Shown here: in pieces, positions 1 through 64,000 of the stretch
How positions within the stretch are numbered: the stretch's first letter is position 1
How the letters are laid out: the number at the start of each line of letters is the position of its first letter
NCBI RefSeq assembly: GCF_000015765.1
Contig: NC_008942.1
Location: forward strand, 124,001 to 188,000
Origin: Methanocorpusculum labreanum Z
GTDB taxonomy: Archaea > Halobacteriota > Methanomicrobia > Methanomicrobiales > Methanocorpusculaceae
DNA length: 64,000 nt
Direction: 5' to 3'
Notes under the pieces: model-generated
What the model was told of the DNA's origin: nothing
Seen by the model: only the letters and a program-made list of their open reading frames with translations
Database searches by the model: none
Program-made: the position numbers and the translations under genes

Positions 1-27
1 GGCGATGTTTTAGTGGTGGTGCAATGA
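1..27 (+). CDS. pycB: Pyruvate carboxylase subunit B, last 8 residues (partial)
   Basis: Only the final codons are in the window; they read GDVLVVVQ and then TGA. This fits the last beta strand of a biotinyl carrier domain, which ends the B (carboxyltransferase plus biotin carrier) subunit of archaeal two-subunit pyruvate carboxylase. The stop overlaps the start of pycA in an ATGA, so the two subunits are translationally coupled. The identity rests mainly on this coupling to pycA and on the short tail, so it is an inference. Confidence 0.6.
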   Translation, partial: GDVLVVVQ

Positions 28-1526
28 GTAAAAACGAATACTTTGACAAAGTATTGGTTGCGAACCGTGGCGAGATCGCCATTCGCGTTATGCGTGCATG
101 CCGCGAAATGGGTATCGAAACGGTCGCCGTTTACTCGGAAGCCGATGCGAATGCATTACACGTGAAGTATGCCGACGAGGCTTTTCTCATCGGTGCCGCC
201 CACCCGACGAAAAGCTACCTGAATATGGACCGGATCCTCGAGGTCGCCGAGATGGCCGGCGCCGACGCGATCCATCCGGGATACGGATTTCTTGCAGAGA
301 AAGCAGCATTTTCCGCAGCAGTAAAAAAAGCCGGATTCACGTTTATCGGCCCGTCGGAAGCGACCATCAAAATGATGGGATCCAAACTCGACTCCAAGCA
401 GGCGATGCATGATGCCGGGGTCCCGGTTCTTCCCTGGACCCAGAGCACCGACCATGATGAGGCCAAAGCATTTGCCGAATCGATCGGTTACCCGGTGATC
501 GTCAAAGCGTCCGCCGGGGGAGGGGGTATTGGTATGACGATCGTCAACAACGAAGCCGAACTCGACGAAGCGATCGCAAAATCCAGCAGGACCGCCGCCT
601 CGGCATTCGGCGACTCGACGGTTTTCATCGAAAAGTATCTGGCAAAACCCAGACACATCGAGGTCCAGGTCTTCGCCGACTCAAAGGGCGATGTGATCCA
701 CATGTACGAACGTGAGTGTTCGATCCAGAGACGTCACCAGAAACTCATCGAAGAGGCGCCGTGCCCCATCATGACCGATGAACTCCGCGAACGAATGACC
801 CAGTCTGCGATGACGGTTGCAAAAACCTGCAATTATGAAAACGCCGGGACCGTCGAGTTCCTGTATGATTCGGGAAATTACTACTTCATGGAGATGAACA
901 CCCGTCTGCAGGTCGAACACACCGTGACCGAGCTTATTACCGGACTGGATATGGTCAGAATGCAGATCCAGGTCGCTGCCGGCGAACCTCTCCCGTATGC
1001 GCAGGATCAGATCACCTGCCGTGGACACGCGATCGAGTGCCGTGTGAACGCCGAGGATCCGATGAACAACTTCCAGGCGGATGCAGGAAAAATCAGCCGC
1101 TACCGGTCCCCGGGAGGTCCGGGTATCAGAATTGACAGCTGCATCCATGCAGGCTATTCGATCCCGCCGCTGTATGATTCGATGATCGCAAAACTCTGTG
1201 CACGGGCAATGACCCGCGAAGAGACCGTTGCGAGAATGCGCCGCGCCCTCACCGAATACGTCATCATCGGTGTAAAAACGACCCTCCCTCTCCATTACGC
1301 CGTCATGAACAATCCTGAGTTTATCGCCGGAAACACCCACACGCATTTCCTGCAGGATCCGACGATCACCCAGTCTCTCACAAGATATATGCGCGAGAGC
1401 GAGACCCGGATGAATCAGCTTGGAGATTCGCTGCGTCCCGGAAAAGAGAAAACCATCGCGGTCACGGCGGCAGTGAGTGCCTATATGAGTGCTCTTGCAG
1501 CGAAAAACGGCCAGAAAAAAGAATAA
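24..1526 (+). CDS. pycA: Pyruvate carboxylase subunit A (biotin carboxylase)
   Basis: ATP-dependent carboxylation of biotin, the first half-reaction of pyruvate carboxylase, which makes oxaloacetate for biosynthesis. The 500-residue protein has the family order: N-terminal domain starting VLVANRGEIA (about residue 11), the ATP-grasp glycine-rich loop KASAGGGGIGM (about 162), the catalytic MEMNTRLQVEHTVTE segment (about 290) and the biotin carboxylase C-terminal domain. The length fits the archaeal subunit (about 490-500). Its start overlaps the end of the preceding biotin-domain gene, which supports pyruvate carboxylase over acetyl-CoA carboxylase. Oxaloacetate from this enzyme would feed the reductive branch that ends with the fumarate reductase encoded next door on the other strand. 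Confidence 0.93.
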   Translation: MSKNEYFDKVLVANRGEIAIRVMRACREMGIETVAVYSEADANALHVKYADEAFLIGAAHPTKSYLNMDRILEVAEMAGADAIHPGYGFLAEKAAFSAAVKKAGFTFIGPSEATIKMMGSKLDSKQAMHDAGVPVLPWTQSTDHDEAKAFAESIGYPVIVKASAGGGGIGMTIVNNEAELDEAIAKSSRTAASAFGDSTVFIEKYLAKPRHIEVQVFADSKGDVIHMYERECSIQRRHQKLIEEAPCPIMTDELRERMTQSAMTVAKTCNYENAGTVEFLYDSGNYYFMEMNTRLQVEHTVTELITGLDMVRMQIQVAAGEPLPYAQDQITCRGHAIECRVNAEDPMNNFQADAGKISRYRSPGGPGIRIDSCIHAGYSIPPLYDSMIAKLCARAMTREETVARMRRALTEYVIIGVKTTLPLHYAVMNNPEFIAGNTHTHFLQDPTITQSLTRYMRESETRMNQLGDSLRPGKEKTIAVTAAVSAYMSALAAKNGQKKE

Positions 1527-1545
1527 TTTTTTTATTAATTTATTT
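1516..1545. terminator. Bidirectional A/T-run terminator between convergent genes
   Basis: The 8-bp space between the convergent pycA and tfrB stops is flanked by an A run (1516-1521) and a T run (1527-1533). Each gives a U-rich transcript end on one strand, the usual archaeal termination signal. Confidence 0.45.
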
Positions 1546-2980
1546 TCTTTTCCTGTTTACGGTAGCCTTCCAGCATCAGGGTCGCGATATTCTTTACCGG
1601 CAGTCCGGTCACCTGATGAAGGTGAAATTCGCAGAACGGGCAGACCGTTACGATGTAATCGGCTCCGGTTTCTTTCACCATCTCGGCACGCACTGCTCCA
1701 ATTGCCGCCGCCTGTTCAGGGAGACCCGACTTCACGCCGCCGCCAGCTCCGCAGCATCGTGCCGGCATCTCCACGAACTTTTCCGCAACCGAGTTCAGGA
1801 GAATTCTGGGTTGTTCCGAGATTCCCTGTCCCCGAAGGAGATGACACGGATCATGATACGTATAAGTCCCTTCCACTTTTTCCGGGATTTCAAATCCAAG
1901 TTCGCACAGGAATTCCGTAATATCCACAACTCTGAACGGGGTGTCGTAATCGTTTTTCAGCGTTGAACCGCACCCAGCACAGATCGTCAGGACGGTGTCC
2001 ACGCCTGCTTTGACGAATGCATCGATGTTTCGTTTCTGCAGTTCAGGAATAAACCCGCAGAGTCCGGTTCTGATCAGCGGCGATCCGCAGCAGACCTGAT
2101 CCTTGGGAATGATGACTCTTATCCCGTTTTTCCTGAGAACCTCCATCGCATCCAAAGCCGGCTGGATGACTCGTCCGTTGAACATACATCCAACGAAAAA
2201 TCCTACCGTTGCTCTGACCTCTCCTTCCGGCTCGATAACATCCGGCACCCGTTCAAGGAAGGTCGGCTCCTTTCGCTCAATCGACCGGCCGGTCTTCTCG
2301 ATAAGAGAAGCAAGGGCCTTGTGTGCCGGAAGGGAGAGTCCCCTCTTTGCTGCCTCGGCCCGGAGTTTTTCGATAGCTTTTCGTGGCGTCTCGATCTCTT
2401 TTGGGCAGACCTCGACACATTTATGGCAGGTCGTGCAGGAAAAGAGTCCCTTGTCGATCGCTTCAAGGATACGGTCCCCTTTGTCCCGGGGATCGAGATT
2501 AAGTCTCTGCTCCTGCCGCATGATCGTCGGGCCTTTGTAATCCGAGGCCGCGATCGCGGGACATGAGGAGATACATGAGTAGCATTCGATGCATTCCCGC
2601 AAGGGTTTCATCTCCTCGATCTCCTGCTGCGTGACCGGCGTGCAGTCGCATCCGCTGTTCATCCAGGCCATCTGTGCCATGACCGGGGCAATATCAGTGA
2701 CCAGGTCTCTGATCCTCGGCAGTTCGAGGGGTTCGATGATATCGCCTTCGCGTGCTTCCTGCATGCAGGCAAGAACAGGTTCGCCGTTCACGCGAACGGC
2801 GCACGAGCCACACTGCCCTCCCCGGCAGCAATGCCGGTAGGCGAACTCTGGGTCGATCGTATCGTGAACTGCATCCAAAACATTGAGTACGCGTGCCGAA
2901 TCTTTTACACTGACATCATACTCTACAAATTTCGGTGGTTCTCCGGTTGCCGGATCGAAACGGGAGATGGTTACTTTCAT
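1535..2980 (-). CDS. tfrB: CoM/CoB thiol:fumarate reductase, iron-sulfur subunit B
   Basis: Subunit that takes electrons from coenzyme M and coenzyme B thiols, giving the heterodisulfide, and passes them to TfrA for fumarate reduction. It is a fusion of a succinate dehydrogenase-type Fe-S protein with a HdrB-like part. The N-terminal [2Fe-2S] loop is CCRGGQCGSC (about residue 51). Two ferredoxin-type clusters follow (CIECYSCISSCP and CTTCHKCVEVCP). The C-terminal half carries CCG-type motifs (CCGSPL, CAGCGS, CCGAGGG). The length of 481 is normal for TfrB. The start overlaps the tfrA stop by 4 bp, so the two are one operon. Fumarate reductase is the last step of the incomplete reductive TCA cycle to succinate in such methanogens. 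Confidence 0.93.
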   Translation of the reverse strand: MKVTISRFDPATGEPPKFVEYDVSVKDSARVLNVLDAVHDTIDPEFAYRHCCRGGQCGSCAVRVNGEPVLACMQEAREGDIIEPLELPRIRDLVTDIAPVMAQMAWMNSGCDCTPVTQQEIEEMKPLRECIECYSCISSCPAIAASDYKGPTIMRQEQRLNLDPRDKGDRILEAIDKGLFSCTTCHKCVEVCPKEIETPRKAIEKLRAEAAKRGLSLPAHKALASLIEKTGRSIERKEPTFLERVPDVIEPEGEVRATVGFFVGCMFNGRVIQPALDAMEVLRKNGIRVIIPKDQVCCGSPLIRTGLCGFIPELQKRNIDAFVKAGVDTVLTICAGCGSTLKNDYDTPFRVVDITEFLCELGFEIPEKVEGTYTYHDPCHLLRGQGISEQPRILLNSVAEKFVEMPARCCGAGGGVKSGLPEQAAAIGAVRAEMVKETGADYIVTVCPFCEFHLHQVTGLPVKNIATLMLEGYRKQEKKIN

Positions 2981-4605
2981 AATCTATCCTCCAGAATTTC
3001 TATCCCTGATTTGCCTTTGACAAAGAAGGTGTGGCCGAACGGCGATGTCTCGTTCGTCCAGCTCTGCTTCACATCGGTCCGGGTGTGGGCCCCTCGTGAC
3101 TCTCTTCGGAGGAGTGCTCCTTCGATAACGAGCTGGGCGACAAGCAACATATTTTCCGTGACCACGGCATCGGAAAGTTCGCGGGGCGAAGCGATCTTCA
3201 GCTGTGTGTTCTGCAGTTTTTTGATCTCCCTTTCGGCAACTCTCAGGTCGAGTTCGTTTCGGTAGATCCCTACATTGTTCCACATCATCATCTTCATGGC
3301 CCGTCTGATATCGGCGGATTTCGCCGTACCTTCATAATAGGATTCCAGTCTGTTTTCAGCCGCTCTGATCTGATCCATGTCGATTTTTCTTGCCGTCCGT
3401 TCTGTTTTTCCTGCCGAGATGCCTGCCCTTCTCCCAAACACCTGCGTATCGGCAAGAGCATTTCCTCCAAGACGGTTTCCTCCGTGAACACCGCCGGTTA
3501 CTTCTCCGGCTGCATAAAGATGAGGCACCGTTGTTTTTGCTTCCGGCGTTATCTTTATCCCGCCCATGAAATGGTGGGCGGTCGGTGCGACCTCCATCGG
3601 TTCGTTTCTGATATCCACACCGAACTGCAGGAACTGATTCAGCATGATCGGAAGGCGTGTTTCGATCTGTTCACGCGGAAGATGACTGACATCCAGCCAG
3701 ACACCCCCATGGGAGGTGCCCCGCCCTTCGAGAACTTCGGTGGCAATTCCCCGTGCCACGACATCGCGGGTGGAAAGCTCCATACGTGCCGGATCATATT
3801 TCGCCATGAACCGTTCCCCGAGTGCGTTTTTCAGGATGCCTCCCTCTCCTCTCACCGCTTCGGTGATCAGCCTTCCGCGTGAATCGTAAGGAGTTACGGC
3901 TCCGGTCGGGTGGAATTGGACCTGTTCCATATCGATGAGCTGTGCTCCGGCCCGGTAGCCAAGAGCGTATCCGTCTCCGGTCCCGGCCGTCGAGTTGGTC
4001 GTCGTGTCGTAGACCTGGCCGGCCCCGCCGGTCGCAAGGATCACCGCATCGGCCGTAATGATCCCAAGTTCTCCCTCCCGATCACACGTGATCGCCCCGT
4101 TTACTTTTCCATCGTCTGAAAGGAGATCAAGGACCGTCACTTCATTTTCGATCTCGACTGATGAACCCCGGAGTTTTTCGAGAAGGGTCATCACCAGCTC
4201 GTGACCCGTGTGGTCTCCCGCATAACAGGTTCTGGCACACCGCTGTCCGCCGAAAGGCCGCTGAGCTATCGTATTGTCTTCTTTCAGATCGAAGACGGCC
4301 CCCCAGGAAAAAAGATCACGGATCCTGTTCGGGGCTTCGCTTGCGAGTGTCTGCACGAGTAATTCATCGTTGAGAAACGCCCCGCCCTTCATCGTATCCT
4401 CGAAATGGGTCTGTATCGAATCTTCTTCATTCAATACGGCATTGAATCCGCCTTCTGCCATGACGGTACACCCGCCTTTCCCGGTGATCGTTTTCGAGAC
4501 AATGATCGTCTCGCCAAACGTTTCCGCCTCAACGGCGGCACGTATTCCGGCGCCGCCCGACCCTATGACAAGTACGTGACAGTCTTTTGTATTCTCGATG
4601 CCCAT
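2977..4605 (-). CDS. tfrA: CoM/CoB thiol:fumarate reductase, flavoprotein subunit A
   Basis: FAD-carrying catalytic subunit that reduces fumarate to succinate. The Rossmann FAD loop GSGGAGIRAA lies at about residue 16. The flavin-histidine region of the SDH/FRD family is present (GGHTG-type ACYAGDHTGHE), as are the substrate-site segments HPTGAVTP and TEAVRGEGG and the active-site arginine/histidine region THGGVWLD. The C-terminal helical domain follows. The length is 542, as expected. It is the first gene of a two-gene operon with tfrB. The start is the ATG after a short leader, and a divergently oriented small lipoprotein gene is absent, so the promoter should lie in 4606-4660. Confidence 0.93.
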   Translation of the reverse strand: MGIENTKDCHVLVIGSGGAGIRAAVEAETFGETIIVSKTITGKGGCTVMAEGGFNAVLNEEDSIQTHFEDTMKGGAFLNDELLVQTLASEAPNRIRDLFSWGAVFDLKEDNTIAQRPFGGQRCARTCYAGDHTGHELVMTLLEKLRGSSVEIENEVTVLDLLSDDGKVNGAITCDREGELGIITADAVILATGGAGQVYDTTTNSTAGTGDGYALGYRAGAQLIDMEQVQFHPTGAVTPYDSRGRLITEAVRGEGGILKNALGERFMAKYDPARMELSTRDVVARGIATEVLEGRGTSHGGVWLDVSHLPREQIETRLPIMLNQFLQFGVDIRNEPMEVAPTAHHFMGGIKITPEAKTTVPHLYAAGEVTGGVHGGNRLGGNALADTQVFGRRAGISAGKTERTARKIDMDQIRAAENRLESYYEGTAKSADIRRAMKMMMWNNVGIYRNELDLRVAEREIKKLQNTQLKIASPRELSDAVVTENMLLVAQLVIEGALLRRESRGAHTRTDVKQSWTNETSPFGHTFFVKGKSGIEILEDRL

Positions 4606-4666
4606 TTCGAATCCTTAATTATATCTATTGGAAGAGGGAGGGGATAAAAGCAGGGGAAAAGGAAGG

Positions 4667-4951
4667 TTATGCTTCCAGAATCGTCTCTCCGTTCGGCGTC
4701 GTATAATATTTTATCACGGTCCCGTCGGGTTCTGTTGCCGTATATCTGATGTTTCCGTCGTTGTCGGTGAACCACTCGGTTTTCGATCCGTCAATGAATT
4801 GAATGGAGCCTGCCGTTTCATCGCCGGTGAAAATATTTCCCTCCTCGTCGGTATACGAAGACGGTTCCTCCGTTTGTGCCGTGCAGCCTGCCGAAAAAGT
4901 CAGCAGGATCAGGGCAAGGAGGGCTATACCGACTATTCGCATTTTCTTCAT
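4667..4951 (-). CDS. Small predicted lipoprotein, function unknown
   Basis: A 94-residue exported protein of unknown role. The chosen ATG gives a clean signal peptide: MKKMRIVG, then a hydrophobic stretch and the lipobox FSAGC, so the mature protein should start at the cysteine and be lipid-anchored. A longer frame upstream adds 28 residues with no signal character and was not used. The mature part is acidic and rich in D, E, T and G with repeated short strands (EEGNIFTGDE, DNDGNIRYTATEPDGT), which look like beta-hairpin turns. I recognise no family. It lies between the tfrAB operon and lysC and reads toward tfrA, so its role cannot be inferred from context. Confidence 0.65.
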   Translation of the reverse strand: MKKMRIVGIALLALILLTFSAGCTAQTEEPSSYTDEEGNIFTGDETAGSIQFIDGSKTEWFTDNDGNIRYTATEPDGTVIKYYTTPNGETILEA

Positions 4952-5059
4952 GCAGGAGTGTTGGTTTGAATAATTGATATCCTTTGTTCCTATCCCGCAG
5001 AGTATATCTCTTGCCACGACCCATAATCTACACAACTACCCAAAGGTGTTACCAATAAG

Positions 5060-6451
5060 ATGCGTCTCGTAATGAAATTCGGTGGAACTTCGGTTGGCGA
5101 TGCAGACTGTATCGCGAAAGTCGTTGATCTCATCAAAAAATCCCGTGAGGAAGGTAATGAAATCGCCGTCGTCGTTTCGGCAATGACGAAGGTAACCGAC
5201 CAGATAATCACGGAAGCTGAAGGGATTGTCAGCTGTACTGACAAGAAGAATCTGGATACGTTCATCGATAATCTCAGGGACCGACATCTAACGGCACTTC
5301 GGATCGTCGCACCGGATTATGTCGAAGACGTCACCGCTCACATAAACATACGACTTGAGCGGCTCAGAAATATCCTCATCGCCGTCAATCATCTCAGAGA
5401 ACTCACTCCCCGTTCCCGGGATTACATCATCTCCTTTGGTGAAAAACTCTCAGCCCCGATCGTCTCGGCGGCGCTTCGGCAGGCAGGCATCCCGTCTTTT
5501 CAGATAAGCGGGTGCGATGCAGGGATTCTTACAGATGGAGTTCACGGAGGGGCCACCGCTCTGCCGGAAAGCTATCCAAGGATCATGGAGCGGATCGGTG
5601 TGAAGCTTGGAGCCCAGGTCCCGGTTATCCAGGGATTTGCCGGATGTTCCGGTGAAGGAGCGGTAACCACGCTCGGGCGCAGCGGATCCGACTACTCCGG
5701 AGCGATCATCGGCGCCGGCATCGATGCCGAAGAGATCATCATCTGGACCGATGTGGACGGCGTAATGACCACGGACCCCAGAATGATCCCCGAAGCACGC
5801 GTCATCGATTCGCTTTCCTTCCTGGAAATGATGGAGATGTCCTACTTCGGTGCGAAAGTTATCCATCCCCGTGCTCTTCTCCCGGCAATGGAGAAGAACA
5901 TCCCGGTCTACGTCAAGAACACCTTCAATCCGACCCACCCGGGAACCGTCGTCATCAAAGAAAGCCATGCCGACAAACGCATCGTCAAGGCCGTCTCGCT
6001 GATCAAAAACAGCTCCATGATAAGCATCAGCGGATTTGCCACCGGCAAACCGGGCGTGGCCGGCGAAATTTTCACCTCGCTTGCTCAGGCCGGTGTGAAC
6101 GTTATGCTCATCAGTCAGGGATCGTCCGAGATGAACATCTCGCTGATCATCACCGAAGAACAGGTGAGTGCTGCAAACAAAGCCCTGATCATGATCAAAG
6201 AAAGAGGTCTGATCCGCGAGTACACATTTTCTAAGGATGTGAACGTGGTTTCGGTTGTTGGCGCAGGAATGGCGGGCACGCCGGGCACGCTCTACCGGAT
6301 CTTCCACGGCCTTGGTCTTGCAAAGATCAATGTGATGATGATTTCTCAGGGATCTGAAGTGAACGTCTCATTCGTGGTCAAAGAAGAAGATGGCGTTCGT
6401 GCCGTAAGAGCCATCCACGAGGAGTATGATCTCGACAAGGAGGAAGCATGA
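5060..6451 (+). CDS. lysC: Aspartate kinase
   Basis: Phosphorylates aspartate, the committed step to lysine, threonine, methionine and diaminopimelate-type products. The kinase domain begins with the family signature MKFGGTSVG at residue 5 and contains the nucleotide and substrate segments GRSGSDYSGA (about 213) and WTDVDGVMTTDPR (about 235). Two ACT domains occupy roughly residues 315-460 (SISGFATGKPGVAGEIF and VSVVGAGMAGTPGTLY), the usual allosteric module for amino-acid feedback. The length of 463 is typical. It overlaps purM by 4 bp (ATGA), so the two are likely cotranscribed although their pathways differ. Confidence 0.94.
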   Translation: MRLVMKFGGTSVGDADCIAKVVDLIKKSREEGNEIAVVVSAMTKVTDQIITEAEGIVSCTDKKNLDTFIDNLRDRHLTALRIVAPDYVEDVTAHINIRLERLRNILIAVNHLRELTPRSRDYIISFGEKLSAPIVSAALRQAGIPSFQISGCDAGILTDGVHGGATALPESYPRIMERIGVKLGAQVPVIQGFAGCSGEGAVTTLGRSGSDYSGAIIGAGIDAEEIIIWTDVDGVMTTDPRMIPEARVIDSLSFLEMMEMSYFGAKVIHPRALLPAMEKNIPVYVKNTFNPTHPGTVVIKESHADKRIVKAVSLIKNSSMISISGFATGKPGVAGEIFTSLAQAGVNVMLISQGSSEMNISLIITEEQVSAANKALIMIKERGLIREYTFSKDVNVVSVVGAGMAGTPGTLYRIFHGLGLAKINVMMISQGSEVNVSFVVKEEDGVRAVRAIHEEYDLDKEEA

Positions 6452-7443
6452 CAAAAAAATATTCGTACAAAGAAGCCGGGGTCGACATCAATCTTGAGGC
6501 CGACGGGGTCAAAGCGCTGATCCATCAGTTAAGCTACAAACGCACCGGAGAACACGGTATGGTCGGCGATGTCGGCCACTTTGCCGGAATGATCGATTTC
6601 GGCAGCAAAGTCCTTTCGCTGTGTACTGACGGCGTCGGGACCAAGATGCGGATCGCCGACGATCTGAAGGACTGGACAACGGTCGGTATCGACTGTATGG
6701 CGATGAACGTGAACGACATGTATGTGATGAACATCGAGCCGATCGCATTCGTCGATTACATCGCGACGGAAGGCATCAATACCGAACAGATGATCCAGAT
6801 CGGCGTAGGCCTTAATGAAGGAGCACGCCTTTCCAACCTTAACATCGTCGGCGGCGAGACGGCGACGTTGAAGGGAATGATCAACGGGCTCGATCTTGCC
6901 GGGACCTGTCTTGGCGTTCAGGACAAGGATAAGGTCGTCACGGGCGAAAAAGTCGCACCGGGCGATATCATCATTGGTGTCGCAAGTACCGGCGTCCACT
7001 CAAACGGCTATACGCTGGCACGTAAAGTCGCCGAAGAAAACGGCGGCTATGCGACGGTCCTTCTGTCCGGCAGAACCGTCGGCGAGGCATTGCTCGTTCC
7101 GACACGGATCTACTCGGAAGTCCTCGACGTCTGCAGCAAAGCAGTTGTACACGGGATGTGCCATGTGACCGGTGGCGGCCTTTTGAATTTCCTGAGAATT
7201 TCCAGCTACGGTTTTGCGATCGAAGACCCGCTTGAAGTCCCGGAGATTTTAGCCTGGATCGCCGAGAAGGGCAATCTCGAGATGAACGAACTTTACCGGA
7301 CGTTCAATATGGGTATGGGTTTTGCGTTCATCGTGCCAAAAGAGAGCGTGGAGACCGTTCTTTCCATGGTCGAAGGATCAAAAGTCGTTGGCCGTGTGAT
7401 CGAAGAACACAAAGTCACGCTGAAAGGCGTGGAAGTCTACTAA
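6448..7443 (+). CDS. purM: Phosphoribosylformylglycinamidine cyclo-ligase
   Basis: AIR synthetase, which closes the imidazole ring in purine biosynthesis (FGAM plus ATP to AIR). The 331 residues begin MTKKYSYKEAGVDIN and contain the PurM signatures DGVGTKM (about 55), MAMNVNDM (about 78), GGETATLKGM (about 140) and the catalytic-domain segment GVASTGVHSNGYTLAR (about 176). VTGGGLLNFLR (about 239) completes the ATP-grasp-independent PurM fold. The start overlaps lysC by 4 bp. The stop is followed by hairpins and T runs that probably end the transcript. The purF gene of the same pathway lies about 5 kb away. Confidence 0.94.
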   Translation: MTKKYSYKEAGVDINLEADGVKALIHQLSYKRTGEHGMVGDVGHFAGMIDFGSKVLSLCTDGVGTKMRIADDLKDWTTVGIDCMAMNVNDMYVMNIEPIAFVDYIATEGINTEQMIQIGVGLNEGARLSNLNIVGGETATLKGMINGLDLAGTCLGVQDKDKVVTGEKVAPGDIIIGVASTGVHSNGYTLARKVAEENGGYATVLLSGRTVGEALLVPTRIYSEVLDVCSKAVVHGMCHVTGGGLLNFLRISSYGFAIEDPLEVPEILAWIAEKGNLEMNELYRTFNMGMGFAFIVPKESVETVLSMVEGSKVVGRVIEEHKVTLKGVEVY

Positions 7444-7490
7444 TTTTTTCCTATTTTGATAGGGCATACCTATTTCCAATATTAAATAGG
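7443..7490 (+). terminator. T run and hairpin downstream of purM
   Basis: A six-T run directly after the purM stop is followed by a hairpin CCTAT/ATAGG (7450-7463). A second perfect 7-bp stem, CCTATTT/AAATAGG, follows at 7469-7490. Together they are likely to end the lysC-purM transcript. Confidence 0.5.
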
Positions 7491-7537
7491 ACTTACCCAG
7501 TGTTGGAGTGAATTCAATTAAGATGGGAGATGACTTG

Positions 7538-7889
7538 GTGTGGAAGCATGAGAAAAACAACCGCGAATCTCCGCGAATTAACGCGAATCGCATTTTTCTT
7601 GCGCCGTCGCGCTCTGCTCCGGCTTATCGCCTACGCAGGAATCGCACGCCGTCTGGAAAAATGCTGACGGAAAAACCGGCGTGCCGGTTTTTCTCTCCGT
7701 AACCATCTCTTTTCGTAATCGAAAAAAATATTGAAACAACAGAAAAACCCGCACGCGGGTTTTTCCCCAGCATTTTTCAAGAGAGGGTGCGATTCCTGCG
7801 TAGGCGATAAGCCGGAGCAGAGCACCCGAACGTAAGGAAAATGCGATTCGCGTTAATTCGCGGTTAAATAAATTCATGCTTCCGCACTC
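7538..7889. repeat. Long imperfect inverted repeat with inner hairpins
   Basis: Two arms of about 150 bp (7538-7693 and 7742-7889) are reverse complements of each other apart from scattered differences. They are separated by about 48 bp. A 37-bp core (7611-7647 versus 7787-7823) is identical. The left arm has an extra tandem copy of a CCGCGAAT-containing unit near 7561-7578. At its inner end each arm carries its own 11-bp-stem hairpin (7670-7693 and 7742-7765) flanked by A and T runs. No convincing protein is encoded. The whole intergenic stretch 7444-7959 holds only this element and the terminator signals. It could be two opposed copies of a dispersed repeat, a MITE-like element, or a structured RNA locus. 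Confidence 0.8.
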
Positions 7890-7959
7890 AGCCGTACACT
7901 TTCCGGCCCTCACACCGGCATCGCGTAACTCCTCTGAAAAAATCAAAAAAAAGTGGTTC

Positions 7960-8583
7960 CTATACCCGAGTATAGGTATAGGTTGTGTTATCCCAGGTCT
8001 CGGTAAGGATCCCATCGGTTCCGAGAGTGAATATTGAAACATCATCCGGATACGAATAACGGTAAACGCCGTTTTCTACCGACCACACAAGTGGATAGCT
8101 GGATTCCAGCGTGGCATTATCCTGATAATACCAGGAAAACAACCCGGTCGTGTTTTCATAAAATACAAACTTCGCTTCATAGAGCACGCCGTCGAATTCC
8201 TCCGGCGTATCCTTCGTCCAGACGCCGACAAAACCGTCTCCCGTGAATTGGTCACCTGATCCGTCACCTAAAATGGTAAAGACCTTCTCATCCTCTGATA
8301 AAATCAGCTGATGTGCAAATGCCGCCTCATAGGTCCCGTTACCGGTCGATTTCCAGGTAAGATTGTATACATCAGTGGTTACTACAGGATCTTCATACGT
8401 CTCGACGGCATTCCCGGTCCCGTCTGCATTGAAAATATACGTGAACGCAGTATCGTTGAACAGTTCGGGTTCATCTGCATTCCAGCTTCCGACGATTGGG
8501 TCGGGCGTTGCTCCGGGGGCCATACATCCGGCCGCAAAAATGACGGCGATGGTCACGATCCCGACAATAATAATATTTCTCAT
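7960..8583 (-). CDS. Predicted lipoprotein with repeated beta-strand modules
   Basis: A 207-residue exported protein of unknown function. The N-terminus MRNIIIVGIVTIAVIF is a signal sequence ending in the lipobox FAAGC. The mature protein has three or four repeats with a pattern of W, D/E and Y: VGSWNADEPELFNDTAFTY, VGVWTKDTPEEFDGVLYE and LTETWDNTTYTY. This is reminiscent of lipocalin-like or TIGR-type 'GxWx' beta-barrel modules. It ends close to the inverted-repeat region. I do not recognise a named family. A ligand-binding or envelope role is only a guess from its architecture. Confidence 0.7.
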   Translation of the reverse strand: MRNIIIVGIVTIAVIFAAGCMAPGATPDPIVGSWNADEPELFNDTAFTYIFNADGTGNAVETYEDPVVTTDVYNLTWKSTGNGTYEAAFAHQLILSEDEKVFTILGDGSGDQFTGDGFVGVWTKDTPEEFDGVLYEAKFVFYENTTGLFSWYYQDNATLESSYPLVWSVENGVYRYSYPDDVSIFTLGTDGILTETWDNTTYTYTRV

Positions 8584-8676
8584 ACTCTGAATAGTATGCG
8601 ATCATCGCACTTGAATTTGCCGAGACTGCAGTATTCTCAGAGAAACATTCCAAAAAAAAAGTAAACGAAAAAAACT

Positions 8677-10080
8677 CTATCTCTTGCCCGCAGGCCTCCC
8701 TGTCTTTTTTCCGCGATAATTCGGCGAAGGCTTTCTGCCGTATTTTTCCTTCAGTAATGCAATCTTGTCCGGCTCTTTGTTTCCCGTCGGGGTTCCCGCG
8801 ATCATTCTGGTAAAACTTTCGCGTCCCATCAGCAGATTGTAGGCGTTCTGCTGTTTATTGAATCGTACCAGGACCGAATCGATCGCGACCACCGATCCGT
8901 AGGATGCCGTAAGCAGGGCTTCGTGCTCGGGAGTCCGGTGGAAAGCCGGCAGTGCTACATACGTGGGGGTTGTGCCCGTTCCGTCGCAGACGAGGAACAA
9001 ATAATTTTTCGCATCGCCGATGTCGGCCGACATAACAGAAACCGTAATGTGGATCCGTTTTTCCAGATGTTTTTTCAGCTGGGAGAGCCGTGCCCGCTTT
9101 GCCTCCGCCGGGATTTTGTATCCGCATTTTCTGTGCCCGTCGGTTCGAAGGATCGTATACGAAAACTTCACATCCGTGTTTACGAATCTGAATTTTTCTT
9201 CGGCCCCGCCGAGCGCGAACATCAGCTCTGTCGGCTTGATATCGGCATACGACCTAAACGACCAGCAGGGAGAAACGGTGCAGTACACTCCCCGAAGATC
9301 GTTACAGGGAGCGTAGATGGTCAGACCCCGTTTTTTCACATCGCGGGAGAGATCGCGAAGCATCGTTGCATTCGCCAGATCGGCAGGCTCGAGGATGGCA
9401 AGATTTCCGTCGGAAACGAGATGTTTCGAAAGCGCCATAACCAGGTCTGCTTTTTTCTCAGGCTCAAGACCGCTCAGTTCGTTGATGACGTTCGAGCAGA
9501 CGATCAAATCGAACTCTCCTTCGGGGATCTCTTTTGTTATATCCTGTGCGAGCGGCTTTTCTGCAGTGACTTTTCCTCCGGCATTTTTCAGGAATTCCGG
9601 AACGATCGCCTGATACGCTTCGATATGGGTCTCGTACTGTTCAAGAGACGTGATTTCGGCCGTCATCCCGTCAAGACAGGATAGGACACGGCCGATACCG
9701 ATCGAAACGGTTCCGGGTCCTGCCCCGATATCCAGGACCTTCACATGTTTTCGAATCAAGCCGGAGGTCACAAGTCCGGCAAAAAACTCGGAGAACTCTA
9801 TGACATATCCGGGCATCTGATATGCCATGTAGCCGAGAACGCTGTATGCTCCTTTGTAGGAGACGCTTTTTTTGACACCCTCTTTCCAGTATGCTTCTTT
9901 TTGAGCGATGATCGCGTTCCGTATTTTTTCCAGAACCGTCTCGTCGTTCCAGGTTTTTCCGGTGACCTTTTCGATGTACTGGGTCGTCTGTTTTTCGAGT
10001 TCGGGCAGGCTTCTTATTTTCAAAAAAGCGCTGAGGCGTTTTGTTTCCTCAGCAGTCGGGATGTATCGGGGATTATCCAT
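8677..10080 (-). CDS. Rsm22/METTL17-like methyltransferase-fold protein
   Basis: A 467-residue protein of the mitochondrial Rsm22 family, linked to small-ribosomal-subunit assembly. The SAM-binding loop VLDIGAGPGTVSIG is near residue 114, followed by an acidic second motif and CSNVINELSGLEPE. Downstream, a cysteine cluster APCNDLRGVYCTVSPC with another cysteine in HRKCGYK fits the four-cysteine Fe-S site described in METTL17/Rsm22 proteins. The basic C-terminal tail (KYGRKPSPNYRGKKTGRPAGKR) suggests RNA binding. It is followed, on the same strand upstream, by the ZPR1-like and SepF genes. Catalytic activity is not certain; the family may act as an assembly factor. Confidence 0.8.
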   Translation of the reverse strand: MDNPRYIPTAEETKRLSAFLKIRSLPELEKQTTQYIEKVTGKTWNDETVLEKIRNAIIAQKEAYWKEGVKKSVSYKGAYSVLGYMAYQMPGYVIEFSEFFAGLVTSGLIRKHVKVLDIGAGPGTVSIGIGRVLSCLDGMTAEITSLEQYETHIEAYQAIVPEFLKNAGGKVTAEKPLAQDITKEIPEGEFDLIVCSNVINELSGLEPEKKADLVMALSKHLVSDGNLAILEPADLANATMLRDLSRDVKKRGLTIYAPCNDLRGVYCTVSPCWSFRSYADIKPTELMFALGGAEEKFRFVNTDVKFSYTILRTDGHRKCGYKIPAEAKRARLSQLKKHLEKRIHITVSVMSADIGDAKNYLFLVCDGTGTTPTYVALPAFHRTPEHEALLTASYGSVVAIDSVLVRFNKQQNAYNLLMGRESFTRMIAGTPTGNKEPDKIALLKEKYGRKPSPNYRGKKTGRPAGKR

Positions 10081-10087
10081 TCTGGGT

Positions 10088-10639
10088 TTAAGCGAGCGGC
10101 TTCACTGAGTATCCGTCAGCTTCCGGCTCAATATCGAGTTTGGTCTTTTTGGCTTTTGATGAAACGATCCCCGAGTTTCCGCTGGGATCGGTTATGACGA
10201 CGGTAAAGGGTATTTCGGATTTTCTTGCTTTTTCGATCTCTTCCTGCAGTTCTGCCGCCCGGCAGATCTCATCTCCTTCGCAGGAAATCGCGGCGCGTTT
10301 AACCGCATCCTCTGCCCGTTCTAGAATGCCTTCGATGTTTGAAACAAATCCGAAGCAGGACGGACCCGGACGGATATTTATGCCGAACTCCGGGATATCG
10401 ATCTCGCCCTGCATGCTTCGAACGACCCGGGCATCCAGATCCTCCGGTGTTTCGACCGTCATCTCCCAACGGCTGGGCTCGTGATCGTTCAAAATCATTG
10501 TATCAACGATACGGAACCCACAGTCGCAGACACCGCAGATGAGGAGAATATCGGAGAAATATGGAATATTTTCCGTATCGTAGATGTATTCGATATCCTT
10601 TCCGCAGTCCGGACAGGGGGCGGGAATTACCTGACGCAT
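10088..10639 (-). CDS. ZPR1-type zinc finger protein
   Basis: A 183-residue single-domain relative of eukaryotic ZPR1. The zinc finger has the spacing CPDCGKD near residue 8 and CGVCDCGF near residue 35. It is followed by the ZPR1 beta domain with DLDARVVRSMQGEIDIPEFGI and GFVSNIEGIL, which are family landmarks. Eukaryotic ZPR1 binds translation elongation factor 1A. The archaeal protein is commonly annotated only as a zinc finger, so a translation-related role is inferred. It sits 7 bp from the Rsm22-like gene and 6 bp from sepF, all on the minus strand, so it is probably in one operon. Confidence 0.85.
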   Translation of the reverse strand: MRQVIPAPCPDCGKDIEYIYDTENIPYFSDILLICGVCDCGFRIVDTMILNDHEPSRWEMTVETPEDLDARVVRSMQGEIDIPEFGINIRPGPSCFGFVSNIEGILERAEDAVKRAAISCEGDEICRAAELQEEIEKARKSEIPFTVVITDPSGNSGIVSSKAKKTKLDIEPEADGYSVKPLA

Positions 10640-10645
10640 CGGGTT

Positions 10646-11020
10646 TTAGTACCCGCCGAGCTTCTCGCGGGAAATACGGACACCGGTCGGCACAACGATC
10701 ACATAGCGCTGGTCGCCGAGTCCGATGATATCGCCGTTCACATCGCGGGAAACGGCACGCAGATCGCCCATTACGCGGTCGAACATGATCTTGTCGAGCT
10801 TCAGTTTGGTGATGTCGATGATGACAATATTTCCGTTGTAGATCTCGTCTTTTATCTTTGGACAGTCTTTGATATCACAGACGCTTGCGACCTTGACATA
10901 CATCGTTGCCGGTTCGCTTTCTCCGACCGCTCCTTCGTATGCCTGCAGATCAAGCTTCATGTAGGTATCTTCGTCTGTTGCTTTATCCTTTGAGCCAAAT
11001 ACTCCGTCAAGAAATCCCAT
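10646..11020 (-). CDS. sepF: Cell division protein SepF
   Basis: Archaeal membrane anchor for FtsZ. It is 124 residues long. The N-terminus MGFLDGVFGSKDK is a short amphipathic membrane-targeting helix. The SepF core follows (residues 38-120), with YVKVASVCDIKDCPKI, NGNIVIIDITKL, DRVMGDLRAVSRDVNGDIIGLG and a terminal YVIVVPTGVRI. This is the usual archaeal SepF layout. It heads the run sepF-ZPR1-like-Rsm22-like. The upstream 50 bp are A+T-rich and contain no clear ribosome binding site, so the message may be leaderless. Confidence 0.9.
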   Translation of the reverse strand: MGFLDGVFGSKDKATDEDTYMKLDLQAYEGAVGESEPATMYVKVASVCDIKDCPKIKDEIYNGNIVIIDITKLKLDKIMFDRVMGDLRAVSRDVNGDIIGLGDQRYVIVVPTGVRISREKLGGY

Positions 11021-11070
11021 ATGAAAAATAGTTTAGTTGTTGCTTATTTAATTCTATCTGTGTGAGGTGC

Positions 11071-11568
11071 TTAGATCTCCAGATTCCAGAGCTCGTCACC
11101 GATGTAATGCAGATTTTTCGCCGCCTTTCCCTTCTCAAGCGCGATGATATCTTTCGCATCATACAGTGGAAGTACAACCGCGAGGGGTTTGTCGTGACTT
11201 TCGTCAACGGCGAGCGCCGGCTGACCGGCCTTTACGTCGTCCGTGACCGATACGATTCCGGGACGCATAACGTCTGCGCCGTTGATCATATAGGGGATCG
11301 CCCCCATATCGACCACGATCCTTCTCCCAGAAAACGGACGGGAGACTGCCCCCCGAAGCGTGGGGAACGCCCAGTCGTCCTTCTCCATGATAAGCGGTTT
11401 TTTATCGATGATGTAGATATTGAATTTGGATGCTGTCTCCGCGATCTCGATCATGGGGGCATTGTACAAAGCTGCATCTTCTCCGATATTCTCGGTAAGT
11501 TTTGTCATCAAAGCTGCAAGCTGACTTTTTTTGATGGCGTGGCGTTTTTTAATGATAAGGTCTGCCAT
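11071..11568 (-). CDS. PUA-domain RNA-binding protein (MCT-1-like)
   Basis: A 165-residue protein with an N-terminal pre-PUA region (KKRHAIKKSQLAALMTKL) and a C-terminal PUA domain (about residues 80-160: RRIVVDMGAIPYMINGADVMRPGIV and KPLAVVLPLYDAKDI). This architecture matches archaeal relatives of MCT-1/Tma20, which act with the ribosome or tRNA in eukaryotes. No catalytic domain is present, so it is not itself a tRNA-guanine transglycosylase. It is separated from sepF by 50 bp on the same strand. The function here is inferred. Confidence 0.85.
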   Translation of the reverse strand: MADLIIKKRHAIKKSQLAALMTKLTENIGEDAALYNAPMIEIAETASKFNIYIIDKKPLIMEKDDWAFPTLRGAVSRPFSGRRIVVDMGAIPYMINGADVMRPGIVSVTDDVKAGQPALAVDESHDKPLAVVLPLYDAKDIIALEKGKAAKNLHYIGDELWNLEI

Positions 11569-11723
11569 GTGTTATACAGTTATTTGGCCCGTGGAATTAA
11601 ATATACTCCGTGACGGATGCATTACCATGTATTTTCTCCAATAATACATGCCCGATATTCGGACTTTGATTCCCGCTATCTTTATGTGTCTCTGTGGCAT
11701 ATACATTAAGCACTCGTCCATGA

Positions 11724-12077
<354 letters not shown>

Positions 12078-12097
12078 CATCGAGGTGAATTTAACCA

Positions 12098-12271
12098 ATG
12101 ACAAAAGGCACTCCATCAATGGGTCTGCGCAACAAGCACTCCCACATCATCTGCCGCCGCTGTGGCAAACAGTCTTTCCACGCACGGCACGGTGTATGTT
12201 CATCATGCGGTTTTGGTAAGAGCTCCAAAATCCGTGGGTACAACTGGACGAAAAAAGCAGCAGATAACTAA
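12098..12271 (+). CDS. rpl37e: Large ribosomal subunit protein eL37
   Basis: A 57-residue zinc-binding ribosomal protein. It begins [23 protein letters not shown], the hallmark L37e start. The zinc ribbon cysteines are CRRC (residues 19-22) and CSSC (34-37), and the basic tail reads [21 protein letters not shown] sits upstream at suitable distance. The gene lies between lsm and purF on the same strand and is probably part of one transcript. Confidence 0.96.
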
Positions 12272-12287
12272 TTAAACAGGTTGTAAT

Positions 12288-13676
12288 ATGAGCGGTATTG
12301 CAGGCATCGTCGACTCTCGAGGTGTCGCTTACCCCCTTTATTATGCTCTGCATGCCCTGCAGCACAGAGGGCAGGAAGCAGCGGGCATATCTACTTTTGA
12401 CGGGCGTGCATTCTTTATGCATAAAGGGCCCGGGCAGCTTTCCGACGTGTTTTGTGAAAAAGTACTGAGCCGACTGGCAGGTAACGTGGGTATTGGGCAG
12501 GTTTTGTACACCCAGAAAGCACACCGTGGCAGAACGGAAAATATTCAGCCGTTCAACTTTAATTTCAAAGACCACAAACTCTCCATTACCGTTTCAGTTG
12601 CTTTGATCAATCGCGAGGCACTCAGAAGTGAGTATGAGGAAAAGGGGCACATCTTTTCGTCGACAACGAATGCCGAACTGATCGCGGCAATGATCGCACA
12701 CGAGCTTATTGCCGGCGTTTCGGCCGAAGAGGCGTTCGTGAATACGATGCAGAGGCTTTCCGGGGCATATGCAGGAGTCGCTATTCTCGACGGCGTTTTG
12801 TATGCGTTCCGTGACCCTCTCGGGACAAAACCGCTTTGTTACGGTAAAACCGAGTTTGGGTATGTCGCCGTCTCCGAAAGCGTTGCTTTGGATATCCTTT
12901 CGGCAACGTTCGAAGCGGACGTTCGCCCCGGCGAACTTCTCACGATAACCGAAGACGGCGTTTCCCACCGTCAGGTCCTTGAATCCGATCATAAAGCATA
13001 CTGCGTATTCGAATATGTGTATATTGCACGGCCCGATTCGGTCATCGACGGTGTGCTTGTATACGATGCCAGAAGAAAGATCGGGGCGTGTCTGGCGAAA
13101 AATCCGCCTAAAGCCGATCTCGTCTCTCCCGTCCCGGATTCTGGGATTGCCTTTGCTACCGGCTATGCATCGGCATCCGGCATCCCGTATATCGAAGGGC
13201 TGCTCAAAAACCGGTACGTCGGCAGGACATTCATCATGCCTACCCCGACTCTTAGGGAAAATGCCGTACGGATGAAGATGAATCCGGTCCGCCGCCACGT
13301 TGCCGGAAAATCGGTCATTCTGGTCGATGACAGTATCGTTCGGGGAACGACGTCTCTAAGAATCGTCGACATGGTCAGGGATTTTGGTGCCGAAGAGGTC
13401 CATATGAGGATCGGATCATCACCGATCGTTGCTCCCTGCTACTTCGGAATTGATCTTGCCACTCGGGAAGAACTGATCGCTGCGGGTCTGGATGTGGAAT
13501 CGATCCGGGAAAAGATCCATGCAACCACCCTTCAGTATGTATCGACTGAAGAGCTCGTGGCCTCGATCGGTATTCCGGCAGAGGATCTCTGCATGGGATG
13601 CTCCACCGGCAGATTCCCGCTCGATATTCCGGGTGAATGCACCGGCTGCTGCAGAAAGATCACTCCGGCAAAATAA
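12288..13676 (+). CDS. purF: PurF-type amidophosphoribosyltransferase with degenerate glutaminase site
   Basis: First enzyme of purine synthesis: makes phosphoribosylamine from PRPP. The phosphoribosyltransferase half is intact, with the PRPP loop VILVDDSIVRGTTS near residue 345. The four cysteines that hold a [4Fe-4S] cluster in Bacillus-type PurF are also present (C239 in YCVFEY, one in PCYFGID, and CMGC near the end). The N-terminal Ntn glutaminase is abnormal. The nucleophile Cys after the initiator Met is Ser (MSGIAG). The Arg73-equivalent is Leu, the AHNGN oxyanion segment is replaced by SVA, and the conserved Asp of the SDSE motif is Asn (TTNAE). The fold around these sites is well kept (LQHRGQEAAGIST, FRDPLGTKPL). 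It therefore probably uses free ammonia rather than glutamine. Confidence 0.9.
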   Translation: MSGIAGIVDSRGVAYPLYYALHALQHRGQEAAGISTFDGRAFFMHKGPGQLSDVFCEKVLSRLAGNVGIGQVLYTQKAHRGRTENIQPFNFNFKDHKLSITVSVALINREALRSEYEEKGHIFSSTTNAELIAAMIAHELIAGVSAEEAFVNTMQRLSGAYAGVAILDGVLYAFRDPLGTKPLCYGKTEFGYVAVSESVALDILSATFEADVRPGELLTITEDGVSHRQVLESDHKAYCVFEYVYIARPDSVIDGVLVYDARRKIGACLAKNPPKADLVSPVPDSGIAFATGYASASGIPYIEGLLKNRYVGRTFIMPTPTLRENAVRMKMNPVRRHVAGKSVILVDDSIVRGTTSLRIVDMVRDFGAEEVHMRIGSSPIVAPCYFGIDLATREELIAAGLDVESIREKIHATTLQYVSTEELVASIGIPAEDLCMGCSTGRFPLDIPGECTGCCRKITPAK

Positions 13677-13723
13677 TTCTTTTTAGCGAAGCTTCTTGTA
13701 TGTTTGCAACCCACCGAATGGTG

Positions 13724-14248
13724 ATGCATCTTGCGTATACCTTAACTGAGAATGATTATATCGCATTCAATAAATCTCATTACTCCCGTTCTCCAAGCAT
13801 GAGAAAACAGTTCTCGCGTTCGCGTGTCTACATGGCGATCGTCTGCTTTTTCCTGCCGGTTCTGATCGCAGTGACCTTTTCCGGATTTACTTATATTTGG
13901 GCTGGGGTTTTAGGCGGGATTGCTCTATTCGCTCTGATCTACTGGATCTACCCGAAGTTCTACTGGAAAATCATCGAAAAGAATCTGAGAAAATTTCTGC
14001 GTGAAGGTAAATCCGGCTCTCCTTGGGAGACAAAGGCGACTCTTTCGCTTGAAGACGACGGCATGCACTTCTCGATCGGGCCAAACCTTTCTGTATCGCC
14101 GTATTCATCGATACGCGATATCGTGAACGAAAACGGGGCTGTATATATTTACGTGGACTCCCTGCAGGGAGCGATCATTCCGCCCGGTGTTTCAGGTTCC
14201 GACGAGTTCGTTTCAGTGCTGAAAGCAAAGCTTCCCGCCAATTCATAA
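13724..14248 (+). CDS. Membrane protein resembling the YcxB family
   Basis: About 174 residues with two adjacent hydrophobic segments near the N-terminus (VYMAIVCFFLPVLIAVTF and YIWAGVLGGIALFALIYWIY). A cytoplasmic domain follows with a YcxB-like pattern (TKATLSLEDDGMHFSIGPNLSVSPYSSIRDIV). The protein starts with YTLTENDYIAFNKSHYSRSP, which also fits that family. The first in-frame ATGs after the purF stop lie at 13718 and 13724, and neither has a good ribosome binding site. I chose 13724 because the conserved region starts there. The function is unknown. Confidence 0.65.
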   Translation: MHLAYTLTENDYIAFNKSHYSRSPSMRKQFSRSRVYMAIVCFFLPVLIAVTFSGFTYIWAGVLGGIALFALIYWIYPKFYWKIIEKNLRKFLREGKSGSPWETKATLSLEDDGMHFSIGPNLSVSPYSSIRDIVNENGAVYIYVDSLQGAIIPPGVSGSDEFVSVLKAKLPANS

Positions 14249-14282
14249 TTTTCATATCCTCCCCCGTCCAATTCCCTTTACC

Positions 14283-15197
14283 ATGATTACTGTTTTCTCC
14301 GGCGGAACAGGAACACCCAAACTCATCCGGGGTCTCCGGCAGATCCTGCACGACCACGAGATAACGGTCGTCGTCAATACGGCCGAGGACCTTTGGATGT
14401 CGGGACTGTACGTTTCCCCGGACATCGATACCGTTCAGTATCTCTTTTCCGGTCTTTTGAATACCGACTCCTGGTGGGGGATTCGCGGCGACTCGTTCGA
14501 GACGTTCCATGCAATGGAAAAACTCGGATACACCGAACTCCTTCCTCTCGGGGACAAAGACCGTGCCACCAATATTGCCAGAGCAGAGTTTCTCAGACAG
14601 GGAATGACCCTCACCGAAGCGACGGAAAAAATCGCGAAAGGCTACGGCGTTTCGGCACGGATCTTACCGATGTCGGATCAGAATGTTGCATCATATGTCG
14701 TCTGCGAGGATGATTCCCTGATGCATTATCAGGAGTACTGGGTAGGGAAACGCGGAAACGTGAATATCAAAGGAGTCGTCAGAAAAACAACCGACGGTTT
14801 GCCGCTGAAAACCACTCCTGAAGTCATCTCGGCAATCGAAGAAAGCGACGGCGTTATCATCGGCCCGTCAAATCCGGTTACGAGCATCGGCCCGATCCTC
14901 GAGTGTGCCGGGGTCCGCGAAGCTTTGCAGAACACATTTACGGCGGCAGTAAGTCCGTTTATCGGAAACCGCCCGGTCAGCGGTCCTGCTGCTGCTCTGA
15001 TGAAGGCCTGGGGATATGAATCCACGTCGTATGGAACCTGGCAGGTCTACAAGGATGTAGTGGATCTCTTTATTCAGGATGTCAGGGACACGGCAATCGA
15101 AGTGCCCGGAGCTCATCGTCTGGATACGATGATGACCAATGAAAAGAAGGCCGAATCCCTTGCATGGGATCTGCTGTCCTACTTCCCGAGAAAATAA
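14283..15197 (+). CDS. cofD: 2-phospho-L-lactate transferase (F420 biosynthesis)
   Basis: Joins the activated lactyl phosphate to the deazaflavin Fo to make F420-0, the electron carrier of methanogens. The 304 residues begin MITVFSGGTGTPKLIRGL, the CofD substrate-binding loop. NTAEDLWMSGLYVSPDIDTV (about 37) and GDSFETFHAMEKLGYTELLPLGDKD (about 70) are family signatures, and GPSNPVTSIGPIL (about 198) forms the phosphate-binding region. The length is usual. It lies after the YcxB-like gene with a 34-bp gap and faces pyrF. Confidence 0.95.
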   Translation: MITVFSGGTGTPKLIRGLRQILHDHEITVVVNTAEDLWMSGLYVSPDIDTVQYLFSGLLNTDSWWGIRGDSFETFHAMEKLGYTELLPLGDKDRATNIARAEFLRQGMTLTEATEKIAKGYGVSARILPMSDQNVASYVVCEDDSLMHYQEYWVGKRGNVNIKGVVRKTTDGLPLKTTPEVISAIEESDGVIIGPSNPVTSIGPILECAGVREALQNTFTAAVSPFIGNRPVSGPAAALMKAWGYESTSYGTWQVYKDVVDLFIQDVRDTAIEVPGAHRLDTMMTNEKKAESLAWDLLSYFPRK

Positions 15198-15216
15198 GAA
15201 AAAAAATCAGAGGAAA

Positions 15217-15855
15217 TCAGAGGGCACGCAGGCGGAATTCATGCGCTGCTTTCCCCGGATCTGCCGATTCGTAAATGGCACGGCCGACAATGATCCCGTC
15301 CACATATTTTTTGATATCTTCGGGCTGTGCTCCCTGAGCGCCCACGCCCGGCGAATAGATCTTCATTGAATTGCCGATGATGGATCGCAGAATTTCGGTG
15401 CGCTCCGGTCTCGTCGCCGGAGCGATGATTCCGTCGGCTCCTGCTTCTTTTGCCATTTTAGCCATCCGCTCGGCATTTGCCCCGCTCAGAAAATCGAGCG
15501 CTCCGGGGTGACTCATCTCGCAGACCGCAAAGGCACGTCCCCCGTGATCGTGCGCTCCGTCCACGATTGCCTGAAGAGAGTCCGATCCGCAGAATACATG
15601 GGTGATGATGCCCGAACATCCTGCTGCAAAGACCTCTTCGCAGATAAGGGCGTTGGTGTTCGGGATGTCGGCAACTTTGAAATCTGCAATGATCGGAATA
15701 TTGGATTTTGCAAGCTCTTTTACGATCCCCATCCCGGTTGAAAGAATCAGGGGATAACCGATTTTTATCGCATCGAGTTCCCCTTCGCAAGCCCGGGATA
15801 CGCGGATCGCTTCTTCGGCACCTTTTACATCGAGTGCGAGCAGAAGTTCGGCCAT
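15217..15855 (-). CDS. pyrF: Orotidine 5'-phosphate decarboxylase
   Basis: Last step of UMP synthesis. This is the short archaeal form (212 residues). The catalytic signature DFKVADIPNTN is at about residue 58, with the essential Lys and Asp pair. LLALDVKG at the N-terminus, the phosphate-gripper region GVGAQG and the end DGIIVGRAIYESADP complete the TIM barrel. It directly follows the deoxyhypusine synthase gene on the minus strand with no gap between stop and start, so the two should be cotranscribed. Confidence 0.95.
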   Translation of the reverse strand: MAELLLALDVKGAEEAIRVSRACEGELDAIKIGYPLILSTGMGIVKELAKSNIPIIADFKVADIPNTNALICEEVFAAGCSGIITHVFCGSDSLQAIVDGAHDHGGRAFAVCEMSHPGALDFLSGANAERMAKMAKEAGADGIIAPATRPERTEILRSIIGNSMKIYSPGVGAQGAQPEDIKKYVDGIIVGRAIYESADPGKAAHEFRLRAL

Positions 15856-16794
15856 TTATTTTCTCTCCATACGTTCCAGCGTTGCTGCTGCAAGGATGGG
15901 GAGTGTTATTGTGGCATCGCCGTACACGGTAACGCCGGTCCCTCCTTCGCCGATCTTACCCCAGGACTTTGCTTCGTCCAGCGTCGCTCCGGAAAGTCCG
16001 CCAAGGTCGGGGCGGTCTCCGGTGAGCTGGATCACATACGTGAAATCGTTTGGCGTCATCAGCATGCTCTGCAGCGTGAAGTTCTTCGGGACTCCTCCTC
16101 CAACGAGAACTGCCCCGGCCTTTTTCACATTGAACACCTGATTGAGGAGGACATGCATATCGCCGATCGCATCGAGGATCGTCTTTTTGTGGAACTGGGA
16201 GAACATCCAGTACTGGAGGCCCAGAACCGAGTCCTGAAACGCCGGGCAGTAGACCGGGACATCGTGTTTTGCTGCCGTTGCAAGAATTCCCGTGTCGAGC
16301 TCCTCGCCAATCGTTTTCAGAAGATTGCTGATCGTGATCGGTTCTTCGGGAAGTCCGCAGTATATATCCTGAATGAAATCCTCCAGATCCTCGAATGCAT
16401 CGTTCGGCAGGAAGACGTCGTAAATACGATTTACTTCGTCATTTCTGAGCTCGACGTCATCGCACTCAGCTTTGCCGTGGTAGTGATGACAACCGATCGC
16501 TTCGATTACATCATGGGTGAGGTTTGCTCCCGTCGAGGTCAGCACATCGATGTGGCCTTTTTCTATAAGTGTCGATACGATCCCTCCCATCCCTGCCGGG
16601 ACCATCGCTCCCGAAAGAGCGAAAAACTTGGTCATGTCGGGGTCGGAAAGCATTTTTTCATAGACTTCTACAGCGTGGAAAAGACTTCCGCCGTTGTACG
16701 CTCCTGCTTTCCCCATCTCACAGACCAGTTCGTTTACGGTCATGTCGCCGCGTGGGATAAACTGCTTGACCGGGGTACTACAATGTTTATGCAT
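15856..16794 (-). CDS. dys: Deoxyhypusine synthase
   Basis: Transfers the aminobutyl group of spermidine to a lysine of initiation factor aIF5A. About 312 residues. The ATG at 16794 (MHKHCSTPVKQF) is preferred over a longer frame whose first 30 residues look untranslated. NAD-site segments STGANLTHDV (about 88) and LSGATLDEAKSWGKI are present, and the catalytic lysine lies in GGGVPKNF (about 235). ALSGAMVPAGMGGIV matches the family N-terminal domain. It is followed immediately by pyrF. The upstream region contains a palindromic ATACCCATATAGGTAT-like stretch around 16830-16845 that may overlap the promoter. Confidence 0.93.
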   Translation of the reverse strand: MHKHCSTPVKQFIPRGDMTVNELVCEMGKAGAYNGGSLFHAVEVYEKMLSDPDMTKFFALSGAMVPAGMGGIVSTLIEKGHIDVLTSTGANLTHDVIEAIGCHHYHGKAECDDVELRNDEVNRIYDVFLPNDAFEDLEDFIQDIYCGLPEEPITISNLLKTIGEELDTGILATAAKHDVPVYCPAFQDSVLGLQYWMFSQFHKKTILDAIGDMHVLLNQVFNVKKAGAVLVGGGVPKNFTLQSMLMTPNDFTYVIQLTGDRPDLGGLSGATLDEAKSWGKIGEGGTGVTVYGDATITLPILAAATLERMERK

Positions 16795-16880
16795 GATTGT
16801 GACCTTAATGCTGGATATGGTTGGTTGGGTATACCCATATAGGTATGTCTTGCCGATGAAAAAAATAAAAATGCTGTATC

Positions 16881-17306
16881 TCAACTGCAGTCAATGCTGC
16901 AGCATTTCAGCGTGGTGATCGTTCCGTCTGCGAATACTCCTTTTACTGCAATATCCCGGGTTCCGGAGATGTCTTTGACTGCTCCCGAAAATATGCAGGT
17001 ATTGCTGTGCAGAGTCTGTCTTGCCTGTTCATCGGCAAGCTGCACGCCGTTGATACTGATAATGACTTCCCGAAGTTCGATTATATCTCTGCCTCCCGAG
17101 ACATAGATCACAACATCATCTCCATACACCGAGATTACGGTCTGCACATCTTTTGCGTGCAGCGGATTTTTCATCACGAAAAGGCTGCTGAACCATCCGG
17201 TGCTTGCGGCCGCGAAAACGATCAGGATTAAGAGAGCAATCAGAATAATTCCTGCAGAGGTTAGAGTTTTTCCTCTTTTAATTTTGGATCCGGCTTTTTT
17301 TCTCAT
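16881..17306 (-). CDS. Small membrane-anchored protein, function unknown
   Basis: About 141 residues. It has a basic N-terminus (MRKKAGSKIKRGK), one transmembrane segment (TSAGIILIALLILIVFAAAS), and then an extracellular beta-rich domain with VISVYGDDVVIYVSGGRD and EVIISINGVQL. Four cysteines occur in the C-terminal part (HSNTCIF and the ending CCSIDC), which could form disulfides. The start at 17306 has GGGGAG 11 bp upstream. A longer frame from 17411 (MSEINE...) is possible and would add 35 residues. It resembles archaeal pilin-like or surface-anchored proteins in layout only. Confidence 0.55.
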   Translation of the reverse strand: MRKKAGSKIKRGKTLTSAGIILIALLILIVFAAASTGWFSSLFVMKNPLHAKDVQTVISVYGDDVVIYVSGGRDIIELREVIISINGVQLADEQARQTLHSNTCIFSGAVKDISGTRDIAVKGVFADGTITTLKCCSIDCS

Positions 17307-17603
17307 GATGACTTCATCTCCCCGTCTGTTGCGTGAGCCTGAGGGTTTCTGGATAGTAATGTTATATCCTATTGCGCCTATATTCGGTGTTATTTCGTTG
17401 ATCTCACTCATGAAATTAAAAATGGGTTCAGCATTCCAACGTTTTTGGCGCACTGAATCTCCGCGAATGATGGCAGATACTCTACAATTGGATGCTTGCA
17501 TCATTAAGGTATCTATTATGATATTTTGTTTTCAGAATGGGTTAAAAATCGTTAAAAAATAATAACATGCCGAAATTCCTGCAAAATAGTATTCAGATCA
17601 ATT

Positions 17604-17651
17604 GGTGAGGGCAGCAGTATCCACACTGCTTTGTACTCCACATCCCCCACC
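17604..17651 (-). terminator. Structured element downstream of the 17.7-kb gene
   Basis: The stretch 17307-17669 holds the possible N-terminal extension of the preceding gene, and this fold. An outer stem pairs GGTGAGGG (17604-17611) with CCCCCACC (17644-17651) with one mismatch. An inner perfect stem pairs AGCAGT (17613-17618) with ACTGCT (17625-17630). Read on the minus strand it lies 20-65 bp past the stop of the upstream gene, so it may be a 3'-end structure or terminator. No other feature is visible in this stretch. Confidence 0.35.
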
Positions 17652-17669
17652 TAACAGTATTATATGACG

Positions 17670-18587
17670 TTAACTGCTTTTAATCTTACCGTCTTTCCCT
17701 GACAGAATACCCTGTTTTCTCAGGTCGGAGACGACTCCTGACAGATACTCAGGGGATATATCAAAGGAAATCACATCTTTAGTCCCTTCGAGCGGGAAGG
17801 CCGGGGCATCCAATGCAGCGAGCAGATCCGCTTCACTCTGTTTTCCCTCCGAAACAAGTTTGTGTATCTGACCGATCAGAGCCTGTTTGAAAAAGACCGC
17901 ATCCACGAATCGCGCAGCCTCGTCATCTTCGACATCCATATGATCCAGCATCTCGGTCAGATCCTCGATATCGGATACGAACAGGATCTCAACACCAGCG
18001 GTGATAATGAATTCCGTGGTCGACGAGGTCCTGATGTGACTGACGAGTTCCGTTTCGTGCAGATCCTCTTCCGTTACGCCGTTAAAATCGGTATATGCAT
18101 ACATAACGCGGAGATCGCCTGCCTCCTTTGTTCCAAGAAGCGTGTAGCACTCTTTCTCCTCGGATACCTCCAGAAGTTCGTTGTCCTCAAGGGTCCCAAG
18201 GATCATCAGTGCATTCATGAACTTGTCGGTTGCCTGTTTTTGGACATCCTCTCCCATCGCATCGATCGACTCTGCCTGCGCGAGAAGTTGTGACGGCGTT
18301 GCATCCGTCAGACAGTCGCCTGCTTTGTGCGACTGGAAAAACTCCTCGAGGGTCTTTTTGCGTCCAAGAAGGTCAGCTTTGAGTTCATCCAGATCGGCGT
18401 CCGACTCCCGCGCATGTATTTTATCTATAAGCTGCAGGATTGACGATATGCTTCCCTCAAAGTAGGGTGTTCCCGAAAAGCTGTGCTCGACGGATATCCG
18501 TGACGGACATCCTTTTTCCCGTAGATACTTCTGAAACGCGGATGCGTCTTCGCGGGAATAGAATGTGATCTTTTCTTCCAGTGTCAT
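17670..18587 (-). CDS. Conserved-looking acidic protein, function unknown
   Basis: A 305-residue soluble, acidic, mainly helical protein with no signal peptide or membrane segment. I recognise no family. The N-terminal third (ITFYSREDASAFQKYLREKG, SRISVEHSFSGTPYFEGSISSIL) could be a small alpha/beta domain of ACT or ferredoxin-like type. The middle is a long helical, acidic region. The C-terminal 60 residues (FDISPEYLSGVVSDLRKQGILSGKDGKIKSS) look like a winged-helix-style end. It is transcribed divergently from amtB with about 230 bp between them. Coding potential is supported by length and codon use only. Confidence 0.7.
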   Translation of the reverse strand: MTLEEKITFYSREDASAFQKYLREKGCPSRISVEHSFSGTPYFEGSISSILQLIDKIHARESDADLDELKADLLGRKKTLEEFFQSHKAGDCLTDATPSQLLAQAESIDAMGEDVQKQATDKFMNALMILGTLEDNELLEVSEEKECYTLLGTKEAGDLRVMYAYTDFNGVTEEDLHETELVSHIRTSSTTEFIITAGVEILFVSDIEDLTEMLDHMDVEDDEAARFVDAVFFKQALIGQIHKLVSEGKQSEADLLAALDAPAFPLEGTKDVISFDISPEYLSGVVSDLRKQGILSGKDGKIKSS

Positions 18588-18639
18588 CTGGATATCTGGT
18601 ATGTTCTCTTCATGGTTATTAATTCTGCTCGACTATGAC

Positions 18640-18821
18640 ACTTGTTAACATGGAGCATAATGTTTTATACAGGGAGCACAAACATTATAAGTGCACATCA
18701 ACACCACTTAAAATCCGGAATACAGTTCGGTCTCCGGGGGTGGTGCAAACTACCACGGGTTATCGGCGGGACTGTTTTTTGGGTTATTTGTATTTGGTTG
18801 TGCTGATTAGGTGAATTACTC
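18640..18821 (+). promoter_or_regulatory. amtB-glnK promoter region and leader hairpin
   Basis: The region between the divergent orphan gene and amtB has TATA-like stretches (TTTTATACAG near 18663 and ATTATAAG near 18685). A leader hairpin pairs GTGGT with ACCAC (18740-18756). A palindromic TGTTAACA occurs near 18645. I looked for a GGTAA...TTACC-type NrpR operator and did not see one. Confidence 0.4.
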
Positions 18822-20021
18822 ATGGATCTTGATACTGGCGCAACAGCCTGGGTTCTCATTTCAGCAGCATTAGTGTTGATGATGGTTCCCGCAGTAGGGC
18901 TGTTCTATGGCGGAATGGTAAGGAAGAAAAACGTCATCTCGACGATGATGCTGTCCTTTGTGGCTCTCGCCCTTGGAATTGTTCAGTGGATCATCATCGG
19001 CTACTCGCTTGCCTTCGGTGCTGACGTAGCTGGAGTGATCGGCTGGTCTTTGGATTACATAGGTTTGTCCGGGGTCCCGATCGATGGTGTGACTGGCGGA
19101 ATACCTGACATACTGTTCATCTGTTTCCAGATGATGTTCGCGTGTCTGGCACTTGCGATCCTGACCTCCGGTATTGTAGGAAGGGTCAAAATGTCCTCCT
19201 ACATAGTCGTAGGCCTTCTGTGGCTGACCTTAGTATATGCTCCTCTGGCACACTGGGCCTGGGGCGGCGGCTGGGCATACAGCCTCGGTGCTCTCGACTT
19301 TGCCGGCGGAACAGTCGTCCACATCAGTTCAGGATTTGCAGCCCTCGCTCTTGCTTTAGTCATAGGTAAGAGGGTCGGGTACGGCAAACAGATGTTCAGA
19401 CCCCACAACATCCCGATGACACTCATCGGCGGAATGTTCCTGATTGTAGGCTGGTTCGGATTCAACGCAGGTTCTGCCCTTGCTGCAAACCAACTCGCTG
19501 CAAGTGCATTCCTGGTAACTGCAGCAGCTGCAGCGACCGGAGCACTCACGTGGATGGCCCTTTCCTGGAAGAGCGGAAAGCCGAACTCACTCGGTTTCAT
19601 CTCGGGAGCAATCGCAGGATTAGTCGGAATCACCCCGGCAGCAGGCTACGTCAATGTTGGCGGCGGACTTCTGATTGGTATCATCACGGCAGCTGTCTGT
19701 TACGCAGCCCTGTCCTGGAGAATTAAGGCCGGGCTCGACGAGTCTCTCGATGCCTGGGCAATTCACGGTATGGGCGGTTTCGCCGGAGCAATTCTTACGG
19801 GTGTCTTTGCAGTCTCCGCAATCTGCGGGGTCGGCGGACTTCTCGAAGGAAACGTGATGCAGTTTGGAATTCAGATCCTCGATGCGGTGATCGCAGTGGT
19901 TTACGCCTTTGGCATGACCTTCATCATCGGCTGGATCATCAACAAGACCATGGGACTCCGGGCTACGGAGGATGAGGAATACATTGGTATGGACCTTGCC
20001 CAGCACGGTGAGCAGGCATAA
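18822..20021 (+). CDS. amtB: Ammonium transporter, Amt family
   Basis: Conducts ammonium/ammonia across the membrane. 399 residues with eleven predicted hydrophobic helices. Signature segments are VGLFYGGMVRKKNVISTM (about 26), DFAGGTVVHISSG (about 156, with the first pore histidine), GWFGFNAGSA and DAWAIHGMGGFAGAI (about 310, second pore histidine). The C-terminal cytoplasmic tail (ATEDEEYIGMDLAQHGEQA) is the part that contacts GlnK. A PII gene follows after 20 bp, the standard amtB-glnK operon. It could matter for the ammonia-dependent PurF proposed in this window. Confidence 0.96.
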   Translation: MDLDTGATAWVLISAALVLMMVPAVGLFYGGMVRKKNVISTMMLSFVALALGIVQWIIIGYSLAFGADVAGVIGWSLDYIGLSGVPIDGVTGGIPDILFICFQMMFACLALAILTSGIVGRVKMSSYIVVGLLWLTLVYAPLAHWAWGGGWAYSLGALDFAGGTVVHISSGFAALALALVIGKRVGYGKQMFRPHNIPMTLIGGMFLIVGWFGFNAGSALAANQLAASAFLVTAAAAATGALTWMALSWKSGKPNSLGFISGAIAGLVGITPAAGYVNVGGGLLIGIITAAVCYAALSWRIKAGLDESLDAWAIHGMGGFAGAILTGVFAVSAICGVGGLLEGNVMQFGIQILDAVIAVVYAFGMTFIIGWIINKTMGLRATEDEEYIGMDLAQHGEQA

Positions 20022-20041
20022 GCAAAACGAGGTTTCAGAAC

Positions 20042-20374
20042 ATGAAAATGATAACAGCTATCATCCGGCCTGAAAAGGTGGATGAGGTATTGAATGCACT
20101 TGAGCAGAACAACATTCCGGGTGTCACGATCACTGAAGTTCTCGGACGCGGTGAACAGGGCGGCGTCTGTCTTCAGTACAGGGCCGGTAAAATGCAGGTG
20201 AAAACCCTGCCAAAGACCAAACTCGAGATCGTCGTCCCCGACAAAGATGTGGATACGCTGATAAAAGTCATCCGTGAGCACGCACGGACCGGGAAAAAGG
20301 GAGACGGCCGGATCTTTGTTCTGCCTGTTGAGGCAGCAGCATGGGTCAGGACCGATGAGTACATCACCGGATAA
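20042..20374 (+). CDS. glnK: Nitrogen regulatory protein PII (GlnK)
   Basis: Trimeric sensor of 2-oxoglutarate and ATP/ADP that blocks AmtB. 110 residues: the N-terminal MKMITAIIRPEKVDEVLNAL, the T-loop region GRGEQGGVCLQYRAGKMQV, the B-loop ARTGKKGDGRIFVLPVE and the C-loop are all present. The T-loop tyrosine that is uridylylated in enterobacteria (Tyr51) is Met here, while the Tyr at position 46 is kept, so uridylylation control is unlikely. It is cotranscribed with amtB. Confidence 0.96.
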   Translation: MKMITAIIRPEKVDEVLNALEQNNIPGVTITEVLGRGEQGGVCLQYRAGKMQVKTLPKTKLEIVVPDKDVDTLIKVIREHARTGKKGDGRIFVLPVEAAAWVRTDEYITG

Positions 20375-20417
20375 TCCCCTCTCCAACCCTCTCCTTTTCC
20401 AATCTTTTTTGCTGAAT

Positions 20418-21638
20418 TCAGATGTCGTCCTTCATTCTGACGGCAGGTTTTGCCAGATGCCTTCTCGATCCGGGCGGAACTTCATACCATTTCGTTTGCA
20501 GAGTTCGTTCCTGATCCGGAACATCACGAACTTTTCCGGAACATTCCCGGCATTTGTATCCTTTGTCTTTTCCGGCAGAGGTCATCCTCCCTCCGCAGAT
20601 TGGACAGCGGGGAGATGACCGGCTCTTCTGTGTTGCAAGCAGATTCGGCCTGAACTTTTCCAGATGAAGAACGCCTTTTTGAAAACTTCCGCAGATGGTG
20701 ATCTCGTCCCCGACTACAAGTTCTCGAACAGCGTTTCGGAAGTATTTGGTCGGCTCAAAAGCGAACACCGGGATCTCCATACCGTTTGAAAGAATCGTAA
20801 ACTGGACATGTCCCCCGCGATTTGTTATCGGAAGTGATTCGACAACGCCGGAAAACCGGTAGGATTCTCCCTCGATCGGCCCTCCGTCGGGGAGCGGGAG
20901 AAGATGTGCATCCGTTCCCTGATTCGTTTCCCAGATTTGCGAGAACGCCGGCTCCTCAGTCTCCAGAAATCCGGTCGCTTTTATGGCCCACTTGGGCGTA
21001 TCTCCCCGTATTCCATACAGAACCGGATCTTTTCCATGGGGGACACAGACGATCTCTCTTCGAATAAAATCCACCGTGTCCCAGGTATGCGGCGCTGTTT
21101 GCTCTTCTGAGGTAAAAAATCCCTCTTCTGCATAAATACGCGGAGTTCCAAGCACCTCGTTTTTTCGGTATGCAAGACACTCATACGTCTTGTCCGGCAG
21201 GACCGACGATACGGCGGCAAGCGCCCCGATCAGGCCCCGCCCGTTTTTGTATCCTTTATAGAGTGCGCCGATTCTTTCCAGCCGTTTTACCGTCTCTTCG
21301 ATCGTGCAGAATCTCTGCAGAGCCTGATAATAGAATGCAGGATCCGGTGGTGACTCGACCACAACTACGCCGGGATTTGTTTTCTCGCACTCGAACCTCG
21401 CAAACCGTTCCACAAATTCGCAGGCGATCTCAAAAACAACCGTTGAATCGCCCCCCGAGATCTCGAGAGAGATCCCTGCATTGCCCCGGGTTTTCCAGAT
21501 AACGTTTGGATTCAGCCGAACAAGACGATGATTCGTGACCGTAAACCCACGGCGTTTCAGCTCGTTCGCTATCAGTGCCCCAAGGTATGTGGTGCACATC
21601 CCGTCCGGTGAATCTGTGTCGTCAAGGCCCAGCAGCAT
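20418..21638 (-). CDS. tiaS: tRNA(Ile2) 2-agmatinylcytidine synthetase
   Basis: Archaeal enzyme that attaches agmatine to C34 of the isoleucine CAU anticodon so that it reads AUA. About 406 residues from the ATG giving MLLGLDDTDSPDGMCTTYLG, the family's ATP-binding start; a frame opening 27 bp upstream was not used. TCKD-like kinase region (NPNVIWKTRGNAGIS), the FLD region (YKGYKNGRGLIGALAA) and an OB-fold (YRFSGVVESLPITNRGGHVQF) follow in order. The C-terminal zinc ribbon is CPICGGRMTSAGKDKGYKCREC. A conserved tail ends VPPGSRRHLAKPAVRM. It is divergent from the XRE regulator, with only about 50 bp between starts. Confidence 0.93.
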   Translation of the reverse strand: MLLGLDDTDSPDGMCTTYLGALIANELKRRGFTVTNHRLVRLNPNVIWKTRGNAGISLEISGGDSTVVFEIACEFVERFARFECEKTNPGVVVVESPPDPAFYYQALQRFCTIEETVKRLERIGALYKGYKNGRGLIGALAAVSSVLPDKTYECLAYRKNEVLGTPRIYAEEGFFTSEEQTAPHTWDTVDFIRREIVCVPHGKDPVLYGIRGDTPKWAIKATGFLETEEPAFSQIWETNQGTDAHLLPLPDGGPIEGESYRFSGVVESLPITNRGGHVQFTILSNGMEIPVFAFEPTKYFRNAVRELVVGDEITICGSFQKGVLHLEKFRPNLLATQKSRSSPRCPICGGRMTSAGKDKGYKCRECSGKVRDVPDQERTLQTKWYEVPPGSRRHLAKPAVRMKDDI

Positions 21639-21686
21639 AAATGATATTATTTTATAGAACCGCATTACTATTACGATTATACATCT

Positions 21687-22640
21687 ATGTCCAATGACAG
21701 ACTCCTCCAGAACGTGGTCAGTATCCTCCTGATGACAGGATACAATGTCTCGGAACGCTGCGAAATTCGCCCGAGAAGTTTCGACCTGATGACATCGAAA
21801 GGAGAGAATCTGCTGGTTATCAAAGTCGTTTCACAAATAGATAGTGTAAACGAAGATATTGCCTGGGACCTGGATAAGATCGCCAGGCACCTCCACGCGG
21901 TCCCCCTTATCATCGGGGAGCGCGCGCGTGATGTAGCTTTGGAACGCGGAGCGATCTACCTTAGATACGGGATCAATGCAGTCTCGTCTGCGACCCTGTA
22001 TGATTATCTTGCAGAGGGTGAACTCCCTCTCGTGTATGCTTCACCCGGGGGTCTGTATGTCAATATCGACGCTGAAAGACTTCGGACCCTGCGTGAAGAA
22101 CAGGCGATGTCCCTTGGCGATCTTGCCCATGCCCTTGGCGTTTCCAGACGGACAATCAGCAAATACGAAGGGGGGATGGGTACGACGCTCGAGATGGCGA
22201 TGAGGCTTGAGGAATTTTTCAACGACGATATCGTAATGCCGATCGATCTGCTGCATTACACCCCTGCTGAAGAGGAACATGTTCCGGCATCACTTGCCTC
22301 CGGACACAATCCAGAGTCTGATGCCCAGCCGAAACGGCCTGAAGATCATCTCAGATCGATCGGCATCAATGTGCAGGAACTGAGACGGGCACCGTTCCAC
22401 GCCTTTGCGATGTTTGAAAACAAAACCATCCTTACCTGCTACGGTTCCCCGCAGAAAACCGTGCAGCGTGCGGAACTTGTCGGAAATATCTCCCAGATCA
22501 CCGGGACCCACTCATTGTGCGTGGTCTCCGACTACCGCAAGGAAAAGAAGATCGGCAAAACGCTGGTGATCGGCGAGGAACGTCTCAAGAACGTGGAGGA
22601 TGGAGAAGATCTTCTTGAGATGGTCACTGAGGAGAAATAA
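21687..22640 (+). CDS. Archaeal XRE-family HTH transcriptional regulator
   Basis: 317 residues. The N-terminal domain (about 1-125) has an endonuclease-like beta-alpha fold with FDLMTSKGENLLVIKVVSQID. A lambda-type helix-turn-helix follows at about 128-185: LRTLREEQAMSLGDLAHALGVSRRTISKYEGG. The C-terminal third contains DIVMPIDLLHYTP and a domain ending GKTLVIGEERLKNVEDGEDLLEMV. This is the architecture of the widespread archaeal putative HTH regulators whose targets are unknown. It lies divergent from tiaS and upstream of the nickel transporter gene, but there are about 110 bp with an operator in between, so it is not obviously cotranscribed with the transporter. Confidence 0.88.
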   Translation: MSNDRLLQNVVSILLMTGYNVSERCEIRPRSFDLMTSKGENLLVIKVVSQIDSVNEDIAWDLDKIARHLHAVPLIIGERARDVALERGAIYLRYGINAVSSATLYDYLAEGELPLVYASPGGLYVNIDAERLRTLREEQAMSLGDLAHALGVSRRTISKYEGGMGTTLEMAMRLEEFFNDDIVMPIDLLHYTPAEEEHVPASLASGHNPESDAQPKRPEDHLRSIGINVQELRRAPFHAFAMFENKTILTCYGSPQKTVQRAELVGNISQITGTHSLCVVSDYRKEKKIGKTLVIGEERLKNVEDGEDLLEMVTEEK

Positions 22641-22699
22641 TACGATTTTTCGAATCGCCGTGTTAAAATAATACAATTTCCTCCATCTGTCACGCGCCG

Positions 22700-22725
22700 T
22701 AACACTTATTATGGAATAAGTGTTA
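22700..22725. promoter_or_regulatory. Perfect palindrome upstream of nickel transporter, candidate NikR operator
   Basis: Two 11-bp arms, TAACACTTATT and AATAAGTGTTA, are exact reverse complements around a 4-bp ATGG spacer. The site ends 24 bp before the proposed start of nikMN, overlapping where a promoter would be. A gene for the nickel-responsive regulator NikR lies directly downstream of the transporter. Assignment to NikR is inferred from this position. Confidence 0.6.
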
Positions 22726-22748
22726 TTGTAATACACAGGTGAAACACT

Positions 22749-23738
22749 ACGCACATACCTGATTTTCTGTTTGGCTATAGCGGACTTGGCGTCCCTATTG
22801 GTATCGTATTCTGGATAATTGCTCTTGTTTTTATTGTTCTTGCAATTAACTGGGCAAGGAAAAATCTTGACGAGTCAAAGATCCCGATCCTTGCAGTCAT
22901 TGCTGCAGGCATTTTTGCCCTTCAGGCGTTCAATCTTCCGACCGGATTCGGGGTTTCCGGACATCTGGTCGGCGGTGCTCTTGCCGCCATCATTCTCGGT
23001 TCTCCATTTGCAGCCGTCTTTGTTCTGACGATCGTTCTGATTATCCAGGCCCTCATCTTCGGTGACGGCGGTGTTCTGGCGCTTGGCGCAAACATCATCA
23101 ACATGGGTGTTATCGCCGGTTTCGTCGGATTTTACTCATACAAAGGAATCAAATCCGTTCTCCCGAACGTCCCGGTTGCAGTCCCTGCAGGTATAGCAGC
23201 ATGGCTTGCGTGTGTTATCGCAGCATGTTGTGCAGCCGTTGAGATCGCCATTCTCGGTGCCGTTCCAATCTCTGTTGGTCTTCCAACAATGTTTATCTAC
23301 CACGCACTTATCGGTATCATCGAAGGTATCATAACTGCAATCGTGGTTACCCTGATATTCTCCGTGCGCCCTGAACTTACCGGAGATACAACGAAAAAGG
23401 CTGTCCCGATCAAGAGTGTTCTGGTCGTAGGTCTTGTTATAGCACTTATTATCGGAGGCTGTGCGGTTCTGTTCGCATCAAGCGACCCGGATGGACTCGA
23501 CAGTACTCTGCTTGTAAGCGGAGGCGTGAAGGAAGTCTTTGCTCCGGCAACGGGCGATGAGATTGTTGAGGCTGAAGATCCGATCGGCTGGGAAGCACCT
23601 ATGCCCGACTATGCGCTTGGAGATAGTATTGCCGGCGGAATCATAGCGTTGATTATAGGAATATTTGCAGCTCTTGTTGTGATCCTTATCGCGGCAAAAA
23701 TCGTCTACGCTTCCTCCACTGCGGGGAAGAGTAGTTAA
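22749..23738 (+). CDS. nikMN: Nickel/cobalt ECF transporter component, NikM-NikN fusion, ACG start
   Basis: Substrate-binding membrane part of an energy-coupling-factor nickel importer. The 329-residue frame begins with an ACG codon and then reads HIPDFLFG, exactly the conserved start of CbiM/NikM, whose N-terminal Met-His binds the metal. GGTGA lies 6 bp before the ACG. A stop codon at 22740-22742 and the absence of any ATG, GTG or TTG leave no other start; the first ATG (23103) would delete four conserved helices. FNLPTGFGVSGHLVGGALAA carries the further metal-binding histidine. The C-terminal part holds a PDGLD motif and a last helix typical of NikN/CbiN, so it is a fusion. No cbiQ or cbiO genes are nearby; they must be elsewhere. 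Confidence 0.85.
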   Translation, partial: THIPDFLFGYSGLGVPIGIVFWIIALVFIVLAINWARKNLDESKIPILAVIAAGIFALQAFNLPTGFGVSGHLVGGALAAIILGSPFAAVFVLTIVLIIQALIFGDGGVLALGANIINMGVIAGFVGFYSYKGIKSVLPNVPVAVPAGIAAWLACVIAACCAAVEIAILGAVPISVGLPTMFIYHALIGIIEGIITAIVVTLIFSVRPELTGDTTKKAVPIKSVLVVGLVIALIIGGCAVLFASSDPDGLDSTLLVSGGVKEVFAPATGDEIVEAEDPIGWEAPMPDYALGDSIAGGIIALIIGIFAALVVILIAAKIVYASSTAGKSS

Positions 23739-23831
23739 CTTCTCTTTTTTTCGTTCAACGTATGTACAACTTCCTGATTTATTCAGATTATGTAAGAACT
23801 CTAATATAGAGAAACGAACAAATACTTCAGC

Positions 23832-24251
23832 ATGGTCGGAGAGTCAGATCTTTCACGTATTGGTATATCGCTTCCAGAAAATCTTTTGAATAAATTTGAT
23901 GATATCATCGGGAAGCGCGGATACTCTTCAAGATCGGAGGGAATCCGTGATGCAATCCGTTCTTATATCACGTATTATGAATGGATGAATGACGTCTCCG
24001 GCGAGCGTCAGGGCGTCATAACCATGGTATATGATCACGATCACCGTGGACTTATGGAAGCGATCACGGAGATCCAGCACTCGAACAGGCAGATCGTTCA
24101 GTCGACGATCCACTCGCACGTCAGCGATGAACGGTGTCTCGAGGTCATTTTAGTCCGTGGACAGGGCGAACAGCTCAAACAGCTCGCTGAACGGCTGATG
24201 TCTTTGAAAGGTGTCGAGTCGGTCAAACTGACGACGATCAAAGTCGACTGA
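23832..24251 (+). CDS. nikR: Nickel-responsive transcriptional regulator NikR
   Basis: 139 residues. A ribbon-helix-helix DNA-binding domain opens the protein (LSRIGISLPENLLNKFDDIIGKRGYSSRSEGIRDAIR), followed by an ACT-like tetramerisation domain. The high-affinity nickel ligands of the family are present in HSHVSDERC (two His and the Cys), and the upstream HDHRGL region adds the fourth His. Nickel-bound NikR represses nickel uptake genes, so the adjacent nikMN and perhaps the ABC importer in this window are likely targets. It is read in the same direction as nikMN after a 93-bp gap with its own TATA-like sequence (CTAATATAG). Confidence 0.95.
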   Translation: MVGESDLSRIGISLPENLLNKFDDIIGKRGYSSRSEGIRDAIRSYITYYEWMNDVSGERQGVITMVYDHDHRGLMEAITEIQHSNRQIVQSTIHSHVSDERCLEVILVRGQGEQLKQLAERLMSLKGVESVKLTTIKVD

Positions 24252-24280
24252 TCCAATTTATAATAAAATACGAAAATCCA

Positions 24281-25414
24281 TCACTTTTTCTGCTTTGACG
24301 AAGTTGCATCAATCAAGGTATTGAGCACGTTCTCTAAAAACATGATTCCGCCCTCTATTCCTGCAATCGGTCGTGCCGCTATGGAGACCCGGCTTCTGTC
24401 AGGCGGCGTTATCCCGAGGAATGCAGCGTTTGGATAACCATTTGCTTCGAACGTTGATCCAAGGATAAGATCCGGCCGGCAGCCGGCAATATGCCCTGCA
24501 ATCTTCGTCAGATCGGTTTCAGAGGGAATGCTTACCGCATCATGGTTTCGTGCAAGCATCACCGGAACGTCCGCCCCGAAGTAGCGCTCCATCATCGATT
24601 TTGCAAACAGTGCGTAACTTTCCTGAGCACATACGGCAACGACCGGTGGTTCATATTTTCGCAGATATTTGTCGCTTGAGTAGAACAGCTGCTCGTCGGC
24701 AAGATTCCACTCTTCGAGGAGCGGGTCGATATCGGCGTTGGGAAATATATCTGCGAGTTTTGCACAGGTATCTTTCAGGTCGGGGAACAAAAACGAGCCG
24801 AGCATCGTTCCAACGCCGGATGGATACGACGGGTTTACCGAGACGGTATGCAAAGCAGCTCCTTTTCGCAGATTTTCATAGCTGTCTTTGGCAAGACACA
24901 GAGCGGTCGGGATCCCCATCTCTGTGAGAATCCGTTTTGCTTCGTGCAGATTTCCCCGCCAGAATAGATCCAGAAGGGAAACCCCGTCGATGTTCACGCC
25001 TTCCCTTGATGCATCCGTTTCGATTCCCAGCCGTTCAAAGGCGATCTTTGCTCCATCTTCGACACTCCCGATGAATCCGGGCGCATCGACAAAAATTGTC
25101 TCCTCTTCGGAAAATGCCCCCGAAAGATCTTCGCCGGTGAGTGCCGGGATACAGGTGTTTAAAACGGCGATCGGTCGCTTCGACGTTGAAAGAGTGTTCA
25201 CGACCTCTTTCAGGCGCTCGACCGTACCGAACACGATCTCTGACTCCAGAAGATACGTGCTGAACAAAGGAACCTTCAGCAGCGACCGGGGATAATAATA
25301 ACAGCCGGATGAACCGTGGATCAGCACGTTCAGTCCGGAGAAGCCGGCAAGCACTGAACAGGCCCCGGTCATCGCGCACGGCCAGACCGGATTTACGCAC
25401 AGTCCTTCATCCAT
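24281..25414 (-). CDS. Nitrogenase-like component 1 subunit, NifK/NifD-type
   Basis: Third gene of a nitrogenase-like trio. It is 377 residues, much shorter than true NifK (about 510). Cluster-ligand cysteines occupy the positions of the P-cluster motifs: NPVWPCAMTGA (about 12), HGSSGCYYY (about 38) and LNTCIPALTGED (about 87). The C-terminal segment DLILGSTFEANGYPN then GIEGGIMFLENVL matches the cofactor-domain end of the oxidoreductase/nitrogenase component 1 family. Its start overlaps the preceding D-like gene by 8 bp. It belongs to the uncharacterised NifDK-related families of methanogens. The presence of a second D/K-like gene argues against CfbD, which works as a single subunit type. 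The substrate is unknown. Confidence 0.8.
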   Translation of the reverse strand: MDEGLCVNPVWPCAMTGACSVLAGFSGLNVLIHGSSGCYYYPRSLLKVPLFSTYLLESEIVFGTVERLKEVVNTLSTSKRPIAVLNTCIPALTGEDLSGAFSEEETIFVDAPGFIGSVEDGAKIAFERLGIETDASREGVNIDGVSLLDLFWRGNLHEAKRILTEMGIPTALCLAKDSYENLRKGAALHTVSVNPSYPSGVGTMLGSFLFPDLKDTCAKLADIFPNADIDPLLEEWNLADEQLFYSSDKYLRKYEPPVVAVCAQESYALFAKSMMERYFGADVPVMLARNHDAVSIPSETDLTKIAGHIAGCRPDLILGSTFEANGYPNAAFLGITPPDRSRVSIAARPIAGIEGGIMFLENVLNTLIDATSSKQKK

Positions 25415-26453
25415 GCAGGATCGTCCTCCTCCAAAGATGGAGCATCTTCACGGTCCCGGACACACCGACCGGCAGATAGAACGGAAGCCTGACCTTGATT
25501 CCGGTCGGCGATTCGATCATCCCCAGTCTTTCGAGCGCTTCTTTTGCTACGGCGAGTGTTCCTTCGAACGGTTCGACACCGAGGCAGACATCGCGGCCGG
25601 CAAGATCCGCAAATTTCGCGAGCACTTTCTTCTGGTGCTCGGTCTCTTTCGAGATCGCCTCATTGATTTTTTCTGAAGAAACTCCGGCGGCTTTTCCCGT
25701 CTCCTGCAGGAATGCGATTGATCCGGAAAGTCCCCGCGGAAACTCGGGAATCACCGGCCGGCCAAATCTCTTTCCAAGTTCGCGTCCGGCATGTGCCGAT
25801 CGACCGTCGCGTAAAATAAAACAGGACGCCGTTCCAAGTTTTTGAAGTTCTGCAGCATCGGCATTTCTGCAGAATCTGACCGAAACGGTCAGGCCCAGAA
25901 GATCGAGCAGCCGGGCAACCTCGGCAAAATTCTCCTCGACCTCGGACTCCAGATTTTTTTCACCGATGATTGCGACTGTCCCCGGAATCGGATCCGCCGG
26001 TTTTGCCAGAGCCGAAAGGCCGATCAATGCAGCATTCTCGCCGTCCTTTGCACTTCCTCCGAGAAACCCGGACGTTGGGATATAGATGGTCCGGTCCGCA
26101 CAGGCATGTTCCCGGCAGACGGCCAGACAGTCGTCCCCGATTGTTTCCGGGACACAGGAGGTCACAACGATGATCAGTTCCGGATCCTTTGCTGCTGCAC
26201 GGTCGAGAGCCTGTCTGAGACAATCCTCTCCGCCGAAGATGACATCTTTGTCGGAAAGCCCCGAGACAAGAATCTCCGGAACGATTTTCGTCTCCGCTTC
26301 GTTCATCATCGCATGGAGCATGGAAAACGTCTGGTGGGCGCAGCCTTTGGGGGCATGCACTACCGTTACTGCTCCCGGGATAAAACAGGCGACGGAAAGG
26401 GCCCCCGTAAGAGTGCACCCGGCCATCCGTGATTCAGAGATAGTGTCTTGCAA
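25407..26453 (-). CDS. Nitrogenase-like component 1 subunit, NifD/NifE-type
   Basis: Second gene of the trio, 348 residues. Putative cluster cysteines sit in MAGCTLTGA (about 13), [12 protein letters not shown] (about 38) and [13 protein letters not shown] (about 99). There is no convincing counterpart of the FeMo-cofactor cysteine and histidine of NifD, and the C-terminal domain is short. The frame begins with a TTG that overlaps the NifH-like gene; an ATG at 26426 is an alternative that starts MAGCTL. The partner gene follows with an 8-bp overlap, so the two probably form a heteromeric component 1. A reductive tetrapyrrole, thioether or small-molecule reaction is conceivable, but nothing in the sequence decides it. 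Confidence 0.8.
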
Positions 26454-27240
26454 GCTCTTCCAGTTCCTCTAATGCAAGCGGGGTCGGAATCCGAAGATCG
26501 GTGTTTTCCAGAATGGTTTTGGCACAGTCCCGGTAGACGGCCGCCTGTTCCGATGTTGGATCGTGTTCGATGACCGTCATACAGTTCACCTCCGCTGCTC
26601 TGACCGATTTGCTTCGTGGAATATAACAGACAAGGCGTGATCCGATCCTTTTTGCAAACTCCTCGACAAGTTCGCGTTCGTTATCCATATTCTTTGCATT
26701 GCAGATCACTCCACCAAGCCGGCATTTTGCCGTGCTTCGTTCGGATATTCTCGCGATCGCTTTGCAGATATTGTTTGCAGCATAGAGACTCATCAGCTCT
26801 CCGCTTGTTACAAGATACACTTCCTGCGCATAGCCGTCACGCATCGGCATCGCAAACCCTCCGCAGACAACGTCCCCGAGAACATCGTATACGACAACGT
26901 CTCCGTAGAGAGCATCCATCTTTTCCAGAAGCTGGAATGTTGCGATGATTCCTCTGCCTGCACACCCGATCCCGGGCTCCGGCCCTCCAGCCTCGACACA
27001 GCGGATGTTTCCAAATCCCTGATAGATGATGTCCTCGCTTTTGATCTCTTTATGATCATACATCTGCTCAAGAACGGTCGGGATCCAGCGTCCGTGCATG
27101 AGCATCCGTGTGCTGTCGTGTTTCGGGTCACACCCGATCTGCATGACATCCAGGTCCATCTCCGAAAATGCCGCCGAAAGATTTGCCGATGTAGTGGATT
27201 TTCCAATACCTCCCTTTCCATAGAGGGCGATCTGTCTCAT
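26434..27240 (-). CDS. NifH-like ATP-dependent reductase (component 2)
   Basis: A 268-residue NifH/BchL/CfbC-type ATPase that would pass electrons to the D/K-like pair. The Walker A loop [14 protein letters not shown] is at residue 8 and switch region DPKHDST at about 39. Both cluster-ligand cysteines are present, in [13 protein letters not shown] (about 95) and [14 protein letters not shown] (about 128). The arginine that is ADP-ribosylated in true NifH also remains. It is therefore expected to be an active dinitrogenase-reductase-type homodimer. It is the first gene of the trio with its own TATA box upstream, separated by about 200 bp and a terminator from the methyltransferase gene. Confidence 0.9.
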
Positions 27241-27261
27241 TCCCTTATAGATTGATCTGCA

Positions 27262-27277
27262 GGATACATATAATTTG
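27262..27277 (-). promoter_or_regulatory. TATA box for the nitrogenase-like trio
   Basis: Read on the minus strand this is AAATTATATGTATCCT, a good archaeal TATA element about 25-35 bp before the ATG of the NifH-like gene. It suggests that the H/D/K genes have their own promoter. Confidence 0.5.
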
Positions 27278-27327
27278 AGTTAAATCCATGTTGTCTGGTG
27301 AACGGTCCAGTCGATACGTCTCTTTGA

Positions 27328-27364
27328 TGAAAAAAAGAAGAAAGACTGACTGAGATTTATCTCA
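27328..27364 (-). terminator. Hairpin and T-rich terminator after the methyltransferase
   Basis: TGAGAT and ATCTCA (27351-27364) form a perfect 6-bp stem. On the minus strand it is followed by a T-rich run (complement of the A run 27328-27338). It lies about 80 bp past the methyltransferase stop and separates the importer operon from the nitrogenase-like genes. Confidence 0.5.
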
Positions 27365-27442
27365 ATCAAAAAAGGTTTTATTTTCGGTATGAACAGGTAA
27401 ACTATTGCGATATCGCGAGTTATGTTGAAATCATCATAACGT

Positions 27443-28216
27443 TCATGTGGATTCAGGTTTTTTTCCCGAGATCAGGTAGTATGTACTCTTTGGCGCGATC
27501 TTCATATACCAGCTGAAATATTTTCTCTGTTCATCGGTAATCGCATCCAAATTGACGACGGTAATGTTGGTAAATCCGGCATTTTCAAAGTATTCTTTCG
27601 CCTTTTCTTCCGAAGTTCCTCCTTTGTTCGGGAGATAAGACGACACCTCTTCACTGTAACGGCTCTTTCCTCCATGCGGATGTGCCTCGACTAAAGATGC
27701 AATTTTGTGGGATATCTTCTTTTTTACGGTATTCAGTCTGGAACCGTCATCCCAGACTCCGTCGATCACCAGTAAAGTTCCATTCGGTTTGAGAACGCGG
27801 AACCAGCTTGAAATGGCTTTGTCGGGATTTGGCAGCGTCCAGAGCAGATGACGATTCACAACCACGTCGAATTTCCCGTCATCGAACGGAGGATGCTCTG
27901 CATCACCCGATGAAAAGTTCATCGCAAGGTGCATGTCGGCCGCTTTTTTTCTGCCGACATCCATCATTCCTTCCGATAAATCAATTCCTTCAACTGTATG
28001 TCCCATCTCAGCAAAAATCAGGCCCATGGCTCCAGTTCCGCATCCTACGTCAAGAACCTGAAGCTGCGTATCGTTTTTGACTCTGGTGGAAAAAGCTTCC
28101 ATCCACAACTTTTTCTCTTCGTCAGATTTCATTCCGTGAGATACATGGGAATCATAGAAATTTGACTCCTGGTTCCATGCATTTGCAATTTCCTGTTTAA
28201 TTTTTTCATCATTCAT
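27443..28216 (-). CDS. Class I SAM-dependent methyltransferase
   Basis: 257 residues of the UbiE/Methyltransf_11 type. The SAM loop LDVGCGTGAMGLIFAEMG is at about residue 55, motif II IDLSEGMMDVGRKKA at about 78 and motif IV DVVVNRHLLWTLPNPDKA at about 117. The C-terminal part is less conserved and would define the substrate. It is the last gene of the ABC importer cluster, 17 bp after the second ATPase gene, so its substrate may be what the importer brings in, or a metal-binding small molecule. It also lies beside the nitrogenase-like genes, though with a terminator between. No specific substrate can be named. Confidence 0.85.
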   Translation of the reverse strand: MNDEKIKQEIANAWNQESNFYDSHVSHGMKSDEEKKLWMEAFSTRVKNDTQLQVLDVGCGTGAMGLIFAEMGHTVEGIDLSEGMMDVGRKKAADMHLAMNFSSGDAEHPPFDDGKFDVVVNRHLLWTLPNPDKAISSWFRVLKPNGTLLVIDGVWDDGSRLNTVKKKISHKIASLVEAHPHGGKSRYSEEVSSYLPNKGGTSEEKAKEYFENAGFTNITVVNLDAITDEQRKYFSWYMKIAPKSTYYLISGKKPEST

Positions 28217-28233
28217 AGTAATACCAGTAATAA

Positions 28234-29121
28234 TTAGATAAGAACGAAATGGTTTTTTGAAACTTCAGTCATCCTGCCGCTGCCGTCAAACCGTGAAGTA
28301 TCATAATCAATAATGGTCTTATTTCTCTCATATACCGGATCGGGAACCGGTGCCGCTGATATAAGAGAACGCGTATACTCATGTATAGGATTTTCAAACA
28401 GTTCCTTTGTAGCTGCCAGTTCCACGATCTTTCCTTTCAGCATAACTGCAATCCTGTCTGAAAGAAACCTGATGATGGAGAGGTCGTGTGCAATAAAAAT
28501 AATTGAAAATCCCCGCTCCTTTTGCAAATTCTGAAGCAGCGTGACAATCTGAGCCTGAATCGAAATATCAAGAGATGCGATTGGTTCGTCGGCAATGATG
28601 AGATCGGGTTTCATAGCAATACTTCGTGCAATAGCTACCCGTTGTCTCTGTCCGCCGGAGATCTCTCCCGGATACCGCTTTTTAAACGGTTCCGATAATC
28701 CGACAAGCCGCAGATGTTCGTCAACTACAGCAGCAATCTCCTCTTTCGTCTTGAGAATATTGTTTACAACTAATGGTTCTGCAATAATCTTTTCAACAGT
28801 CATATGGGGATTGAGAGCAGCTGTTGAATCCTGGAAAATGATCTGGATATTTTTCTGTATGTCCGCCTTGTTCTGGTTGAAGATTTTTTTATCGGAAATC
28901 TGCTTTCCTTTAAAATAAATCTCTCCGTCCGTTAATGTATTCACACCCATGATCGTCCGTCCGACTGTCGATTTGCCGGAACCAGTTTCGCCCACAATGC
29001 CGAAGACTTCTCCTCTTCTGATCGAAAAGGAAATGTCATCCACGGCGTTGATCGTGAGTTTCTTGTTTATGTGGAAATACTGCTTCAGATTCTTCACGTC
29101 AAGAAGAACGTCATCGCTCAT
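28234..29121 (-). CDS. Dpp/Opp/Nik-type ABC importer, second ATPase
   Basis: 295 residues. Walker A GETGSGKSTVGR (about 42), the signature EISGGQRQRVAIARSIA (about 158), Walker B LIIADEPIASLD (about 180) and the switch His in FIAHDLSIIRF are all intact. It is the DppF/OppF/NikE-like partner of the upstream ATPase, and its start overlaps that gene by 4 bp. The C-terminal oligopeptide/nickel ABC extension (ENPIHEYTRSLISAAPVPDP) is present but short. It drives import of the ligand captured by the lipoprotein encoded upstream. Confidence 0.92.
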   Translation of the reverse strand: MSDDVLLDVKNLKQYFHINKKLTINAVDDISFSIRRGEVFGIVGETGSGKSTVGRTIMGVNTLTDGEIYFKGKQISDKKIFNQNKADIQKNIQIIFQDSTAALNPHMTVEKIIAEPLVVNNILKTKEEIAAVVDEHLRLVGLSEPFKKRYPGEISGGQRQRVAIARSIAMKPDLIIADEPIASLDISIQAQIVTLLQNLQKERGFSIIFIAHDLSIIRFLSDRIAVMLKGKIVELAATKELFENPIHEYTRSLISAAPVPDPVYERNKTIIDYDTSRFDGSGRMTEVSKNHFVLI

Positions 29122-30140
29122 TCTGCCTGTGCCTCCCCGACCTTCAGAGAGACCGGCGGATCGATTTTGGGTGCATGTTCGTCAAGCAGCCAGGTCGCAG
29201 CAAAATGCGTGGGTGAAATCTCAAACATAGGCGGCATTTTTTCGAAATCAATTTTCATTGCGTATTTGCTTCTGTAGGCAAACATATCACCTTTTGGCGG
29301 ATTCAGCATGATCGGGGGTATTCCCGGGATACATTTCAGGGGTTCGCCCTCTTTTGCAAGCGTTGGGTGCGACTGCATAAGGCACCATGTATAGGGGTGT
29401 CTTGGATCGTAGAAAACCTCATCAACATTTCCAATTTCAACGATTTTGCCTGCATACATGATCGCGACACGGTCTGCAATCCGTGCGACAACCCCCAGAT
29501 CGTGAGAGATAAACACGATCGACAATCCGAGTTTGTCACGAAGGTCTAAGAGCAGATCGATGATTTTTGCCTGGACGGTCACATCGAGAGCAGTTGTTGG
29601 TTCATCGGCAAAGAGAATCATCGGCTCTAATGCAAGAGCAATAGCAAGAACACATCTCTGACGCATGCCTCCGGAAAAGAAATAGGGCTGCAGGGAATAT
29701 CTCTGCTCGGGATTATCGATTCCAATAAGCTCAAGCATCTCTATCGCACGCTTTTTTGCTTCTTCTTTGCTGATTTTTTTGTGTTTGAGAAGAGCTTCGG
29801 TGATCTGTTTTCCAATAGGCATTGTAGGGTTCAAGGTGGTCAGCGGATCCTGGAAAACCATCGAGATGAGATTGCCTCTGATATTTTTCATGTCTTTTTC
29901 TTTAAAATCGGTGATATCAATCCCGTCTACGAGTATTTTCCCGGATTTGATGTGACCGTTTTTTGGAAGAAGTTTCAAAATGCTTTGACAGAGCACAGAT
30001 TTTCCGCAGCCGGATTCGCCGATTACCGCCAGAATTTCCCCACGTTTCAGAGAGAAACTTACTCCTCTCACAGCCTGAATTTCTCCGTCCTGGGTATCAA
30101 AACCGACTGATAAATCCTCGATGTCTAAAATAGAGTCCAT
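29118..30140 (-). CDS. Dpp/Opp/Nik-type ABC importer, first ATPase
   Basis: 340 residues. Walker A GESGCGKSVLCQ (about 37), signature FSGGMRQRCVLAIALA (about 152), Walker B MILFADEPTTALD (about 170) and HDLGVVARI (about 203) are in place. The C-terminal segment DPRHPYTWCLMQSHPTL, followed by a proline-rich oligo_HPY-type region, is the usual DppD/OppD end. The last residues overlap the next ATPase gene by 4 bp. The two ATPases form the heterodimer of the importer. Confidence 0.92.
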   Translation of the reverse strand: MDSILDIEDLSVGFDTQDGEIQAVRGVSFSLKRGEILAVIGESGCGKSVLCQSILKLLPKNGHIKSGKILVDGIDITDFKEKDMKNIRGNLISMVFQDPLTTLNPTMPIGKQITEALLKHKKISKEEAKKRAIEMLELIGIDNPEQRYSLQPYFFSGGMRQRCVLAIALALEPMILFADEPTTALDVTVQAKIIDLLLDLRDKLGLSIVFISHDLGVVARIADRVAIMYAGKIVEIGNVDEVFYDPRHPYTWCLMQSHPTLAKEGEPLKCIPGIPPIMLNPPKGDMFAYRSKYAMKIDFEKMPPMFEISPTHFAATWLLDEHAPKIDPPVSLKVGEAQAE

Positions 30141-30175
30141 TTATAGCTCCCCATGCTTCATGGAAAATAAAAAAA

Positions 30176-31732
30176 TTATTTGGAGAGTGTCCAATTTTCA
30201 ATGTTCCACATAACTCCAACTGCGTGGTGACCAAGCAGTTTGTCGGTGTTGAGCCCGGAAAGACCGTCGATACCTACATAGTTTCCTTCGAGATATGCCG
30301 TGAGCAGCACACCTGGAGTTTCCGCAAATACCTGTTCGAACTCACCGTACAGCTGTTTGCGCACGCTTGGGTTGGCTTCATGTCTTGCCTGGGTTAAAAT
30401 CTCATCAACTTCAGCGTTTGAATACTTCATGGTATTTGAACTTCCGTTGGTTGTGAACTGAGCATACATCATATCCGGATCATACTCGGTGGCGTAACCT
30501 GCAAGGAATCCGTTGTACCCTGAGTTCCAGTCGAATTTGGTGACGAGTACAACTTCCATGTCGACACCTGCCGTTTCAAGCATCTGTGACATTAAGTTTG
30601 CAATATCGACCCTTTCCTCTTCATAGTCCCTGGTCTGGATGGTGAAGTGGAATTTCTGACCGTTTCTTTCGTAAATGCCATCAGAGCCCTTTACCCATCC
30701 GAGTTTTTCCATTTCTTCGGCAAATTTCGTAAGGTTGTATGAGTAAATGTCGGCTGCCGTGTCTCCTCCGTAGGAATTGAGCTGCATAGGACTGAAAGCT
30801 ACAATTCCTCTGCCGTCAAGAACACTATTAACGATAGCGTCTTTGTCGATCGCATAGTTAAGAACACCTACGGAGTCGCCATTTTTCTTCCAGAAGTCAG
30901 TTCTGAAATCCATCGCAGCTCCGCGATAGTCGGCGGTCTGGAAATCATAGTTCGTGTAGCCGCTTTTGCCTCTGAACTGTTTGGCGTAGTTTGAATTGAG
31001 CCAGGCAAGATCGGCTTCACCGGTCATCAGCATGGTCGCTTTCGTGCTTTCAACGCCAACTGTTTTGTAGATAACACGTTCGATGTTCGGGACGTTTCCG
31101 TAGTAATCTGTGTTTCTCTCAAGAATGATCATACCGCCGGCAGTGTCCCAGTCGGAAAGCTTGTATTTGCCGGTTCCAATCGGGTTCTGATTGAACGAAT
31201 CTGTGGCAATGTCTTTTCCTTCCAGGAGATGTTTTGGAAGAATGCCCAGTGCAAAGTAATCAAGCATAGCTGCATTGTACTTGTCCATCGTGATTACGAC
31301 CGTGTAGTCGTCAGGTGCAGTTACCGTTGCAATATCCTCGTAATCGCTTCTAACGCTTGACGACACAGCAGCGTCCGTCAGCATTGTGTTGTAGGTAAAT
31401 ACCACATCATCTGCCGTAAAAGGTTCACCATCGTGCCATGTAACACCTTTTTTAAGTTTGAAGGTGTAGGTCATGTTTTTATCATCGTAGGTGTAACTTT
31501 CAGCCAAATCAACGATCGGCTGATTGTTTGCATCGTAGGTCATCAGTCCGGAGAAGACGACGTTTGTCAGTTCACCATGCGTGTCGAAAATCGGATTGAT
31601 ACTGTCAACTCCTTCACCTGCATAGACAAGTGTGTTGCTCATATCTGTGGCGGTGTCAACACAGCCTGCTGTCATACAAACGAGAATGAGCGCACATACA
31701 GCCATACCAAAGAATACTTTTTTACTTTTCAT
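30176..31732 (-). CDS. ABC importer substrate-binding lipoprotein, SBP family 5
   Basis: 518 residues. The signal sequence MKSKKVFFGMAVCALILV ends with lipobox MTAGC, so the mature protein is lipid-anchored outside the cell. The body matches the peptide/nickel binding family (DppA/OppA/NikA): SINPIFDTHGELTNVVFSGL, FKLKKGVTWHDGEPFTADDVVFTY (family signature), NPIGTGKYKLSDWD and a C-terminal lobe with FDWNSGYNGFLAGY. The ligand may be a peptide, nickel complex or metallophore. Several arginines line the predicted cleft segments, but no specificity can be read. The gene lies between the permease genes and the ATPase genes with a 170-bp leader containing an inverted repeat. Confidence 0.92.
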   Translation of the reverse strand: MKSKKVFFGMAVCALILVCMTAGCVDTATDMSNTLVYAGEGVDSINPIFDTHGELTNVVFSGLMTYDANNQPIVDLAESYTYDDKNMTYTFKLKKGVTWHDGEPFTADDVVFTYNTMLTDAAVSSSVRSDYEDIATVTAPDDYTVVITMDKYNAAMLDYFALGILPKHLLEGKDIATDSFNQNPIGTGKYKLSDWDTAGGMIILERNTDYYGNVPNIERVIYKTVGVESTKATMLMTGEADLAWLNSNYAKQFRGKSGYTNYDFQTADYRGAAMDFRTDFWKKNGDSVGVLNYAIDKDAIVNSVLDGRGIVAFSPMQLNSYGGDTAADIYSYNLTKFAEEMEKLGWVKGSDGIYERNGQKFHFTIQTRDYEEERVDIANLMSQMLETAGVDMEVVLVTKFDWNSGYNGFLAGYATEYDPDMMYAQFTTNGSSNTMKYSNAEVDEILTQARHEANPSVRKQLYGEFEQVFAETPGVLLTAYLEGNYVGIDGLSGLNTDKLLGHHAVGVMWNIENWTLSK

Positions 31733-31862
31733 TCTAAACGAGTTCCTTTTGTTTTTACGCGTTTTACATCAGTTCCCTATGGGTGGCCGGCATGTCCGGC
31801 GATACGATTTTTCAAAACGTATGCCATAAGTCATATTTTTATTTTATTTGTTATTACATAAA

Positions 31863-31890
31863 TGTGTTTAATTATATTAAATAACACACA
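31863..31890. promoter_or_regulatory. A+T-rich inverted repeat upstream of the binding-protein gene
   Basis: TGTGTTTAAT and ATTAAATAACACACA form an imperfect inverted repeat between the second permease gene and the binding-protein gene. It may be an operator or a processing structure that raises the level of the binding protein over the permeases. Confidence 0.35.
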
Positions 31891-31904
31891 ATGAAAAATA
31901 TGTG

Positions 31905-32810
31905 TTACAGCCTGTTCGGTTTTTTGTTCATGTCTTTTCTGAAACAGTTTGCGATAGTTGTTATGCATGAGAGCGTGACGATCAGGAATATTCCGGGAAT
32001 CACGATGACCCACCATGTATTGAGCAGAAGTGCACGGTTTGAAAGCGACAGTATGCTTCCCCACGATAAAACATCGAGCGGAAGACCCAGTCCTAAGAAA
32101 CTTAAGGTAGATTCGGTCGTGATACACGTACTAATGCCGGATACAACGACGAACATGATTGCAGGAATAATATTAGGGATGAGATGCTTCACAACAAGCC
32201 TTTCGAACCTGGCACCGTAGCATTTCGCAGCTATCACATATTCGTTGGTTCGGATCTGACGCACTTCACTTCTAACAATTCTCGCGAGAGCAAACCACGA
32301 AGTTACGGCTATCACAAAGGATATCGATATCGGATTCTGCTGACCCAGTATCGTTATGATGAGAATGGTCAGAAGGATCTGCGGGATAATATGAAAAATT
32401 TCAACAACACGCTGAAGGAGCGTATCGATCCTCGTGTTCGCCATTCCGTTGATACATCCGTAGGTTATGCCAATCAGTGTGACAATGGCTGCACCCAGAA
32501 ATCCTACCGTCAATGACGTTCGTCCGCCGTACCAGATGATTGAAAACAGATCGCGGCCGAGAGAATCCGTTCCGAAATAGAAATCACTGTTCGGCGGTTC
32601 GTTGAGACTGTCGAGATAATACGTGGATGGATTATGATTGGCAATCAGGGGGGCGAAGATACAGCCAAAAAGGATCGCTGAAAATACTATTATTGAAATC
32701 CATGGGAGTTTTCTCAGTTTTTTGGATACAGATTCTTTTTTTATTTCAGGTTCCCATGTCTGGTATTCTGCTCCAACGATTTCAAATGCGGAAGGATCTA
32801 TTTCTCCCAT
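31905..32810 (-). CDS. Dpp/Opp/Nik-type ABC importer, permease C
   Basis: About 301 residues. The chosen ATG (MGEIDPSAFEIVG) has a strong GGAGGT 6 bp upstream and overlaps the previous permease by 13 bp; a longer frame was not used. The N-terminal extension and one helix (ISIIVFSAILFGCIFAPLI) precede the DppC-type core. The core carries STDSLGRDLFSIIWYGGRTSLTVG (family start) and the EAA loop VIAAKCYGARFERLVVKHLIPN. It pairs with the B permease to form the channel. Confidence 0.92.
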   Translation of the reverse strand: MGEIDPSAFEIVGAEYQTWEPEIKKESVSKKLRKLPWISIIVFSAILFGCIFAPLIANHNPSTYYLDSLNEPPNSDFYFGTDSLGRDLFSIIWYGGRTSLTVGFLGAAIVTLIGITYGCINGMANTRIDTLLQRVVEIFHIIPQILLTILIITILGQQNPISISFVIAVTSWFALARIVRSEVRQIRTNEYVIAAKCYGARFERLVVKHLIPNIIPAIMFVVVSGISTCITTESTLSFLGLGLPLDVLSWGSILSLSNRALLLNTWWVIVIPGIFLIVTLSCITTIANCFRKDMNKKPNRL

Positions 32811-33799
32811 ATTGTACCTCCTGCGTCTTTCATACGGGGATCTATGACTTCGTTGATCATATATGCACACATACTTGTTATGATCACCATTGATCCCGTG
32901 ATGAGAACAAGAAGCATGAGGAGATTATAGTCGTGATATTTTGCAGCGCTTATTGCCATGTTTCCTATTCCCGGGTAGTTAAATACCGCTTCTGCGATCA
33001 CGGTCCCGCCTAATACATGCGGAATCGAGATCGCCATGAGATTCACAATTGTCGGTGCGATGTTTCTGAGAGAATGTTTCCAGAGGATCTCGGATTTCGT
33101 CAAACCTTTGATTTTTGCAAGCAGGACGTAGTCTTTTCTGTTTTCATCCAGCAGCTTGTTGCGTATCATGTATGCATAATACCAGATATGGGAGAATATC
33201 ATCACGGTGAGCGGTAGTATCATGTGCCAGATTCTGTTTGCGATGTTACCCGCCTGACCATAATCGTATGCTCCGCTGCTTGGGAACCAGTTGAGGTTGA
33301 CACTGAATATGAGGATGAGGATGAGACCCAGCCAGAAGGCAGGTATAAAATAGCTCATTGTCCCGATTTTGCAGATTAGTTTGTCAAGCAGGGTATCTTC
33401 GTGTTTTGCACAGATGACGGCGAGTACAATTGCGAGGGCAAAAACGAGAATGTATGCAGTGAGTCCGAGTATAATGGTGTTGCTGATAAGGGGTGCAATG
33501 ACGTCCATCGCCGGCATTTTATACTGGAGCGACAGACCGAAGTCCCCTCCAAGGGCGAGGAGCAGCCATTTGATATACTGATAATATATGGGCCCGTCCA
33601 GACCCAATCTTACGCGTGCTGCATCCATTTCTTCGATGCTCATGGTATCCAGCGCATCGCCGTAAAATGCCTGCAAAGGGTCTCCCGGAGCCAAACGTGC
33701 CATGACAAAGACGATTATGGAAAGTACAAACATCGTTATTATGAATATAATGATGTTTTTTCCAATTTTTTTCAGATATGGGTAATCAGACAAGTTCAC
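32798..33799 (-). CDS. Dpp/Opp/Nik-type ABC importer, permease B
   Basis: 333 residues with six hydrophobic helices. The DppB signature MARLAPGDPLQAFYGD is at about residue 33. The EAA motif YVLLAKIKGLTKSEILWKHSLRN is at about 225 and a long PGIGNMA segment is near 273. It is the first gene of the importer operon. The upstream 240 bp are strongly A+T-rich and contain a TATTACAT inverted repeat that may be its operator. Confidence 0.92.
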   Translation of the reverse strand: MNLSDYPYLKKIGKNIIIFIITMFVLSIIVFVMARLAPGDPLQAFYGDALDTMSIEEMDAARVRLGLDGPIYYQYIKWLLLALGGDFGLSLQYKMPAMDVIAPLISNTIILGLTAYILVFALAIVLAVICAKHEDTLLDKLICKIGTMSYFIPAFWLGLILILIFSVNLNWFPSSGAYDYGQAGNIANRIWHMILPLTVMIFSHIWYYAYMIRNKLLDENRKDYVLLAKIKGLTKSEILWKHSLRNIAPTIVNLMAISIPHVLGGTVIAEAVFNYPGIGNMAISAAKYHDYNLLMLLVLITGSMVIITSMCAYMINEVIDPRMKDAGGTIWEK

Positions 33800-33831
33800 A
33801 TTTACACTCCGACAATATAATTTAATAAATT

Positions 33832-33890
33832 GTATTACTTAATTTATTTTTATGAATTATAAATATTACATATTTTAAAAAATGTAATAC
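33832..33890. promoter_or_regulatory. Candidate operator of the ABC importer operon
   Basis: TATTACAT (33864-33871) and ATGTAATA (33882-33889) are perfect 8-bp inverted arms with a 10-bp A+T spacer. A further GTATTAC copy at 33832-33838 is the reverse complement of the GTAATAC that ends the right arm. The site is upstream of the first permease gene. The stretch 33800-34043 shows nothing else. Confidence 0.45.
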
Positions 33891-34043
33891 TTACATGTGA
33901 TTTCATTAAATACAGTTGTGTGGATGATTGTAAGGCTCTAAAAAAGGATCATGTATGTCTGCAGGAACAATCGTGTACTTCCAGTGACGATAATAGCTAA
34001 ATGGTGAAATATTTTCGAAGTTTCAGACCTGCTGTCAATATTT

Positions 34044-35525
34044 TCAGTCTCTTCTATCCGATTTCTTCTGCGTATCGAATCCCCGAAGGATACCCCAGAT
34101 CAGAATAAGCACCGGAATAATTTCCAGTCTCGCGATCCACATAATAAAGAACATCACGACCTTTGCATAATCAGGCATCATCGGGCCAACGACTCCTGTC
34201 GAGCTCCCGTTGTTTCCAATGCAGCTGCAGAGATCATAGATCGTATGTGCAAGATTCTCCGAGAAATATGGGTCGTGCAGGAACACGATCAGCGTTCCAA
34301 GCATAAGCAGAACAAACAGCAGGATCATCAGCAGGGATTTTGCGATCAGCGTTTCCCCTTCTTTTCCGTAGATCGGTTTGCCGTCATGGCGCATCGGGAC
34401 CACGGCCTTTGGACTCTGCAGGGTTTTTCTAAACCACCAGCCCAAAGCTTCGAGCATAACCTGCAGACGATTCAGTTTTATACCTCCAGATGTACTTCCC
34501 TGGGCTCCTTCGATCATAAGGAATATTGAAAGGAATATGATCGGTGCGAGCCCCCATCCGGCAAAGGTCGTGTTCTGGAATCCGGTGGAACTCACAACCG
34601 AACCGGCCATAAAGAGACTTTCCCGCAGAGTTTCCATAAGGGGCATCCCGGCAGTGAAAAGTTCGACGATCAAAACGGCGGCAACGAAAAGGTACACGCC
34701 GACCATCAGATGCAGGATTCTGTCGTGCAGGATCTCCCGAAACGACCTGCTGACATATACCACGTAATAGAGCCGAAACGGCAGCGCTCCGGCAAGCATG
34801 ATCGGAATCAAAACCATCTCGAGCGCAAAATTGTTGAAATGCGTAATTCCCGCTGCGTAAATCGTCATTCCTCCGGTCGCGATCGCGCAGAACGCGACGT
34901 TGACGGCGTCCCAGAGACTAAGACCCGTCAAAAGGATTGCGATAATTGCGATCAGCGTCAAAATCAGATAGATCTTCCACATCTGAAAAGCCGTTGCGAT
35001 AACGCTTGGCATGAACGACTCCGACCCTCCTTCGGACCGGTAGAGATTCTGGGTGACAAGTCCTGAGCGGCTTGCCACCGTCAGTGTGAATGCCACGATC
35101 CCAAGGCCGCCGATCCACTGCATCAGAGATCTCCAAAGAAGAATCGTTTTTGGCCAGCTCTCGATGTTCGTTGCAATGGAAAATCCAGTGCCCGTCCACG
35201 CCGACATGGATTCGAATGCAGCGTCGATCAGCGGCATACCGGCAAAAATAAAGGGAAAACAGCCGAGAAACCCAACCAATGCCCAGATCACTGCCGTCGC
35301 CGAGATCGAGAGGCTGGCCCTTGGGGGTTTCGTATTTTTCGGCAGCAAATGTAAGAGGCCGCCAAGTCCGAGCATTGCAAACGTGGAACTTGCCATCCAC
35401 GGCAGAGCATACCATTCCTGAAAGAAACAGCCGACGATGATCGGAACAAGGGTGGCGGTGCCTATGAGCAGAAGCACTGACCCGATATCACGACCGATCG
35501 CCGGAAGTTCCCTGAGATACCCCAT
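34044..35525 (-). CDS. trkH: TrkH-type potassium uptake protein
   Basis: 493 residues with about ten transmembrane segments and four K+-channel-like pore repeats. Visible filter regions include ESMSAWTGTGFSIATN (about 110), FCAIATGGMTIYAAGI (about 222), AGSVVSSTGFQNTTFAG and GNNGSSTGVVGPM. It belongs to the Trk/Ktr superfamily and imports potassium, which methanogens accumulate for osmotic balance. No trkA/ktrA regulatory subunit gene is next to it, so it must be encoded elsewhere. It stands alone between the importer region and the oxygen-detoxification operon. Confidence 0.93.
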   Translation of the reverse strand: MGYLRELPAIGRDIGSVLLLIGTATLVPIIVGCFFQEWYALPWMASSTFAMLGLGGLLHLLPKNTKPPRASLSISATAVIWALVGFLGCFPFIFAGMPLIDAAFESMSAWTGTGFSIATNIESWPKTILLWRSLMQWIGGLGIVAFTLTVASRSGLVTQNLYRSEGGSESFMPSVIATAFQMWKIYLILTLIAIIAILLTGLSLWDAVNVAFCAIATGGMTIYAAGITHFNNFALEMVLIPIMLAGALPFRLYYVVYVSRSFREILHDRILHLMVGVYLFVAAVLIVELFTAGMPLMETLRESLFMAGSVVSSTGFQNTTFAGWGLAPIIFLSIFLMIEGAQGSTSGGIKLNRLQVMLEALGWWFRKTLQSPKAVVPMRHDGKPIYGKEGETLIAKSLLMILLFVLLMLGTLIVFLHDPYFSENLAHTIYDLCSCIGNNGSSTGVVGPMMPDYAKVVMFFIMWIARLEIIPVLILIWGILRGFDTQKKSDRRD

Positions 35526-35604
35526 TTGTAGTACAATTAGGTGTTTGATAATAATAGTAGTTGCCTGAATTCAGTCTTCAGGAAAAAATGAATGGTAAGA
35601 CCGG

Positions 35605-35988
35605 TTATACTTTTTTGACCCAGAGTCCGTGCTGGTTACAGTATTCCCCGGCTTTCTCTGCCTTTGCAGTGGTCTTTACGATCATCTCGGGTTTTTCGCC
35701 CGGAACAAGGAACTTCTCGTGAACGATCCCGTCATCGGTTCTGAGAGCGACCCAGGTGATGTAGTGTTCATCGAGCATTGGGTGGGGAGCTGAACCGACC
35801 GCTACTTTGTATCCTCCGGCGACCTCTTCAATAACCGGAACATGTTTTTCGAGCGAGGCGTCGGTACTGTTTTCTTCAAGCAGATTCATCGGCTGGCCAC
35901 AGCAGACGAGCTGGCCTTTTCCTTTTCCGATGACCCTGACAGTGTTCCCGCAGATAGCACATTTGTAGATTTCTTTAGCCTGTGTCAT
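35605..35988 (-). CDS. dfx: Desulfoferrodoxin (superoxide reductase)
   Basis: 127 residues. The N-terminal desulforedoxin-type iron site is YKCAICGNTV plus LVCCGQPM (four cysteines). The catalytic domain has the iron-binding HVPVIEE (His near 49), HPMLDEHYITWV (two His) and the C-terminal EYCNQHGLW (Cys and His). It reduces superoxide to peroxide without making oxygen. It is the last gene in the rubredoxin-FprA-desulfoferrodoxin series, all on the minus strand, which together protect this strict anaerobe from oxygen. Confidence 0.96.
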   Translation of the reverse strand: MTQAKEIYKCAICGNTVRVIGKGKGQLVCCGQPMNLLEENSTDASLEKHVPVIEEVAGGYKVAVGSAPHPMLDEHYITWVALRTDDGIVHEKFLVPGEKPEMIVKTTAKAEKAGEYCNQHGLWVKKV

Positions 35989-36048
35989 AGTAGAATCTTA
36001 GGTCAGACGTGAATAAAAACGTACGTATCGGGGAATAAAAAAAGAGAA

Positions 36049-37233
36049 TCAGAGCGTTTTATGACGCTCTTCGATCGAATCCGCCAGTTTGTGCAGATCC
36101 GCGATTGCAGGTTCATCGGGAAGGCCCTTGATATAAACCGGCTCGAGTACTTCGGCTCCAAGAGGTGAAAGCATCTCGGCGAGATAGTTGACGGCATTGG
36201 TTCCCCAGCCGTACGAACCGATCACGCCAAGGTATTTCGCTTTCGGCCGAAGTGCCCTGACCAGATACGCAGCGTTTACTGCGACCGGGTGAGGACCGAA
36301 AAGAACGGTCGGTGTTGCAAGAATGATAGTTGCTGCATCGACGATCGAACTGCCGAGAACGCCCGAATCCGTTTCCAGGAGATTATACTGCTGAACGGGA
36401 ATTCCCCGCTGAACGAGATCATCAACAAGGAAATTCACCATCATTTCGGTACTTCCGTGCATGGAAACATATGCGACAACGACGATGTTTTTCGGGGTGT
36501 CGGATGCCCATTCGCGGTACAGATCCATGATCTTTGCGGGAAGCTTCAGAACAGGACCGTGACTTGGACCGATGATTTTCGGCGCGATCTCGTCAACAAG
36601 CGTCAGATACTCGCGAACCGATGCTCTAAATGGCATCATGATCGCTGCATAGTAACGTTTTGCTGATTCCAGATAATCGGGAAGATCATTGTCCTGAAAA
36701 AGCGTCGGGGATGCATAATGCGTTCCAAGGAAATCCGAGGTAAAGAGAACTTTGTCCTCGACGACCTCTGCAAACATCGTGTCGGGCCAGTGGACCCAGG
36801 GAGTGAGATAGAACTTCAGCGTCTTGTCGCCGAGAGAAAGCGTCTCTCTGTCCCCAATCACGATGAACCGCTCTTCGAGTTCTTCCAGATGGTGCATTGC
36901 CATCAGAAGTCCTTTGCAGACCTCGTTCGTGACGACCTTTGCCATCGGATATACTTCGAGAAGCAGCGGAAGCATACCGGAATGATCCTGTTCTGCGTGC
37001 AGACAGACGATATAATCCAGGGAATGCTGGTCCACCCGCATAAGATTGGTGATGAACTCAGCTTCTTCGTGGGGTTCACCGGTATCGACGAGGGCGGTCT
37101 TTTCGCTGCCTTTTACGAGGTAAGCGTTGTAACTGCTCCCTCTCGGTGTCGGCATGATCGCATCAAAGTACCGGAGGTCCCAGTTGATCGTACCGACCGC
37201 ATAGATGTTTTCAACAATCTCGCGGGCTGCCAT
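36049..37233 (-). CDS. fprA: F420H2 oxidase FprA (A-type flavoprotein)
   Basis: 394 residues: an N-terminal metallo-beta-lactamase domain with the di-iron ligands HAEQDHSG (His, Glu, Asp, His at about 80) and a C-terminal flavodoxin domain (VVAYVSMHGSTEMMV at about 255, APTVLFG-like LATPTVLFGPHP later). In methanogens this protein reduces O2 to water with reduced F420. The start overlaps nothing, and the stop is followed by the desulfoferrodoxin gene after about 60 bp. A rubredoxin gene lies 6 bp upstream, a likely electron carrier. Confidence 0.95.
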   Translation of the reverse strand: MAAREIVENIYAVGTINWDLRYFDAIMPTPRGSSYNAYLVKGSEKTALVDTGEPHEEAEFITNLMRVDQHSLDYIVCLHAEQDHSGMLPLLLEVYPMAKVVTNEVCKGLLMAMHHLEELEERFIVIGDRETLSLGDKTLKFYLTPWVHWPDTMFAEVVEDKVLFTSDFLGTHYASPTLFQDNDLPDYLESAKRYYAAIMMPFRASVREYLTLVDEIAPKIIGPSHGPVLKLPAKIMDLYREWASDTPKNIVVVAYVSMHGSTEMMVNFLVDDLVQRGIPVQQYNLLETDSGVLGSSIVDAATIILATPTVLFGPHPVAVNAAYLVRALRPKAKYLGVIGSYGWGTNAVNYLAEMLSPLGAEVLEPVYIKGLPDEPAIADLHKLADSIEERHKTL

Positions 37234-37239
37234 AAACGG

Positions 37240-37395
37240 TTACACCTTTTTGAACTGCGATTTGCTTGCGCCGCAGACAGGGCACTTCCACGTGTCCGGA
37301 AGTGATTCAAAAGCGGTTCCTGGCGGGTACATGATCCCTGCACCTTTTTCAGGGTCGTAGACGTATCCACAGACCGAGCAACGGTATTTATCCAT
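37240..37395 (-). CDS. rub: Rubredoxin
   Basis: A 51-residue electron carrier that begins [18 protein letters not shown] and ends with [16 protein letters not shown]. The two CxxCG knuckles that bind one iron are complete. The aromatic residues of the rubredoxin core are present (Y, Y, W). It is the first gene of the run with fprA and dfx, only 6 bp ahead of fprA, and probably supplies electrons to one of them. Confidence 0.96.
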
Positions 37396-37521
37396 TTTTA
37401 ATCAATCCTGCCTTAGTTTCTAAGGTATTACAATAATTCGAGCCTCAAGGTTATAAGTGCTTTCTATAGGATAATTTAGCCGTAATATTAACATCTGTAA
37501 AAGCCAATTAACAACTACAGT

Positions 37522-39165
37522 ATGGCGAGTGTAAGTCTTCGAAGATATGGTCAGATCGCTGATGTGCTAGTCAAATACGGGTTTGGATACTTCATCAACG
37601 AACTGTTTCCAGGTTTTATCAATACGAAAAAAACAGCTGTTGAGGAGTACAGCGGATACTCGACGTATGCCAGGATCCGTATGGCTCTCGAAGAGCTCGG
37701 TCCTACATTCGTAAAGTTCGGCCAGCTTATGAGCACGCGAACGGAATTGTTCCCTGCCGAAATGATCGACGAGCTGTGCAAACTGCAGGACAGAGTGGGT
37801 GTGGTCCCGTTCGATGAAGTCATCCCGACACTGGACGAATACATCCCCGACTGGCGTGACGTGTTTACCTCCGTCGACCCGAAACCGCTTGCCGCCGCTT
37901 CCATTTCTCAGGTCTACCGTGCCGTTATGCAGGACGGGACGGTTCTTGCGCTCAAGATCCAGCGGCCAAGAATCACCGCAAGGATCGAACAGGATGTCGT
38001 TCTGCTTCGATCCATCGCCCAGCTGCTCGAAGACAAACGCCCGGAACTCCGCATGTATAATCCGGTCTCTCTTGTCGACGACTTCACCACGCAGATCAGA
38101 AAGGAACTCGACTTCACCCGCGACGGGATGAATGCCGAACGCCTTGCCCGGAACATGAGGCTCTCCGGCATCCCCGGCATCAAAGTCCCGAAGATCTACT
38201 GGGACTACTCGGGAAAAGAGCTGCTGGCAATGGAGTTCGTCGCCGGCTGCAGAAGCGACGATGTCGATGCGATCCTTGCGATGGGCATGGATCCAAAAGA
38301 GCTGTCGAGCCGTGGTCTCAAAGCATTCATGGTCCAGATCTTCCAAAACGGGTTCTATCACGGAGATCCGCACGCCGGAAACCTTCGGATCTCGCCGTCC
38401 GGCGATCTTGTCTTCCTCGACTTCGGTGTATGCGGAGTTGTGATGAAGGATATGCGAAACAAATTCATCTCGCTTATCCTTGCTCTTCTCTCGGCTGATA
38501 CCGACATGACTATTCGGTACATCAAAAATCTGGGTGTCCAGATCCCTCAGACCGGGATCGACGAGTTCCGGGGCGAACTGTATCTCGCTCTTCAGGATTA
38601 CAAAGAGATGGGTGCCCAGGTCAACTTCTCCGGACTCCTTGGATCCATCCAGGACCTTTTCCAGAAAAACAACATCCGTGTCCCGCCGAACATCATGCAG
38701 CTGTTAAAGGCCCTGATGCTTGTATCCAACGTTGCTTTCACCCTCGATCCGGATCTCGAGTTCACCAAAGAAGTCGAGCCGTTCCTAAAACAGATCGTCG
38801 CTGATGAGATGAAGGATCCGGCCAACCTGCAGAAAAAAATGCTGGATGCCAAAATGAGGTTCGAAGACCTTGCCAGGGTCCCCAAACAGCTCGGCTCGGT
38901 TCTCGAGATGGCCTCGGAAGGCAAACTCAAAGTCGACATCTCCGCAAAAGAGGTCACCCATCTCAGCGACACGATCGAAGGTGCCGTCGACAAACTCGTG
39001 ATCGGTCTGATCCTTTCCGCGATCGTGATCGGTCTGTCTCTTGTGATGATGAGTCAGACCTTCACCTCGGAATTCTTACCGGTCATTGCCTACATCGCTG
39101 CCGTTTTAGTTATCATCGTGATCTTCTACAAGATGCGAAGCAGAAACAAAAAACACGGCGATTAA
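37522..39165 (+). CDS. AarF/ABC1/UbiB-family atypical kinase
   Basis: 547 residues. Family features in order: KxGQ motif as GPTFVKFGQLMSTRTELFP (about 54), the A-rich loop PKPLAAASISQVYRA (about 119) in place of a P-loop, the lysine in LALKIQRP, EFVAGCRSDD, the catalytic loop GFYHGDPHAGNLRI (about 280) and the metal-binding LDFGVCG. Two C-terminal transmembrane helices (about 490-540) anchor it. In bacteria and mitochondria these ATPases support quinone synthesis; methanogens lack quinones, so the role here is likely another membrane lipid or isoprenoid process. The family is common in methanogens. Confidence 0.92.
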   Translation: MASVSLRRYGQIADVLVKYGFGYFINELFPGFINTKKTAVEEYSGYSTYARIRMALEELGPTFVKFGQLMSTRTELFPAEMIDELCKLQDRVGVVPFDEVIPTLDEYIPDWRDVFTSVDPKPLAAASISQVYRAVMQDGTVLALKIQRPRITARIEQDVVLLRSIAQLLEDKRPELRMYNPVSLVDDFTTQIRKELDFTRDGMNAERLARNMRLSGIPGIKVPKIYWDYSGKELLAMEFVAGCRSDDVDAILAMGMDPKELSSRGLKAFMVQIFQNGFYHGDPHAGNLRISPSGDLVFLDFGVCGVVMKDMRNKFISLILALLSADTDMTIRYIKNLGVQIPQTGIDEFRGELYLALQDYKEMGAQVNFSGLLGSIQDLFQKNNIRVPPNIMQLLKALMLVSNVAFTLDPDLEFTKEVEPFLKQIVADEMKDPANLQKKMLDAKMRFEDLARVPKQLGSVLEMASEGKLKVDISAKEVTHLSDTIEGAVDKLVIGLILSAIVIGLSLVMMSQTFTSEFLPVIAYIAAVLVIIVIFYKMRSRNKKHGD

Positions 39166-39258
39166 CCTTTTTTTACCTCTATTCCGTGACAACAAGTATA
39201 TCAAAGAGAAGGAATGATAATTATAGTTATTCACTGCCCCTTTGGGAGTTGACCAATA

Positions 39259-40674
39259 ATGACACATAGCACGTTAAAAGAAAAACTGCAGGCGATCGGT
39301 ATCAGGCATGTTCTAAGCTACCTGGACTCGGACCCTGACAAAAATATCCCCAAGCTCCTTAAGTGGGTCGAGCTTCTGGATAAAAACAACACGCTGGAGG
39401 GTCCTCTTCCGACCGTAAAACGCGTGCTCTCCGACAAAGACGGGGTTTGGTACAAATTCATCACGGATCTCTACACCGACATCGATCCAAGCGTCCGCAA
39501 AAAGATTTTCGAGAACTTCATCGTCAATGCCGTTGTTCTCGGCAGAGACAAGAAGATCAAGCTGAGAGACGAGGAAGGATGCAACATCCCCTGGGCCATT
39601 CTGATGGATCCAACGAGTGCCTGCAATCTGAAATGCATCGGCTGCTGGGCGGCAGAGTACGGCAACCGGATGAACCTGTCCCTTGAAGAATGGGACTCGA
39701 TCATCGAGCAGGGAAAAGCTCTCGGAACCTACTTTTATCTCTACTCCGGCGGCGAACCGCTGGTTCGAAAGAAAGACATCATCAAGATGTGCGAAAAGCA
39801 CAGCGACTGTATTTTCCTGTCCTTTACGAACGGTACCTTGATCGACGAGGCATTTGCTGACGAAATGCTAAGAGTCGGGAACTTTATTCCGGCGATCAGT
39901 ATCGAAGGCGATGAAGCGGCGACCGACTCCCGGCGTGGAGCCGGCGTGTATCAGAAAGTCATCCGGGCTATGGAGATTCTCAAAGAGAGAAAACTTCCGT
40001 TCGGTATTTCCTGCTGCTACACGAGTGCAAACACCGACGTGATCGGCAGCGATGCCTACATTGACGACATGATCGCCCGCGGAGCGAAGTTTGCCTGGTT
40101 CTTTACGTACATGCCGGTCGGCGTTGACGCCGTTCCCGAGCTTCTTGCAACTCCCGAGCAGAGAGAACATATGTATCGTCAGGTCAGGCATATCCGGGAA
40201 ACCCGTCCGATCTTTGCCATGGACTTCTGGAACGACGGCGAGTATGTGAACGGCTGTGTTGCCGGCGGCAGATTCTATCTCCACATCAATGCAAACGGCG
40301 ACATCGAGCCGTGTGCATTCATCCACTACTCGGACTCGAACATCCGGACCCACACCCTTCTCGAAGCATACAAGTCCCCGCTTTTTATGCAGTATCGGGT
40401 GAACCAGCCGTTCAATCAGAACCATCTCCGGCCCTGTCCTCTGCTGGATAACCCGGAGAGACTTGCTGCAATGGTGGATGCTTCCGGTGCAAAATCCACG
40501 GACATGGTCAACCCCGAAGACGTACACGATTTGATGTCAAAGACCGTTCCGGCGGCAGAGAAATGGGCACCGGTCGCCGATGAGCTCTGGGTGGAGAACC
40601 GTGCCGAGAAGGCTGCAAAGGCTGCCTGCCCCGGCGGCTGCGGCTGCGGATGTCAGGCCCCGGAACACAAATAA
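39259..40674 (+). CDS. Radical SAM protein with SPASM-like cysteine regions
   Basis: 471 residues. The radical SAM cluster motif CNLKCIGCW is at about residue 121, followed by YLYSGGEPLVRKKDI (SAM-binding GGE motif). The C-terminal half has additional cysteines (NGCVAGGRFYLHINANGDIEPCAFI and LRPCPLL), as in SPASM-type proteins with auxiliary clusters. An N-terminal helical domain of about 110 residues precedes the barrel. The tail CPGGCGCGCQAPEHK adds five more cysteines. A role in modifying a peptide or lipid is plausible, but the substrate is unknown. It lies 93 bp after the AarF-like kinase gene in the same direction. Confidence 0.88.
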   Translation: MTHSTLKEKLQAIGIRHVLSYLDSDPDKNIPKLLKWVELLDKNNTLEGPLPTVKRVLSDKDGVWYKFITDLYTDIDPSVRKKIFENFIVNAVVLGRDKKIKLRDEEGCNIPWAILMDPTSACNLKCIGCWAAEYGNRMNLSLEEWDSIIEQGKALGTYFYLYSGGEPLVRKKDIIKMCEKHSDCIFLSFTNGTLIDEAFADEMLRVGNFIPAISIEGDEAATDSRRGAGVYQKVIRAMEILKERKLPFGISCCYTSANTDVIGSDAYIDDMIARGAKFAWFFTYMPVGVDAVPELLATPEQREHMYRQVRHIRETRPIFAMDFWNDGEYVNGCVAGGRFYLHINANGDIEPCAFIHYSDSNIRTHTLLEAYKSPLFMQYRVNQPFNQNHLRPCPLLDNPERLAAMVDASGAKSTDMVNPEDVHDLMSKTVPAAEKWAPVADELWVENRAEKAAKAACPGGCGCGCQAPEHK

Positions 40675-40730
40675 TCCAATCTTTTTTCACAATTTATGAC
40701 GTGTCATATGATTCACTATGAATACCCGAT

Positions 40731-40980
40731 ATGATCACGTTTCTTGCAGGCATTTGTATCCTTGTCTTCGGATATTTCTTCTGGAGTAAGTTCGCGGAAA
40801 AAATATTCGGACCGACGACCGGAAAACGCCTGCACTGCATAATCCGGATGCAGTTGCACGTGTCCCTCTCTCCAAAAGACGCAATCTCCTGATCCAGCTG
40901 CTGAACATTGCCGGACTGGGCGTTTCCACAGATACCGTATGGCTGGATCCCTTCACTGACGATCAAATAATTAAAAATAA
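40731..40980 (+). pseudogene. cstA: Remnant of a carbon starvation protein (CstA) gene with a frameshift
   Basis: The ATG frame reads MITFLAGICILVFGYFFWSK then FAEKIFGPT, the start of CstA-type peptide/pyruvate transporters. It then goes out of frame. One frame over, the reading continues as KTPALHNPDAVARVPLSKRR and LLIQLLNIAGLG, the next part of the same family. Inserting a single G near 40817 (ACGACCGG to ACGGACCGG) restores the expected GPTDRKTPA. After NIAGLG the similarity stops and the rest of the roughly 600-residue transporter is missing. The 367-bp space 40675-41041 otherwise holds only the radical SAM gene terminator and the promoter of the next gene. Confidence 0.82.
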
Positions 40981-41041
40981 ATAAATCTTGCCCCTATAAA
41001 AATAGCATTTCATCATAAATGACTATGTAGAAGGTCTCTAG

Positions 41042-41815
41042 ATGGCTGAAAATAAAGAAAAACACATGCAAAACACAAAAATTTTCGTATCGATCATCAT
41101 AGGATTGGTGCTTGCCGCCTTCCTTCTGGCGTATGATGCAGGACTCTATACCCTCGGAGAAGGTACATCCCAATATGCCGTCCTCATTCTGCTGCTTGCC
41201 CGGATGATGATCGCCTCGGTCATTCTCTATCTGTTTACGATCACCGGAGCCTTTAAACGTCTGGTTTCCGGAGAAGCACGACTCAGCGATCTTGTCTTGA
41301 CCGCAGTCCTGACTCTGGCCATTTCCCTGTACGGTAATTACGGCGGTGTTGAAGTGAACGGGGTTCTGGTAAACTTCCGTGACGTCGGAGCTATCCTCGC
41401 GGGTCTTCTCGGAGGGCCGATCGTCGGGACAATCGTCGGTCTTGTCAGCGGATATCTGCGGTTTCTGCAGGGCGGGGTCGTTGCTGTGCCCTGTATGCTT
41501 GGGACGATCATGGCAGGTCTTCTCTCCGGTATTGCGATTCGATTCTGGAAAGGAAAACTGACCGTCGTCCGTGCAATTATCATTTCACTGATCGTTGAAC
41601 TTCTGCACGTGATCGTCATATTCCCGATCTACGTCTTAAGTATGGGAACGATGACTCCGGATCAGGTCATGGCAACTATCGTATTCTGTGTCCCGGTAAT
41701 GTGTGTGGTCACTCCTCTTGGTGTGGCGGTTTTTGCGTATTTTGTGCGCAAATACGCGTGCGTCGGCAGAACCGGAATCGAAAAGTTAAGCTGGAACAAA
41801 CTTATCCGCAAGTGA
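41042..41815 (+). CDS. Membrane protein of the 5TMR-LYT type
   Basis: 257 residues with six hydrophobic helices. The hallmark segment VNFRDVGAILAGLLGGPIVGTIVGLVSGYLRFLQGG is at about residue 110, followed by PCMLGTIMAGLLSGIAIRFW. This is the membrane-sensing module of LytS/YhcK-type histidine kinases and diguanylate cyclases. Here it stands alone, with no kinase or GGDEF domain; the C-terminus is a short basic tail. It may be a transporter-like or partner-dependent sensor. The nearest neighbour upstream is the cstA remnant: in bacteria, LytS-type sensors control pyruvate/CstA-type transporters. The start could also be at the second Met (residue 9). Confidence 0.8.
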   Translation: MAENKEKHMQNTKIFVSIIIGLVLAAFLLAYDAGLYTLGEGTSQYAVLILLLARMMIASVILYLFTITGAFKRLVSGEARLSDLVLTAVLTLAISLYGNYGGVEVNGVLVNFRDVGAILAGLLGGPIVGTIVGLVSGYLRFLQGGVVAVPCMLGTIMAGLLSGIAIRFWKGKLTVVRAIIISLIVELLHVIVIFPIYVLSMGTMTPDQVMATIVFCVPVMCVVTPLGVAVFAYFVRKYACVGRTGIEKLSWNKLIRK

Positions 41816-41868
41816 TTCGACGGGAAAACACATCATTCCCGTATCTTTTTTTTATCCCGAACTCCTTC

Positions 41869-43149
41869 TCAAAGACCCGTGGCTTCCAGCACGGTCCGGT
41901 ACAGATAGGCCCGGTTATACGGTTCCGTGATTATGAGATTATAGATGTCCACATACCCGTTCTGCAGTTCGATCGTACCGCTGTAATCGGTGTAGGCACT
42001 GCTGTATGTTGAATAGTAGGATGTATACTCGGCGTAGAGTGTCTGATACTCATCGTAATAGGCATTATACTCGTCCAAAGCCTCATTTGCCAATTCCATA
42101 TATCCCGCATATTCCGCTTCCAGCGCTTCCCATTCCAACGAATACTCCGTGTAGCTTATTTTATTTGCATTGAGATCGCTGTTCAGCTTTTTCTGCTCTT
42201 TAGTGATCGCATTTGCCAGATCGATATACGAGTTGTACGAGGATACTGCAGTGTTCATCAATGATTCGAGAGAGGTCAGTCGGGTTTCATACCCGGTGAG
42301 CGTGTCTCCCATCGATTCGAGGTTTCCGGTTTTTGTGTCTGTTTCACTTGCGAGCTGGTCGATTTTGGCATCTGCCGTGTCTTTATAGGCGAGGATCGCC
42401 TCGACCTGATAACCGGAGGTGTAGGTTGTATCTCCCGTCCCGACACTGACGATGACGGGCGTGCTGTTAAGCGAGGCCCCGTCTTCGAAGGTGAAGGATC
42501 GGTCCGTTACATAACTGTAGTCGGTGGTTTCGATGACCGAGTAGCCTTCGGCGTTTGGATAAGCGGTCGAGTCGTTTGTTCTGATCCCGACCGTTGCGTG
42601 GCTCTCTTCTTCGAAGATGAGGAGTACGGCATTATATCCGGAACGCGTGAGGAGCCCCGCGAGAAGCGTGCTTTTGTCGTCGCAGTCGCCGAATTCTCCG
42701 ATAACGGTCTCGATCGGATAGCGGAAGTCACTTTCCGAACTGTAATTGATGCTCTGGACGAAGGTTGCAAGCAGTTCGATGTATTCGTCGTCCGTGAGAT
42801 CCCATGATTGTCTGACGGTTTCGGTCTGATCGAGGATCTGGGTGTACATCTCTTCCTGCAGGGGATCGTTGGTGAGATCTGCATAGAATGAGAGATCGCC
42901 GGCTTTGGTGTAGGGAAGGTATTTGGATTCTGTGTTCTGTGCTCCGTAATAGACGGATGCCGGCACGGAGACGGAGAGGTTCACTATGCCGTCTTTGAAG
43001 GGGAAGGTGTATTCTGCGGTGAGGTTTCCGGTATAGGTGTCGTCGGGGGTTATGTGGGGGTTTGTGCTGAGGAAAAAGAAATAGTATCCCGTACAGGAGA
43101 TGAGTATGATGATTACTGCAAGGAGTAAGGGGATGATGATTTTTTTCAT
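41869..43149 (-). CDS. Exported transglutaminase-like protein with Tyr-rich coiled tail
   Basis: About 426 residues from an ATG giving MKKIIIPLLLAVIIILIS and a CTG-like site, a signal anchor. The central domain has a transglutaminase-like Cys in IGEFGDCDDKSTLLAGLL (about 180) and His in EEESHATVGI. This is the papain-like protease/transglutaminase fold. The C-terminal 180 residues are helical and coiled-coil-like, very rich in Tyr, Glu, Ala and Ser (EAEYAGYMELANEALDEYNAY, YDEYQTLYAEYTSYYSTYSS). A longer frame up to 43257 has no signal character and was rejected. The function is unknown; an extracellular protein-processing or cross-linking role is possible. Confidence 0.78.
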   Translation of the reverse strand: MKKIIIPLLLAVIIILISCTGYYFFFLSTNPHITPDDTYTGNLTAEYTFPFKDGIVNLSVSVPASVYYGAQNTESKYLPYTKAGDLSFYADLTNDPLQEEMYTQILDQTETVRQSWDLTDDEYIELLATFVQSINYSSESDFRYPIETVIGEFGDCDDKSTLLAGLLTRSGYNAVLLIFEEESHATVGIRTNDSTAYPNAEGYSVIETTDYSYVTDRSFTFEDGASLNSTPVIVSVGTGDTTYTSGYQVEAILAYKDTADAKIDQLASETDTKTGNLESMGDTLTGYETRLTSLESLMNTAVSSYNSYIDLANAITKEQKKLNSDLNANKISYTEYSLEWEALEAEYAGYMELANEALDEYNAYYDEYQTLYAEYTSYYSTYSSAYTDYSGTIELQNGYVDIYNLIITEPYNRAYLYRTVLEATGL

Positions 43150-43338
43150 GGGAATATAATGATAGGTTTTGTTTTTCTGTATTATATCCTCTCTGGGAGC
43201 ATGGCAGATAATTTTCATGCGGTTTCCATTCGAAATCAGGCCTCCAAAGTGGACCAAGTTTTTCTCCTCTGGTGGCTAATATTTATGAGACAAATATCGG
43301 GAGCAGTTTTGCAATAGCACACTGCTTGTCTAACCCCA

Positions 43339-43845
43339 ATGATGAATACCCCCCTCCCTGAAAACGAAGCACTGCTTCAGCAGATCCTCTCCTCATGCGA
43401 AGCATCCCGCCTGCTTGAAACAAAACAGTTTATGCAGCACGGAGACACGAATGTTTACGATCACTGTGTCGCTGTGGCACGAGTCAGCTGTCTGCTTGCA
43501 GATAAGATGGGTCTTTCAGTGGATCGCGAATCTCTTATCCGGGGTGCCCTGCTTCACGATTATTTCTTTTACGACTGGCATGTCCCCGATCCCGTGCACC
43601 GCCTGCATGGGTTTACCCATCCAAAGCGTGCTTTGCAGAATGCAATGGATGATTTTACCCTGACCACGGTCGAGCAGGATATGATCCTCCGTCATATGTT
43701 TCCTTTGACCCCGACCCCTCCAAAATTCCGGGAGGGCTGGGTCTTGTGTCTTGCGGATAAGGTCTGTTCGACGCTGGAAACAGCAAAGTTTACGCAAAAT
43801 TCGTTGGTACGGGGATATTATACGGGCGAGGAGGGGCTACAGTGA
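43339..43845 (+). CDS. HD-domain phosphohydrolase
   Basis: 168 residues. The metal-binding residues of the HD family are visible: His in VYDHCVAVARVS, the HD pair in LIRGALLHDYFFYDWH (about 76), and Asp in LCLADKVCSTLET. HGFTHPKRALQNA supplies the intermediate histidines. The family hydrolyses phosphate esters of nucleotides or similar. It is a single gene; a GGGGT/ACCCC hairpin follows the stop. The downstream 43846-44097 stretch shows nothing I can support as a gene. Confidence 0.85.
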   Translation: MMNTPLPENEALLQQILSSCEASRLLETKQFMQHGDTNVYDHCVAVARVSCLLADKMGLSVDRESLIRGALLHDYFFYDWHVPDPVHRLHGFTHPKRALQNAMDDFTLTTVEQDMILRHMFPLTPTPPKFREGWVLCLADKVCSTLETAKFTQNSLVRGYYTGEEGLQ

Positions 43846-44097
43846 TTTGGGGTAAAGACCCCGTCTTGTTGAAAACCGGACTCACTCTCTATAAACGCAG
43901 CAGACGTGCGATACAAAATAGGTATATGGGCGGGAAACTTCCGTCCGTCCGGAGTCGCCCTCCCACACCCCAAAAAACAACCAAAAAAATCCATGTATCC
44001 TTATGGGAGCAAACCAAAGACTTGGTATTAATCTTCAAGAGGTTTCGATTTGTGCAATTTTCCAAACGAGATAATATTGTGGAAGAACGTTATCTCC

Positions 44098-45678
44098 CTA
44101 CATCAGCGGATAGCTTGCTTTAACCACTCTCCCATCCGCCTCCAGATTCCCGTTTATTTTCATCTTCGGGACATTCTCCACCGGCTCTTTGAAAACCATC
44201 TCTGCTCTAAGCATCCCGATCGGTTCGAACTTCATTTCCAGCCTCTCCGGCTCTCCGGCATCCGCCAGATTCTGCAGATGATTTGAAATCGACAACATCT
44301 GCATACGTTCAAGCGTCCACTGACGTCCGCATTCCATCAGGAACCTCTGCAGATTCGCATCCTTCGAAAAATCGAACGACCGGTGCTTTTTGATACCGAT
44401 TCTGAGTAGAAGACCGAGAATCAAAACCGCCATCGACCCGGACGTCAGCGGCGATGCAAAGAACAGTGCCAACGTCTTCGGGAGGTCAGCATACAGATAC
44501 GGACACACAGCCGACGAGACCCCGATCAAAATCGGCAGGATCACCACGAACTTTCGCCGGGGATCAAGCATCCGTGACGAAATACTCTGGATGCCGGTCA
44601 CCATCACAAACGTCACCGCATACAAAAGGGTCGCTCCAAGGATCGGCTTAGGGAGAATATGAAAAACCCAGCCGATCGCCGGCAAAAATCCGCACAGGAT
44701 CAGAAAGATCCCAAGACCCAACCCAACCCGCTTTGCTGCGATCCCGGTCCCGACAACGAGCCCCGTCGCTCCCGAAGACGATCCGATCCCGATCCCGCCC
44801 AACGCTCCGGCGATCGCGACCCCCGCACCCTCCGACATCAGCCCGTTTTTCAGCGTATTCTTCTCGCCCTCTTTGGTGTAGGCGTTCAGGAGCGAAATGT
44901 TTCCGACCGACTTCAGCATCACGCAGATCATCGCGATCGCAAACGGGATCAGCAGCGCGAATTCGAACGAATACGAGACGATCCCGATTGGGTTCGGGAT
45001 CCAGAACACCGAAAGGCTCGTGATTTGGAGCAGGGTCTCGAGTTTGAACACGCCCAGAAACACGGATGCCGCCATCCCGATCACGATACCGATCAGGATA
45101 GCATAGAACTTGAAGAACCGTTTCGGGATCACACTCAAAAGGATCGTGGAGGTCAGCGTAATGATGCCCACGACCGTTGATGCCGGGTCCAGGGGTCCTG
45201 AGTCCGTGCTTCCGAAAAACAGCGGAAATGCGAACGGAACGATAGCGATCCCCAGAAGGAACAGCACAACACCCGTCACTTCGTTTGGGAACACGATCCG
45301 GAAAAACGTCGTGAACCGGCTGATCACCATCTCGAACAGTCCTGAGATGATCAGCATTCCATACAGAAGGGGCAGTCCTCCGGCCGTTGCAGCAAGAAGG
45401 GAAGCCGGCAGATACGAAGAGTTTGGGACCATCGGCAGAAGATATCCTGCCCCCGTCTTCGAAAAAGACTGCAGGATCGTCGCGATACCCGAGCCGATCA
45501 GGGTCGCACTGATCAGAAACATTGTCAGATCCGTCGAGCCGCCGATCGCATTGCTGATGATCACCGGATATGTCATATACACGGCTAAAACAAAGAAATG
45601 CTGGAGGATTGTCAGAACCGTCGTTCCAAGCGGTACGTTGTCTTTGACATTGTAGATCGGTTCATCCCCCTCGGCCAT
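44098..45678 (-). CDS. Nucleobase:cation symporter-2 (uracil/xanthine permease)
   Basis: About 526 residues, with the family's 14 hydrophobic helices in the first 430. Landmarks are GTTVLTILQHFFVLAVYMTYP (start), PMVPNSSYLPASLLAA, the NAT signature-like segment SEGAGVAIAGALGGIGIGSSSGATGLVVGTGIAAKRVG (about 283) and PKPILGATLLYAVTFVMVTG. The C-terminal 100 residues form an unusual soluble tail (RSFDFSKDANLQRFLMECG, AGEPERLEMKFEPIG), resembling no transporter domain I know. The ATG at 45678 is the probable start; a second ATG lies 9 bp upstream. Confidence 0.9.
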   Translation of the reverse strand: MAEGDEPIYNVKDNVPLGTTVLTILQHFFVLAVYMTYPVIISNAIGGSTDLTMFLISATLIGSGIATILQSFSKTGAGYLLPMVPNSSYLPASLLAATAGGLPLLYGMLIISGLFEMVISRFTTFFRIVFPNEVTGVVLFLLGIAIVPFAFPLFFGSTDSGPLDPASTVVGIITLTSTILLSVIPKRFFKFYAILIGIVIGMAASVFLGVFKLETLLQITSLSVFWIPNPIGIVSYSFEFALLIPFAIAMICVMLKSVGNISLLNAYTKEGEKNTLKNGLMSEGAGVAIAGALGGIGIGSSSGATGLVVGTGIAAKRVGLGLGIFLILCGFLPAIGWVFHILPKPILGATLLYAVTFVMVTGIQSISSRMLDPRRKFVVILPILIGVSSAVCPYLYADLPKTLALFFASPLTSGSMAVLILGLLLRIGIKKHRSFDFSKDANLQRFLMECGRQWTLERMQMLSISNHLQNLADAGEPERLEMKFEPIGMLRAEMVFKEPVENVPKMKINGNLEADGRVVKASYPLM

Positions 45679-45766
45679 TGTGAACATTTGTTGGTTGTAC
45701 TTTTATGTTAAAGCTTATCGTAGGAATAGGATTATCACACTTTCAGACATACAAAATAGCTATCCT

Positions 45767-46867
45767 ATGTATGAGAAGGAGGAATTTATCACCAGGATCG
45801 AGAACCAGATCCGGGTCGAAGAGGAGTATGCACAGATCCTCGAGGACGGCAGACACAGGCTTGTCCGCTCGAAGTATCTGACTCTGATCCCGCTCGCCGT
45901 ACTTGTGGTCACGGCGGTTGTTTCTCTTCTGAGATCCCTGAATCCAGGCCAGATCCTGATGATTTGGATCGAAGGAAGCTTCTATCTCTACATGTTCTAC
46001 TTCTTTTTGATGATGATCCCCTCCGTTGGTTCGGACGCGAAGATCAACATCTTCGATAAAAAATTCCAGATCTATCTTAAAGAGTTTCTCAGACTCGCCA
46101 ATATTCTCCGCACCGTGCGGAAAAACCGGCTGACACTGGTCGAATTTTTCTGGAACGCCTTTCTCATCAATACCAAACCTCTCGTGAAAGGCTTCACTAT
46201 TCTGTATCTGATCGATCTGCTCTGTGCGGTCGTGATGAAATTCTTCGGCATGATCGACTGGATGATGTTCTTTCTGCTTGTTGTGCAGATCGGCGTGATC
46301 TTGATCTTTTATTCAAGGATCACCGCAGCAAAACCCGGCATGCCCGGCTTTTTCGTGGGAAAACCTCTTTCCGAAAATGACGTCTTCACCCCCGAAGGTC
46401 TCAAAGCCTGGCTGTATGTCGGGATATTCTGTCTGTTTACCTGTCTGATCATTGTCGGGGCGATGTTTTTCCCGGGGATGACGCTCGGTCAGTTCCTGAG
46501 CGACATCTCGCTTGTCCCGGGCGAGTATCCGCTCCTTCTCGCGCTGATCCTCATTACCCAGGGTCTGATCCTTCGCTATTTCCAGGGCGTCGAGAGCAGA
46601 AAACTGATGAATACCCTAAACGAGCATCATCTTTCGGTCTTACGCGAGGATCTTCTGCCAAGAGTCAGTGTCTCAGAGCCTGGAGACCTGCCGAAACTGA
46701 AACGTGAGTTCCTGCTTTTCATCATGAACAAGCTTTTGGTGCAGGAGTTCTTCTACCGGTTCCCGGCGTATGTCCTTATGCCCAATCTTTTGCTGGCTCT
46801 CGATCCGGTCGCTCAGGAGATCCTGACAGAGACGGGCGAGGAAAAGCATCTCAAAGATATGCTGTAA
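45767..46867 (+). CDS. Multi-spanning membrane protein, function unknown
   Basis: About 366 residues from the ATG giving MYEKEEFITRIENQIRVEEE, a helical start. Seven or so hydrophobic helices follow, including YLTLIPLAVLVVTAVVSLL and WLYVGIFCLFTCLIIVGAMF. The C-terminal region is a cytoplasmic helical part with LLPRVSVSEPGDLPKLKREFLLFIMNKLLVQEFFYRFPAYVLMP. I do not recognise a family. It is divergent from the nucleobase permease, with about 90 bp between the two starts, and its end faces the Yip1-like gene. Confidence 0.75.
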   Translation: MYEKEEFITRIENQIRVEEEYAQILEDGRHRLVRSKYLTLIPLAVLVVTAVVSLLRSLNPGQILMIWIEGSFYLYMFYFFLMMIPSVGSDAKINIFDKKFQIYLKEFLRLANILRTVRKNRLTLVEFFWNAFLINTKPLVKGFTILYLIDLLCAVVMKFFGMIDWMMFFLLVVQIGVILIFYSRITAAKPGMPGFFVGKPLSENDVFTPEGLKAWLYVGIFCLFTCLIIVGAMFFPGMTLGQFLSDISLVPGEYPLLLALILITQGLILRYFQGVESRKLMNTLNEHHLSVLREDLLPRVSVSEPGDLPKLKREFLLFIMNKLLVQEFFYRFPAYVLMPNLLLALDPVAQEILTETGEEKHLKDML

Positions 46868-46889
46868 AAAAAGAAAAGATGAGAGAAGA

Positions 46890-47486
46890 TTATCTCATTC
46901 TAAATTCTGAGCCTGATCCTGAACCTGAACCTGCGTAGAGTGCAGCGCTCTCGGTAAGCGAGGCCGTGAGGATATACGAGACGACAGTCATTGCTATCAT
47001 CAGAATGATCGGGATGAGGATGCAGGTGAAGACCTTTTTCGGCGGGAGTTCGGTGATGGATGCGATACCAAAAATCCAGACCGGGATTGACCAGAAGAGG
47101 ACCGCTCCCTGAACGGCAAGACTCACAAGGGGGTCAACCGTTCCAACGAGTCCGACAAGTCCGCTTAAGAGAGCCCCGATCGCGAGGATCGCCGAAGCGT
47201 AGCCGGTCACTGCAAGCATCTGCTTGAAGGTGCATTTCGCATAACCGAGGAGTTTTACGCCGGCAAGAAACAGTCCGGCGACAACTGCCCATGAGAGGAA
47301 GACGCCGATCACTCCTCCGATCACGGTAATGACCGCTGTCATGACATCTCCGGGGATGATGAAGGCGATTGATATCAGGGAATAGAGAAGCGTGATCAGC
47401 GCCGGGATCAGAAGACCTTTGGGAGCCTTTTCGAAGAACTGCTTTTGATCGAAAAGCAGGTATTTAACTGCATTTTTCATATCCAT
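46890..47486 (-). CDS. Yip1-domain membrane protein
   Basis: 198 residues. The Yip1 domain has the pattern MDMKNAVKYLLFDQKQFFEK then five hydrophobic helices with GVFLSWAVVAGLFLAGVKLLG, KQMLAVTGYASAILAIGALL and a last helix FTCILIPIILMIAMTVVSYIL. The C-terminal tail is a GSGSGSGSEFRMR linker of low complexity. Eukaryotic Yip1 proteins act in vesicle traffic; the role of archaeal relatives is unknown. It converges with the membrane-protein gene to its left. Confidence 0.85.
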   Translation of the reverse strand: MDMKNAVKYLLFDQKQFFEKAPKGLLIPALITLLYSLISIAFIIPGDVMTAVITVIGGVIGVFLSWAVVAGLFLAGVKLLGYAKCTFKQMLAVTGYASAILAIGALLSGLVGLVGTVDPLVSLAVQGAVLFWSIPVWIFGIASITELPPKKVFTCILIPIILMIAMTVVSYILTASLTESAALYAGSGSGSGSEFRMR

Positions 47487-47508
47487 AGATGTCGGATAAT
47501 ATTTCTAT

Positions 47509-48516
47509 TCAGTCACTATTAAGCTTCGCCAGCGACCTTGTCAGGAGTGCGATCGTTTTTGCATCGACGATCTCTCCACGGTCGATCATGGCAAAAACTT
47601 CGGCTTTGGGCACTTTCACGACATCGATGATCTCATCCTCGTCTCTTGCGCAGTCTTCGCATGGAGCAAGTCCCCGTGCTTCGAAGAGCCACAGTTTTTC
47701 CGTGCAGAATCCGGGCGTCGAGTAGACGTATCCTTTCGGGACGAACTCCTTTGCCGAGAGACGTGCTTCCTCTGCGAGTTCCCTTTTTGCGCATTCGAGC
47801 GGGGTCTCGCTTCCGTTGTCCATACCTCCTGCCGGGACCTCGAGGATGTACTCGTTGATCACCGCACGGTACTGTTTGATCAGGTATACATGGGTCTCGT
47901 CGGTTGGGAGGATACAGACCGCCGGAACCGGCTGGACAAAGAGGTAGTTTCTGTCTTTACCGTTTGGGAGATGGACGTGCCGGGTTTCGATGGTGAGTCT
48001 TGGCGTGTCGTAGATCTTTGTCGTGGTGTTTTCCGGTTTGTTTGCCGGTTTTGATGACCCGAGAGATTTAAGCAGCGGCTGGATCTGTTCTTTGCTCACG
48101 TAATTCGCCTCCGGGATCTTCATTTTCTTCATCATCAGTTTGTTGCCGAGCCCGATCTTTTTGTAATCGAGTGCTCCGCGGAAATGGAACGCAGGCACGG
48201 CGTCCTTCATCGTCCAGGTGAAGTTTTTGGTAAGGAGATCATCGTACTTTTTCTCATCAGCAGGATCGGTCAGCCCGACGGTGAAGACGATGAGTTTCTT
48301 ATCCTTGAGCTGTTCGTAGTTGTCCGCGATCAGCGCGATGCCGGCGATACATCCAACGTAAACGCCAGCTCCGTACACGATCGTGTCGTAGGGGAGAAGA
48401 TCGTCCAGTTTGAGGTGATCCGCATTTTTCAGGTCTGCACCCAGCTCTTCTGCGATCCATTTTGCATACTGTTCCGTGGAGCCGTATTTTGATTTATAAA
48501 TGACTACTGTACTCAA
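47509..48516 (-). CDS. Fusion of a flavodoxin domain and a NUDIX hydrolase
   Basis: 335 residues in one frame. The N-terminal 155 residues are a flavodoxin-like domain with the FMN loop IYKSKYGSTEQYA and a GAGVYVGC segment, similar to the HemG/menaquinone-dependent protoporphyrinogen oxidase type. A linker rich in Pro, Asn and Thr (SKPANKPENTTTK) follows. The C-terminal 165 residues are a NUDIX hydrolase of the ADP-ribose pyrophosphatase type, with AVINEYILEVPAGGMDNGSE and the Nudix box ending REL-EE (GETPLECAKRELAEEARL), where the usual last Gly is Arg. The start codon is TTG (48516), with AAGGGAT upstream. No frameshift is needed, so the fusion looks genuine. Confidence 0.88.
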   Translation of the reverse strand: MSTVVIYKSKYGSTEQYAKWIAEELGADLKNADHLKLDDLLPYDTIVYGAGVYVGCIAGIALIADNYEQLKDKKLIVFTVGLTDPADEKKYDDLLTKNFTWTMKDAVPAFHFRGALDYKKIGLGNKLMMKKMKIPEANYVSKEQIQPLLKSLGSSKPANKPENTTTKIYDTPRLTIETRHVHLPNGKDRNYLFVQPVPAVCILPTDETHVYLIKQYRAVINEYILEVPAGGMDNGSETPLECAKRELAEEARLSAKEFVPKGYVYSTPGFCTEKLWLFEARGLAPCEDCARDEDEIIDVVKVPKAEVFAMIDRGEIVDAKTIALLTRSLAKLNSD

Positions 48517-48603
48517 GTTTATCCCTTCTGTTATTTTGAATTGGTCGTGATGGAATAAGTGTTTTAGTACGGAGAATGCCGATATTGAAAAAAGAGGAGG
48601 GTA

Positions 48604-51600
48604 TTATTCTGCTTTCGAGATGCTGATTCTGACCTTGAGATCGTCGATCTCCCAGTCCATTGCAAGGATCGCTTCATCGGCGACTCTGCAGGAACAGGTT
48701 TCTCCGTCCGGCACTCTGATTTTTAGACAGTTTGCTCTGACCTCGGTTTCGATAACGTCATGCTTTGAGTCCACAAGGGGCATGACCCGTGCATCATCGA
48801 TGACGACTTCGGCTTTGATCTTTGCATCGACGGCGAGACCGGCCTGTTTTCGCATCTCCTGGATTCTGCGGATGACTTCACGCGAGTATCCTTCTGCTTC
48901 GAGTTCCGGCGTGAGAGTCACATCGACGTAGATCGTTCCGTTCTCCATCGGGGAGGAGAAGATGTTTTCCGGCATCTTTTCTTCGAAGGTCATGTGCTCT
49001 TCGGTCAGTTCTGCAGTGAATCCGTCCTTTTCCATGCTGACTTTTCCGTCTGCAGTCAGCAGAGCTTTGAGCTTGGTTCCGTTTGCTTCTTCGATGAATG
49101 CCTTGACTTTGGGTCCGTCCCGTCCGAACTGTTTGCCGATCACTTTCATGACCGGAACGGCAGTCCAGTCGAGTTTGTCCCAGACGCCTTTGACGACCGT
49201 GACGGTCCGGGCATTTGCCCGGTCACAGCACATATCGTTCATCGCTGAAACGGCGCCGGCGACCTTTTCCGAATCGGTCGCGACAACGACCGTTCCAACC
49301 GGCCAGCGTCCTTTGCGTTTTCCGTTCTGACGGGCGTTTGCGACCGCTTCGTCGAACTCCTGCACGATCTCCATCTCCTCTTCGAGAACGGGGTCGCGGA
49401 GTGCATCGTTTCCGCTGAACCAGTCGACCATATGGACTGAGGGCAGATCGCCTTCGCATCTCAGGTTCTGGTACATGCATTCAGTGATGTGGGGAGCAAA
49501 CGGTGCGAATATGGTTACGAGTCTGCGCATCACGTAATACATAGTATCGTAGGCCTGCATCTTCGAGACGGACTCTTCTTCGAGCCACATTCTCGGTCTG
49601 ACCAGCTGGACATACCAGCGGGAGAGTTCGTCGAGGATGAACGTGCTGATCGGTCTGGTCGCCCGGTGAAGGTTGCAGACTTCCATCTCTTTGGTAACCT
49701 GCTCGGCAAGCGAGTTCACACGGGAGATGAGCCAGCGGTCTTCTCTGCAGAATTCAGAGATATGATCTTCGACTGCCGACGGATCCCAGACACCGTCTTT
49801 GGCTGCCGGTTTGTAGCCGTCGAGCGCCATGTACGGCAGCGGGAATTTGTAGACGTTCCAGAGAACATTGAACATTCTGTGGTTGGTCTTGACGCCTTCA
49901 AGGGAGAAACGCATATCATCCCACGGAGCATTCGCCGAAAGGATGTACTGGCGCATAACGTCAACACCGAACTGTTTGGCAACGTCTTCCGGGGCGATGA
50001 CGTTTCCAAGACTTTTACTCATCTTCTTTCCTTCAGCATCCAGAGCGAATCCGTGCATGAGAACGGATTTGTATGGGGCTTTGCCGAATGCGATCGTGGA
50101 TAAGGCGAGCTGCGAGTAGAACCAGCCGCGGGTCTGATCATGTCCTTCGAGGATGAAGTCCGCCGGCCAGTATTTTCCGAAGTCCTCGGGCTTTTCCGGG
50201 AACCGGAGGGTCGCCCATGAGGCGATACCCGAATCATACCAGACATCGAAGATGTCCGGGATACGCTTCATCGTTCCGCCGCATTCACAAGGGATCGTGA
50301 TGTCATCGACGTACGGCCGGTGGGGGTCAGTCATCTTCTGGCCGGAGAGCTGTTCGAGCTCTTCGTATCTGCCGACGACATGATATTTGTTACAGACCGG
50401 ACAGACCCAGACTGGGATCGGGATACCCCAGTATCTCTGCCGGGAGATACACCAGTCGCGTGCCTCTTCGACCCAGTCGTGGAATCTGGCGGAGCCTGCC
50501 CACTCTGGATACCATGTCACTTCGTCGGCGATCTCCTCGAGCATCTTTTCTCTGATGTCTTTTACTTTTAGGAACCACTGGGAAGTTGCCCGGTAGATGA
50601 TCGGCGTCTTGCATCTCCAGCAGTGCCCGTACCGGTGGGTGATCTTGCGGACTGCAAGCATGGCGTCTCCTAAAACGTCGATGACCTCCTGATTGGTTTC
50701 GGGTGCCTTGACGTATTTTCCTGCAAAGATACCGGCTTCATCGGTGAAGTTTCCGTTTCCGTCGACCGGACAGACGGCCGGAAGATTTTCTTTGAGACCG
50801 ACGAGGTAGTCGTCCCAGCCGTGACCCGGAGCGATATGGACCATTCCGGTGTTTTCCATCGCTACGTAATCGGCGATGACGACACGGTGTTCGATCTGTG
50901 CCTGCATGGGAACGGCGGATGCGAGGGGGGAAATATATTTCGTTCCGGCAAGTTCGGCTCCGGTCTTTGTTTCGATGATCGAGTAGTCCTGATATTTTCC
51001 GTATTTGAGGATCTGCTCGGCAAGCTCTTTTGCGATCCAGAGGTCTTCGCTTTTCCCGTCTTTTACTGCACGGCATTTTGCGTAGACGAACTCTTCACCG
51101 ACGGCGACGGCGACGTTTGCCGGGAGGGTCCAGGGCGTGGTCGTCCAGATGACGAGGTATTCGTTCTCGGTTCCCTGAATGGGGAATTTCACGAAGATCG
51201 ACGGATCGGTCTCGTCCCAGTATTCGACCTCAGCATCGGCGATCGCCGTTCCGCAGCGGGGACACCAGTTGACGACTCTGGATCCGCGTTCGAGCATCTT
51301 CTCTTCTTCGCAGCGTTTGAGGGTATACCAGGCAGCTTCGATGTATCCTTTATCGACAGTCTGATAGGGGTCGTCGAAGTCCATCCAGGTCCCGAGATCT
51401 TTGAACTGCTCGCTCATCAGATCTTTGTGGGTAAGAGCGAACTCTCGGCACTCTTCGATGAACTTTGCCACACCGTATTTCTCGATGTCTGCCTTGTTTT
51501 TGAATCCGAGCTTCTCCTCGACTTTGACCTCGATCGGGAGACCGTGCATATCGTAACCGGCACGTTCGATGATATGCTGGCCGGTCATTGAGTGGTATCT

Positions 51601-51804
51601 GAGGATTGCGTCTTTTAAGATCTTGTTCCAGGCGGTTCCAAGGTGGATGTAGCCTGTGGTGTACGGCGGTCCATCGACAAAGAGCCACGGTTTGCCTGAT
51701 TCGTGAAGTTTGCGTGTTTCACGATATGTATTGTTTGCTTTCCAGTACTCCCGAACCTCGTTTTCGACAACGGCGGGTACATAACTTTCTGATATTTCTT
51801 TCAC
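48604..51804 (-). CDS. ileS: Isoleucyl-tRNA synthetase
   Basis: Charges isoleucine tRNA. About 1066 residues from a GTG start with GAGGG upstream; the ATG 198 bp further upstream adds untypical sequence. The HIGH motif is PPYTTGYIHLGTAWNK, the KMSKS motif is KKMSKSLGNVIAPEDV (about 595), and the CP1 editing domain is present (WTTTPWTLPANVAVAVG). The anticodon-binding C-terminus follows. It matches the eukaryote-like archaeal class. This gene sits in an otherwise quiet stretch opposite the aldehyde oxidoreductase gene. Confidence 0.96.
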   Translation of the reverse strand: MKEISESYVPAVVENEVREYWKANNTYRETRKLHESGKPWLFVDGPPYTTGYIHLGTAWNKILKDAILRYHSMTGQHIIERAGYDMHGLPIEVKVEEKLGFKNKADIEKYGVAKFIEECREFALTHKDLMSEQFKDLGTWMDFDDPYQTVDKGYIEAAWYTLKRCEEEKMLERGSRVVNWCPRCGTAIADAEVEYWDETDPSIFVKFPIQGTENEYLVIWTTTPWTLPANVAVAVGEEFVYAKCRAVKDGKSEDLWIAKELAEQILKYGKYQDYSIIETKTGAELAGTKYISPLASAVPMQAQIEHRVVIADYVAMENTGMVHIAPGHGWDDYLVGLKENLPAVCPVDGNGNFTDEAGIFAGKYVKAPETNQEVIDVLGDAMLAVRKITHRYGHCWRCKTPIIYRATSQWFLKVKDIREKMLEEIADEVTWYPEWAGSARFHDWVEEARDWCISRQRYWGIPIPVWVCPVCNKYHVVGRYEELEQLSGQKMTDPHRPYVDDITIPCECGGTMKRIPDIFDVWYDSGIASWATLRFPEKPEDFGKYWPADFILEGHDQTRGWFYSQLALSTIAFGKAPYKSVLMHGFALDAEGKKMSKSLGNVIAPEDVAKQFGVDVMRQYILSANAPWDDMRFSLEGVKTNHRMFNVLWNVYKFPLPYMALDGYKPAAKDGVWDPSAVEDHISEFCREDRWLISRVNSLAEQVTKEMEVCNLHRATRPISTFILDELSRWYVQLVRPRMWLEEESVSKMQAYDTMYYVMRRLVTIFAPFAPHITECMYQNLRCEGDLPSVHMVDWFSGNDALRDPVLEEEMEIVQEFDEAVANARQNGKRKGRWPVGTVVVATDSEKVAGAVSAMNDMCCDRANARTVTVVKGVWDKLDWTAVPVMKVIGKQFGRDGPKVKAFIEEANGTKLKALLTADGKVSMEKDGFTAELTEEHMTFEEKMPENIFSSPMENGTIYVDVTLTPELEAEGYSREVIRRIQEMRKQAGLAVDAKIKAEVVIDDARVMPLVDSKHDVIETEVRANCLKIRVPDGETCSCRVADEAILAMDWEIDDLKVRISISKAE

Positions 51805-52042
51805 GAGTTTTCCCTCACTCAATATGTGGGTAACTATTGGTTGTCGGTATACATAAGGGGTTTTGTATCCAAGCGGAATTTCCGTCCGGATTTTTTCCGG
51901 GAGATCCGTGTGGATTTTTGTTTTACGGCGCTGGATGTCTTTTTCATTCCAAACAGCAGTTTCCCGTATTTTGTTTGAAAAAATCATCCCCGACTCGAAC
52001 ATTTATGTACAATGACCACAAACTTACAGTTTGGTTATCATC

Positions 52043-53818
52043 ATGGATGGATATGCAGGAAATATGGTCTATGTCGATCTCACCTCCGGAACAACGGCAG
52101 TCAAACCAACGCCCCCGGAACTGAAAAAGTCGTATATTGGCGGACGGGGTTTTGGTATCAGACTCCTTACCGATATGGTCGACCCGAAGATCGATCCGTT
52201 GAGTGATAAGAACATTCTCGTCTTTGCGGCCGGACCGTTGACCGGGACCGGGATTCCCCTTGGAAGCCGGTATGAGGTCTCGACGATCGCTCCCTTGACC
52301 GGACTTGCCGTGAGCGCCAACAGCGGGGGCGTTTTCGGCTGGAAGCTGAAAAAGGCCGGGTTCGATGCGGCCGTCATCACCGGAAAATCAGCAAAACCGG
52401 TCTATCTCTTGCTCGACAACGGGAAAGCCGAACTCCGCGATGCTTCCCGCCTCTGGGGTAAAACCACCGGCGAGACCACCGATGCCATCGTCGAGGAGCT
52501 GAAAGATCCGAGTGTTCGTGTGTCATGTATCGGACCTTCCGGTGAGAAACTCGTTTTGATGTCGTGTATCATCAATGAAAAGACCCGCGCCGCCGGACGT
52601 GGCGGGGTTGGGGCCGTGATGGGCTCGAAGAATCTGAAAGCGATCGCAGCCCGGGGTGATCAGCTGATTAAGCCGGCAGATGAAGAACAGCTCAAAACCG
52701 TTAAGGAACGCGTGAAAAACAAGATCCAGGAGAACGGGATCGCCAAAGGTCTGCATGATTACGGAACGGCTGTCCTCGTCAACATTCTGAACGAAAATTA
52801 TCTTCTGCCGACAAGAAACTTCCAGACCGCCCACTTCGACGGGGCGGAGAAGATATCCGGCGAAACGATGGCGCAGACGATTCTTAAAAAACCCAAAGGC
52901 TGTTACTCCTGTATTGTCCAGTGTGGCCGGGTCCATGAATTCGACGGAGTTACCGGCGAAGGTCCGGAGTATGAACCAGATTGGGGATTTGGTGCCGACT
53001 GCGGTGTCGATGATCTGAAAATCATTGCCAGGGCAAACGATCTCTGTAATGAGTATGGCCTTGACTCCATCTCTGTTCCTACCACGATCGCCTGTTTAAT
53101 GGAGATGGCGGAGAAAGGGTATATCGACCACCCGATCCGGTTCGGCGATGCAGAAGGTATGCTGAAACTCGTTGAGCAGATTGCAAAACGCGAAGGCATA
53201 GGCGACGAACTTGCCGAAGGCTCCTTCCAGTTTGCGACCAAACACGGACATCCGGAACTCTCGATGAGTTCCAAAAAGCAGGAACTGCCTGCCTACGACC
53301 CCCGGGGAATTCAAGGGTATGGTCTTGCGACCGCCACCTCGGTTCGCGGGGGTGATCATGTCTATGCGTACATGATCTCGCCGGAGATTCTCGGCGCTCC
53401 CGAGAAGATCGATCCCTATCTGATCAAAGGCAAACCCCAGTGGGTCAAAACCTTCCAGGATCTGACCGCTGCGATCGATGCAACCGGCATGTGCCTCTTT
53501 ACGTCTTTTGCTCTTGACGCAGAGGATTATGCCGACCTTCTCTCGGCAACAACCGGCGTGAAGATCGGTGCCGATGAGCTTCTGCAGGTCGGTGAACGGA
53601 TTTGGAATCTCCAGAAGCTCTATAATGTCAAGCGGGGATTCGGCCGTAAAGACGACACTCTGCCGGACCGTCTCCTGCACGAGCCTTTAAAAGAAGGTGC
53701 GCCGGCTGGTCAGGTGTCCCATGTGCTCGAAATGCTTGACGAGTATTATGCTCTGAGGGGCTGGGATGCGGAAGGAGTTCCAACCGAAGCAAAACTCAAA
53801 GAACTGGGACTGATGTGA
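52043..53818 (+). CDS. aor: Tungsten-dependent aldehyde:ferredoxin oxidoreductase
   Basis: 591 residues. MDGYAGNMVYVDLTSG starts the AOR fold, and the pterin-binding segments include GGRGFGIRLL (about 36) and GRGGVGAVMGSKNLKAIAARG (about 200). The [4Fe-4S] ligands are CYSCIVQC (about 292-299) and a late Cys in ATGMCLFTSF. The protein oxidises an aldehyde to the acid with ferredoxin as acceptor, using tungstopterin. A TTG 12 bp upstream is an alternative start. The MoeB and MoaD genes that follow would complete the pterin sulfur chemistry. Confidence 0.95.
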   Translation: MDGYAGNMVYVDLTSGTTAVKPTPPELKKSYIGGRGFGIRLLTDMVDPKIDPLSDKNILVFAAGPLTGTGIPLGSRYEVSTIAPLTGLAVSANSGGVFGWKLKKAGFDAAVITGKSAKPVYLLLDNGKAELRDASRLWGKTTGETTDAIVEELKDPSVRVSCIGPSGEKLVLMSCIINEKTRAAGRGGVGAVMGSKNLKAIAARGDQLIKPADEEQLKTVKERVKNKIQENGIAKGLHDYGTAVLVNILNENYLLPTRNFQTAHFDGAEKISGETMAQTILKKPKGCYSCIVQCGRVHEFDGVTGEGPEYEPDWGFGADCGVDDLKIIARANDLCNEYGLDSISVPTTIACLMEMAEKGYIDHPIRFGDAEGMLKLVEQIAKREGIGDELAEGSFQFATKHGHPELSMSSKKQELPAYDPRGIQGYGLATATSVRGGDHVYAYMISPEILGAPEKIDPYLIKGKPQWVKTFQDLTAAIDATGMCLFTSFALDAEDYADLLSATTGVKIGADELLQVGERIWNLQKLYNVKRGFGRKDDTLPDRLLHEPLKEGAPAGQVSHVLEMLDEYYALRGWDAEGVPTEAKLKELGLM

Positions 53819-53847
53819 ATCGTCAGACTTTGCTGGAGCATCCTGAA

Positions 53848-54606
53848 ATGTCAGAAGATCTGCCGGACTCCCGGTTTCTGAGACAGATCCCTCTTTTCGG
53901 AAAAGAGGGACAGAAAAAACTTGCAGATGCCCGTATCCTTCTTGCCGGAGCCGGAGGTCTCGGCTCGGCGATCGCGACCTATCTTGCGGCAGCCGGTGTT
54001 GGGTACATCCGGATCGTCGATGAGGATGTCGTGGAGAGGTCCAACCTCAACCGGCAGATCCTGTATCAGGAGAAGGATATCGGGGCATGCAAGGTCGAAG
54101 CAGCAAAAAAGACGATCCATGCCCTCAACCGTGACGTCGAGGTCGATCCGGTCTGCCGGCATATCGACGAAACATCCGTGAACGGTCTCGTTTCCGGTAT
54201 GGATCTGATCCTTGACGGCATGGATAATTTCGCCGCCCGCTATGTTTTGAACCGGGCAGGTCTCGATGCGAAAATTCCCTTTATCCACGGTGCCGTGAAT
54301 GGATTCTATGGACAGGTAACGACTCTCATTCCTGGCATTACGCCCTGTCTCCGCTGTATTGTTCCAACGACCCCGACCTGGGAAAAGAACGCGATTATCG
54401 GGGTGACCTGCGGAGCGATCGGCAGCATCGAGGCTTCCGAAGCGGTCAAGTATCTCACCGGAACCGGAAAACTTCTCGAAAACCGGCTGCTTCTCTGGGA
54501 CGGCCTGCGAGGGGAGGCCGAATCGATACAAATCGTCAACTCTCCCGACTGTACCGACTGCGGTTTTTCCAACGGTGAACCCGATGCCCGGAGGTCGTCT
54601 GCATGA
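53848..54606 (+). CDS. moeB: MoeB/ThiF-type E1-like adenylyltransferase
   Basis: About 252 residues. The nucleotide loop GAGGLGSAIATYL is at about residue 26, followed by VDEDVVERSNLNRQILY and the catalytic Cys region ending SEAVKYLTGTGKLL. Zinc cysteines are CLRC (about 172-175) and CTDC near the end. It activates the C-terminal Gly-Gly of the MoaD protein encoded next. The ATG at 53848 has GGAG upstream; a GTG at 53815 overlapping the aor stop would add 11 residues. Confidence 0.9.
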   Translation: MSEDLPDSRFLRQIPLFGKEGQKKLADARILLAGAGGLGSAIATYLAAAGVGYIRIVDEDVVERSNLNRQILYQEKDIGACKVEAAKKTIHALNRDVEVDPVCRHIDETSVNGLVSGMDLILDGMDNFAARYVLNRAGLDAKIPFIHGAVNGFYGQVTTLIPGITPCLRCIVPTTPTWEKNAIIGVTCGAIGSIEASEAVKYLTGTGKLLENRLLLWDGLRGEAESIQIVNSPDCTDCGFSNGEPDARRSSA

Positions 54607-54881
54607 AGATCACGGTTAAGGCGTTTGCCACGTTTCGGGAAGTGATGGACATGAAAGTAGAACTTGAGTTTCCAGCAGGTGCAACAATCAAAACGCTCCT
54701 CTCCGAACTTACGGCCCGGTATATGGGTCTCGATGCTCTGCTTTTTGCAGCACCCGGCACGCTTCGGGACTTTGTCAACATCCTGAAAAACGGCAGAAAC
54801 ATTCATTTTATTGCCGGTCTGGACACGCCGCTCGATGAAGGGGACATGATCGCTTTATTTCCGCCGGCTGCCGGCGGATAA
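54603..54881 (+). CDS. moaD: MoaD/ThiS-family sulfur carrier protein
   Basis: 92 residues of ubiquitin-like fold. It starts MKITVKAFATFREVMDMKVELE, and the C-terminus PPAAGG ends in the Gly-Gly that is adenylated and thiocarboxylated. It overlaps moeB by 4 bp. The gene set aor-moeB-moaD matches dedicated synthesis of a tungsten or molybdenum pterin. Confidence 0.92.
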   Translation: MKITVKAFATFREVMDMKVELEFPAGATIKTLLSELTARYMGLDALLFAAPGTLRDFVNILKNGRNIHFIAGLDTPLDEGDMIALFPPAAGG

Positions 54882-55086
54882 AATCCGGCGTTTCGAAAAA
54901 CCCGGAAAATCGGGAGATATGGATTTTCTGCCAACACCTCTTTTGTATTTTCTTCATCCACGAACCACAACTATTTATCCCGGTGAGACGTATAAAGAGT
55001 CGCAGTTATCTGTGGGAAATATCAGTAAGACTTTTTTTGTCTCATTGTTTTTTTCGTGAGCATTTATGCTCCAAGGAAATCCTATC

Positions 55087-55269
55087 ATGGAAAGAAGAAA
55101 TAATTTTGGCGGATCACGCCAGTTTAATGACGGCCCACGCGAAATGACCAAAACAGTCTGCTCAGACTGTGGAAAAGAATGTGAGGTACCGTTTAAGCCA
55201 ACAGAAGGCAGACCAGTCTACTGTCAGGACTGCCTTCCAAAACACCGGACCCCACGGAACCGGTACTAA
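55087..55269 (+). CDS. Small CxxC zinc-ribbon protein
   Basis: 60 residues. Zinc is probably held by CSDCGKEC and CQDC, with a basic, disordered-looking N-terminus (MERRNNFGGSRQF) and a basic tail (KHRTPRNRY), which suggests nucleic-acid binding. The ATG at 55087 follows AAGGAAATCC. A frame that starts 21 bp further upstream is possible. The leader has a GAGCA/TGCTC hairpin and two T runs. It is a family of unknown function (CxxC-x17-CxxC type). The 54882-55086 spacer is its promoter. Confidence 0.75.
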   Translation: MERRNNFGGSRQFNDGPREMTKTVCSDCGKECEVPFKPTEGRPVYCQDCLPKHRTPRNRY

Positions 55270-55464
55270 TACTGTTCGGACATTTTCGTCCAACATATCA
55301 TTTTTTTGAATCGACCCATCTGTTTTGCGTGATTATCACCGTCCCTTTATGTATACTGATTCCCATATTCAGCGACAGATGATCTCAAGATCCCGGATTT
55401 TTCTTCCGCATACAGTAGGATCATCAGACATCTTCATCAAGAAAAAAATCCAACACTAATAATA

Positions 55465-55953
55465 ATGGAGATTCAGATATACGGAAAAACGGTACTTGCG
55501 CAAGTTGCCGAGCCCGTCGATACAATAACCCCCGAACTTTTGGCCATTCTGGACGAAATGGTTCCGATGCTCAAGGAACACCGTGGGGTCGGTCTTGCAG
55601 CTCCCCAGGTCGGGATCGGAAAACGGTTTTTTGTGATGAATCCGGGCGACAAAGTCCGCAGAGTCATCAACCCGGAGATCATGAAAACCGGGAACGCCTT
55701 CTCTGAGATGGAAGAGGGCTGTCTTTCCGTCCCCGGCATCCATAAAAAAGTCCGCCGTCCGCGCAGGATCACGGTCAGGTATACCAACGAGGCCGGGGAA
55801 CTGATCGAAGAGGAGCTGAAAGATTATCCGGCACGGGTCTTCCTACACGAATACGATCATCTCGACGGGATCCTGTTCGTCGACCGGATATCGCCGATCG
55901 CAAAAAAGATGATCGCAAAACAGCTCGAGGATCTCCGTTTAAAGGAGGTGTAA
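55465..55953 (+). CDS. def: Peptide deformylase
   Basis: 162 residues. All three deformylase motifs are intact: GVGLAAPQVG (motif 1, about 42), EGCLS (motif 2, with the metal Cys, about 85) and HEYDHLDG (motif 3, with the two His and catalytic Glu, about 129). It removes the formyl group from N-terminal formyl-methionine in bacteria. Archaea normally start with unformylated Met, so the gene is unusual. It is coupled 1 bp upstream of fmt with AGGAGGTG between them. The def start lacks a Shine-Dalgarno sequence and may be leaderless. Confidence 0.94.
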   Translation: MEIQIYGKTVLAQVAEPVDTITPELLAILDEMVPMLKEHRGVGLAAPQVGIGKRFFVMNPGDKVRRVINPEIMKTGNAFSEMEEGCLSVPGIHKKVRRPRRITVRYTNEAGELIEEELKDYPARVFLHEYDHLDGILFVDRISPIAKKMIAKQLEDLRLKEV

Positions 55954-55954
55954 C

Positions 55955-56884
55955 ATGCGTGTCCTTTTCATGGGGACGCCCGAGTATGCCCTTTCCTCGC
56001 TTCGTGCGGTTTTTGCAAAGCATGAGATCGTCGGTATTTTGACCCGGGCAGACAAACCGAACCGGAGAGGAAACAGGATCGAGTTCTCGCCGGTGAAGCA
56101 GTTCGCCCTCGAACACGGGATCCCGGTTTTCCAGCCTGAAAACATGAAGGATCCGGCTCTGCTCGAAGAACTGAAAGCGCTCTCGCCGGACATCTCCGTT
56201 GTTGTTGCATACGGGATGATGATCCCCGATGCGATCCTCGAACTCCCGAAGCACAACACGATAAATCTGCACGGCTCGCTTCTTCCAAAGTATCGAGGAG
56301 CTGCCCCGATGCAGTATTCAGTGCTGAACGGGGACAGTGAAACGGGGGTCTCGATCATGTACGTGACTGCCCGTCTGGATGCCGGCGATGTGATCCATGC
56401 AAAATCGATTCCGCTGGATGAAAATGCCTCCTACGGCGAGGTCCATGATTTGCTGGCGGAGCTCGGGGCGGAAGCTCTGATCGAGGCTCTCGACCTGCTC
56501 GAGTCGGGAAGAGCCGTCCGGATCCCTCAGGACGAGACGAAGGTAACGTTTGCCCCGTCCATTTCCAAAGAGGAGTGCGTGATCGACTGGACTCTGCCGG
56601 CGACAGTGGTCCACAACAGGATCCGGGGTCTATCTCCGATCCCCGGAGCAAACACACGGCTTCCTGATGGAAAACTTCTGAAGATCTACAAAGCCGAAAA
56701 GGTCTCCGGGGATTATTCCGGAGAGCCGGGAATGGTCGTCGACGTGATCAAAAAGAAAGGTCCGGTTGTGATGACGGGAGATGGCGCTGTGTGCATCCTT
56801 TCTGCAAAACCCGAAGGCAAACGCGAGATGCCGGGGTTTGAGATCGTGAACGGGCATTACCTGAAAGTCGGCGACCGGCTCTGA
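55955..56884 (+). CDS. fmt: Methionyl-tRNA formyltransferase
   Basis: 309 residues. The formyl-transferase domain begins MRVLFMGTPEYALSSLRAV, and the catalytic region carries NTINLHGSLLPKYRGAAPMQ (about 108), including the Asn, His and Asp-region residues of the family. The C-terminal tRNA-binding domain is present (VVHNRIRGLSPIPGAN). A strong AGGAGGTG sits before the ATG. Together with def it forms a bacterial-like formyl-methionine module. Alternative formyltransferases (ArnA- or PurN-type) are less likely given the paired deformylase and full Fmt length. Confidence 0.92.
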   Translation: MRVLFMGTPEYALSSLRAVFAKHEIVGILTRADKPNRRGNRIEFSPVKQFALEHGIPVFQPENMKDPALLEELKALSPDISVVVAYGMMIPDAILELPKHNTINLHGSLLPKYRGAAPMQYSVLNGDSETGVSIMYVTARLDAGDVIHAKSIPLDENASYGEVHDLLAELGAEALIEALDLLESGRAVRIPQDETKVTFAPSISKEECVIDWTLPATVVHNRIRGLSPIPGANTRLPDGKLLKIYKAEKVSGDYSGEPGMVVDVIKKKGPVVMTGDGAVCILSAKPEGKREMPGFEIVNGHYLKVGDRL

Positions 56885-56940
56885 AAAGCCGATACTTTTT
56901 TGCAGGCGTTTACCCTGTAGTTCGTTAAAAAAAGAAAAGA

Positions 56941-58182
56941 TCAGTCGGTCGCCATTGCTTCGACCGGATTGAGATTGGCTGCTTTCCAAGCCGGGTAAAG
57001 ACCGGAAATCAGGCAGACGATCAAACCGATGAGAATGCCGATCGGCACATAGACAAGAACGGACGCTGTCAGCATCGCATCCAGTGATCCGATCATCGCC
57101 ATCAGCATAATCGGTGCTGCGATCAGTGCGAGCACGGTTCCAACGATTGCCCCGATCAGACCGATGAGTCCTGCTTCATACAAAAACATCTGCAGGATCT
57201 GGCTCCGGTAGGTTCCAATACTTCTGAGAATACCGACCTCGCGTGTCCGTTCCTTCACACTCATCAACATCACATTGACAATTGCGACAGCAGCGACCAG
57301 AAGCGAAATCCCGCTGATGATCGTCGTGAAGATACTGGACATGGACATGATGTCGTCAAAGACTGCCATGATCTCATACGAGTTCAGGATGTAGACCGTA
57401 TCATCCGAGTCTTTGTCCTCCTTGCCGTTCATCTTCTTCTCGATGGCGGCATCGATCGCGTTCAGTTCCGTTGGATCGTATGCTTTGACGATGACCTTGT
57501 CGTACAGGCCGTGATTGTCTCCGACGAGCGAGGTATACCACTCGATCGAACCGACGACCGCATTGTTCGTGGAGAACCCGAACGTCAGCTGTCCGGTATC
57601 CTCCATGATACCGACAACTCTGCAGGTAACTTCCTGACCGCTCGAATCGAGCATGATCATCCGGCTTCCAAGCCTGAGATTATTGTCTTCGGCAAACGTC
57701 TCGCCGACGATAACGTTGGTTGCTCCGCGCGGAAGGGTTCCCTGGATCAGCGTTGCAAGCTTTGTGATGTCGCTTGAATCCATTCCGGATATCGTGGCCA
57801 TGGTGGTCTCCTTTCCGATATATATGTACTTACTCGATGAGTACATAGGAATGAATTCGTATTCTTTGGTGACCGATTTTACCGCAGACTCTATGTCTCG
57901 AAGATCCTTGGTGGAGAAGCCCGTCGTTGTCGTTCCATCGATGACTTTCTCGCCGATCGGGGTGATCGTCAGCGTGTCTGCAGTGTCGGAGATCATTGAG
58001 TTCATCTCTTCGGTGAACCCTGCGCTGATCATTCCCATACCGCAGATGGCGAAAACGCCGATCACGATACCGATCATCGAAAGGATGGTTCTGAATTTGT
58101 TCAGTTTCAGGTTTCTGACCGCAAGGGAGAGGATCATCGGCGAGTAGATTTTCTGCCAGAGCGATGTGTTTTCTTCACTCAT
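56941..58182 (-). CDS. MacB-type ABC exporter permease
   Basis: About 413 residues. Four membrane helices: one at the N-terminus (LNKFRTILSMIGIVIGVFAI) and three at the C-terminus, separated by a large external MacB_PCD domain. FtsX signature segments include KERTREVGILRSIGTYRSQILQMFLYEAGLIGLIG. The ATG at 58182 overlaps the ATPase stop by 8 bp and has GGTGAG upstream. With the ATPase it forms a mechanotransmission-type exporter for peptides, lipoproteins or drugs. Confidence 0.92.
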   Translation of the reverse strand: MSEENTSLWQKIYSPMILSLAVRNLKLNKFRTILSMIGIVIGVFAICGMGMISAGFTEEMNSMISDTADTLTITPIGEKVIDGTTTTGFSTKDLRDIESAVKSVTKEYEFIPMYSSSKYIYIGKETTMATISGMDSSDITKLATLIQGTLPRGATNVIVGETFAEDNNLRLGSRMIMLDSSGQEVTCRVVGIMEDTGQLTFGFSTNNAVVGSIEWYTSLVGDNHGLYDKVIVKAYDPTELNAIDAAIEKKMNGKEDKDSDDTVYILNSYEIMAVFDDIMSMSSIFTTIISGISLLVAAVAIVNVMLMSVKERTREVGILRSIGTYRSQILQMFLYEAGLIGLIGAIVGTVLALIAAPIMLMAMIGSLDAMLTASVLVYVPIGILIGLIVCLISGLYPAWKAANLNPVEAMATD

Positions 58183-58855
58183 CGACGATCTCACCATCCT
58201 TGATGATCACGATACGTTCGGCATACTCTGCCGTTTTCGGATCATGCGTGACCATGACAACCGTTCTTCCCTGGGAATGCAGATCGGTCAGGATATCCAT
58301 GATCTGCATACTCATCTTTGAATCCAGATTTCCTGTCGGCTCATCGCACAACAGGAATGTCGGATCATTTGCAAGAGCCCGGGCAATGGACACTCTCTGC
58401 TGCTGACCACCGGAGAGTTCATACGGCGTGTGCTGCATCTGACCGTCGGTGAGGCCGACCATTCTGAGAAGATCTCTGGTTCGGGTCGTATTATCTTTAT
58501 GTCCGTGTTTTAAGATCAGCGGATACTCGACGTTTTCATATGCCGTCAAAAGACTGATCAGGTTGAACTTCTGGAAGATGAATCCGATCGTCTCTCTCCG
58601 GTGGAGGGTCAGCTCGTCGTCGGTCATCTCGGACGTCGATTTTCCGTTGATTTTTATCTCGCCGGAGGTTGGGACATCCAGACACCCGATCATATTCATC
58701 AGTGTCGATTTGCCAGAACCTGACGGTCCCATGATGGCCACAAATTCTCCTTTCTGAATGGAGAAATTTACGTGGTTTAATGCATGGACGTCTCCGGCGG
58801 GCATCGGATAGATTTTGGAGACGTCATGCAGTTCGACCACAGGGATCGAGTTCAT
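58175..58855 (-). CDS. MacB/LolD-type ABC exporter ATPase
   Basis: 226 residues. Walker A GPSGSGKSTLMN (about 40), signature LSGGQQQRVSIARALA (about 145), Walker B FLLCDEPTGNLD (about 168) and the switch His in VMVTHDPKTAEYA are intact. The N-terminus VVELHDVSKIYPMPAGDVHAL is typical of LolD/MacB. It lies between the surface protein gene and the permease gene and overlaps the latter. Confidence 0.94.
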   Translation of the reverse strand: MNSIPVVELHDVSKIYPMPAGDVHALNHVNFSIQKGEFVAIMGPSGSGKSTLMNMIGCLDVPTSGEIKINGKSTSEMTDDELTLHRRETIGFIFQKFNLISLLTAYENVEYPLILKHGHKDNTTRTRDLLRMVGLTDGQMQHTPYELSGGQQQRVSIARALANDPTFLLCDEPTGNLDSKMSMQIMDILTDLHSQGRTVVMVTHDPKTAEYAERIVIIKDGEIVDE

Positions 58856-58858
58856 GGC

Positions 58859-60034
58859 TTACTTCCGTGCAAATATTTTACCTTTCTTCCAGGCAACGAA
58901 ACCGCCGGCAAGAATGACGAGGATAACAATAACGATCAAGACGGTGGCGACCGGGCTTGATTCACCTGCCGTCTGTGCTTCGGTGACTGCCGACGTGATT
59001 GGGACTGTCTGTTTTTCCGTGTAGACGTTTCCGTTCGCATCCTTATAGGTAAAGACCAGAGTTACGTTGTCGCTTGCCGGGTTACTGAAGGTCACTTCGA
59101 ACTCGGAAAGACCGTCTTCATCCATGGATCCAACAACGTAGGACGGGTAGAGTCCTGTTTTGGTCACTCCTTCCGTTGTGACGACGAGCGCCTTGGCTGT
59201 TGTAAGGCCGGCGTTATTGACATCGCCGGTGATCGTATAGTACGTTCCCGAGTTCTTCACTTCGAGGTTGTTGACGATCAGTTCAGCGCCGGTTTTGGAA
59301 ATGCCCGACTCAAGAGGAAGCGTGACGCTTTCGGTATGCCAGTTGGCTCCGTTCCGGTAGGTCACATCAAAGGTGACCTCTTTCGTCTCTGCAGTTGTGG
59401 TAACGCTTATGTTTCCGCTTGCTGCTTTGTTTGCATCGATCGTTCCAAGGAAGACCGAGGTCTGTTTGGTGGTGACGCCGGTTCCGGACGCCGTGACTTC
59501 GACCGCTTCGATCGCATTCGTTCTCAGGTTTCCGATCGTGAAAGCGACGGTTTGCGTGGTGTCCGGCTCGAAGACATCGGGGCGGTTGGTGATCGAGATG
59601 ACGACGCTTTGATCGTCAACGATGACTGCAAACGGATACTTCAGATAATTTCCGTTGTTGCCGCCGAAGTCGACATACAGAACCGGGTAGAATGTGCCGG
59701 TTTCGCCTGTCGAAGTGATCGGCAGAGATAAGGTGAAGGTATCGCCGGCTCCAACGCCGCCGATCGGGTTCTGATACGGGGTCACTGATGATTTGATGCC
59801 GTCAATATCTTTGATGAAGATCTGGTTGACTGGTACGAATGTTGTTCCGGTATTTTGTATCGTGACCGTGACGATCCCCGAGTCGCCCGACATCAGAGAC
59901 GTTGGATACATGGAGAAATCCTTGATTACGAAAGTAGACTGGGTTTCAGCCGATACCGCCCCTGTGCCGGAAATGATCAGCGTGAAGACGATGACTGCTG
60001 TAAGAAGTAGGTGTCGAAGATTATTTCTGTTCAT
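58859..60034 (-). CDS. CARDB-like cell-surface protein with C-terminal membrane anchor
   Basis: 391 residues. Signal peptide (LLLTAVIVFTLIISGTGAVSAE), then beta-rich repeats of the CARDB/NEW3 type (DSGIVTVTIQNTGTTFVPV, TQTVAFTIGNLRTNAIEAVEV and NNLEVKNSGTYYTITGDV), then a transmembrane segment (VATVLIVIVILVILAGGFVAW) and basic end KKGKIFARK. It is the first gene of a three-gene set with the MacB-type ATPase and permease, a common archaeal combination. It probably works as the external partner of that exporter, or as its cargo-binding protein. Confidence 0.85.
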   Translation of the reverse strand: MNRNNLRHLLLTAVIVFTLIISGTGAVSAETQSTFVIKDFSMYPTSLMSGDSGIVTVTIQNTGTTFVPVNQIFIKDIDGIKSSVTPYQNPIGGVGAGDTFTLSLPITSTGETGTFYPVLYVDFGGNNGNYLKYPFAVIVDDQSVVISITNRPDVFEPDTTQTVAFTIGNLRTNAIEAVEVTASGTGVTTKQTSVFLGTIDANKAASGNISVTTTAETKEVTFDVTYRNGANWHTESVTLPLESGISKTGAELIVNNLEVKNSGTYYTITGDVNNAGLTTAKALVVTTEGVTKTGLYPSYVVGSMDEDGLSEFEVTFSNPASDNVTLVFTYKDANGNVYTEKQTVPITSAVTEAQTAGESSPVATVLIVIVILVILAGGFVAWKKGKIFARK

Positions 60035-60291
60035 GGAATACCTTTAGCTTATTTTTATTCTTAATAAGTTGTGGGTGGGGGGATAAATACTTTCTATGGG
60101 GTCAAATCCTCTCTTTCGCTGCAGATATTTACCGCAGAATCTCTTCGAAAATCAGGAAAAACCCAAACTACATGTATTGACGTATCGATAAGCCGGATCT
60201 TTTGCATCTCATGCCGGAAAGCTAATATATCTATGTGAGACTAATGAACATCATGTCAGAATCCCTGGCGTGAAATTTAGTGGTGTTATTC

Positions 60292-60996
60292 ATGACCGAA
60301 ATGGAAAAAAATGCAACCCGGTATAAAGTTGGAATTATCGGCGGAACCGGCAATATCGGTGAGGGTCTTGCCCGCCGTATCTGTATCAGCGGTAAATACG
60401 ATGTCTCGCTTGGATCCCGTGACCCGGCGAAAGCGGCAACTGCCGCCGACGGCGTAACCTGCTGTCTTGCCGAGCGTAAATGCGAGATCGGCGGAACCTG
60501 CAGCGGAGGATCGAATGCAAGCGTGTGTGATGCAGATATCATTATCCTCTCCGTACCGTTCGATAAGATCGAATCGACCATCGAAACCATCGGCAAATCC
60601 GTTTTCGAAAATAAGATCGTGGTCTCGCTGATCAATCCGATGCTCCGCTTCCCAAAAGAGAAATACTTCCTACCTGACCGCCCTGCTGAAGGTTCGGCCG
60701 CTCTTGCGATCCAAAAGATGCTTCCGGCATCGGCAAAACTCACGACCGCCTTCAACAATGTTGCTTCCGGCAAATGGATGGAGCTCGATGAGGAGCTTGA
60801 TTACTCTGTCTGTGTCTGCGGAGATGACGAGGAAGCAAAACGGATCGTTATGGATCTTGTTGCAAGCGTTTCAAAACTCGTTCCGCTGGATGCCGGCCCG
60901 CTTGCCTGTGCAGCAACGATTGAAAGCATCACTCCGCTCGTCATCACTCTTGCCATGAGAAACGGCCTGAAGGATGTCGGCGTGTACTTTAGATAA
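60292..60996 (+). CDS. fno: F420H2:NADP+ oxidoreductase (Fno)
   Basis: Transfers hydride between F420 and NADP. About 234 residues. The Rossmann loop GIIGGTGNIGEGLARR is at about 11, SLGSRDPAKA follows (NADP ribose-phosphate binding), and CDADIIILSVPF, LTTAFNNVASGKW and LDAGPLACAATIESITPL complete the family pattern. The ATG at 60292 has GGTG upstream. A TATA-like AATATATC lies near 60222. Confidence 0.93.
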   Translation: MTEMEKNATRYKVGIIGGTGNIGEGLARRICISGKYDVSLGSRDPAKAATAADGVTCCLAERKCEIGGTCSGGSNASVCDADIIILSVPFDKIESTIETIGKSVFENKIVVSLINPMLRFPKEKYFLPDRPAEGSAALAIQKMLPASAKLTTAFNNVASGKWMELDEELDYSVCVCGDDEEAKRIVMDLVASVSKLVPLDAGPLACAATIESITPLVITLAMRNGLKDVGVYFR

Positions 60997-61109
60997 AATA
61001 ACTTCCTTTCAACAATGTATGCCGGGGCAGAGGGAAAATTTCCCTCCTGCCGGCAGCAGTGTATTGTGTATCGATCATCTCCCATACGTATGTGCGGTAT
61101 GATATCCAT

Positions 61110-61703
61110 ATGACAGACCAAACTCAAAGAGACCGGCGGTTTATGAAAACCGAGAAGGCGATCCGTTCCTCATTCATAGACCTAGTGGCGAAAAAAGGCT
61201 TTGATGAGTTGTCGGTCAAGGATATCGTGGATGCCGCCGATATCGGCAGAGGGACTTTTTACCTGCATTATAAGGACAAGTATGATCTTCTCGAATCGTT
61301 CGAGATCGAGATCGGCACCAATCTCCGGGAGATCATCCGGGGAGAGGTATTTCCGCTGACCGAGGGCCGCACACTTACGAAAACGGTCGTGGCCCTCTTC
61401 ACGTATTTTGAAGAGAACATCCTGATCATGCGGGCGCTGTTTGGAGAGAAAGGCTCCTGTTCGTTCCAGAGCAGACTCAAAGACCGTCTCTGGCATGATG
61501 TTTTTGCGGAAAAACTCGTTACTGTGGCCTTGCAGGACAGTTTTTCCGTCCCGCTTGATTATCTTCTGGCGTACATCAACGCATCGCATTTCAATGTGTT
61601 TCTGACCTGGATTCAGAAAGAAAAACCCGAACGGGAGCCTCCGGAGGAGATCGCCCGGATCATTCTAAAAATCAGTCTTCTTTCGCCCTACCGGATCAGA
61701 TGA
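61110..61703 (+). CDS. TetR-family transcriptional regulator
   Basis: About 197 residues. The N-terminal HTH is IRSSFIDLVAKKGFDELSVKDIVDAADIGRGTFYLHYKDKYDLLE, the TetR/AcrR hallmark. The C-terminal ligand domain is unlike any I can name. It is divergently placed relative to nothing obvious and lies 113 bp after fno in the same direction. Its last 16 bp overlap the DUF123 gene on the other strand. The target may be its own operon or fno. Confidence 0.88.
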   Translation: MTDQTQRDRRFMKTEKAIRSSFIDLVAKKGFDELSVKDIVDAADIGRGTFYLHYKDKYDLLESFEIEIGTNLREIIRGEVFPLTEGRTLTKTVVALFTYFEENILIMRALFGEKGSCSFQSRLKDRLWHDVFAEKLVTVALQDSFSVPLDYLLAYINASHFNVFLTWIQKEKPEREPPEEIARIILKISLLSPYRIR

Positions 61704-62122
61704 TGGATCGGAACAAGTCCCGTTTTCTCAAAAGCACGGGCGACTTCCGTCTCCGGCGGATCCGTTCTGTAGAACAGGTGTGATGCACAGGAACAATCCG
61801 AGCAGCCGAAGTCTGCTATGCTGTATCCGCCGATGTTTTTTGCGAGAACGCACTCGAGGCGTTCTTCGGTTTTTGCACAGACGACTCCTGTAAGGGTGAT
61901 TTCATCGGCTGCCATCAGATAATCGATGTGCCATTTGGGTTTTCGGTATCGTTCATGAAAAAACCTAATATGCCGGGAAACTCTGGAGAGTCCGCCCGAA
62001 CCAAGCGCCGAACCGGCATACAGATACCAGCCTTTCTGGAATTCCACGGATCCCAGTGCCCCGATTTTGACCTTGCAGGGGTCTGCACACGCGAGGATAA
62101 GACAGTAAATGCCCTTATCCAT
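61688..62122 (-). CDS. DUF123 GIY-YIG-like nuclease-fold protein
   Basis: 144 residues. MDKGIYCLILACADPCKVKIGALGSVEFQKGWYLYAGSALGSGG is the DUF123 start, with the GIY-YIG-like pattern (GIY and YAGSA). RVSRHIRFF...KPKWHIDYLM and FGCSDCSCASHLFY follow. The final cysteine group may bind metal. The family occurs alone or fused to endonuclease III. It overlaps the MBL-fold gene by 8 bp at its start. Confidence 0.88.
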   Translation of the reverse strand: MDKGIYCLILACADPCKVKIGALGSVEFQKGWYLYAGSALGSGGLSRVSRHIRFFHERYRKPKWHIDYLMAADEITLTGVVCAKTEERLECVLAKNIGGYSIADFGCSDCSCASHLFYRTDPPETEVARAFEKTGLVPIHHLIR

Positions 62123-62717
62123 ATCTTACAACATCGTATTTCGACAGGAGGACATGGCGTTTTGCGTCGGTTACGACCGGCATCTCATGTCCGGGCCAAA
62201 GAGATTCCACCGGCAGTTCTGCGATTCGGTTGATGGAACTGACCAGCTCTGCATGGTTTCCTGTCGGCAGATCGTAACGTCCGAATGAACCGTTGGGAAA
62301 GATTGTGTCGCCGGAAATCAATGCTCCGTCCGTCTCTCGAAAGAGACAGATGCTCCCGTGTGTGTGTCCCGGCGTGTGATACACGGTGAAGTCTTTGACC
62401 CTGTCTCCGTCTTTTAAGATCTCAGCCGGATACTTCGGCGTCTCCCCCCCGAATGTATTCGAGAGGCTGAGTTGAGAATCCTTTAATAACGGCAGATCAT
62501 ACTCGCCGATCATGACCTTCGCGTTACAGAACTCCGCGAGTCTGACCAGATTTACCATGTGGTCATAATGTCCGTGCGTCAGAACGATCGTGTCGATCTG
62601 TTCTCTGTATGGTTGTACCGCATTGATCGAGACGGCTGCATCGACAAGGATGTTTCCGGCGATATAGGAATTCGCTCTCCAGCCAGTGCCTGGAAGCCAG
62701 ATTATCGCTTCGCTCAT
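62115..62717 (-). CDS. MBL-fold metallo-hydrolase
   Basis: 200 residues. The metal motif is LTHGHYDHMVNL (about 50, HxHxDH), with further ligands in HTPGHTHGSI (about 117), SGDTIF and a last His in WPGHEMP. The type resembles glyoxalase II and related thioester hydrolases, but no substrate can be assigned. It is cotranscribed with the DUF123 gene (8-bp overlap) and divergent from thiC with about 80 bp between starts. Confidence 0.9.
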   Translation of the reverse strand: MSEAIIWLPGTGWRANSYIAGNILVDAAVSINAVQPYREQIDTIVLTHGHYDHMVNLVRLAEFCNAKVMIGEYDLPLLKDSQLSLSNTFGGETPKYPAEILKDGDRVKDFTVYHTPGHTHGSICLFRETDGALISGDTIFPNGSFGRYDLPTGNHAELVSSINRIAELPVESLWPGHEMPVVTDAKRHVLLSKYDVVRYG

Positions 62718-62797
62718 ACCTTGATATTTTAGCTACCCTTGTTTAACTTTCTTTGTATAACCTATAATGCGAAAGGAAACCAAATAGGTAATCACAT

Positions 62798-64000
62798 ATG
62801 CATTCCATCATCCAGAACTGCCTCCACGGAGATTTATCCGATATTTGCGAGGCTGCAAAATCCGAGGGAATGACGCCGGAGGCCCTGTCCAGGAATATCA
62901 TAGCAGGCCGGACCATTCTTCTGAAAAACGAGGCACGTGAATATAAACCGTGTGTGATCGGCGAGGGAGCGACCGTCAAGATCAATGTAAATATCGGAAC
63001 ATCCGGCGTCACCTGCGATCCGGCAAAGGAGATGGTGAAAGCAAAGGCGGCGATTCAAAACGGCGCCGATGCCATAATGGATCTGTCCACGGGGGGCGAT
63101 CTTGCCGCCATCCGAAAAGAGATCCTCAAACTCGGTATCCCCGTTGGGACCGTTCCGATCTACGAGGCGGTCCGCCGTGCAGGAAATGTTGTCGACTTAA
63201 CGGCGGATATCCTGTTTTCCGTGATCCTCGACCAGGCAAAACAGGGCGTCGATTTCATGACGCTTCACTGCGGGGTCAATCTGGATGTGCTGGATGCCCT
63301 GACTCTCGACCCAAGAGTGATGGGGGTCGTTTCACGCGGAGGGTCGTTCCACACGGCAATGATGCTTTCAAGCGGCGAGGAGAATCCTCTCTATAAAGAA
63401 TACGATTATCTTCTCGAGATCCTCGATGAATACGAGATCTCGCTCTCACTTGGCGACGGTATGCGTCCGGGAGCATATGTCGATTCAAGCAAACTTGCCA
63501 AGTCCCAGGAGTATCTGACGCTTGGCAAACTTGCCAGACGTGCCAAAGATAAAGGAGTCCAGCGGATGATCGAAGGTCCGGGACACATGGACTACAACGA
63601 GATCTCCTACAACGTGAAAATGATCAAGGAGATCACAGATTTTGCGCCGCTGTATCTTTTAGGTCCGCTGGTTACGGATATAGCTCCGGGGTATGATCAT
63701 ATCACAGGCGCAATCGGCGGGGCAGCAGCAGCCTGTGCTGGCGCCGATTTCCTGTGTATGGTCTCTCCGTCCGAGCATCTCGCTCTCCCCAACGTCGACG
63801 ATATCATCGAGGGGACCCGGGTCTGCAAAGTTGCTGCGCATGTGGGTGACCTTTCCCGCAGAAGAGATGTCGAGCTTCCCCGTCAGGCGAAAATGGCCGA
63901 AGCCCGCAAAAATCTCGACTGGCAGGCTCAGTATGATCTCTCTCTTTTTGGCGGACATGCTAAAGAGATCCATGATCGGGACGGGGAATGCGAAACCTGT
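62798..64000 (+). CDS. thiC: Phosphomethylpyrimidine synthase ThiC (partial, runs off the window)
   Basis: Radical SAM enzyme that turns aminoimidazole ribotide into the thiamin pyrimidine. The start is MHSIIQNCLHGDLSD at 62798, with AGGT upstream. 401 codons are in the window. Landmarks: INVNIGTSGVTCDP (about 67), DAIMDLSTGGDL (about 94), GTVPIYEA (about 118), DFMTLHCGV (about 153), SRGGSF, SLGDGMRPG (about 218), EGPGHMDY (about 259) and LGPLVTDIAPGYDHITGAIGG. The last visible residues ECETC begin the C-terminal cluster motif CxxCxxxxC. No TPP riboswitch is apparent in the 80-bp leader. Confidence 0.95.
   Translation, partial: MHSIIQNCLHGDLSDICEAAKSEGMTPEALSRNIIAGRTILLKNEAREYKPCVIGEGATVKINVNIGTSGVTCDPAKEMVKAKAAIQNGADAIMDLSTGGDLAAIRKEILKLGIPVGTVPIYEAVRRAGNVVDLTADILFSVILDQAKQGVDFMTLHCGVNLDVLDALTLDPRVMGVVSRGGSFHTAMMLSSGEENPLYKEYDYLLEILDEYEISLSLGDGMRPGAYVDSSKLAKSQEYLTLGKLARRAKDKGVQRMIEGPGHMDYNEISYNVKMIKEITDFAPLYLLGPLVTDIAPGYDHITGAIGGAAAACAGADFLCMVSPSEHLALPNVDDIIEGTRVCKVAAHVGDLSRRRDVELPRQAKMAEARKNLDWQAQYDLSLFGGHAKEIHDRDGECETC

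Follow-up and report, generated by a model that had tools for sequence, protein, structure and literature searches.

A probable CfbC reductase encoded with a predicted heteromeric nitrogenase-like D/K pair in Methanomicrobiales

Introduction

CfbC is the reductase component of Ni-sirohydrochlorin a,c-diamide reductase, and the heteromeric relatives of nitrogenase known so far either act as reductases of N2, C-S bonds or chlorophyll precursors or serve in cofactor assembly. Methanocorpusculum labreanum encodes, within the 64,000-nucleotide stretch of DNA analysed here (the window), a NifH-type protein (H) followed by two short NifD/K-type proteins (D and K). Like CfbC/CfbD, the set has a reductase that passes the CfbC model, catalytic proteins in the size range of CfbD (348 and 377 aa versus 353 aa) and no cofactor ligands; unlike it, D and K are encoded separately and have three cysteines each, whereas CfbD lacks the first aligned cysteine and keeps two, D and K fall in clades apart from CfbD, and the genome has a CfbD of its own. 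DPOR and COR (BchLNB and BchXYZ) also combine two catalytic genes with the lack of FeMoco ligands and a cavity in which, as predicted for D/K, an organic substrate is expected; the differences are an identity of about 20%, an H proposed to be common to D/K and CfbD, and six P-cluster-type cysteines in D/K compared with three cysteines and one aspartate in DPOR. NifEN and NifDK give the best sequence and fold matches, and NifDK has the same 3+3 P-cluster-type cysteines, but D and K are some 100 residues shorter, have no equivalent of Cys275 or His442 and lie outside the NifD/E and NifK/N clades. MarHDK and IsrHDK share the HDK arrangement and, in Mar, the six P-cluster-type cysteines; in a comparison that covered the Mar but not the Isr sequences, D lacks the cysteine ligand of [Fe8S9C] and D/K lies outside the Mar clades, and H probably doubles as CfbC. 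The 'yellow' lineages of Dos Santos et al. 2012 (PMC3464626), compared by description only, likewise have 3+3 cysteines and no FeMoco ligands; the only M. labreanum trio mentioned in the text of that paper is the second one, Mlab_1039/1040. The HDK operon is not described in the open-access literature that we searched, subscription papers being outside the scope.

Results and Discussion

The HDK operon and its conservation

The H/D/K trio is real, and its overlapping genes (20 nt between H and D, 8 nt between D and K; Table 1) are predicted to form one operon. All three proteins score far above the Pfam cut-offs, H with PF00142 (348 bits) and D and K with PF00148 (169 and 105 bits). A first-pass annotation of the window had placed K, D, H, the methyltransferase, the importer and NikR at the positions of Table 1, all of which were confirmed; so were its NifH-like ATPase with both cluster cysteines (C93 and C126, conserved in an alignment of 86 homologues) and the three cysteines in each of the short D and K proteins (C13, C38 and C100 in D; C13, C38 and C88 in K), which are P-cluster-type and invariant in 36-sequence alignments. 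All three genes are judged to be under purifying selection, with dN/dS of 0.08-0.13 for D and K and 0.04-0.05 for H. The TATA box ascribed to HDK is supported as well, about 50 bp 5' of H including the TATA-like element being kept in cassette-free relatives. The putative terminator between HDK and the importer fared less well: a stem is present at 27369-27346 but is weak, and terminator-like sites are no commoner than in shuffled sequences (11 versus 9.7 +/- 2.8 in the terminator scan).

Table 1. Features of the HDK locus; coordinates are those of the window.
Feature	Coordinates	Strand	Description
NikR	23832-24251	+	beside K
K	24281..25414	-	377 aa; short NifK-like subunit
D	25407..26453	-	348 aa, TTG start; short NifD/E-like predicted catalytic subunit
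H	26434..27240	-	268 aa; ATPase reductase of the NifH type and probable CfbC; opens the HDK operon
HDK promoter region	27241..27300	-	conserved TATA-like element TTAACTCAAATTATATGTAT, shared by cassette-bearing and cassette-free relatives
PermB-PermC-SBP-AbcD-AbcF-methyltransferase cassette	27443..33799	-	inserted; not part of the HDK system
Methyltransferase	27443-28216		cassette member
Five importer genes	28234-33799		cassette members
TrkH-type potassium transporter	34044..35525	-	conserved H neighbour across the order; named by sequence reading, no profile search
Desulfoferrodoxin-type protein (O2 defence)	35605..35988	-	conserved neighbour; named by sequence reading, no profile search
FprA-type flavodiiron protein (O2 defence)	36049..37233	-	conserved neighbour, even where D/K is lost; named by sequence reading, no profile search

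HDK occurs nearly throughout Methanomicrobiales. An orthologue of D, defined as a match below 1e-50, is present in about 200 of the 232 genomes, the D matches overall including weak ones in draft genomes, and K orthologues score at least 222 bits within the order, with about 50 bits at most outside it. A scan of genome contigs, which was tuned to close relatives and did not cover bacterial chromosomes systematically, found no D beyond Methanomicrobiales, and plasmid searches returned nothing but Nif and Bch references. Methanospirillum and genus g26 keep H in the same gene order, with D and K cleanly deleted; K is also not detected by profile in genus g31. The FprA-Dfx-TrkH block is the conserved neighbourhood of H across the order, and outside this block no neighbouring gene of HDK points to a substrate. 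Conservation of the neighbourhood, on which the first-pass annotation had staked its reading, holds for HDK and for this block, and not for the importer side.

H is probably the CfbC of the order

H passes the curated profile for F430 CfbC (NF033200, 423.8 bits; cut-off 402) and falls below the cut-off for nifH (TIGR01287, 381.5 bits; cut-off 394). A search for NifH-type genes in the M. labreanum genome revealed one besides H, within the second trio, and no separate cfbC, leaving H as the CfbC candidate. By our own count from a table of NifH-type proteins per genome, H is the sole such protein in 67 of the 106 near-complete Methanomicrobiales genomes (about two thirds); CfbC is detected in 105 of these and CfbD in all 106, NF033200 counts taking in weak matches from draft genomes. 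The cfbE-cfbD loci of Methanomicrobiales are without cfbC, a gene that mostly adjoins cfbD in other orders. Because H exceeds the CfbC cut-off and is so often the only NifH-type protein alongside a separately encoded CfbD, it is probably the CfbC of Methanomicrobiales and not merely the third subunit of a new enzyme. The earlier reading of the trio as "not CfbCD" is right for D and K, which form clades separate from a CfbD encoded elsewhere, and probably wrong for H, and of the separate cfbC and cfbD for which it suggested a search only cfbD was found.

The phylogeny of H counts against a firmer statement. H falls outside the 100/100 clade formed by canonical CfbC proteins of other orders, whose genes adjoin cfbD, and AU tests reject neither a sister position to CfbC (p-AU 0.33) nor one to NifH (p-AU 0.40). 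BchL, L181 and L120 were dropped from the tree because of their very long branches, and after rebuilding the tests still favour neither placement. Many Methanomicrobiales genomes hold extra NifH-type proteins, which are possible partners for D/K or CfbD.

D and K form lineages of their own

D and K are monophyletic (95/98 and 100/100), and both are Methanomicrobiales-specific clades. A 100/100 branch divides them from CfbD, neither the NifD/NifE/MarD clade (98/95) nor the Mar K clade includes them, and D sits weakly beside BchN (92/83, long branch) in this tree, which covered DPOR but not COR sequences. Neither protein passes the CfbD profile TIGR03282 (37.5 and 34.2 bits; cut-off 268) or those for BchN/B/Y/Z (at most 64 bits; cut-offs at least 324). 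All 3+3 P-cluster-type cysteines of D and K line up with the NifDK and Mar ligands, the site of the Cys275/250-type cofactor ligand (Cys275 in NifD) is occupied in D by R212-D213 (Arg-Asp), and no equivalent of His442 was found in D by alignment. Single-chain AlphaFold models, which do not describe a complex, have pLDDT values of 90 for D and 88 for K; the top Foldseek matches are NifEN, MoFe, Mar and DPOR proteins for D, and NifN, VnfK, AnfK and BchB for K.

An identification of D/K with CfbD was rejected on the TIGR03282 scores, the separate clades and the CfbD encoded elsewhere; one with Mar, on the absent cofactor cysteine and the position outside the Mar clades; and one with nitrogenase, on the absent Cys275 and His442 equivalents and the position outside the Nif/NifEN clades. 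D and K do not fall inside the CfbD clade and the genome has another cfbD, two points on which the first-pass annotation had staked its reading. Its view of D/K as heteromeric and outside the Mar and Nif clades is likewise upheld, the heteromer being predicted from gene content.

Proposed roles of H and D/K

We propose, with a probability of roughly 0.5, that the operon encodes a CfbC-type reductase, H, together with a heteromeric, cofactor-less D/K component, H feeding CfbD and very likely DK, and DK acting on a substrate that is perhaps a tetrapyrrole. For F430 synthesis, H would supply CfbD, whose gene lies elsewhere next to cfbE, with ATP-gated electrons of low potential, and it would very likely donate electrons to D/K as well. 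The predicted assembly of D and K is a heteromer, probably (DK)2, in which the six cysteines would hold an Fe-S cluster at the D/K interface, either a P-cluster or a [4Fe-4S] variant. Since FeMoco or [Fe8S9C] ligands are missing, the cavity that nitrogenase fills with its cofactor is expected to take up the substrate itself, much as DPOR binds protochlorophyllide; the substrate is most likely organic, and by analogy perhaps a tetrapyrrole, in which case D/K may modify or repair an F430-type compound or carry out an accessory reduction on it. The proposal is built from sequence: the gene set, its conservation, the ligand pattern, H as the sole CfbC candidate in most genomes and the loss of D/K, without H, in Methanospirillum. 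As D/K adjoins the gene for what is probably the only reductase of F430 synthesis, two unlike enzymes, CfbD and D/K, apparently share a single electron donor. In a bolder version, which is distinctly unlikely as a whole, Methanomicrobiales would have lost the canonical cfbC beside cfbD, the H of HDK would have taken over its role and would feed both CfbD and DK, and DK, a P-cluster-only heteromer of minimal build encoded beside O2-defence genes, would reduce or repair F430-type tetrapyrroles such as oxidised F430.

D/K is found nearly throughout one order of methanogens, carries P-cluster-type ligands without cofactor ligands and apparently runs on the F430 reductase. If DK draws electrons from CfbC, a single reductase stands at a branch between F430 synthesis and another reaction, and a CfbC-fed DK would bear on the origin of the P-cluster before FeMoco. 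Which reaction Methanospirillum forgoes and nearly all of its relatives keep becomes a testable question. For annotation, H of Methanomicrobiales should not be scored as nitrogenase in nifH surveys, and cfbC should be expected apart from cfbD in this order.

The alternative that survives best makes D/K a second catalytic component of F430 synthesis, a heteromeric substitute for or helper of CfbD, with Ni-sirohydrochlorin a,c-diamide or an intermediate further along the pathway as its substrate. The shared operon with the CfbC candidate, the cfbD lying 11-17 kb from HDK in 13 genomes (all of one family, chosen for proximity and not independent) and the missing cofactor ligands, which fit a tetrapyrrole reductase, all agree with it; the nearby cfbD also suits our own proposal. 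We nevertheless consider it unlikely: CfbD is never absent from the near-complete genomes, D/K is equally distant from CfbD and Nif (about 20-21% identity to each), and Methanospirillum must make F430 without D/K, which by this criterion is dispensable for the pathway.

Less probable still is a NifEN-like role as a scaffold for the maturation of complex Fe-S clusters, for instance the [8Fe-9S-C] clusters of the MCR activation complex. NifB and [8Fe-9S-C] clusters are required for MCR activation in methanogens (PMC12176620), and the top profile and structure matches of D are NifE/NifEN; against such a role, Arg-Asp replaces the NifE/NifD cofactor cysteine in D, and D/K is confined to one order and lost in Methanospirillum. 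We regard as very improbable a C-S bond reductase of the Mar/Isr type yielding sulfur or small hydrocarbons. Reductions of these two types are the known functions among heteromeric group IV enzymes (PMC12552129, PMC11423573), and among solved structures D matches MarK, and MarD less well, but the cofactor cysteine retained in Mar-like D proteins is missing from D, which lies outside the NifD/NifE/MarD clade, true Mar-like trios are separate in some relatives (L122, L124, L126), and no radical-SAM or sulfur genes were seen next to HDK. That D/K is non-catalytic, a vestigial or regulatory remnant, would suit its loss without replacement in Methanospirillum and related genera, and is hardly credible, since the rest of the order retains D/K almost throughout, its ligands are invariant and its dN/dS is low.

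The importer and methyltransferase cassette

The first-pass annotation had taken the adjacent Nik/Dpp-type importer and the methyltransferase as hints that the enzyme is coupled to import of a thioether, tetrapyrrole or nickel complex. The cassette does sit between trkH and H in M. labreanum and its closest relative (G042), but it is absent from this locus in L038/L184, L039, L040, L183 and L185, the next relatives (D identity 91, 83 and 78%) lacking it, and four other Methanocorpusculum genomes (G043, G039, G030 and G041) carry the same gene set elsewhere, without HDK next to it. Its GC content is 0.42-0.46, compared with 0.48-0.56 in the surroundings, and HDK retains its own conserved promoter. 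By these sequence features the block is a recent, unrelated low-GC insertion in this lineage; being inserted, and absent or elsewhere in relatives, it carries no information on the D/K substrate, so that it was rejected as a substrate clue and the importer-coupled reading keeps scarcely any probability. On the other side of the operon, it is only in close Methanocorpusculum relatives that the nickel uptake genes lie next to K; the NikM-NikN fusion noted there is confirmed, with a reading frame that reaches further 5' than first annotated, to about 22749.

Conservation and maintenance of the HDK operon

The genes for the NifH-type ATPase (H) and the two short NifD/K-like proteins (D and K) are joined on the minus strand by overlaps of 20 and 8 nt, and all three products strongly match their expected families. 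Low dN/dS values against three relatives (0.04-0.05 for H, 0.08-0.13 for D and K) indicate that all three are maintained. The own promoter that the first-pass annotation assigned to the operon is supported by the ~50 bp 5' of H, TATA-like element included, which are kept in relatives with trkH directly upstream. Sequence searches found relatives in Methanocorpusculum and elsewhere in the Methanomicrobiales, and the gene order FprA-Dfx-(phosphoribulokinase-like)-TrkH-H-D-K, with occasional members absent, recurs in Methanoregulaceae, Methanomicrobiaceae and other families. By our own count a D orthologue (E < 1e-50) is present in ~200 of the 232 genomes of the order, and for K, orthologues reach 222 bits or more within the order, against ~50 bits at most outside it; in one family (f3) K is displaced from just past D to as far as ~15 kb away and is still retained. 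Given this conservation across families, the trio is an order-wide feature and no local oddity.

H as the probable CfbC of Methanomicrobiales

H is very probably the CfbC, the reductase component of F430 synthesis, of this order. Its score with the curated F430_CfbC model is 423.8 bits, above the cut-off of 402; with the nifH model it is 381.5 bits, below the cut-off of 394. Among 106 Methanomicrobiales genomes of at least 95% completeness, the catalytic component CfbD was found in all, a CfbC-type match in 105 and, by our own count, exactly one such match in 67. F430 synthesis requires CfbC, so in genomes with H as the sole NifH-type protein it must serve CfbD. In other orders cfbC mostly adjoins cfbD; no NifH-type gene was found at the Methanomicrobiales cfbE-cfbD loci examined. 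In Methanospirillum (G197) and genus g26, H keeps its place in the conserved gene order and D and K have been lost; a profile search found no K in Methanospirillum, g26 or g31. Weak, non-independent backing comes from 13 genomes of one family in which 11-17 kb separate cfbD from HDK; the one read in detail has cfbA-cfbE-cfbD together.

Once very long branches were left out of the tree, canonical CfbC grouped with 100/100 support, and the H of Methanomicrobiales fell outside that clade, joining the H of a second trio weakly (92/86). Neither grouping of H was rejected by AU tests, whether with CfbC (p 0.33) or with NifH (p 0.40); H may have replaced canonical cfbC in Methanomicrobiales.

D and K form a distinct lineage

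The P-cluster ligands listed for NifDK and MarDK are six cysteines (PMC12552129), and D and K share all six. Unlike nitrogenase, they lack the cofactor cysteine, whose position is Arg-Asp in D, and an equivalent of His442. D and K each form one clade (95/98 and 100/100), and a 100/100 branch parts them from CfbD. D is placed not within the NifD+NifE+MarD clade (98/95) but next to BchN, on a long branch (92/83). Confident AlphaFold models (D 90, K 88) resemble chains of NifEN, MoFe, Mar and DPOR at TM ~0.6-0.8, and the pair may hold an open cavity. Ligands, tree and models mark D and K as a separate lineage of two genes that carries a P-cluster-type site.

Both the nitrogenase-like superfamily and its HDK layout have been described before; Dos Santos et al. 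2012 reported further pairs that combine 3+3 Cys with a lack of FeMoco ligands (PMC3464626). A search of the open-access literature turned up no paper that describes the operon and its spread through the order, connects it with CfbC or notes that cfbC and cfbD lie apart in Methanomicrobiales. We class H as a probable CfbC; by the features tested, D/K belong to none of CfbD, Mar, Nif/NifEN or DPOR.

The importer and methyltransferase block is a passenger

The importer and methyltransferase genes between trkH and H had been taken as a clue to the HDK substrate, a reading rejected here. H directly follows trkH, with nothing between, in relatives with D identities of 91, 83 and 78% (junction confirmed at L184, L183 and L185). 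In the closest relative (G042) the block occupies the same place, and the SBP, one of the importer genes, was not found in that copy. In four other Methanocorpusculum genomes, importer genes and methyltransferase stand at other sites without HDK, and block GC is 0.42-0.46 against 0.48-0.56 in the flanks. The block is therefore a passenger inserted in this lineage and uninformative on the substrate. NikR-NikMN lies beside K only in close Methanocorpusculum relatives.

The importer genes and methyltransferase recur together at differing Methanocorpusculum sites (L194, L195, L196, L197) as a mobile uptake-and-methylation unit, which in G030 (L196) lies ~2-3 kb from cfbE-cfbD.

Proposed mechanism

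CfbD and DK are both present order-wide, with one H in most genomes. We propose that H, as H2, would dock both CfbD2 and (DK)2 and pass single electrons to the interface cluster with ATP hydrolysis, and that the DK substrate would occupy FeMoco's place in nitrogenase. Because no cofactor ligand exists, this substrate is expected to be organic; a tetrapyrrole is the favoured candidate, since CfbD and DPOR offer an analogy and the reductase is shared. The O2-defence neighbours would allow a repair role, but these genes cannot be tied to DK because they are still beside H where D/K are lost.

Other nitrogenase-like genes and the NikM-NikN start

Additional features and their locations
Feature	Location	Strand	Remark
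Second trio H2/D2/K2	G000:C1 (this genome) ~1049.4-1052.6 kb (L004, L007)		ABC importer ATPase adjoins
Lone NifE-like protein, some Methanomicrobiales	L116:7855-9129	-	near cfbE-cfbD
Lone NifE-like protein, some Methanomicrobiales	L117:9450-10703	+	near cfbE-cfbD
Lone NifE-like protein, some Methanomicrobiales	L118:16675-18207	+	near cfbE-cfbD
NikM-NikN	window 22749-23738	+	frame open 5' of first ATG (23103)

The second trio (1.05 Mb) fits Mlab_1039/1040, the nitrogenase-like genes that Dos Santos et al. 2012 name for M. labreanum (PMC3464626); its H2 protein has 248 aa and a short C-terminus, and its K2 keeps one P-cluster-type Cys of three. The lone NifE-like protein has P-cluster-type Cys and the cofactor Cys, forms a clade of its own and has no H adjoining its gene at the three loci; it is a candidate L-type cluster carrier, of interest for MCR activation. 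Mar-like trios occur in some family f6 Methanomicrobiales, Methanospirillum included (L122, L124, L126), and their K shares 37-40% identity with R. rubrum MarK. Clusters of nif genes (H, D, K, E, N) were seen in the Methanomicrobiales genomes G105, G157 and G026 (L119, L121, L123), one of them a Methanocorpusculum genome, and two have PII-type genes between the nif genes.

The NikM-NikN upstream frame reaches AGGTGA-AACACT-ACG-CAC-ATA-CCT, which is how NikM/CbiM usually starts, (M)HIPD, except that ACG stands in for ATG, with AGGTGA well spaced ahead. The start reads alike at two further loci (L038 and L040), and from the sequence the start codon may be a conserved ACG.
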